Source of the DNA: Desulfobacterales bacterium
GTDB lineage: Bacteria; Desulfobacterota; Desulfobacteria; Desulfobacterales; SURF-7
NCBI GenBank assembly: GCA_030145525.1
Contig: JAQYVL010000253.1
Coordinates: 1 to 32,782, forward strand
Length of the DNA stretch: 32,782 nt
Reading direction: 5' to 3'
The position numbers and the translations under genes were made by a program. Below, piece by piece: positions 1-32,782 of the stretch (positions are counted from its first letter, which is position 1; each line of letters begins with the position of its first letter). The notes below the pieces were generated by a model. It did not search any database. It saw only the letters and a list, made by a program, of their open reading frames with translations, and was not told the origin of the DNA.

Positions 1-1
1 C

Positions 2-682
2 GTGGATGGAGAATCCTTGCGGTTTCAGCTGACTGTAACCGACAACAACGGTCTGCAGGCTCAGGACGTCTGTATCGTCAATATCCTCATGCTGAATGAA
101 CCTCCGGTTGCAGATGCCGGTTCGGATCAGGAGGTTGAAGAAGATGATACGGTTATACTAAATGGCGGGAACTCCACAGACCCTGATGATGGTATCTTCT
201 CTTACCAATGGACCCAATTAAGCGGGACACCTGTTACCTTCTCAGATCCAGGGGCTGCTATAACTGAATTTTCAGCACCCGAGGCTCTTACGGATATGGA
301 TTTTCTGACATTTGAGCTGACTGTTACAGACCACGAGGGTCTAAAAAGCACCGCCTCTTGTATTGTCGGCGTCAAACCGATCTCCGGGGAAAATGACTCC
401 ACACCACCGGAAATTGCAATAGAAGTGCCCACCTCCGGCACTTATTATAAAATAAAAAGTCGCTCTGTTAAACTATCCGGCTATGCCTCTGATAACGTTG
501 CCGTAACAAAAGTGACCTGGAATAGTTCGAGAGGATACAGCGGGACTGCTTCCGGAACTGAAAACTGGGAAGTATCAAAGATAAAAATAAAACCCAGGGT
601 AAACATTATCACGGTAACTGCAGCCGATGCAGCAGGAAACCAGACCAGCACAACCATAACTGTTTACCGCAGCGCCAAATAG
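2..682 (+). CDS. PKD/REJ-like (Ig-like) repeat protein, C-terminal part (5' end outside window)
   Basis: ORF open at the left edge; repeats such as ADAGSDQEVEEDDTVILNGGNSTDPDDGIFSYQWTQLSGTPVTFSDP are typical of PKD/K319L-like domains; C-terminal Ig-like module (PPEIAIEVPTSGTYY...VTVTAADAAGNQ). Confidence 0.85.
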   Translation: MDGESLRFQLTVTDNNGLQAQDVCIVNILMLNEPPVADAGSDQEVEEDDTVILNGGNSTDPDDGIFSYQWTQLSGTPVTFSDPGAAITEFSAPEALTDMDFLTFELTVTDHEGLKSTASCIVGVKPISGENDSTPPEIAIEVPTSGTYYKIKSRSVKLSGYASDNVAVTKVTWNSSRGYSGTASGTENWEVSKIKIKPRVNIITVTAADAAGNQTSTTITVYRSAK

Positions 683-785
683 TACAAAGTACAAGGCATG
701 CTTCTTGAAATCCTAATTGGCTGCTTAAATGGTTTTAAGGCGGTGTAGGAGAATTGCATTCAGCCTTCATATGATTGATGTTCGG

Positions 786-1778
786 CTATTTCCCGTTTTT
801 TTCGTCGGGATTAATAGATTCGAAATGTTCAGGATAATGTTTTCTCATACAACTTGGACAAATACCATGGCTAAACTCAGCTTCCGAATGTGCATGAATA
901 TATTCTTCCATTTGTTTCCATAAGCCTTCGTCATCTCTTATTTGTTTGCAATGGGAGCATATTGGAATAATGCCGCGCAGGGTCTTAATCTCATCAAGAG
1001 CTTTTTGAAGTTTATCTTTTTCATCCTGAAGCCCTTTTTCAGCTTTCACAACAAGATACGTCGCAATAAAAGCAATTATTACGGACAGCAAAACACCGAC
1101 TATTGTCAAAACAACTGTGATATTTTCAAGCCTTGACTGACTTGTTTCAGCCAATACCAGGAAACTATCGGCTTTTCTTCTAGCATATGAGGTTAATTCC
1201 AGCATTTTAGTCTCAAGTTTTACTACATGGTCAGCCCCTTTAGCTTTTGTTATAAGAATTGCGTCTTCTTTATTGCCCGATTTCAGAAGTCGAACAACCT
1301 CTTCTCGTATTGGCTTCCAGTTTACAAAAAGCTGTCTGGTTTGTTTCTCAAGGGCCTGTCCTTCCTCACCGAGAACCTGTCCTCGGACGATATCAAGCTG
1401 CTGATAAACTTTATGCCCATTCTCAGTCACATCATTCAGCGTAGCTTCTATCTCATCAGGAGAGTTTGCTAAAACAACATCTTTCATGCTGCGATGCATT
1501 TTCGTTATGTTAAGAGCTGCATTGAGGGATGCGTTTGAGACAACAAGCGGATGTTTGTGGATCATTCTTGTGAAATCGCCTAATGTTAACAATCCTCTTT
1601 CTGTAATAGTCCCAAAAGAGATGAACAGCACGATGATGAGCAAAAAGCTCAAGGCTAATTTGTGTTTTTTTATTTTGCTTTTTAAGGGGGCCATTGATTT
1701 TCTGTTTTTTCCTTTTTTTTGCAGTTTAACTCCCGCCGACCCCAGTGGAAAGTGTGGATGTACCTTTGGGAAAAGCAA
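786..1778 (-). CDS. Membrane sensor protein with 4HB_MCP-like extracytoplasmic region and C-terminal CxxC...CxxC tail, no kinase or MA domain
   Basis: Two hydrophobic segments (LALSFLLIIVLFISFGTI; ITVVLTIVGVLLSVIIAFIATYLVV), short coiled coil, then LRGIIPICSHCKQIRDDEGLWKQMEEYIHAHSEAEFSHGICPSCMRKHYPEHF. Confidence 0.75.
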   Translation of the reverse strand: MLFPKVHPHFPLGSAGVKLQKKGKNRKSMAPLKSKIKKHKLALSFLLIIVLFISFGTITERGLLTLGDFTRMIHKHPLVVSNASLNAALNITKMHRSMKDVVLANSPDEIEATLNDVTENGHKVYQQLDIVRGQVLGEEGQALEKQTRQLFVNWKPIREEVVRLLKSGNKEDAILITKAKGADHVVKLETKMLELTSYARRKADSFLVLAETSQSRLENITVVLTIVGVLLSVIIAFIATYLVVKAEKGLQDEKDKLQKALDEIKTLRGIIPICSHCKQIRDDEGLWKQMEEYIHAHSEAEFSHGICPSCMRKHYPEHFESINPDEKNGK

Positions 1779-1846
1779 TTAAAAATCAGGAAACAGCTCA
1801 AGCGCCATAATGCTGTCCATGTGCTGAATAGTGCGGTTATATGCTG

Positions 1847-2248
1847 CTACTTTGACTTTTGATATTTATAAATTTTCGAAACAAGTTCATTGCGATCAAA
1901 GTAAACCTCGTTGCGTCTGATTAATCCGTCATCATTAAATTGAACAAAACAGACGCCTATGCATTCAATAGTTTCTGAACCAACCGGTATTTTTGCCAGC
2001 CACTTGTTTAAAAACCCGCCTTCCATAGGAATTGGCTCAATCTGTGTCCAAACCCATTCCGGATTCTGTGCAAGTAATTTACGAAAATATGATAGCAATT
2101 CATCTTTACCACTAACTCCGTTGGGAATAGCCGGATCAAGATACAGCGCATCATCGGAATAAAAATCAGCCAGCTTTTCAGGGTTATTGCCGGTCCATGC
2201 AGGCAGCCATTTTGAAGCGAATTCCCTGGCCTGTTCTTTTGTCATCAT
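1847..2248 (-). CDS. SnoaL/NTF2-like nuclear transport factor 2 family protein
   Basis: 133 aa; FASKWLPAWTGNNPEKLADFYSDDALYLDPAIPNGVSGKDELLSYFRKLL is typical of SnoaL-like polyketide cyclase folds. Confidence 0.75.
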   Translation of the reverse strand: MMTKEQAREFASKWLPAWTGNNPEKLADFYSDDALYLDPAIPNGVSGKDELLSYFRKLLAQNPEWVWTQIEPIPMEGGFLNKWLAKIPVGSETIECIGVCFVQFNDDGLIRRNEVYFDRNELVSKIYKYQKSK

Positions 2249-2300
2249 AATTTAAGCCACTCCTCTCTCTTTGGCATTTAATGCACGCCATCTGTTTACG

Positions 2301-2918
2301 TTACTTTTGAACAGCCGAACCCCAATAATTAAAACTTGCCGGTTTCCATCCGGGAATGTACATTGTTTCGATGTTATTAATCTTGAATCCTCCCTGCTCA
2401 ATGAGATTCGGTATAGGCCTGTTTAAATGGCATCCCCCTCCCATTCGCTTCCAGACCGGATTTATTCGATTCTGCCATCGACGAACATCTTCATCGGGAG
2501 CAAGTCCATGCTCGCAGAAAAGCAGCTCGCCTCCCGGCTTTAAGACTCGGCGCATTTCACCCAGTGCTTGAAGTACATCTTTAATCGTACACAATGTATA
2601 TGTAACCAAAACCGTATCAGCACTCTTTGACTCCAATGGAATCTCTTCACCGGACAAACCTATGAACTCAACCTCAAATGGAATATCTATCGCTCGTTTT
2701 TCAGCCATATTCCGCATCTGAGCAGACGGGTCCAACCCCCAGACGTACTCAACACTTGACAAGTCGTAAAATTGTAAATTCAATCCGGAGCCTATGCCGA
2801 TTTCCAAAACACGGCCCTTTGCCAGAGGCACAATCTTTTTGCGCTGATATATGACCGGTTTCTGGCTGCAAAGAAATTCGGTTATCCTCGGCAGGATGTA
2901 TTTTTCGTATAATCCCAT
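2301..2918 (-). CDS. Class I SAM-dependent methyltransferase
   Basis: Motif I VLEIGIGSGLNLQFY; LGEMRRVLKPGGELLFCEHG; UbiE/Methyltransf_11-like. Confidence 0.9.
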   Translation of the reverse strand: MGLYEKYILPRITEFLCSQKPVIYQRKKIVPLAKGRVLEIGIGSGLNLQFYDLSSVEYVWGLDPSAQMRNMAEKRAIDIPFEVEFIGLSGEEIPLESKSADTVLVTYTLCTIKDVLQALGEMRRVLKPGGELLFCEHGLAPDEDVRRWQNRINPVWKRMGGGCHLNRPIPNLIEQGGFKINNIETMYIPGWKPASFNYWGSAVQK

Positions 2919-2938
2919 TTGTCCTCTCTATCTATAGC

Positions 2939-3520
2939 TCATTTCTCAAAAAGAGAAAAAAGCTCGCTGTCAAGCCGTTCAAGCACTTCCCGGGGAGGGT
3001 CGGCGTCAAGACCGACGGCCGGGAGGATATACCGTTCAAACACCAGCATGCCAAGCCCGTAGGCAAGGATTGATGCAACAATATTTCGAGGGTCTATTTT
3101 GGAAGTGATCGATTTTTCTTCCTGCTCCCGGCGCACCAGGTCTACAAGTTTTCTGACAAACGGGAAATTACTCTGAATTTCTCCTTCGTCTTTCCCGTCA
3201 AGAAAAGTGCGGGCCATTACACGCCAGAACATGTCATTTTTGCGAATTGCTTTTGATGAACGCAATACACTACTTAAAAAATCATCCGGATCACCGATTT
3301 CTTCCCGGATACCGGCTGCAAGGGCTTCCTGGGTTTGCCTTCGGAGGGCTTCTTTGGAACCGAAATGGCGGTGAATAAGGCCGTGATTCACACCTGCCCT
3401 GTCGGCAATTTTGCGAAGCGAAACCGCTTCAACGCCTTTTTCTGAAAAAAGCTCCGCTGCTGCCCGAATCAGAGCGGTCACCACTTCATCCCGGCCATGG
3501 GGTTTCTTTGTATTTGCCAT
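2939..3520 (-). CDS. TetR/AcrR family transcriptional regulator
   Basis: TetR HTH: ALIRAAAELFSEKGVEAVSLRKIADRAGVNHGLIHRHFGSKEAL. Start placed at 3520 (MANTKKPHGRDE, preceded by GGGGAG) rather than 3580, because the upstream codons lie in a dispersed repeat. Confidence 0.85.
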   Translation of the reverse strand: MANTKKPHGRDEVVTALIRAAAELFSEKGVEAVSLRKIADRAGVNHGLIHRHFGSKEALRRQTQEALAAGIREEIGDPDDFLSSVLRSSKAIRKNDMFWRVMARTFLDGKDEGEIQSNFPFVRKLVDLVRREQEEKSITSKIDPRNIVASILAYGLGMLVFERYILPAVGLDADPPREVLERLDSELFSLFEK

Positions 3521-3554
3521 TATGAAAAATGTCTCCCCATAATCAAATTTAATT

Positions 3555-3576
3555 TTTGATGGCTTCGTAAAAAGCA
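3555..3576 (-). repeat. Partial copy (one arm) of the dispersed inverted-repeat element
   Basis: tttgatggcttcgtaaaaagca is the reverse complement of the 15488-15509 arm with 20/22 identity. Confidence 0.7.
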
Positions 3577-4977
3577 TCACATCTTATATTTTTCAAGCTT
3601 TCGATAAAAGGTTGCGCGCCCGATACCCAGTTTTTTTGCCGCAAGCGTCAAATTGCCATGGGTGATATGCAGTGCATGCTGAATTGCCTTTCTTTCCAGC
3701 TCCCTCATGGGTATGATTTTTTGCCGGGAAATCACATCTTCTCCTGCATCATCACCGGTTAAGGCCGGCATCGAACATTGACGCCCCGTCCTCTCCCCAT
3801 AATTTCTGCGGATAGCGGCAGGCAGATTCATCAGCATCAATGTATCACCTTCTGCTGCCACAACGGATCGATATATCACATTTTCAAGTTCCCGGACGTT
3901 TCCGGGCCAGTCATAATCCAAAAGGGCTTCCATTACGGAAGGATCTATCATTGAAACATCTTTACCGGTTTCTTCCCGATATTTCTCAAAAAAATGATCT
4001 GCAAGAGCCATGATATCCTCTTTTCTCTCTCGCAGCGGCGGCAGGGAAATATGATAAACAAACAGCCTGTAATAAAGATCTTCTCTAAAATTTCCAGCCT
4101 TAACCTCTTCCTCTAAATCCTTATTGGTAGCTGATATAATACGTACATCAGCAGTTTTTTTTGAGCTTCCCCCAACCCGCTCAAAGGTTTTATCCTGTAA
4201 GAACCTCAGGAGTTTAATCTGTAGAGACGGAGACATCTCGCCAATTTCATCCAGAAATAGAGTGCCCCCTTTTGTTTTCTCAATTTTTCCGACTCTGGTT
4301 GAAACAGCCCCTGTAAAAGCTCCTTTCTCGTGTCCGAAAAACTCGCTTTCCTGAAGATTTTCCGGTATTCCACCGCAGTTTACGGCCTCAAAAGGCCCAT
4401 CCCTTCGAATTCCCTTAAAATGTATGGCTCGGGATACCATCTCCTTTCCGGTTCCGCTTTCACCGGAAATAAATACGTTGATATTTGTTTCCAAAACATT
4501 TTCGATCTTTCTGTAAACCTTTTGCATGGAATCACTTTTGCCGATTATATTATCAAAGGAATAGGTCTGCCCCAGCGCCTTTCGAAGCTTGTAAATTTCT
4601 TTGGTCATGGAATGTTTTTCAACCGCCTTTTCTAATGATGCAAAAAGACGATGCCGATCAATAGGCTTGGTTATATAGTCATATGCTCCCTGCTTCATGG
4701 CCTCCACTGCGATATCAAGAGACTCTGCCGCTGTTACCATGACAACAGGAAGGTCGGGAGCCTTGATTCGAACCTGCTTCAGGGTTTCAACTCCATCCAT
4801 TCCGGGCATCATGATATCAAGGCAGACGGCATCAGGACCATCTTTCAGGGCTTCAAGAAAAGTAAATCCGTCTGCGAATTCCCGAACCTCGTAATCATCA
4901 TCCATCCAGCAGGAAATCAGTTTTCTCGTACTGGGCTGGTCATCCACAATAAAAATAAGCTTTTTTTTCATGTTCAC
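3577..4977 (-). CDS. Sigma-54-dependent response regulator (NtrC family: REC-AAA+-Fis HTH)
   Basis: REC domain (VDDQPSTRKL, CLDIMMPGMDGVETL); GESGTGKE and GAFTGA; C-terminal Fis-type HTH (HGNLTLAAKKLGIGRATFYRKLEKYKM). Confidence 0.95.
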   Translation of the reverse strand: MNMKKKLIFIVDDQPSTRKLISCWMDDDYEVREFADGFTFLEALKDGPDAVCLDIMMPGMDGVETLKQVRIKAPDLPVVMVTAAESLDIAVEAMKQGAYDYITKPIDRHRLFASLEKAVEKHSMTKEIYKLRKALGQTYSFDNIIGKSDSMQKVYRKIENVLETNINVFISGESGTGKEMVSRAIHFKGIRRDGPFEAVNCGGIPENLQESEFFGHEKGAFTGAVSTRVGKIEKTKGGTLFLDEIGEMSPSLQIKLLRFLQDKTFERVGGSSKKTADVRIISATNKDLEEEVKAGNFREDLYYRLFVYHISLPPLRERKEDIMALADHFFEKYREETGKDVSMIDPSVMEALLDYDWPGNVRELENVIYRSVVAAEGDTLMLMNLPAAIRRNYGERTGRQCSMPALTGDDAGEDVISRQKIIPMRELERKAIQHALHITHGNLTLAAKKLGIGRATFYRKLEKYKM

Positions 4978-5015
4978 CTGTACAGAAAAGATTACACCTG
5001 TTTCCGAATCTCTTT

Positions 5016-5735
5016 CTAAAATGCTTCCTTGATCTCCAAAACAACTTTTTCGGCTGCCTTGACAGGATCTCCGGCATCCCGGATCGACCTGCCGATAACC
5101 AGATAATCAGAACCGTTTTGTATCGCCTGCGCCGGCGTCATAACACGTTTTTGATCATCCTTGCCGGTGGCTTCCCATATCGGTCTGATTCCGGGCGTTA
5201 TCGCGAGAAACTCCCGGCCGAGTTCCTTTTTGATGACTCCTGCCTCATGGCCGGAACATACAACACCTCTGCAGCCGGCATTTTTGGCCATGGCCGCTCG
5301 CTTTAAAACCAGCCTTTCCATGTCTTGGAAAAATTGTTCCTGAAAACCGGCTGAACGAATTTCTTCACTGCTTACACTGGTTAAAACCGTTACGCCCAGG
5401 ACACCGAGCTTTCCCCTGCATCCCTCCACTGCGGCCTCAAGCATTTTTTGAGACTCTCCGCAATGAACCGTAGCAAAAGCGACATCAAGATCGGCAACGA
5501 CCGCCATTGCCCTTCGAACCGTCTCCGGTATATCGTGAAGCTTGAGATCTAAAAAAATATCCGTATCTCCCGCATCTTTGATCATCCGGATGACCTCCGG
5601 CCCCTCTTTAATAAACAGTTCCAGGCCAACCTTGAACATGCCGACATGGCCGGTAAGAAGGTCAACAAGAGGCCGGGCCTTTTCAAGGGATGGCACATCA
5701 AGGGGGAAAATAATAAAGTCCTTTGCCGGTTTCAT
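5016..5735 (-). CDS. pyrF: Orotidine 5'-phosphate decarboxylase
   Basis: FLDLKLHDIPETVRRA, CRGVVCSGHEA, ITPGIRP, DYLVIGRSIRDAGDP. Start at 5735 (MKPAKDFIIFPLDVP) preceded by AGGAGG. Confidence 0.95.
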   Translation of the reverse strand: MKPAKDFIIFPLDVPSLEKARPLVDLLTGHVGMFKVGLELFIKEGPEVIRMIKDAGDTDIFLDLKLHDIPETVRRAMAVVADLDVAFATVHCGESQKMLEAAVEGCRGKLGVLGVTVLTSVSSEEIRSAGFQEQFFQDMERLVLKRAAMAKNAGCRGVVCSGHEAGVIKKELGREFLAITPGIRPIWEATGKDDQKRVMTPAQAIQNGSDYLVIGRSIRDAGDPVKAAEKVVLEIKEAF

Positions 5736-6009
5736 GTGAATCGCCTCCTGCGGCTTTCCTGTTTTCATGATTATTTTTATGATGTTACCATAACCCACAT
5801 TCAATTTGCCATAAAGTCTTTTTTTTAAGCGGTCTTGATGCTATTGTAAAAAAAGAGGATTCAATGCCGCCTGTTTCAGATCAAATAAATACTTGTTTCA
5901 GGCAGTTTAATGATGCCAAATACTCGATAATATGGTATAAAGATTCTGTTGCGGAAAAACATACGGATTCGGAAACGAAAATACAAGTCAGATCCCAGGG
6001 AATTGTAAA

Positions 6010-6726
6010 ATGGCAATATCAGAAGAAGATTATAGCTATGTTCAATGGAAAGACCTGAAAAACACACAGGACCAGACTGTTTATTCTTTTGGGCTGATTG
6101 TTCAAAAAATGCGAACAGAAGTCACAAACCTGATCAATACGACCGGTGAACAGGCATCCTCAACCCCGCTTACACAATCCAATTTTGTATCGCTTAAAAT
6201 CCTCTTCCGGTTAAAAGAATGCATGCTCTCAATCGAACTGCTGATCTCAAAGGGACTTGCCAGAGATGCCGCTGTTTTGCTTATCACTCTTATGAAACTT
6301 CGGCTTGAAATGCAGTATATCACCCGGAATCCTTCTCATGCCGGTGATTGGATCTCCGACTACAAACAGAACAAATCCACCTGGTCTGTTGATTTTTTAA
6401 TCCGGGAACTCTTTCCAAACAATGAGGACCATGTTACGGAACGATCAAACTATGAATACCTTTTAAAGATGAAGCAAAGTGATCCCATGGGCAGTCAGCC
6501 GAGCTTTCCGGTTAAAGATAATGATTTTACCCATACGGACAGAAATGACCTTGCCGTATGCCTGTTCTGTGAAGGGAGTGAATGCTACCGGACACTGAAA
6601 GCGGCTTCCGCTGATTTCTCCGATTCAGGTTTCAGCATCAGCGCCAATGAAAATGCCATTGAGGAACTCAATGAGTTAAAAGAAAAGCTGCTGTCACTGC
6701 GCGAAATCAAGCGGTCTAAGGTATAA
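6010..6726 (+). CDS. DUF5677-like hypothetical protein
   Basis: 238 aa ORF with an AGGGAA-type RBS; SIELLISKGLARDAAVLLITLMKLRLEMQYI resembles DUF5677/HEPN-like helical proteins. Confidence 0.55.
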   Translation: MAISEEDYSYVQWKDLKNTQDQTVYSFGLIVQKMRTEVTNLINTTGEQASSTPLTQSNFVSLKILFRLKECMLSIELLISKGLARDAAVLLITLMKLRLEMQYITRNPSHAGDWISDYKQNKSTWSVDFLIRELFPNNEDHVTERSNYEYLLKMKQSDPMGSQPSFPVKDNDFTHTDRNDLAVCLFCEGSECYRTLKAASADFSDSGFSISANENAIEELNELKEKLLSLREIKRSKV

Positions 6727-6736
6727 AACAGTTAAA

Positions 6737-8155
6737 ATGGAACCGATCGAGAACAAGGAAAATGTGTTACGAAAGCTCCCCGGTGTCGACCGAATTCTTG
6801 AACTTTCAAAGGAAAATGGCCGATACAACGATATCCCGAAATCCGTTCTTGTGAACTCCATACGTTTTGTAATCGAAGAACTCCGCGCACACATAATTAA
6901 AAATGAAGCCCCCATTTCCATCGAGACCCAAAACATACTCGACCGGGTCAGGCAAAAGGTTGAAGAAAACATGCAGCCGAATCTTCGACGGATGGTGAAT
7001 GGAACCGGCGTTGTGATTCATACAAACCTGGGGCGGTCCCTGCTTGCAAAAGAGGCGGTTGCAGGCATTGATGAGATTGCCGCCGCCTATTCCAACCTTG
7101 AGTTCGACATATCAAAAGGCAAAAGAGGACTCCGGTACAGCGCCATTGAGGAACTCCTGTGCCAAATCAGCGGCGCCGAAGCGGGCATGGCTGTAAACAA
7201 CAATGCCGCCGCCGTACTCCTGTGCCTTGAAACCATGGCAAAAGGCAAAGAAGTAATTGTTTCAAGAGGCGAACTTGTGGAAATCGGAGGTTCCTTTAGA
7301 ATACCGGACGTAATGGCAAAAAGCGGCGGCATCCTGAGAGAGGTGGGAACCACCAACAGAACCCATGCCAGGGATTACGAGGCTGCTGTGGCACAGAATA
7401 CCGGCCTTCTTTTAAAAGTCCATACCAGCAATTACAGCGTTATGGGATTTACAGCAGAAGTATCGCTGAAAGAACTGGTGGAAATCGGGGCGGAGCATCA
7501 TCTTCCGGTCATGGAAGATCTGGGCAGCGGTACATTTGTTGATTTTTCAAAATATGGTCTCGCAAAAGAACCCACGGTTCAGGAATCCGTGAGCACTGGA
7601 GTAGACGTTGTCACATTCAGCGGTGACAAGCTTCTTGGCGGCCCCCAGGCCGGGCTCATTGTCGGGAAAAGAGAGATTATTGAAAAAATCAGGAAAAACC
7701 CCCTGACAAGAGCGCTCCGCATTGACAAACTTACCCTGGCCGCGCTGGAGCGAACACTCAGACTTTACCGGGACCCCGACCATGTGGTAAAAGCAATTCC
7801 CACCCTCCGCATGCTGACAGAACCTTTCGAACATATTGAAAAAAAAGCGGCTCGGTTATTGAGATCCCTGGAAAAACTTGAAGAACCCCGCCTTCGGGTC
7901 AGCACAAAAAACATATCTTCAAAAACCGGCGGAGGTTCCCTTCCGCTTCTCAATCTTCCAAGTAAATGCTTGGAACTGCAAATAAAAAATATGACCGCCA
8001 GCAGAATTGAAAAAGCCATGCGGGCAAATGATCCGCCAATTATCGGTAGAATCGAAGATGATATTTTCATAATCGACCTTCGAACCGTGCTGGATGATGA
8101 ATCTTCCATCATATGCGATGCAGTTACCGGTATCCTTCAGAAGCCCGGCAAATAA
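6737..8155 (+). CDS. selA: L-seryl-tRNA(Sec) selenium transferase
   Basis: RRMVNGTGVVIHTNLGRSLLA, YSNLEFDISKGKRGLRY, PVMEDLGSGTFVDFSKYGL, VDVVTFSGDKLLGGPQAGLIVGK (PLP lysine region). Confidence 0.95.
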   Translation: MEPIENKENVLRKLPGVDRILELSKENGRYNDIPKSVLVNSIRFVIEELRAHIIKNEAPISIETQNILDRVRQKVEENMQPNLRRMVNGTGVVIHTNLGRSLLAKEAVAGIDEIAAAYSNLEFDISKGKRGLRYSAIEELLCQISGAEAGMAVNNNAAAVLLCLETMAKGKEVIVSRGELVEIGGSFRIPDVMAKSGGILREVGTTNRTHARDYEAAVAQNTGLLLKVHTSNYSVMGFTAEVSLKELVEIGAEHHLPVMEDLGSGTFVDFSKYGLAKEPTVQESVSTGVDVVTFSGDKLLGGPQAGLIVGKREIIEKIRKNPLTRALRIDKLTLAALERTLRLYRDPDHVVKAIPTLRMLTEPFEHIEKKAARLLRSLEKLEEPRLRVSTKNISSKTGGGSLPLLNLPSKCLELQIKNMTASRIEKAMRANDPPIIGRIEDDIFIIDLRTVLDDESSIICDAVTGILQKPGK

Positions 8156-8266
8156 ATTTCTTGAATATAAATTGTTTTTCGTCCATATATATTTTTCGCA
8201 AAGGGCAGGCTGATGTTTTCAGGGAAGCGTTTTGCAATTGCCTGAATGGATTAGGAGATACAAATT

Positions 8267-8497
8267 ATGCCGATATATGAATATCGTTGTAAAAAATGTG
8301 ACGTAGATTTTGAATATCTTGTCTTTGGTTCGGATGAGCCAAAGGTCTGCCCCACCTGCGGGGGCAAAAAGGTTACCCGGCTGATGTCTGCATGTGGATT
8401 TAAGACAAAGGGGAGCGGCGGTGAAACCGTGAGTTCCTCCGCCGGCTCATCATGCGGGGGCTGCTCTGCCTCCAGCTGTTCCGGCTGCGGGAGTTAG
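8267..8497 (+). CDS. FmdB-family zinc ribbon protein
   Basis: MPIYEYRCKKCDVDFEYLV...CPTCGGKKVTRLMSACGF, with a Ser/Gly/Cys-rich tail. Confidence 0.9.
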   Translation: MPIYEYRCKKCDVDFEYLVFGSDEPKVCPTCGGKKVTRLMSACGFKTKGSGGETVSSSAGSSCGGCSASSCSGCGS

Positions 8498-8502
8498 AAA
8501 AC

Positions 8503-10023
8503 ATGAACGGTAAAGTCTATCTGGTAGGGGCAGGCCCCGGAGACCCGGGCCTTATTACGATCAAAGGAAAAGAATGCATCGCCGCAGCGGATGTAATCAT
8601 ATACGACCACCTTGCATCACCGAGACTTCTTGACCATGCCAAAAAAACCGCTAAAATCCTTTATGTGGGGAAAAAAGAAGGCCATCATATCCTGGCTCAG
8701 GAAAAGATAAACGCGCTGATTGTTGAAGAAGCCAAAAAAGAAAATATTGTGGTACGACTGAAAGGCGGCGATCCCTTTATTTTTGGGAGAGGCGGTGAAG
8801 AGGCGGAGGTTCTGGTCGAAGCAGGCATCCCGTTTGAAATCGTTTCCGGCGTATCCTCGGCAATTGCCGCACCGGCCTATGCGGGAATTCCACTCACGCA
8901 CAGAAAATTTACAGCTACACTGGCATTTGTCACAGGACATGAAACTCCCGACAAAGAAAAATCCAACATCAACTGGGACGCCCTGGCCAAGGGAATCGGA
9001 ACCATTGTGTTTCTGATGGGAGTGAAAAACCTTCCACGTATCGTAAAAAAACTGATCGACCACGGCAAACCGCAGGAAACACCGGTTGCGCTTGTCAGGT
9101 GGGGCACAACCGCAAACCAGATAACAGTAACCGGCACCCTGAATACAATTGTAGGAAAAGTTAACACCGTCGGATTGAAACCCCCGGCCGTCATTGTCGT
9201 GGGGGATGTGATCACGCTTCGGGACTCCATAAAATGGTTTGAAAACCGGCCGCTTATGGGGAAAAAGATTGTCGTCACACGGGCCAGAGAGCAGGCAAGT
9301 GATCTGGTAAGAAGCCTTTCCGAGCACGGCGCCGACTGCCTGGAATATCCCATGATCAAAATTGTTCCGTCGGATGATTTCAGCCCCCTTGACAGGGCGA
9401 TCGAGAATATTGCATCCTATAATTACCTTGTTTTCACCAGCGTAAACGGGATAGACTTCTTTTTTGAAAGGCTGTTTGAAAAAGGGAAGGATGCAAGGTG
9501 CCTGGGAAATGTCCGCACCGCCACCGTCGGCTCGGCCACTTCGGAACGGCTTAAAAGTTTTGGGGTTAACAGCGACATCATCCCGGAAAGCTATAGGGCG
9601 GAATCGGTCATCGAGGCTTTTCGCAAAGAGCGGATTGACGGCAAAACAATCCTTCTGCCGAAAGCAAGGGATGCAAGGCCGGTACTCCCGGTTGAGCTGA
9701 CGAGAATGGGAGCAAAAGTGGATGAAGTTATCGCCTACTATGCAAGCCCGGTTTCGGACAATGCGTATGAGTTATTGGAAAATCTTGAAAACAGATCCAT
9801 CGATCTGATAACTTTTACGAGTTCGTCAACGGTAAAAAACTTCAAATCCCTTTTACCAAAAGAAAAGTTTGAAGAGCTGACAAAGGACGTCGCCATTGCA
9901 AGCATCGGCCCGGTTACAACAGATACCGCCAAAAAACTCGGCTTTAACGTAAAAATCACCGCTGAAGAATACACTGTTCCGGGTCTGTGCGAAGCAATTC
10001 TGAACTTTTTTAACAAAAATTAG
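8503..10023 (+). CDS. cobA-hemD: Fused uroporphyrinogen-III C-methyltransferase / uroporphyrinogen-III synthase (CobA-HemD)
   Basis: MNGKVYLVGAGPGDPGLITIKG...RLKGGDPFIFGRGGEE (SUMT), then a HemD domain (KIVVTRAREQASDLVRSLSEHGADCLEYPMI... ITFTSSSTVKNF). Start at ATG 8503. Confidence 0.95.
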   Translation: MNGKVYLVGAGPGDPGLITIKGKECIAAADVIIYDHLASPRLLDHAKKTAKILYVGKKEGHHILAQEKINALIVEEAKKENIVVRLKGGDPFIFGRGGEEAEVLVEAGIPFEIVSGVSSAIAAPAYAGIPLTHRKFTATLAFVTGHETPDKEKSNINWDALAKGIGTIVFLMGVKNLPRIVKKLIDHGKPQETPVALVRWGTTANQITVTGTLNTIVGKVNTVGLKPPAVIVVGDVITLRDSIKWFENRPLMGKKIVVTRAREQASDLVRSLSEHGADCLEYPMIKIVPSDDFSPLDRAIENIASYNYLVFTSVNGIDFFFERLFEKGKDARCLGNVRTATVGSATSERLKSFGVNSDIIPESYRAESVIEAFRKERIDGKTILLPKARDARPVLPVELTRMGAKVDEVIAYYASPVSDNAYELLENLENRSIDLITFTSSSTVKNFKSLLPKEKFEELTKDVAIASIGPVTTDTAKKLGFNVKITAEEYTVPGLCEAILNFFNKN

Positions 10024-10038
10024 AAAAGGGAAAACCCG

Positions 10039-10992
10039 ATGACCACCTTTGAAGAGATCGATCTGACAGGTCTGAAAACCTATTCGGCAAAACAGCGTGT
10101 TTCAAAGGTAAAAACAGATGAGGAGGCGGTTCCCCCGAAGGCGGGTATGACCGTTCGTGAATTTCTGAACGGCCTTCCGTCCATTCTGAAAGCCAACGAC
10201 CTCATGGCAGTAGCACGGGCAGTTGTAAATGCGCGCGAAAAGGGAAAACCTGTTATCGTTATGCTGGGCGGGCATGTGATCAAAACCGGATGCAGTCCGA
10301 TCCTTGTGGACCTCGCTGAAAAAGGTTTTGCAACCCATTTTGCTTCAAACGGCGCTGCCGCAATTCACGATACCGAGCTGGCGCGTTTCGGCCACACTTC
10401 GGAAGATGTGGCATCCCAGCTGGAGGACGGTTCTTTTGGAATGGCCGCCGATACTGCAGCGCTTGTCAATGAGGCTTCCCGAAAAGCGGTTTCATCGGGA
10501 AAAGGTTTTGGGGAATCGGTCGGCGCCGCCCTTATTGAAGAAAACGCGCCTTTTTCAAACCGGGCACTTCTGGCCTGCTGCGCAAAACTCAATATCCCCT
10601 ATACCCTTCATATAGCCATCGGGACGGATATTGTGCATCAGCATCCCACGGCCAGCGGCGCTGCAATTGGAGAAGCTTCCATGCGGGATTTCCGAATCTT
10701 TGCGGCAACGGTTTCAAAACTGGGAGGTGGAGGGGTTGTCTTGAATTTCGGAAGTGCTGTCGTGATGCCTGAAGTTTTTCTAAAGGCCCTTGCTGTTGCC
10801 AGAAACCTGAAAAAAGATGTCACGAATTTTACCACCGCAAACTTTGACATGATTCAGCATTATCGTCCGAACGTCAATGTCGTGAACCGTCCTGTTCTCA
10901 AAGGAGGCACAGGGTATTCCATTACGGGGCATCATGAAATCATGATCCCGCTTCTGGCCGCGGCGATACAGGAATCTGCTGTTATCTTATAG
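10039..10992 (+). CDS. Conserved protein of unknown function, weakly reminiscent of deoxyhypusine-synthase/Rossmann-type folds
   Basis: 317 aa; RBS-like aaaaggga upstream; KPVIVMLGGHVIKTGCSPILVDLAEKGFATHFASNGAAAIHDTELA and GTDIVHQHPTASGAAIGEASMRDF. Sits between cobA-hemD and gmhA. Confidence 0.7.
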   Translation: MTTFEEIDLTGLKTYSAKQRVSKVKTDEEAVPPKAGMTVREFLNGLPSILKANDLMAVARAVVNAREKGKPVIVMLGGHVIKTGCSPILVDLAEKGFATHFASNGAAAIHDTELARFGHTSEDVASQLEDGSFGMAADTAALVNEASRKAVSSGKGFGESVGAALIEENAPFSNRALLACCAKLNIPYTLHIAIGTDIVHQHPTASGAAIGEASMRDFRIFAATVSKLGGGGVVLNFGSAVVMPEVFLKALAVARNLKKDVTNFTTANFDMIQHYRPNVNVVNRPVLKGGTGYSITGHHEIMIPLLAAAIQESAVIL

Positions 10993-11090
10993 AATTTATG
11001 GTATTGATGAAGCTGATTGCGGCAAGCTTCGGGGTATGCCGGTGAAGGCAAATATGATTTTTTCTTCATATCTGTCAACCGGATTAGAAA

Positions 11091-11654
11091 ATGAGCGGTA
11101 AAATGTTTTCATCACTTTTAAAAGATCATATAAAGTGCCTGACATCCATTGCGGAGATTGAACCTGATATTGAAAATGCAGGTGAGATTCTGAAAAAAGC
11201 ATTGGTGAAAGGCAATAAAATTCTTATATGCGGCAACGGAGGATCTGCGGCCGATGCACAGCATTTTGCCGCAGAGCTTGTCGGCAGATTTGAAAAGGAA
11301 CGGCAAGCCTTTCCTGCCATTGCCCTTACGACGGACACTTCCAACCTGACAGCCATCGGCAATGATTACGGTTATAACCGGGTCTTTTCGAGGCAGGTGG
11401 AAGCCCTTGGACTTCCGGGTGATATCCTGCTCTGCATCTCCACATCCGGGAATTCGGAAAACCTTCTTCTTGCAGCCGAAGCGGCGAGTGAAAAGGGTTT
11501 GAAAACAATCGGCCTTCTTGGGAAGGAAGGCGGCCTGCTGAAGAAAAGTGCGGATCTCTCGATAACCGTCAGACAGAACATAACGGCAAGAATTCAGGAG
11601 GCTCATATTTTTATTCTTCACTACTGGGCCGCATTGATCGAAAACGACTTGTAG
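11091..11654 (+). CDS. gmhA: Phosphoheptose (sedoheptulose-7-phosphate) isomerase
   Basis: [64 protein letters not shown] is a canonical GmhA SIS domain. Confidence 0.95.
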
Positions 11655-11677
11655 ATATAATCGAGGATAAAGCAGCC

Positions 11678-13159
11678 ATGCCATTTAATTCCGACACCTT
11701 TTCCAGTATTCACATCCTTGTAGTGGGTGACATCATGCTTGATCGATATCACTGGGGAGAAGTCAGGCGCATCTCGCCGGAAGGTCCTGTACCGGTTATG
11801 CATGTTCTTGAGAAATCGGAAGTCCTTGGCGGAGCCGGCAATGTTGCTGCCAACCTTGCCGGTCTGGGCTGCAGGACAACGGTGATCGGGCTTATCGGAA
11901 AAGACACGGCAGGCAGGCACATTCAAAAAATGCTGAATGAGAAAAAAATAGAGGATCACCTTCTCTCGGACAAATCAAAGACCACGATCACCAAAACCAG
12001 AATTATGGCTCAGGGCCAGCAGTTGATCCGGCTGGATGAGGAAGACCCGGAACCGATTGGCCCGAAACTCTCCGACCGGCTTCTCTCTGCAATTGAAGAA
12101 AAACTCACGGATTATCAGGCTGTAATTCTGTCGGATTATGGGAAAGGGATCTTCCAGGCCCCTGATTTATGCAGGCGGATCATCGATCTTTGCAGAAAAA
12201 AGAATCTGCCGGTACTTGTCGACCCCAAGGGAACCGACTGGGAACGGTACCGAAATGCAACTGCTGTCACCCCGAATACATCTGAATTGAAAGCTGTCGC
12301 AGGCATCACGACAAACATTGATGAAAAGGAATTTGAAAAGGCAGCAAAATCAATCGAGAAACGCTTTGATCTTGACTGGCTTCTTGTAACCCGCGGAGCA
12401 AAGGGCATGTGTCTTTTCGGCACGGATGACACCTTCTTAAAAATACAGGCCGTTGCGAGGGAGGTGTTTGATGTTTCAGGAGCCGGAGATACGGTCATTG
12501 CAACAGCCACCGCGGCTCTTGCCACAGGTTTCTCTTTTCCGGAAGCGGCTGAAATTGCAAACAGCGCTGCCGGTATAGTTGTCGGCAAACTGGGCACTCA
12601 GCCCGTAACAGCAGCAGAACTTGACGCTGCCCTGCAGCTTGACGAAAAAAAACACCGATCTTCGGGAGGGATTCACACCTACAACCTGGATGGGGCTCGA
12701 ATCATGATCAAATCATGGCGAAGCTCCGGGGAAAAGGTTGTTTTTACCAACGGATGTTTCGACCTCCTTCACCCCGGCCATATCAACCTGCTGCACCAGG
12801 CACGATTCTTCGGCGACCGCCTGGTTATCGGGCTGAACACGGATTCTTCCATTAAGCGCCTTAAAGGAGATCTGCGCCCGATACTCTCGGAACAGGATCG
12901 AGCCGCAATTCTGAATGCGCTTGACTGCGTGGATCTGGTGGTACTTTTTGACGATGATACACCTCTTGCGCTGATAAAAAACCTCAAACCGGATGTTCTG
13001 GTTAAAGGGGAGGATTATAAACTTGAAGAGGTTGTCGGACGCGAATTTGTGGAATCATATGGTGGTGAAGTACGCCTGGCCAAACTATTGGAGGGATACA
13101 GCACCACGGGCCTCGCGAATAAAGTCTTATCTGCCGGTAAAAACATAAAAAAACAATGA
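11678..13159 (+). CDS. hldE: Bifunctional D-glycero-beta-D-manno-heptose-7-phosphate kinase / 1-phosphate adenylyltransferase
   Basis: PfkB kinase domain (GGAGNVAANLAGLG, DVSGAGDTVIAT) fused to a nucleotidyltransferase (VVFTNGCFDLLHPGHINLL, KGEDYKLEEVVG). Confidence 0.95.
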   Translation: MPFNSDTFSSIHILVVGDIMLDRYHWGEVRRISPEGPVPVMHVLEKSEVLGGAGNVAANLAGLGCRTTVIGLIGKDTAGRHIQKMLNEKKIEDHLLSDKSKTTITKTRIMAQGQQLIRLDEEDPEPIGPKLSDRLLSAIEEKLTDYQAVILSDYGKGIFQAPDLCRRIIDLCRKKNLPVLVDPKGTDWERYRNATAVTPNTSELKAVAGITTNIDEKEFEKAAKSIEKRFDLDWLLVTRGAKGMCLFGTDDTFLKIQAVAREVFDVSGAGDTVIATATAALATGFSFPEAAEIANSAAGIVVGKLGTQPVTAAELDAALQLDEKKHRSSGGIHTYNLDGARIMIKSWRSSGEKVVFTNGCFDLLHPGHINLLHQARFFGDRLVIGLNTDSSIKRLKGDLRPILSEQDRAAILNALDCVDLVVLFDDDTPLALIKNLKPDVLVKGEDYKLEEVVGREFVESYGGEVRLAKLLEGYSTTGLANKVLSAGKNIKKQ

Positions 13160-13174
13160 TACTGTTCTATTTTC

Positions 13175-13203
13175 TTGACAAAAACGGCCGTAAAAATTAG
13201 TTT
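13175..13203 (+). promoter_or_regulatory. Predicted sigma-70-type promoter of first HU/IHF gene
   Basis: TTGACA (13175-13180), 17 bp spacer, TAGTTT (13198-13203); weak -10, but the same layout is found upstream of the paralog. Confidence 0.45.
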
Positions 13204-13260
13204 TTCGGTGTGATAGAATAAAAAATCATCAATTATTTAATTTCACAGGAGTTATTCCCT

Positions 13261-13542
13261 ATGACACTTACAAAAGCCCAAATCGTTGATTCGATTCAGG
13301 ACAAATTCGGTTTCCCCAGAAAAGAATGTGTCAAACTGCTTGAAACCATGCTGGAAGAGATCAAAAAACCCCTGACAAATGGTGAAGATGTCATGATAAG
13401 CGGATTCGGCAAGTTCTGTGTAAAGGAAAAAAAAGAACGTAAAGGAAGAAATCCTGCCACCGGGGATGATTTGATGCTTGCTCCGAGAAGAGTGGTAACG
13501 TTCAAATGTTCACAGGGATTGAAAGAAAAAATCAACAATTAA
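13261..13542 (+). CDS. HU/IHF family DNA-binding protein (IHF-alpha-like), paralog 1
   Basis: MISGFGKFCVKEKKERKGRNPATGDDLMLAPRRVVTFKCSQGLKEKIN; CAGGAG RBS. Confidence 0.93.
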   Translation: MTLTKAQIVDSIQDKFGFPRKECVKLLETMLEEIKKPLTNGEDVMISGFGKFCVKEKKERKGRNPATGDDLMLAPRRVVTFKCSQGLKEKINN

Positions 13543-13658
13543 AATTAATTGGAAATTAAAACAGCCACTTGCAAACTTGTCGCTTTGATTGCAAATCCGA
13601 TCAATTATCCGGCTTCAAGATTGCCCGGGGGCAGGTCGTCAGTAAAGGAGAACAGTAT

Positions 13659-13832
13659 ATGGCTATCAGCAAAGAGCTGCTCGACATCATTGCATGCCCG
13701 AAATGCAAGGGAGATATTCATCTCAACGAGTCTGAGAACGGCTTGATATGTGAGGCCTGCAAGCTCTTATATGAAATTAAAGAAGATATTCCGATCATGC
13801 TAATAGAAGAGGCAAAACCGATAGACACATGA
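13659..13832 (+). CDS. Trm112 family protein (YcaR-like zinc ribbon)
   Basis: MAISKELLDIIACPKCKGDIHLNESENGLICEACKLLYEIKEDIPIMLIEEA; start at ATG 13659 after AAAGGAGAA. Confidence 0.92.
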   Translation: MAISKELLDIIACPKCKGDIHLNESENGLICEACKLLYEIKEDIPIMLIEEAKPIDT

Positions 13833-13883
13833 TATTCCCTGCATATCATTACATGAGGTAATGGTTATATCCGGTAAAAAATA

Positions 13884-14417
13884 ATGAGCCTGCCCCGACC
13901 GCCTGGTCTTGCGAAACTGGTCATTGGACTTATTACAAAAGAAAAAAGGTTATTTAAAAAAGCCGCCTGTGATCTGACAGAAAGTTTCGGCCTGGTCGAA
14001 ATGATCAGCCCATGGCTTTCTTTTGACTATACGGATTATTATGAGTCTGAAATGGGGGCTCCGCTGTTCAGAAGGGTACTTGCATTCAAGCAACTTGTAG
14101 AGCAGACAGCCCTTCCGGAAATTAAAACGATAACTAACAGCCTTGAAGAAAAATATTCAAGGAATAACAAGCGTCAAATAAACATCGATCCCGGATATTT
14201 ACTGCTTGAGCGTTTTGTGCTTGCAACAGGGAAAAATTATTCCCACAGAATCTATATTGGCAAAAAAATCTATGCGGATTTAACACTCATTTTTCAAAAA
14301 GGTGATTTTCAAGCACTCCCGTGGACCTATCCGGATTACGCGGACAGAGATCTGCTTGTATTCCTCGGAAAGGTGCGAAACAAACTCCGGATTGACTTGA
14401 AAAGGATAAAAAAATGA
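13884..14417 (+). CDS. DUF4416 family protein
   Basis: LAKLVIGLITKEKRLFKKAACDLTESFGLVEMISPWLSFDYTDYYESEMGAPLFRRVLAFKQLV is typical of DUF4416. Confidence 0.8.
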   Translation: MSLPRPPGLAKLVIGLITKEKRLFKKAACDLTESFGLVEMISPWLSFDYTDYYESEMGAPLFRRVLAFKQLVEQTALPEIKTITNSLEEKYSRNNKRQINIDPGYLLLERFVLATGKNYSHRIYIGKKIYADLTLIFQKGDFQALPWTYPDYADRDLLVFLGKVRNKLRIDLKRIKK

Positions 14418-15295
14418 TCAGCAGCATGACAGCGTATGCAAGGGCCGAAAAAATGGAAAACGAATTGAAGGTTCTTGTTGAAATTCGCTCCTATAACAGT
14501 AAATATCTGGATATTTCTCTTAGAGTTCCGCATGGGTACGACTCTATTGAGAGCAAAATAAAGGAGATGATATCCGGCAGTATAGCGCGCGGCAGGCTTG
14601 AAATACAATTCCACATAAAAGATGAGGATGAAAAGGCATTTGCTTTTGAAATTGATAAACCAAAGGCGATTGCCTATCACAAGGCTCTTTTGGATCTGAA
14701 TGATCTTCTGAACTTGAAAAAGGATGTCCCGCTAGAATTTGTTGCAAATTCGGTGGGTATTATCAGACCGGCGGAAACCGAAAAAGATCTGGATGTTCAG
14801 TGGCCGGTTATACAGGACTGTTTTCATGAAGCAATCGAAACGTTAAAAAAAATGCGCCAAAAGGAAGGAACCTTTCTGGAAAAGGATTTCCACAAAAGGC
14901 TGGACTTTATCGAGAAATCGATAAACAGGATTGAAAAGGAGTCCGGGGACCTCTTGACCCATTATATGGAACGTCTTGAGGAACGTATTCGCGCCCTTAC
15001 AAAAGGAATAACCGAAATCGATACAGGAAGGATAGCTCAAGAAGCGGCTTTTCTCGCCGACCGCAGCGATATCTCCGAAGAGATTGTAAGGGCTGAAAGC
15101 CATATAACACAATTCCGTGAAATCCTGGCAGAAGAAGAATCATCAGGAAGAAAACTCAATTTTCTGCTGCAGGAATTCAATCGGGAATTCAATACAATGG
15201 GGGCTAAAGCCGGAAATACGAAAGTTTCACATACAATTGTTTCTGTCAAATCAGAACTTGAAAAAATACGGGAACAGGTACAGAATGTAGAATAG
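14414..15295 (+). CDS. YicC family protein (endoribonuclease-like)
   Basis: MISSMTAYARAE...VEIRSYNSKYLDISLRVP; C-terminal LNFLLQEFNREFNTMGAKAGNTKVSHTIVSVKSELEKIREQVQNVE. Confidence 0.93.
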   Translation: MISSMTAYARAEKMENELKVLVEIRSYNSKYLDISLRVPHGYDSIESKIKEMISGSIARGRLEIQFHIKDEDEKAFAFEIDKPKAIAYHKALLDLNDLLNLKKDVPLEFVANSVGIIRPAETEKDLDVQWPVIQDCFHEAIETLKKMRQKEGTFLEKDFHKRLDFIEKSINRIEKESGDLLTHYMERLEERIRALTKGITEIDTGRIAQEAAFLADRSDISEEIVRAESHITQFREILAEEESSGRKLNFLLQEFNREFNTMGAKAGNTKVSHTIVSVKSELEKIREQVQNVE

Positions 15296-15349
15296 TGGTT
15301 TGGCACCCGAACGAAAACCGTTAATTTTCATAATTTCTGCGTTGAGCTG

Positions 15350-15512
15350 AAATTTGACAGTCTCGTAAAAAGTCAGAATTTTGATGGCAAAGAAAAAAGT
15401 TCAAGTTCAAGGCGCGCAAATCCCGAGGAATGAGGCGCAGTTAGCCTACTCCGCAGTGACGAGGGATGAAGCGCAACACAGAAATTAGACTTTTTACGAA
15501 GCCATCAAATTT
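15350..15512. repeat. Dispersed MITE/REP-like element with terminal inverted repeats (full-length candidate)
   Basis: Left arm 15353-15374 tttgacagtctcgtaaaaagtc; right arm 15488-15509 gactttttacgaagccatcaaa (imperfect inverted repeat). Internal 16-bp direct repeats CGAGGAATGAGGCGCA (15424-15439) and CGAGGGATGAAGCGCA (15460-15475). Arm recurs at 3555-3576 and 23451-23472. Confidence 0.7.
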
Positions 15513-15529
15513 TAAAATAGTGAGGAATC

Positions 15530-15790
15530 ATGGACTATACCCTTTTAAATATAGGATTTGGAAGCAGCGTAGTAGCTGAACGGGTGGTAACCATCGTATC
15601 TCCCAACTCTGCCCCGATGAAACGGCTCAAGGATGAGGCAAAAGAAGAAAAAAGACTTATTGATGCCACACATGGCCGCAGAACACGTTCGATTATCATC
15701 ATGGACAGCAATCATGTAATCCTGTCCGCCATCCTGGCCGAAACAGTATCTCAGCGTTATGAAACACTGAAGGAAACAGAACATCCATGA
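15530..15790 (+). CDS. remA: RemA/DUF370 family regulatory protein
   Basis: [72 protein letters not shown]; located between yicC and gmk. Confidence 0.92.
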
Positions 15791-16407
15791 GCGGAGAGGA
15801 CAATCAGAAAACAGAAGAAAGCAGGGGCTCTGCATCCGGAAGCAAGGGAAACCTGTTTATTATATCCGCTCCGTCAGGAGCCGGGAAGACAACTCTCTGC
15901 AAGGAGCTGTTGAAACATTTCAAGGGCATCCGTTTTTCAATATCCCATACCACAAGAGGTCCAAGACCGGGTGAAACAGAAGGGACCGATTATTTCTTTA
16001 CCTCTGAAGAAGATTTTCAGGACGGAATTAAAAATAATACCTGGGCGGAATGGGCAAAAGTTCATGGCAACTATTACGGAACATCAATAGATTTTCTGAA
16101 TGATGCACTCTCTTCAGGCAGTGATGTCATTCTGGATATTGATTTCCAGGGTGCCATGCAGATTTTAAAAAAGTACCCCGATGTAATAACAATATTTATC
16201 ATGCCTCCATCCATTGAAATCCTCAGAAGCCGACTCCAGGAAAGAGGAACGGAATCGGACGAAGTGATCGAAAGTCGCATCACAAATGCGAAACAGGAAA
16301 TTCAAAAAAAGAATCTTTACAATTATATTATAATAAATGACAAGCTGACAGATTCCAAAGAAGAGCTATTCGAAATCGTAAACAAACACCTCCACCGAAA
16401 AAATTAA
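15787..16407 (+). CDS. gmk: Guanylate kinase
   Basis: [20 protein letters not shown]...[35 protein letters not shown]. Confidence 0.96.
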
Positions 16408-16428
16408 TCGGCAACAGACAGTTTTATT

Positions 16429-17196
16429 TTGAAACAGACTCCGCAAACAGAAATACTTTATGGAATCCATCCTGTTTTTGAAGCGATGAAAGCAAGCAGG
16501 CGCCGTTTCCGTGAAATTTATATCGCCAAAGAAAAAATACCTCCGCGCCTCGAACCGCTTACGGGACTTGCAGCGAAAAGGGGAATTCCCGTTAAAATGG
16601 TTTCGCGGTCCAAACTCGGGACAATGAGCGGAACCGAGCTGCATCAGGGAATCGGGGCGTCAGTCAGCCAATACCCGTTTGCAGAATTGTCTGATATCAT
16701 ATCAGGTCCGAAAGAGGCTTTGCAGGATAAATATTTTTTAATAATCGACAGTGTGGAGGATCCCCAGAATTTGGGCACGCTGATCAGAACCGCTCTCTGT
16801 GCCGGAACCAGTGGAATCATTATTCCTAAAAATCGGGCTGCTTCACCGACTCCGGCCTCATCCAAAGCATCGGCAGGAGCTATTGAACATGCACATATCA
16901 CTATGGTAACCAACATAGTCAGCACCATTCAGACCCTGAAAAAATATGGAGTCTGGATTGTCGGAACCGACATGAAGGCCCGGGAATCAATCTTTTCAAC
17001 CGATCTGGCTTTTCCGGCGGCAGTTGTAATCGGCAGCGAAGGGAAAGGAATCCGCCCGCTTGTAAAAAAAAACTGTGACCTTCTGGTTTCCATACCCCAG
17101 TGCGGCCCTGTCAGCTCCCTCAACGCTTCGGCGGCGGGAGCCGTGATTCTGTATGAAGTATTCAGGCAGCACCTTAACAATAAAAAGCCCCTCTGA
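16429..17196 (+). CDS. rlmB: 23S rRNA (guanosine-2'-O-)-methyltransferase RlmB (TrmH/SpoU family)
   Basis: LYGIHPVFEAMKASRRRFREIYIAKEK; DSVEDPQNLGTLIRTA; VVIGSEGKGIRPLVKKNCDLLVSIPQCGPVSSLNASAAGAVILYE; TTG start. Confidence 0.92.
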   Translation: MKQTPQTEILYGIHPVFEAMKASRRRFREIYIAKEKIPPRLEPLTGLAAKRGIPVKMVSRSKLGTMSGTELHQGIGASVSQYPFAELSDIISGPKEALQDKYFLIIDSVEDPQNLGTLIRTALCAGTSGIIIPKNRAASPTPASSKASAGAIEHAHITMVTNIVSTIQTLKKYGVWIVGTDMKARESIFSTDLAFPAAVVIGSEGKGIRPLVKKNCDLLVSIPQCGPVSSLNASAAGAVILYEVFRQHLNNKKPL

Positions 17197-17275
17197 TATA
17201 GCTTTTTTTTCCGCCATATGGTATGAAATCCAGCTTGCTCGATGAGCGAATTAGGATTCAATAGAATTTTTCAAT

Positions 17276-18517
17276 ATGAAAGGAAAAATAAAAATGAATG
17301 GTATAAAAAAAATAAAAAAAGATGAAAACGGGACATTGCATGTACCGGACCGCCCTGTAATCCCTTTTATTGAAGGGGACGGTATCGGGCCGGATATCTG
17401 GAAAGCAACCCGTTTGGTTTTAGATAAAGCGGTTCAGATCGCCTTTCGCGGAGAGAAAGAGATTGAATGGCTTGAACTTGATGTGGGGGAAAAGGGGTAT
17501 CAAAAAACCGGTGAATATCTATCGGATCAAGCCCTTCAGAGCATCCAGGATCATGTTGTCGCAATCAAGGGCCCGTTAACCACTCCGATCGGTAAAGGTT
17601 TCCGAAGCCTTAACGTTGCCATTCGCCGAAAGCTTGATCTTTACGCCTGTGTTCGTCCTGTCCGCTACATCGAATCGGTCCCGAGTCCGATGAAATATCC
17701 TGAAAAGATAAACATGGTTGTCTTCAGGGAAAATACGGAAGATCTTTATGCCGGAATAGAATGGCAGTCCGGAACCCGGGAGGCAGAGCAGGTGATCTCC
17801 TTTTTGAAAGAGAAAATGAACGCCGATTTACCTGACCATGCAGGCATCGGAATAAAACCCATTAGCGAAAAAAACACAAAACGTCTGGTGGCAAGCGCTA
17901 TATCCTATGCAGCCGACCACAATCTCCCAAGCGTAACACTTATGCATAAAGGCAATATCATGAAATTCACCGAAGGCGCCTTCAGCAACTGGGGCTATGA
18001 GGTTGCGCAGGAGGAATTCGGGGACAGAACCATCACGGAGAATGAGCTCTATGAAAAACACGGCGGGAAAGTGCCTGCGGGAAAAATAATCATAAAGGAC
18101 CGCATCGCCGACATGCTGTTTCAACAGGTACTTTTAAGGCCGGATGAATTTTCAGTCATCGCAACTCCGAATCTGAACGGCGACTACATCTCCGATGCAC
18201 TTGCCGCACAGGTAGGAGGCCTTGGAATGGCTCCGGGGGCCAATATAGGCGATCGCTGTGCCTGTTTTGAGGCCACTCACGGGACGGCTCCCAAATACGC
18301 AGGCCAGGACAAGGTAAACCCGAGTTCACTGATCCTTTCCGGCGCCATGATGCTGGATTACATGGGTTGGGAAGATGCATCGGAACGTCTACGAAAAGCA
18401 TTGCAGGATACGGTAAAAGCCGGAATTGTGACATACGATCTTGCGCGTCAAATAAAGGATGCAACAGAAGTAAAGTGTTCCGAGTTTGCAAAGGCTATTT
18501 CTGAAAGAATCAAGTAA
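17276..18517 (+). CDS. icd: NADP-dependent isocitrate dehydrogenase
   Basis: [73 protein letters not shown]. Confidence 0.96.
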
Positions 18518-19376
18518 AAACAAATCAGACTCTGATTATCTATGGAGATTGACCGTGCATAGGCATCTGAGCCGTTTCACCAATATTCTGAAATCCGCCT
18601 TTTTCCCAAACAGATGTATGGTATGCAGGTGTCTGTTTTATCTTCCGTGCAATCGTTCAACCTGTTCTGAAGAGAGGGTTCAAAATGACCTGCACGGAGC
18701 ATTTCTGGACCTGACTGCACAATTTGTATGCCATTCCTGCACACCTCGTTTTACACCTGTCGAATCTCCGGTCTGCGAGATGTGCGGTATTATGTTTCAA
18801 AGCCGTGAAGGTGAAGATCATCTTTGCGGAGAATGCCGCAAGACCCCTAAAAAGTTTACCAGGGCAAGGGCTGCTGTTGTCTATGACGATTTTCTCAGGA
18901 CAGCAATACTCGGTTTCAAATACAGGGGGAAAACAGGGCTGGCAAAACCGCTTGAAAATATTCTTTTTGCTGCATTCGTTCACTATTCTTATGAAAATAA
19001 GATCGACCTTGTTATTCCTGTGCCGCTCTATATCAAAAGATTCAGGCAAAGAGGTTTCAACCAGTCATTTCTTCTGATATATAACTGGATGGGAAAGGTT
19101 TCAAACAGCGATCACTTAAATCCCTTTCAGGTATGTCACCGTGTACTGGAAAGGTGCCGGCAGACGAAACCTCAGGCCGGACTGGACAGGAAGGAAAGGG
19201 CGTCAAATCTGAAAAACGCCTTTACTCTTCGAAATCCGTCCGCTGTTTTTGAAAAAAACATCCTGCTTGTTGATGACGTTTATACCACCGGTTCCACCGT
19301 TAATGAATGCGCGGACGTATTGCTGCAAGGAGGCGCAAAACGTGTGGATGTCCTCACGCTTGCCCGAGCAATGTAA
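18486..19376 (+). CDS. comF: ComF family phosphoribosyltransferase
   Basis: N-terminal zinc-finger cysteines ([23 protein letters not shown]); [55 protein letters not shown]. Start may be GTG 18555 instead of 18486. Confidence 0.92.
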
Positions 19377-19440
19377 TTCGCATTCATCCTTAGATTTTGA
19401 ATTAAGCAAAAGGGCCGGATAGTCATGAGGGGTTGAAAAT

Positions 19441-19794
19441 ATGGAAGACATAACCGACAATCTTATTAAAGTTATCAAAAATATGCCCGAAAAGGAACGC
19501 TATAAACTCTATAAAGCACTTGAAAAGCGCTATCCCCTGGAAAAAAGAAAACATGACCGGGTTGCATATCATTCAAAAGCAAGATACACGAGCCTTGAAA
19601 CTTTCGGCGAGGATTTACTTCAGGATATCAGTTCTGGAGGCGTATTTTTAAAAACAATGACGCCATTTACGGTAGGCTGCCCCATAACACTTATCATTTC
19701 TTCAACGAATGGAAAGATGAATATAAAGGCTTACGGTGAAATCGTTCGTGTGACGCCCGACGGTGTCGGGATACAATTCATTCGGAAAGTATAA
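19441..19794 (+). CDS. PilZ domain protein
   Basis: EKRKHDRVAYHSKARYTSLETFGEDLLQDISSGGVFLKTMTPFTVGCPITLIIS...GEIVRVTPDGVGIQF: RxxxR and DISSGG motifs. Confidence 0.87.
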   Translation: MEDITDNLIKVIKNMPEKERYKLYKALEKRYPLEKRKHDRVAYHSKARYTSLETFGEDLLQDISSGGVFLKTMTPFTVGCPITLIISSTNGKMNIKAYGEIVRVTPDGVGIQFIRKV

Positions 19795-19963
19795 AATTCA
19801 ACTTGTTCGGTTTACTCCGCAAAAGGCACAGAAAAGGATATCGAATTTCGTCAGATGGTATTGAGGTTCTTGTTTATCACAGATTTGAAATTGACATTAT
19901 TTTTTTAATTTAATACCTTATATTAAATATTAAGCTGAGGCCGTCAACATTATCTTTTCAAAA

Positions 19964-20515
19964 ATGAACATATACAGATTCAACAGCATCCTCTCAACCG
20001 GGGGGTGGCAAAAAATGAAATTATTCCAACGGGAGACAAACTGGCTCCAGATATTTATCGGCCTCCTTGTGCTGATCATCGGATCTCTCGTGTACATCGT
20101 TGACAGGCCGCCCGGACAGACCTATTTCGTATATGAAAGCAGATTTGACATCAGTCTTTATAACACTCTTCCGAATCTGTTCGGTACAATCGGCAATATA
20201 CTTCCGGATTTTTCTCATGTTTTTGCCTTTATACTTATAACCGCAGGCATCCTTTCAACAGAAAAAACAGGATGCATGTTGATGACAATCTTCTGGTTTC
20301 TCACGGACATCCTGTTTGAATTCGGCCAAAAATTCGGCCCTGATGCCGCAGATCAGGCACCTGTATGGTTTGAATACATTCCGTTTCTGGAAAATACATC
20401 CTTTTATTTCAAAAACGGAACATTTGACTGGCTTGACACGGCAGCCATTTTAGCGGGATCTGTCAGTGCTTATTTCGTATTGATTAAAACAATGAAAGGA
20501 AAAGAAGCTCCATGA
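19964..20515 (+). CDS. Hypothetical multi-pass membrane protein (VanZ-like topology)
   Basis: Several hydrophobic segments (WLQIFIGLLVLIIGSLVYIV; FSHVFAFILITAGIL; MLMTIFWFLTDILFEFGQ). Start may be 20015 (MKLFQRETN). Confidence 0.65.
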   Translation: MNIYRFNSILSTGGWQKMKLFQRETNWLQIFIGLLVLIIGSLVYIVDRPPGQTYFVYESRFDISLYNTLPNLFGTIGNILPDFSHVFAFILITAGILSTEKTGCMLMTIFWFLTDILFEFGQKFGPDAADQAPVWFEYIPFLENTSFYFKNGTFDWLDTAAILAGSVSAYFVLIKTMKGKEAP

Positions 20516-21000
20516 TGCCATTAAAAAACAAACTGCCGTTAATCGTAAGACACCTTTGCCTCTGGTCTGTCATCCTGTTTGGCCTAATGACAATCATGGC
20601 AACCGGCAGCGATTCCACTGAAGATGATGATGAAGACTCAACTGAGCCCACACCGGTTTCATATCGCAAAACCATGGAAAAAATGGACAGCGACTTCGAT
20701 GGTGTGACTGACAGTGTAACTACCTATTCCTATGATTTAAACGGCAATCTGAATACGGAAAACCATTATACGGGTGAAGATGATTCAGGGACATCGGATG
20801 AAATCATCTCATATCAGTATGACAGCAGCGGCAACAGGACAAAAGAGATGCGTGATATAAACGGTGACGGTATTATCGACGAAGTTTCCAACTATTCCTA
20901 TGATGAAAACGGAAACCTGTCCAGGATTGAAGATGATAATGACAATGACGCCACAACGGCTGTGGACTCCGTAACAGAATTTACATGGGAGGAAATATAG
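20512..21000 (+). CDS. Hypothetical exported protein with EF-hand-like / YD-like hybrid repeats
   Basis: N-terminal hydrophobic segment LCLWSVILFGLMTIMATG, then tandem units DSDFDGVTDSVTTYSYDLNGNLNTE / ...DEIISYQYDSSGNRTKE / DINGDGIIDEVSNYSYDENGNLSRIE. Confidence 0.7.
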   Translation: MMPLKNKLPLIVRHLCLWSVILFGLMTIMATGSDSTEDDDEDSTEPTPVSYRKTMEKMDSDFDGVTDSVTTYSYDLNGNLNTENHYTGEDDSGTSDEIISYQYDSSGNRTKEMRDINGDGIIDEVSNYSYDENGNLSRIEDDNDNDATTAVDSVTEFTWEEI

Positions 21001-21038
21001 AAGCCCTAAAATAATATGCTGAAAAATTAACTAATTTC

Positions 21039-21067
21039 TTGACAAACGGAATCTGCACAAGTAGAAA
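21039..21067 (+). promoter_or_regulatory. Predicted sigma-70-type promoter of second HU/IHF gene
   Basis: TTGACA (21039-21044), 17 bp spacer, TAGAAA (21062-21067); same arrangement as upstream of paralog 1. Confidence 0.5.
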
Positions 21068-21128
21068 TTCGAAGTATTGATCGATTAAAATTGATAACTT
21101 ATTTATGTAAACAGGAGATCATTAATTC

Positions 21129-21410
21129 ATGGCGCTTACTAAAAATTATATTATTGATTCCGTTCAAAATTCGATTGGCTATCCCAGAAATAAATCGGTT
21201 GAATTAACTGAAACCCTGCTGGAAATCCTCAAAAAAACCCTTGAAGGGGGTGAAGACATCATGATCAGCGGTTTCGGCAAGTTTTGTGTAAAGGAAAAAA
21301 AGCAACGCCGCGGAAGAAACCCTGCAACCGGTGAGGACATGATGCTCGAACCCAGAAAGGTTGTCACATTTACCTGTTCCGGAAAACTTAGAAAAAAAAT
21401 CAATAAATAA
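21129..21410 (+). CDS. HU/IHF family DNA-binding protein (IHF-alpha-like), paralog 2
   Basis: IMISGFGKFCVKEKKQRRGRNPATGEDMMLEPRKVVTFTCSGKLRKKIN; same length (93 aa) and clearly homologous to 13261-13542. Confidence 0.93.
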   Translation: MALTKNYIIDSVQNSIGYPRNKSVELTETLLEILKKTLEGGEDIMISGFGKFCVKEKKQRRGRNPATGEDMMLEPRKVVTFTCSGKLRKKINK

Positions 21411-21460
21411 TACACCTTAAATGGATTTAGGCTATTTCAGCTAAAGCGGACGCAGCCTTT

Positions 21461-21512
21461 GAACCCGCCGGCATCGAATTCTATCCGGACACCGGCGGGT
21501 TCCTTTTTTTTT
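21461..21512 (+). terminator. Rho-independent terminator downstream of HU/IHF paralog 2
   Basis: Perfect 11-bp stem GAACCCGCCGG (21461-21471) / CCGGCGGGTTC (21492-21502), followed by a T-run. Confidence 0.9.
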
Positions 21513-21545
21513 GAAAATCCATCTTAACGCTATCGTATTCCATGA

Positions 21546-22778
21546 ATGATGAATATTATCGCAATAATTATTCTATTTACGATTATCATCACATACGCAC
21601 TCAACCTTCTGGCAGATTATCTGAACCTTGCAATGCTTCAACCCACTCTTCCCGAAGAATTCAAAGAACTGTATGATTCAGATCGCTACGGGAAATCCCA
21701 AAAATATCTTTATGTTAACACTCGTTTTGGATGGATTGCATCCACTTCCGGCCTGATTCTTATCCTGATATTCTGGTTTGGAAAAGGTTTTCCAATTCTG
21801 GATGACTGGGTTCGGGCATTTGGATTGAATACCATATGGTGCGGACTCATTTATATGGGAATCCTGATCCTTTGCAGGGCGATGCTGTCACTGCCGTTCA
21901 GTATCTATAAAACTTTTTTTATAGAGGAACGCTTCGGTTTTAATAAAACATCACCGGCCACCTTTGTTAAAGATTTACTCAAAGGGCTGGTCCTTTCTCT
22001 CCTTCTCGGAGGCCCTCTTCTTGCAGGGATTCTACTATTTTTTCAATATGCCGGAGCCAATGCCTGGTGGTACTGCTGGATTGCCGTTACCCTTTTCATG
22101 CTTGTTATCCAGTTTGTTGCACCCACCTGGATTATGCCGCTTTTTAACAAATTTACGCCCATCGAGGACGGGGAGCTTAAAAAAGGAATCCTTTCCTATG
22201 CCGAATCGATTCATTTTCCGCTTGACAATGTTTATGTAATGGATGGCTCAAAACGTTCCAGTAAGGCCAATGCTTTTTTTACAGGATTTGGTAATCGCAG
22301 GCGCATTGTCCTCTTTGACACACTTATCTCACAGCATACCGTGTCCGAACTGGTTGCTGTCCTGGCCCATGAGATGGGACATTATAAGAAAAAGCACATC
22401 ATAAAAACCATGATAATCGGAATCGCCCAGATGGGTGTTGTTTTTTACCTGCTGTCTCTGTTCATTGACAACCAGGTTCTTTTTGATGCTTTTTACATGG
22501 AACAGAAATCTGTCTATGCCGGCCTCATTTTCTTTGGGATGCTTTATTCACCAATCGATTTTTTTACCGGAATTTTCATGCAGTTCTACTCAAGAAAAAA
22601 CGAATATGAAGCTGATCGCTTTGCAGTGGAAACGACAAATGACAAAATATCACTTTCAGATTCCCTGAAAAAACTTACCGTGGGCAATCTTTCAAACCTG
22701 ACGCCCCATCCTCTTTATGTTTTTTTAAACTATTCCCATCCGCCTGTCCTGAACCGAATCAGGGCGATGAACTCCTGA
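21546..22778 (+). CDS. M48 family metallopeptidase (Ste24/CAAX prenyl protease 1-like)
   Basis: VAVLAHEMGHYKKKHI zinc motif (HExxH); YVMDGSKRSSKANAFFTGFGNRRRIVLFDTLI; KNEYEADRFAVE; multiple TM segments. Confidence 0.95.
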   Translation: MMNIIAIIILFTIIITYALNLLADYLNLAMLQPTLPEEFKELYDSDRYGKSQKYLYVNTRFGWIASTSGLILILIFWFGKGFPILDDWVRAFGLNTIWCGLIYMGILILCRAMLSLPFSIYKTFFIEERFGFNKTSPATFVKDLLKGLVLSLLLGGPLLAGILLFFQYAGANAWWYCWIAVTLFMLVIQFVAPTWIMPLFNKFTPIEDGELKKGILSYAESIHFPLDNVYVMDGSKRSSKANAFFTGFGNRRRIVLFDTLISQHTVSELVAVLAHEMGHYKKKHIIKTMIIGIAQMGVVFYLLSLFIDNQVLFDAFYMEQKSVYAGLIFFGMLYSPIDFFTGIFMQFYSRKNEYEADRFAVETTNDKISLSDSLKKLTVGNLSNLTPHPLYVFLNYSHPPVLNRIRAMNS

Positions 22779-22913
22779 GCCCGTAAAAACCAAATTTTCT
22801 CGCAGACGCCAAGTCCTCTCTGCTGGGGGTTGAAAAACATTCTCACGCTCCCGATTAGCGGGATTTCACGTTCTGATTATATACTTTAGGTGTTCAAAAC
22901 ATTAAAGAAGTAT

Positions 22914-23384
22914 CTACGGTGTATCAGCGATTTTCTGCATCTTATGCAAATCCAAATCGGACAAAACCCAACGATTGTTGTGCCTGGACGAAATGAACAT
23001 GGCATAGCCTGACATGCGTTCATAATTGAACCGAATGTAGGTCATCCGGGAAGTAGGGGTTTCCTTGGTCGTAATTATATCATAGCCCCGATATTTGCCG
23101 TACAGCATCTCGATGTTCTTTAAAAACACATTACGGGCGACTATCACGGTTGCATTGGCCCACGGGCTGCCCTCGAACCATTTATTAACGGCAGCTTCAT
23201 ATCCCTCTGTCCCGTATGCCCGCAATCCGTTTAGAATATAATGGGGAACCGATTGAATCCTTTTTGTTTCTGTCTGAGCAAAAGCTGCATCTAAAATAAA
23301 AAAGAAAAAAATAATTGAAACAAGAAAAACAAAAATACGAACTCTGTTGAAAAAAAAACGGTCTTTCCCCTTGCCAATTTTCAT
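22914..23384 (-). CDS. Hypothetical exported protein
   Basis: Signal peptide-like N-terminus (RIFVFLVSIIFFFFILDAAFAQ), 156 aa, no family recognised. Confidence 0.65.
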   Translation of the reverse strand: MKIGKGKDRFFFNRVRIFVFLVSIIFFFFILDAAFAQTETKRIQSVPHYILNGLRAYGTEGYEAAVNKWFEGSPWANATVIVARNVFLKNIEMLYGKYRGYDIITTKETPTSRMTYIRFNYERMSGYAMFISSRHNNRWVLSDLDLHKMQKIADTP

Positions 23385-23427
23385 ATTCGCATCCTCTTGT
23401 GCTGTGTAGTACGTCGAATGACATCAG

Positions 23428-23472
23428 GAAACAACACAACAAATAAATTGGGCTTTTTATGAAGCCATCAAA
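23428..23472 (+). repeat. Partial copy (right end) of the dispersed inverted-repeat element
   Basis: ggctttttatgaagccatcaaa (23451-23472) matches the 15488-15509 arm at 20/22; the flanking caacacaacaaataaattg also resembles caacacagaaatta left of the 15488 arm. Confidence 0.65.
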
Positions 23473-24463
23473 CCGGAACTTCGATTTCACCAATAGCCAT
23501 CCGTGCTATGTCGCCGATGAATATAAAAGGCAGGTTGTGCTTCAATGCCGATCCTGAAAGCGTATTCCTGCACATGGGGCATAGATAAACCATTGCCTTA
23601 GCGCCGGACTCTTTTGCATCAAGAACATTTTTTTCCTGATCCGGAGCCGAATCTCCCATACCCAGCAAGAATTTGACACCGGCGCAGCAAAGAGCATTTT
23701 CCCGGTCATACTTCCGCTCAACCCGTCTGACTCCGGTAAGCTCAAACAGCTCATCAATAAAATGTTCCTTTTCAGGAGTATGCCTTGAGGCGCAGGGACG
23801 CTGATATGCGACATCAAAATTCAGGGGTTTGATCCGGTCTTTGTTTTTTTTCAGAAAATCTGTCAGGTACTCTGCAAGGTGAACCGGCTTGAAAGGAACC
23901 TCGATCCCGTAATCCGGAGCGAGTTTAACCAGCATGGCATAACAGTCATCATGGAAACAGACAATCTCCTTTGCCCCTGTCATGGCAAGCCGATTGACGA
24001 ATTCCCCTGCATGTTTTCTTTGAATGCTTTCGACTCCCATATGACTGAAAAGTATCCAGCAGAAATAAGGCTTTCCGCCCACACGAGGGATATCGTAGAG
24101 TTCTCCCTGTATCAAGGCGGCCTCATTTTTTCCAAACACGCAGGTTGTCATTATCGTTTCAGCGTCCGGCAGATTTTTTAATTCACCTGAAAATATATAC
24201 TGTTTTTCAGTTGCCGCCACAGACTCTTCCGGTATCAGGCTGCAATGTTTTTCCTGCAGTTCTGCAATCAAATCATACGGATTTGCATCCTGAGGACAAA
24301 TTTCATTACAGGCATAACAGGTAATACATTGGTCAAGCGCAGGAGAATATTCACCGGCATGCATCGCTTTTTTCCAGGTGACAGCCTTGTCAAGCCCGAC
24401 ATCCATCCACTGGCATTTTACCAGACAATCGCCGCAAAGATTGCATCGCTCTGATTCAAACAT
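23468..24463 (-). CDS. (Fe-S)-binding protein with 4Fe-4S ferredoxin and CCG domains (HdrD/GlpC-like)
   Basis: CNLCGDCLVKC, CITCYACNEICP; CCG motif YQRPC...ALCCAG...YLCPMC. Start chosen at 24463 (MFESERCN, GAGGTG RBS) because the upstream extension to 24532 runs through a terminator hairpin. Confidence 0.88.
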   Translation of the reverse strand: MFESERCNLCGDCLVKCQWMDVGLDKAVTWKKAMHAGEYSPALDQCITCYACNEICPQDANPYDLIAELQEKHCSLIPEESVAATEKQYIFSGELKNLPDAETIMTTCVFGKNEAALIQGELYDIPRVGGKPYFCWILFSHMGVESIQRKHAGEFVNRLAMTGAKEIVCFHDDCYAMLVKLAPDYGIEVPFKPVHLAEYLTDFLKKNKDRIKPLNFDVAYQRPCASRHTPEKEHFIDELFELTGVRRVERKYDRENALCCAGVKFLLGMGDSAPDQEKNVLDAKESGAKAMVYLCPMCRNTLSGSALKHNLPFIFIGDIARMAIGEIEVPV

Positions 24464-24496
24464 TTTTGCCACCTCATATCCCGAACCGTCGCGCCG

Positions 24497-24550
24497 AAAA
24501 AAAAGAAACCCCTGCCGGCACATCTCCGGCAAACCCGGCCCGGCAGGGGT
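24497..24550 (-). terminator. Rho-independent terminator downstream of the SDR gene
   Basis: Stem acccctgccgg (24508-24518) / ccggcaggggt (24540-24550), followed on the minus strand by a T-rich tract (complement of 24497-24507). Confidence 0.88.
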
Positions 24551-24588
24551 CTTTATCTATAAGTCAATAAAAGTCGACCTGACCATTT

Positions 24589-25497
24589 TTATGCAAGAAG
24601 CGGCCCTATATATTTAAAGATATCGGAACCGCTGTTAAGGGGTTCGGTCTTCTCAAGGCTGTCAATTTTGGTGAAATTATCCCGTATCTCCTCCACGGGA
24701 ATATCCCTTTCAGCATCACCAAGACAGACCCCCTCACCTGAAACGATTGCCGTCCGGCCATACCACCCGCCGCCCATCACATAAGTCTTTCCCGAATCCT
24801 GGCATTCCTCTGAGCATAGAAGTAAAACCAGCGGAACATTAAATTTCGGTTGCAGTTTCTTCCCTACTGCTTCGGGAATAACATCCTCGGTCATTCTGGA
24901 CCACGCGGTTGGAGCAATTGTATTGACCTTAATATCATACTTTGCCACTTCAAGCTTAAGGGTGTTCATGATTCCGACAACACCCAGCTTTGCTGCGCCA
25001 TAGTTTGTCTGACCGAAATTTCCATACAGCCCTGAAGTTGAAGAAGTAAAAATTACTCTTCCGTAGTTATTTTCCTTCATGACCTTCACGGCCGGCTGTG
25101 TAACACAGAAAGCGCCCTTCAGATGAACGCCGATAACGGCATCCCATTCGGCCTCACTCATCTTAAGGAAAGATTTATCTCTCAGGATACCCGCGTTATT
25201 GACCAGGATATCAACTTTGCCGAATGCATCAACGGCTGTTTTTACAATGCTTTCACCACCATCCATGGTCGCCACGTTGTCATAGTTTGCAACTGCCTCG
25301 CCACCGGCATTTTTAATTTCCTCTACAACAGCATCGGCAGCAGATGTTCCGGAACCGGATCCATCACGGGCTCCTCCGAGATCGTTAACAACAACCTTTG
25401 CGCCTCTTTTTGCAAGTTCAAGAGCATACTCTCTCCCGATACCCGCTCCAGCGCCGGTTACAACAGCAACCCTTCCATCGTATCTTATTTCAGACAT
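24589..25497 (-). CDS. SDR family oxidoreductase (peroxisomal MFE-2-like 3-hydroxyacyl-CoA dehydrogenase)
   Basis: VAVVTGAGAGIGREYALELAKRGAKVVVNDLGGARDGSGSG; VNNAGILRDKSFLKMSEAEWDAVIGVHLKGAF; YGAAKLGVVGIMNTL. Confidence 0.93.
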   Translation of the reverse strand: MSEIRYDGRVAVVTGAGAGIGREYALELAKRGAKVVVNDLGGARDGSGSGTSAADAVVEEIKNAGGEAVANYDNVATMDGGESIVKTAVDAFGKVDILVNNAGILRDKSFLKMSEAEWDAVIGVHLKGAFCVTQPAVKVMKENNYGRVIFTSSTSGLYGNFGQTNYGAAKLGVVGIMNTLKLEVAKYDIKVNTIAPTAWSRMTEDVIPEAVGKKLQPKFNVPLVLLLCSEECQDSGKTYVMGGGWYGRTAIVSGEGVCLGDAERDIPVEEIRDNFTKIDSLEKTEPLNSGSDIFKYIGPLLA

Positions 25498-25518
25498 TAT
25501 CTCCTCCTTTTTTGTTTT

Positions 25519-27333
25519 CTATAGCCCACCAAAACCTTCATCAGAAATATCCAACGCCGCAGCACTTGTCTCCTGAATGGCATCAAGTTTTCCAAGAGTC
25601 TCATGAATCACGGTACAGATAAAAAAGTCTGCTGTTTTTACCTGACCTTCGTAAAATGCTTTATCTTTTTTCTTTGCGGTTGCAACTTTCGGCGCGGCGG
25701 CAGCGGCCCGCCAGAGCAGCATCCATCCCATAATCACGTCACCCATGGCATGCAGGAAAGGAAGTGCATGAGCAAAGGATTCCTTTATTTTGCCTTCCAT
25801 TGCGGTCTTACCAAGATGCATGGCAACCTCGCCAAGACGGTTGACAACCTTTTCAAGTTTTCCGGCAAGGCCTTTTAGCTCTTCAATTTCTTTGGCCTGA
25901 GCGATTACTTTTTGAATCTCACCCATGAAAGTCATAAAGACTTTGCCTTTCTGCATGGACATTTTACGGCCCAGAAGATCCATTGCCTGAATTCCGCTGG
26001 TTCCTTCATAAATTGATGCAATCTTGCAGTCCCTTGCATACTGTTCTACAGGATAATCCTGCGTATAGCCTGCTCCGCCGTAAACCTGCATCGCCTGGAT
26101 ACAAACATCATGCCCCTTGACGGACAGATACTCCTTGATCAGTGGGGTCATCAGCTCAAACAGTCCTGAATTGAGATTCAGATCTTCTTCATTCTTGGAC
26201 AAATGAGCCTTTAATCCGGCAGTGGTCATATAGTAGAAAAAACTCCGCATGCCGTCCACGTAAGATTTCATCCATAAAAGATTCCTTCGCACATCAGGAT
26301 GTTTAATGATGGGCACGGAGGGCGCACTTGCATCTCCGAAAGAAAGAAGATCTTTTCCCTGGATACGTTCCCTTGCGTAATTAACGGCAAGCATATAGGC
26401 GGAAGATGCATAGGCAAGCCCCTGCAACCCTGTAGCCATTCGTGCTTCATTCATCATATTGAACATGATTTTCATCCCGATTTTTTCTTCACCGAGCAAA
26501 TATCCGATACATTTCCCTTTTGAACCGAGGCTCATGCTGCATGTGGCGCTCCCGTGGATACCGTGCTTTTCCTCGACACCGGTGCATACGATATCGTTTC
26601 GTTCACCCAGGCTGCCGTCCTCATTGACCAGATATTTGGGAACGATAAAAATCGAAATCCCCTTTGATCCCAGCTCATGCCCCTCAATTCGGGCCAGGAC
26701 AGGATGGATGATGTTTTCGCAGAGATCGTGCTCACCGTTTGTAATAAAAATTTTATTCCCGCTCAGTGAATATGTCCCATCGTCATTCTTCACCGCTGTT
26801 GTTTCGAGGGCCCCGACATCCGATCCGGCGCCGGACTCGGTCAGAAGCATGGTCCCGCCCCACTCTCCGGAGACTATTCGTTTCACATAGATATCGATCA
26901 GCTCCTTGGTTCCATAATCCTGAATCATGCCTGCGGCACTGCCTCCCATTGCCACATAGGTGTATAAAGACCAGTTGCCTCCCATAAAATATTCTGCTGC
27001 TGCCGATGCAATAAAAGGAGGTGCGCCCTGACCACCCATTTCCGCCTCAACCGAAAGGCTTCCCCATTCACCTTCGATAAGAAGCTCATGAGGCCTTTTG
27101 AAGCCCTCGGGAACCCTCACCACTCCATTCTCGTATTTTACCCCCTCCCTGTCCCCTTCCTGAAGCGTTGGAAGCAGTTCTTTAATTGCAAGCTTACGGG
27201 CTTCCGTGATGATCATGTCGCATGTTTTTCGGTTAAAATCTGCATAATGGTCCAACTCCAAGTATTGTTCGCAATTGAGCTGTTCCCAAAGGACAAAATC
27301 AATGTCCCTTCTGTCTGCCAGTTCCTGTGCCAT
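25519..27333 (-). CDS. Acyl-CoA dehydrogenase
   Basis: MLLTESGAGSDVGALETTAVKNDDGTYSLSGNKIFITNGEHD; QVYGGAGYTQDYPVEQYARDCKIASIYEGTSGIQAMDLLGRK. Confidence 0.95.
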   Translation of the reverse strand: MAQELADRRDIDFVLWEQLNCEQYLELDHYADFNRKTCDMIITEARKLAIKELLPTLQEGDREGVKYENGVVRVPEGFKRPHELLIEGEWGSLSVEAEMGGQGAPPFIASAAAEYFMGGNWSLYTYVAMGGSAAGMIQDYGTKELIDIYVKRIVSGEWGGTMLLTESGAGSDVGALETTAVKNDDGTYSLSGNKIFITNGEHDLCENIIHPVLARIEGHELGSKGISIFIVPKYLVNEDGSLGERNDIVCTGVEEKHGIHGSATCSMSLGSKGKCIGYLLGEEKIGMKIMFNMMNEARMATGLQGLAYASSAYMLAVNYARERIQGKDLLSFGDASAPSVPIIKHPDVRRNLLWMKSYVDGMRSFFYYMTTAGLKAHLSKNEEDLNLNSGLFELMTPLIKEYLSVKGHDVCIQAMQVYGGAGYTQDYPVEQYARDCKIASIYEGTSGIQAMDLLGRKMSMQKGKVFMTFMGEIQKVIAQAKEIEELKGLAGKLEKVVNRLGEVAMHLGKTAMEGKIKESFAHALPFLHAMGDVIMGWMLLWRAAAAAPKVATAKKKDKAFYEGQVKTADFFICTVIHETLGKLDAIQETSAAALDISDEGFGGL

Positions 27334-27437
27334 TTTTTACACTCCTTGTTAAATCGTAATTATTATCTCTAGTACAAGGCCCGGACAACACAATATATAT
27401 CGTGTGCTACGCTCTGCACTCACCGTGTAGTGTTGAT

Positions 27438-27457
27438 AAACGCTATTCACAGCGTTT
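27438..27457. promoter_or_regulatory. Palindrome in the divergent ACAD/MaoC intergenic region, possible operator
   Basis: AAACGCT-attcac-AGCGTTT, perfect 7-bp arms. Confidence 0.4.
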
Positions 27458-27711
27458 CTATACCATTAAAGGATTTGCTGTCAAGCAATTTTTTTATTAT
27501 TGACATATCGTTTTTTTTTTCATATTCATTTCAGCATGCTTTGGAGCAATCTGGGCCTGGACAAAAAACGGCTTTAATTTACCAAAAACAAGGCGTAAAG
27601 AAGCTCCTCATAACGCATAGTATCTTTTTATCATCCCTGAAATGCATGGGATAAAAGCAAAAAATATGAAATACAAAAACATTAACCTGCCTAATAAAAA
27701 GGAGAATCATC

Positions 27712-28176
27712 ATGGCTGTCGAAATTTTACCTCTTGAGAAAATGAAGGAACGTATTGGTGATGAACTGGGTGTAACCGACTGGCTTGAGATTGACCAGGA
27801 CCGAATTGACAAATTTGCAGACTGCACGCTTGACCATCAGTGGATACATATTGATAAAGAAGCCGCCGCCAAAGGCCCTTTCGGAAAGACTATCGCCCAC
27901 GGTTATCTGACAGTATCCCTGTTATCCCACTTCTCGGAAGGCTATGCGATTCTCCCCGAAGGAACAATGATGGCGGTCAACTATGGAATGAACAAACTCC
28001 GATTGATCAACCCTGTTCCGGTCGGATCAAAAATAAGAGACCGTATTGCAGTCACCGATGTGGTTGAAAAAGAAGGGGGGCGAATTCTCGTTACCACCAC
28101 CCATACAGTTGAAATTGAAGGACAGGAAAAACCTGCCTGTGTCGCCGAGGTGCTGAGTATGTTCTTTACTTCATGA
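27712..28176 (+). CDS. MaoC family (R)-enoyl-CoA hydratase/dehydratase
   Basis: WLEIDQDRIDKFADCTLDHQWIHIDKEAAAKGPFGKTIAHGYLTVSLLSHF...NYGMNKLRLINPVPVGSKIRDR: hot-dog fold hydratase 2 motif. Confidence 0.95.
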   Translation: MAVEILPLEKMKERIGDELGVTDWLEIDQDRIDKFADCTLDHQWIHIDKEAAAKGPFGKTIAHGYLTVSLLSHFSEGYAILPEGTMMAVNYGMNKLRLINPVPVGSKIRDRIAVTDVVEKEGGRILVTTTHTVEIEGQEKPACVAEVLSMFFTS

Positions 28177-28217
28177 GCGAATTCTCAAAAATGCCATATG
28201 GCCCAATTTCATCGTCA

Positions 28218-28276
28218 GAGCCAAAAAGCTAATCCTCGAAATATACCATATATTACTCCGGTTAGCTTTTCGGCTC
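28218..28276. terminator. Inverted repeat between convergent maoC and cyclase genes, possible bidirectional terminator
   Basis: gagccaaaaagctaa (28218-28232) / ttagcttttcggctc (28262-28276), 14/15 complementary, 29-nt loop; no classical long T-run. Confidence 0.4.
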
Positions 28277-28370
28277 TTCCCCCGAGGACGGGATCTGCGA
28301 CTTGCACTTGAACAATATTTCTATTTTTGAGATAACGTATTGGTTTAAAATTTTCACTCTTGCGATAGGA

Positions 28371-31300
28371 TCACTGCTCAACCTTCGACAGATCCCACTG
28401 CAGCTTCATTTCTTTAAACATCCTCTCCGCTCTTTCCAGATATTCTGCTCCGGCCATGCCTTTTACCAAAAGCCTGCCTCTGAATTGGGCTGACAGGCTC
28501 CGTCCGATTTCAAAGCATGTCCGAGCGACTTCGAGCCGGGCTCCCAGATGCTCTCCTTCAGCAAGACTTTTTCCCCACCATTTTATCGCATTTCTGTGAC
28601 GGCCGGTCATCGCATAATAACTGCCCATGATTCTGAACGCTTCGGTCCTGTAGGAAGCAGCTTTTTTTGAGCTTTTAACCATTGCCCTGCATGCAGATAA
28701 TGCCTGTTTCCTGCATGAGGCAATCTCCCCGCGGTTTCCATCTGCTATGGCTGTTTTTAGCTTATACAGCTCAAAATGGGTGAGCCCCATTTGATAGTGG
28801 CATAGGTAGGACGAAACGACATTCGTTTCAGATCTTATCTTATTCGCTTCTTCAAGAGATTTTTCCGCATTCTCATAATCCCGCGAATAAAGAAAAATCA
28901 TAACTTTGAACGAATGCACGACCATGAGCACCTGTTTGAAGTCGGTCCTTGAAATAAAGTCAATTCCCTCTTCTGCTTCGATCAGGGCTGCCGGCAATTT
29001 TCGATATTTCATCAGTAATTCTGTATTCAAAAAATATTTCAGGGTTCTCGAAAAATCGTGAGAATAGGTATCGCCGATCTCCGACAATCGTCTTACCATT
29101 TCCTGCGCTTCACGGTAGGAACCCCGCTCGGTCCATATGCGCCCGTAAAACGTGATATATCCGGACACATGCATAATTTCACCCATTTTCAAACCATGCT
29201 CGACCAGACTGCTGCGATACATGACATCCCACCTGCCGGTATAATAAGCGTGGAATAAATTTGCCAGTTCAAAATTCAGCAACGTACCCAATTCCTTTCC
29301 GTCAACCCTGGCTTTTACAAAAGAGAGTATCTTGCCGCTTAACCGGAATGAAACAGCCGTCCATGAAAATGCAACGCTCAAACCAGCAAACATGCCGATT
29401 CCGCCTTTAATTCTTACCAGATCAAATTTAGAAAGGTATCGCGATAAAAAGAAAGACTCGAGAAAAAACCTTCTGGAATCAAGATATAAAAGGGTTGCTA
29501 TCCTGTAATAAAAAAGTTCGATGGCCTCCATTTCATGCTTTTCAGGATATTGTTTCCATTTTAGAGCCGGAAAATACAAACTGATGAAAAAATTAACAAA
29601 GGCGACTGCAAAGCCGGGCAAAAATAAAAATCGATTTTCAGGAATTTTAATATTATGGCAACTGAGAGCTTTTGTATAGCATTCAAATGCCTCATTATAT
29701 TGCCCCTTGTTGTAAAAGCTCAAGGCGATTTGCTTCTGAATCATAGCCATTTTCATGGGATTGACTTTATCCCCGAATTTTTTTACATAAATCTCCATCG
29801 CTTCCTGATAGTAGTAAAGCGCCTCACTTGAAGCCCCGGATTTAAGGGCCTCTTCACCTGCTTTCAGCAGGTATGATTCGGCCTTATCCATGTCATCACC
29901 GCTGATGTAATGATATGACAGCATGCCGTAAAATTCATTAAGACGACCCGCAAAAACCTTTTCAATGGCAACAGCTGTTTTTCGGTGAAGATCCCTGCGC
30001 TTTTGAATAAGAATTGAAGCATAGGCTGTCTCCTGGGCCAGGGCATGCTTAAAAACATACTCCATTTCCTCCATTCTGCGACGCTCTCTGATGAACTGCA
30101 TCTCTTTCAGATTCTCCAGGCAGGAATCGATATTTTCCTCATCGCCGGAAACTTCCGACAGGATTCGATGGAAAAAACTTCTCCCGATTACCGAAGCTAT
30201 GCGGATAAGGCCCCGGGCGCTGTCATCGAGCCGATCAATCCTTGCCATAACAACATCATTGACCGTATGGGGGATGGAGACATCCTTCATCTTCTCGGTG
30301 ATTTCATAACATCCGTCTTTCATAACGACTGCCCCGATATCGACAAATGACCGCACCACTTCTTCGATAAAAAACGGATTCCCATCCGCACGCGCCATAA
30401 TCTGATCCCGAACCTGCATCGGCATACCGGGGATATTCATCAAATTATTTATCAATATTGAACTCTGGGATTCAGTAAGTGCCTGAATCATAATTTCCGT
30501 ATATTGATCAGGATACTCTATCCTGACCTCGTCGACCGTTTTTTCTATTCTTTTGTCATACTCCGGACGAAGAACGGCAAAAAAAAGAATCGGAAATTTT
30601 TTCGATAGAGGATAAAGCGCTGAAAGGAATTTTGTAGAGCTTTTATCCGACCAGTGGAAATCTTCCATCAATATAACAAGAGGCTTTTTTAGCGACAGTT
30701 TCGAAAAAAGCTCTTTCATGCTCTTTAAAATAAGGATTTCCAGCGCTTCTCCTTCCAGGTCCCTGACTCTTCTATCATAAATTTGAGGAAGTGCTATCCC
30801 CGATATGACGGCGATAAAAGGAAGGGCGTCCTGAGCCTTTTCACCCAAAACTGAAGAAACAGATCTCTCCAGTTTACAAAACGCGATCCTCTCATTATCA
30901 TTTTCATTTATGCCTGCCCAGTTTTGCAGAAGGGTATTGAAAGGATAAAAACTAAAGTTTCTGCCGATTGAAATGCATCGGCCTTCAAAAAAGGCTATTC
31001 GATTCCAGATCTCCTTTTTCCTGACTTCCGCTACAAGCCGTGACTTGCCGATGCCTGCCTCTCCAATAAGGTTTATAATTCCTCCCCGGCCTGCGGTCAG
31101 CTTTTTTAAACTTGATTCAAGAAGCGCAACCTCGGTGTCTCTCCCCACGAGGTCGGAGAAAATCAAGCTCCTTTTCGGGGATTCTTTTTGATGAATCAGA
31201 TTTTGAAAAGGCAGCAATTCATATACAGGCAATATTTCCGACTTCCCTTTTAATGAAAGTGGCTTCAGCTTTCGAAACTCAAATCTGTTTTTTACAGCAT

Positions 31301-31784
31301 TATATGTATCCGGCCCGACAAGGATCTGCCCCTTTTTAGAAATGCTTTCAAGCCGGGAAGCGATATTTACGGTATCTCCCATTACCGTGTATTCCCTTTT
31401 CCGATCACCTCCGACCTTGCCGGCAACAACGGTACCGGTGTTAATACCTACATGAACATCCAGATGCACCGCAAAACTTTTCTCCCTGTTAAACCGCTGT
31501 AATCCGGTTTGAATCTCAAGCGCTGTCTGCACCGATTTTTGGGCAGCGTTTTCAATCGCTAATGGAGCGCCAAAGGTCGCCATTACACAGTCTCCGATAA
31601 ATTTGTCGATTGTTCCGCCATATTTTTCAATGATCCTCTCCATCATCAAAAAACAGCTGTTCATTAGTACGGTTACTTCTTCCGGGTCCATTTTCTCAGA
31701 CATTGCAGTGAAACCTGAGATGTCTGCAAACAATACGGTTGTAAGGCGGCGCTCAGACTCCTGATGTACTGTATGCAAATTCAT
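28371..31784 (-). CDS. Class 3 adenylate/guanylate cyclase with AAA/NB-ARC-like ATPase and TPR-rich region
   Basis: TVLFADISGFTAMSEKMDPEEV...GDCVMATFGAP...GGDRKREYTVMGDTVNIASRLE; P-loop GEAGIGKSRLVAEV; VILMEDFHWSDKSS; C-terminal TPR repeats. Start at 31784 preferred over 31892. Confidence 0.92.
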   Translation of the reverse strand: MNLHTVHQESERRLTTVLFADISGFTAMSEKMDPEEVTVLMNSCFLMMERIIEKYGGTIDKFIGDCVMATFGAPLAIENAAQKSVQTALEIQTGLQRFNREKSFAVHLDVHVGINTGTVVAGKVGGDRKREYTVMGDTVNIASRLESISKKGQILVGPDTYNAVKNRFEFRKLKPLSLKGKSEILPVYELLPFQNLIHQKESPKRSLIFSDLVGRDTEVALLESSLKKLTAGRGGIINLIGEAGIGKSRLVAEVRKKEIWNRIAFFEGRCISIGRNFSFYPFNTLLQNWAGINENDNERIAFCKLERSVSSVLGEKAQDALPFIAVISGIALPQIYDRRVRDLEGEALEILILKSMKELFSKLSLKKPLVILMEDFHWSDKSSTKFLSALYPLSKKFPILFFAVLRPEYDKRIEKTVDEVRIEYPDQYTEIMIQALTESQSSILINNLMNIPGMPMQVRDQIMARADGNPFFIEEVVRSFVDIGAVVMKDGCYEITEKMKDVSIPHTVNDVVMARIDRLDDSARGLIRIASVIGRSFFHRILSEVSGDEENIDSCLENLKEMQFIRERRRMEEMEYVFKHALAQETAYASILIQKRRDLHRKTAVAIEKVFAGRLNEFYGMLSYHYISGDDMDKAESYLLKAGEEALKSGASSEALYYYQEAMEIYVKKFGDKVNPMKMAMIQKQIALSFYNKGQYNEAFECYTKALSCHNIKIPENRFLFLPGFAVAFVNFFISLYFPALKWKQYPEKHEMEAIELFYYRIATLLYLDSRRFFLESFFLSRYLSKFDLVRIKGGIGMFAGLSVAFSWTAVSFRLSGKILSFVKARVDGKELGTLLNFELANLFHAYYTGRWDVMYRSSLVEHGLKMGEIMHVSGYITFYGRIWTERGSYREAQEMVRRLSEIGDTYSHDFSRTLKYFLNTELLMKYRKLPAALIEAEEGIDFISRTDFKQVLMVVHSFKVMIFLYSRDYENAEKSLEEANKIRSETNVVSSYLCHYQMGLTHFELYKLKTAIADGNRGEIASCRKQALSACRAMVKSSKKAASYRTEAFRIMGSYYAMTGRHRNAIKWWGKSLAEGEHLGARLEVARTCFEIGRSLSAQFRGRLLVKGMAGAEYLERAERMFKEMKLQWDLSKVEQ

Positions 31785-32134
31785 ATCGGTCCTGTATGAT
31801 ATTAGTAGTGATAGGTTTCGATTCTCTTGCCGGCAGGCTGCAACTTCCTTTTGCTCATTCGGAAAGGGTTTCCTGCCTACCCGATTCATCACTACAATAT
31901 GGACATGGTGGTTCCTGTTGGAGGAAGCTTAAATCTCTATTTCGCATTAAGTTGTTACCACAACTGAGAAATAAATCAAGTGCTTTTTTAAATAATCACC
32001 ATCTTTATCAAAATTGCATATAATTGTTTTTATAAAATATAATAAAAGAAAGCTCTCCCAAAGCCTCTGAATCGGCAAAACGTTATCCAGAGACTTTTTC
32101 GCGTTTTCGTAGTGAAACTCCACCCGCATAGCAG

Positions 32135-32740
32135 GGGGGCCTCCGGAAGTCCCCTAAAAGGGGGCGATTACGTTGGGAAAGCCCCGTTGGGGCTAAATCT
32201 AATTTATTTCAAGTTTAGTTCCATTTGCTGTTGTTCAACTTTTTCTTGATCACGGATGTATTTGCGTATGACGTCTTCATCATATCCAACTGTACTTACA
32301 CAATATCCTCTCGCCCAGAAATGCAAACCGGTTGCCTTTTTATTGCCTAATACAAAACGATGGATTCTTACTGCACTTTTTCCCTTCAAAAATCCGATCG
32401 AATGGGCAACGCTGAACTTTGGTGGAATCTTCAGGCACATGTGCACATGGTCAGGCATCAAATGCCCTTCCAACAATTCGATACCACGTTGCCGGCATAA
32501 GTCTCGAAAAATATCACCAACACGCCTACGAAACTTCCCATACAGTTTCTTTCGTCTATATTTTGGGACAAATACTACATGGTATTTGCAATCCCATCTA
32601 ACGTGCGATAAGCTTTCCTAATCAATGCATAGGGTCATCCTCCATTCCACTCCTTAGGGGCTTTCCCGGGGGATGAGCCTATATTATTTTTCGCCGGATC
32701 GGTAGAACCTTTCCGGGTCCTCCGACAGAGCCGGAGGGTT
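32135..32740 (-). mobile_element. IS200/IS605-group insertion sequence (approximate limits)
   Basis: TnpA-like coding frame flanked by subterminal hairpins: agccccgttggggct (32180-32194) on the 3' side and cctccgacagagccggagg (32719-32737) on the 5' side; ggggctttccc (32657-32667) and gggaaagcccc (32175-32185) occur in opposite orientation. Confidence 0.6.
32204..32638 (-). pseudogene. tnpA: IS200-type Y1 transposase TnpA, interrupted by an in-frame TAG near the N-terminus
   Basis: Manual translation from ATG at 32638: MTLCID*ESLSHVRWDCKYHVVFVPKYRRKKLYGKFRRRVGDIFRDLCRQRGIELLEGHLMPDHVHMCLKIPPKFSVAHSIGFLKGKSAVRIH...; HUH motif (HVH) and YCVSTVGYDEDVIRKYIRDQ catalytic-Tyr region intact; TAG at 32618-32620. 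Confidence 0.75.
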
Positions 32741-32782
32741 TAGATCAAGACGAAGAGTGAAATAATATGTATTTCCGTTTGA

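Follow-up and report, generated by a model that had tools for sequence, protein, structure and literature searches.

A 151 bp MITE between yicC and remA in a Desulfobacterales genome, probably mobilized in trans and with a core likely constrained as folded RNA

The gap between the yicC and remA genes of the genome studied here contains a long imperfect inverted repeat. What is this repeat, how did it come to lie in an operon, and what maintains its structure? It is found in a window of 32,782 nucleotides, by which we mean the whole stretch of DNA that was analyzed. The window corresponds to contig C253 of an assembly of 3.17 Mb (308 contigs, 91% complete), and the nearest named relatives of its yicC are Desulfobacterales. 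A first-pass annotation had described 15350-15512 as an inverted-repeat element of MITE or REP type. The imperfect terminal inverted repeats are present, with arms at 15350-15383 and 15479-15512, and the element has no coding capacity, as had been stated. The limits were set slightly too wide. Alignment of copies from the same genome places the boundaries exactly as given in Table 1, and the outermost AAATTT on each side is an exact 6 bp target-site duplication. Two 16 bp direct repeats noted within the element do exist (15424-15439 and 15460-15475), but are a by-product of the two strands of a stem and are not retained in other subfamilies.

Table 1. Features of the yicC-remA element and its surroundings (window positions)
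Feature	Position	Strand	Basis
Target-site duplication, left copy (AAATTT)	15350-15355		Exact 6 bp match to 15507-15512
Target-site duplication, right copy (AAATTT)	15507-15512		Exact 6 bp match to 15350-15355
MITE, 151 bp	15356-15506	+	Boundaries common to 88 copies; nhmmer E = 1.9e-48
Extra outer left end, GACAGTCTCGTAAAAAGTC...	15356-15382	+	Resembles left ends of related insertion sequences
Imperfect palindrome, 124 bp	15383-15506	+	RNAalifold, 36 copies; pair counts
Inner left arm, GATGGCAAAGAAAAAAGTTCAAGTTC	15383-15408	+	Paired with 15481-15506
Right arm and right end (GACTTTTTACGAAGCCATC)	15481-15506	+	19/19, reverse complement, to insertion-sequence end in L237
Core, CAAGGCG-hairpin-GCAACACAG	15408-15481	+	Skeleton match; skeleton found phylum-wide
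Core stem, 5' strand (GCGC, ATCCC)	15414-15424	+	Covaries with 15463-15474
Core stem, 3' strand (GGGAT, GCGC)	15463-15474	+	Covaries with 15414-15424
Apical hairpin	15437-15449	+	RNAalifold; pair counts
yicC (endoribonuclease YicC-like), upstream of element	14414-15295	+	Pfam PF03755/PF08340
remA-like gene; start codon 23 nt past element	15530-15790	+	Pfam PF04025
gmk, guanylate kinase	15787-16407	+	Pfam PF00625
Second copy, right part only (truncated)	23403-23469	+	nhmmer E = 6e-7
Solo right end	3555-3576	-	Right-arm match, ≤3 mismatches

The right arm had been reported at two further sites in the window, and the element was predicted to be numerous. With up to three mismatches the arm occurs at 15488-15509 (+), 3555-3576 (-) and 23451-23472 (+), where shuffles of the window give an expectation of 0. 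In the host genome a 28-base right-arm pattern with ≤3 mismatches has 153 matches, far more than three loci, and the same pattern read backwards has 0. A blastn search scored 40 copies among 255 candidates, at 80-100% identity. Taking genome stretches around the copies, we obtained 88 copies with both ends, all sharing the same boundaries. These are flanked by exact direct repeats of 6 bp in 42 copies (shuffled-flank mean 1.29) and of 7 bp in a further 15 (mean 0.21), so that 57/88 have an exact target-site duplication, mostly of the form AnnnnT. The best copies agree with a single consensus at 99-100% identity, indicating recent amplification. Almost all (86/88) lie outside open reading frames of ≥100 codons, with the next such frame typically ~40 bp away. 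Relative to neighboring genes, copies lie in either orientation with a weak bias (30 co-directional tandem, 18 reverse). One small host contig (C229, locus L115; 3.8 kb) is crowded with four or five copies, some as the right half only. At three other loci (L047, L050 and L068, on contigs C64, C90 and C269) the right flank is identical while the left flanks differ around the element; this could reflect inter-copy recombination, strain variation or misassembly.

In the near relatives L138, L139 and L140 the yicC-remA gap is 25-40 nt long and the element is absent. The element has terminal inverted repeats, target duplications, a small size, no transposase and many copies. Given the ~150 arms, the target duplications and the empty gap in near relatives, its identity as a MITE, a non-autonomous DNA transposon, is well supported. 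Geobacter uraniireducens belongs to the same phylum as the host in current taxonomy. Its Chunjie MITE, cited in PMC10969869, is 235 bp long, multi-copy and located in or near operons; the element is likewise a multi-copy MITE in or near operons. In other relatives (L137, L155, L190) the yicC-remA gap holds different palindromes instead. Unrelated palindromic repeats occupy the gap in many relatives (L137, L141, L142, L145, L147, L148), as though insertions were favored or tolerated there.

Could the repeat instead be a fixture of the operon? A non-mobile bidirectional terminator, or some other conserved RNA that regulates the yicC-remA operon, would suit the element's place between operon genes and its good folding (z = -3.9). 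Yet near relatives have the same gap without it, some 150 copies lie elsewhere in the genome, no intrinsic-terminator pattern was found, and neither the window nor nine related loci matched Rfam at gathering score. As a primary identity this is refuted, its chance being negligible. An integron attC reading was also dropped, there being no R/L box layout by eye.

The REP-like label is not supported. REP/BIME palindromes are intergenic, multi-copy units of 20-40 bp (PMC3733652), and the element shares with them its palindromic, intergenic and multi-copy character. A Y1_Tnp domain within the window, at 32204-32476, would fit spread by a Y1 (RAYT) transposase. However, the element is 151 bp long, and its 6-7 bp target duplications and its inverted terminal repeats, which match a DDE insertion sequence, argue against Y1, so that a REP/BIME origin is very unlikely. 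Single-strand Y1 transposition is not known to produce target duplications. The Y1_Tnp domain lies in a 90-aa open reading frame on the - strand, of IS200 type (E = 4.5e-20, profile positions 44-121), and its start is seemingly missing.

What moved the MITE is suggested by related genomes. A weak family search, in which the ISNCY model NF033593 gave weak matches that led to the partner transposase, together with an end scan, located insertion sequences of ~1.9 kb with MITE-type ends in relatives. Two are full. One spans L228 1251-3137, has GATAACTTCGTAAAAAC and GATGGCATCGTAAAAAG as its ends and is flanked by the duplication AATTTT; the other spans L238 1371-3286 and has AATCTT as its duplication. 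The right end of the MITE is identical to an insertion-sequence end in a third locus (Table 1). The transposases (538-579 aa; P0001 from L228, P0002 from L234/L237) have DDE_Tnp_1_6, DDE_Tnp_1 and DUF772 domains. Their nearest family is IS1182, though at 152 and 168 bits they score below the curated cut-off of 270 for membership. A match is found in 12 of 40 relatives, and an autonomous partner with the same ends is present in three (G001, G012 and G021). IS1182-like insertion sequences (NF033551; also ISNCY, NF033593) have in common with the MITE the ends GATGGC.TCGTAAAAAG and 6 bp AnnnnT duplications. The ISDol1 group makes target duplications of 6-7 bp.

The MITE differs from these insertion sequences in lacking a transposase and retaining only ~20 bp of each end, beyond which inspection reveals no likeness. 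Searches of the host assembly, which is 91% complete, with NF033593, PF01609 and NF033551 returned no IS1182/ISNCY-like or DDE_Tnp_1 transposase. The connection of MITE and transposase therefore rests on relatives, and from this we infer that a DDE transposase mobilized the MITE in trans. The first-pass annotation had proposed such movement, and the shared boundaries, 6-7 bp duplications, empty sites and matching-end insertion sequences all agree with it; a transposase with matching ends, which it had proposed to look for, was found in relatives but not in the host assembly. In L228 a different MITE with similar ends adjoins the insertion sequence (3138-3341), the duplication AATTTT being common to both. 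Its core stem is 20 bp long and nearly perfect.

We then consider the interior. Copies occur in discrete modular sizes from 151 to 244 bp. The length classes (151, 174, 183/184, 207/208 and 220 bp) are accounted for by alternative inserts at four fixed positions, and two of these inserts, B-long and C-long, are near-inverse copies of one another. In the RNAalifold structure of 36 copies of the 151 bp class, the inner left arm is paired to the right one, with the core hairpin nested within. In these copies 98.2% of cells are paired, and there are 72 double-change cells compared with 16.5 (sd 5.6) on shuffling and ≤16 when partners are slid. Pairing is also kept where subfamilies differ, both in the arms (GATGGC/GCCATC to GACGGC/GCCGTC) and in the stem (ATCCC/GGGAT to ATCTC/GAGAT to ATCAT/ATGAT). 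Across families, MAFFT misaligned the variable stems, and single-sequence folds were used instead.

Such pairing might arise without RNA. In an ordinary MITE the palindrome could be upheld by DNA-level processes, either a cruciform or template switching between the arms plus gene conversion; the near-inverse inserts B-long and C-long resemble template-switching products, and insertion in both orientations relative to genes is in keeping with this. Template switching predicts equal numbers of G-U and A-C deviations, however. At pairs predicted on both strands, single changes in five alignments comprise 43 G-U and 19 A-C (p = 0.003), a modest asymmetry at sites that are not fully independent within a family. 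It stems from the host and G192 families, with little in G109 and G209, and favors the strand read with yicC and remA in the window. The + strand is the more stably folded in all five alignments tested, from this and other families, and the ERIC repeat of enterobacteria behaves likewise (z = -6.1 versus -2.7). The strand bias of the wobble pairs suggests constraint at the RNA level. Because pairing is kept as the letters change, and G-U is tolerated over A-C on one strand, we favor a folded RNA, and consider a purely DNA-level account possible but rather doubtful. Compensatory change and strand-biased wobble pairs thus lend indirect support to the RNA hairpin mentioned in the earlier annotation.

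The reading we prefer, with a probability of about 0.8, is of a MITE moved in trans by an IS1182/ISNCY-like DDE transposase, its interior core likely constrained as folded RNA. An enzyme of the kind seen in related genomes would have cut and inserted the element, its gene having since been lost from the host lineage or lying in a part of the genome that is not assembled. The likeness to the insertion sequence is confined to the outer ~20 bases. The interior is a long palindrome with a separate core module, CAAGGCG-hairpin-GCAACGCAG, that is also combined with other, unrelated ends. Constraint on the core would most likely act on the folded RNA upon read-through from neighboring genes. In the window the element would form a hairpin within the yicC-remA-gmk transcript, and its likeliest local effect would be to alter the processing or stability of that transcript rather than to terminate transcription.

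The core extends well beyond this family. Among 198 genomes of the phylum, 56 have the skeleton CAAGGCG-N35-65-GCAACGCAG, with 292 matches (table summed by hand) against 3 for the reversed pattern. When one match was examined per genome, most non-genic ones were hairpins with fold z roughly between -2 and -7; chance matches within genes, with z near 0, made up a minority. The stems differ among these cores, and the ends belong to at least four unrelated kinds. Those of G109 are GTGTCCATCCATAAAT with 6 bp TAnnTA duplications, exact in six elements; those of G192 are CCCGCATTTCTCACCA with 4 bp YTAR targets, whose palindromic nature weakens the duplication test; G040 and G080 have ends of GCAGGC-GT-GAAAAA type. 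G204 and G080 have cores that are 92% identical, with 32 bp flanks at the level of shuffles. This, with the variety of ends, shows that core and ends are separable. The host itself has a second MITE family (L285 at C37:46465, and C231:4951) with GTGTC..GACAC-type ends like those of G109 and the same core skeleton. A literature search returned no paper on MITEs in Desulfobacter-type genomes, nor on CAACGCAGC as a bacterial repeat.

A likeness to ERIC was suspected before the phylum search, and tested afterwards against both the published consensus (PMC2759123) and a genuine E. coli copy (L295). The consensus has CAAGGCG-N59-CCAACGCAG around a hairpin, matching 15 of 16 skeleton letters, a level reached by 0 of 4000 dinucleotide shuffles. 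The enterobacterial repeats YPAL and RU-3 gave no skeleton match. The element has the ERIC-type core motif CAAGGCG..CAACGCAG with its hairpin, the 3' side reading GCAACACAG in the window copy, and in both the same strand folds more stably. ERIC repeats are otherwise different, being 127 bp long with a TA duplication (PMC2759123, PMC10969869) and ends TATACCC..GGGTATA, another stem sequence and another phylum; the element is 151 bp with GACAG..CCATC ends and 6-7 bp duplications. That the two have a motif in common is strongly supported, and common descent would be a further claim. We know of no established origin or transposase for ERIC. At the 3' ends of Yersinia genes, according to the review PMC10969869, inserted ERIC copies unmask an RNase E site and enhance mRNA decay. 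The effect suggested above for the yicC-remA-gmk transcript is proposed by analogy with this.

Bacterial MITEs are usually described species by species and traced to a single insertion sequence that has undergone deletion. Exchangeable ends around a conserved center are hard to derive by deletion alone, and imply selection on the hairpin. We tentatively suggest, at somewhat short of even odds, that the core hairpin forms a structured, strand-specific module in its own right, present in at least two phyla and including ERIC, which has repeatedly acquired unrelated DDE insertion-sequence ends and rides their transposases. If so, ERIC would be the enterobacterial branch of a far wider superfamily, united by a folded RNA and not by transposition ends. 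Were ERIC of the same class, function could be tested in tractable systems through the binding partner of the CAAGGCG/CAACGCAG internal loop. Many families, when folded as single sequences, have a 3-by-2 internal loop below the apical hairpin; its 3' side carries GA, as in tandem G-A motifs.
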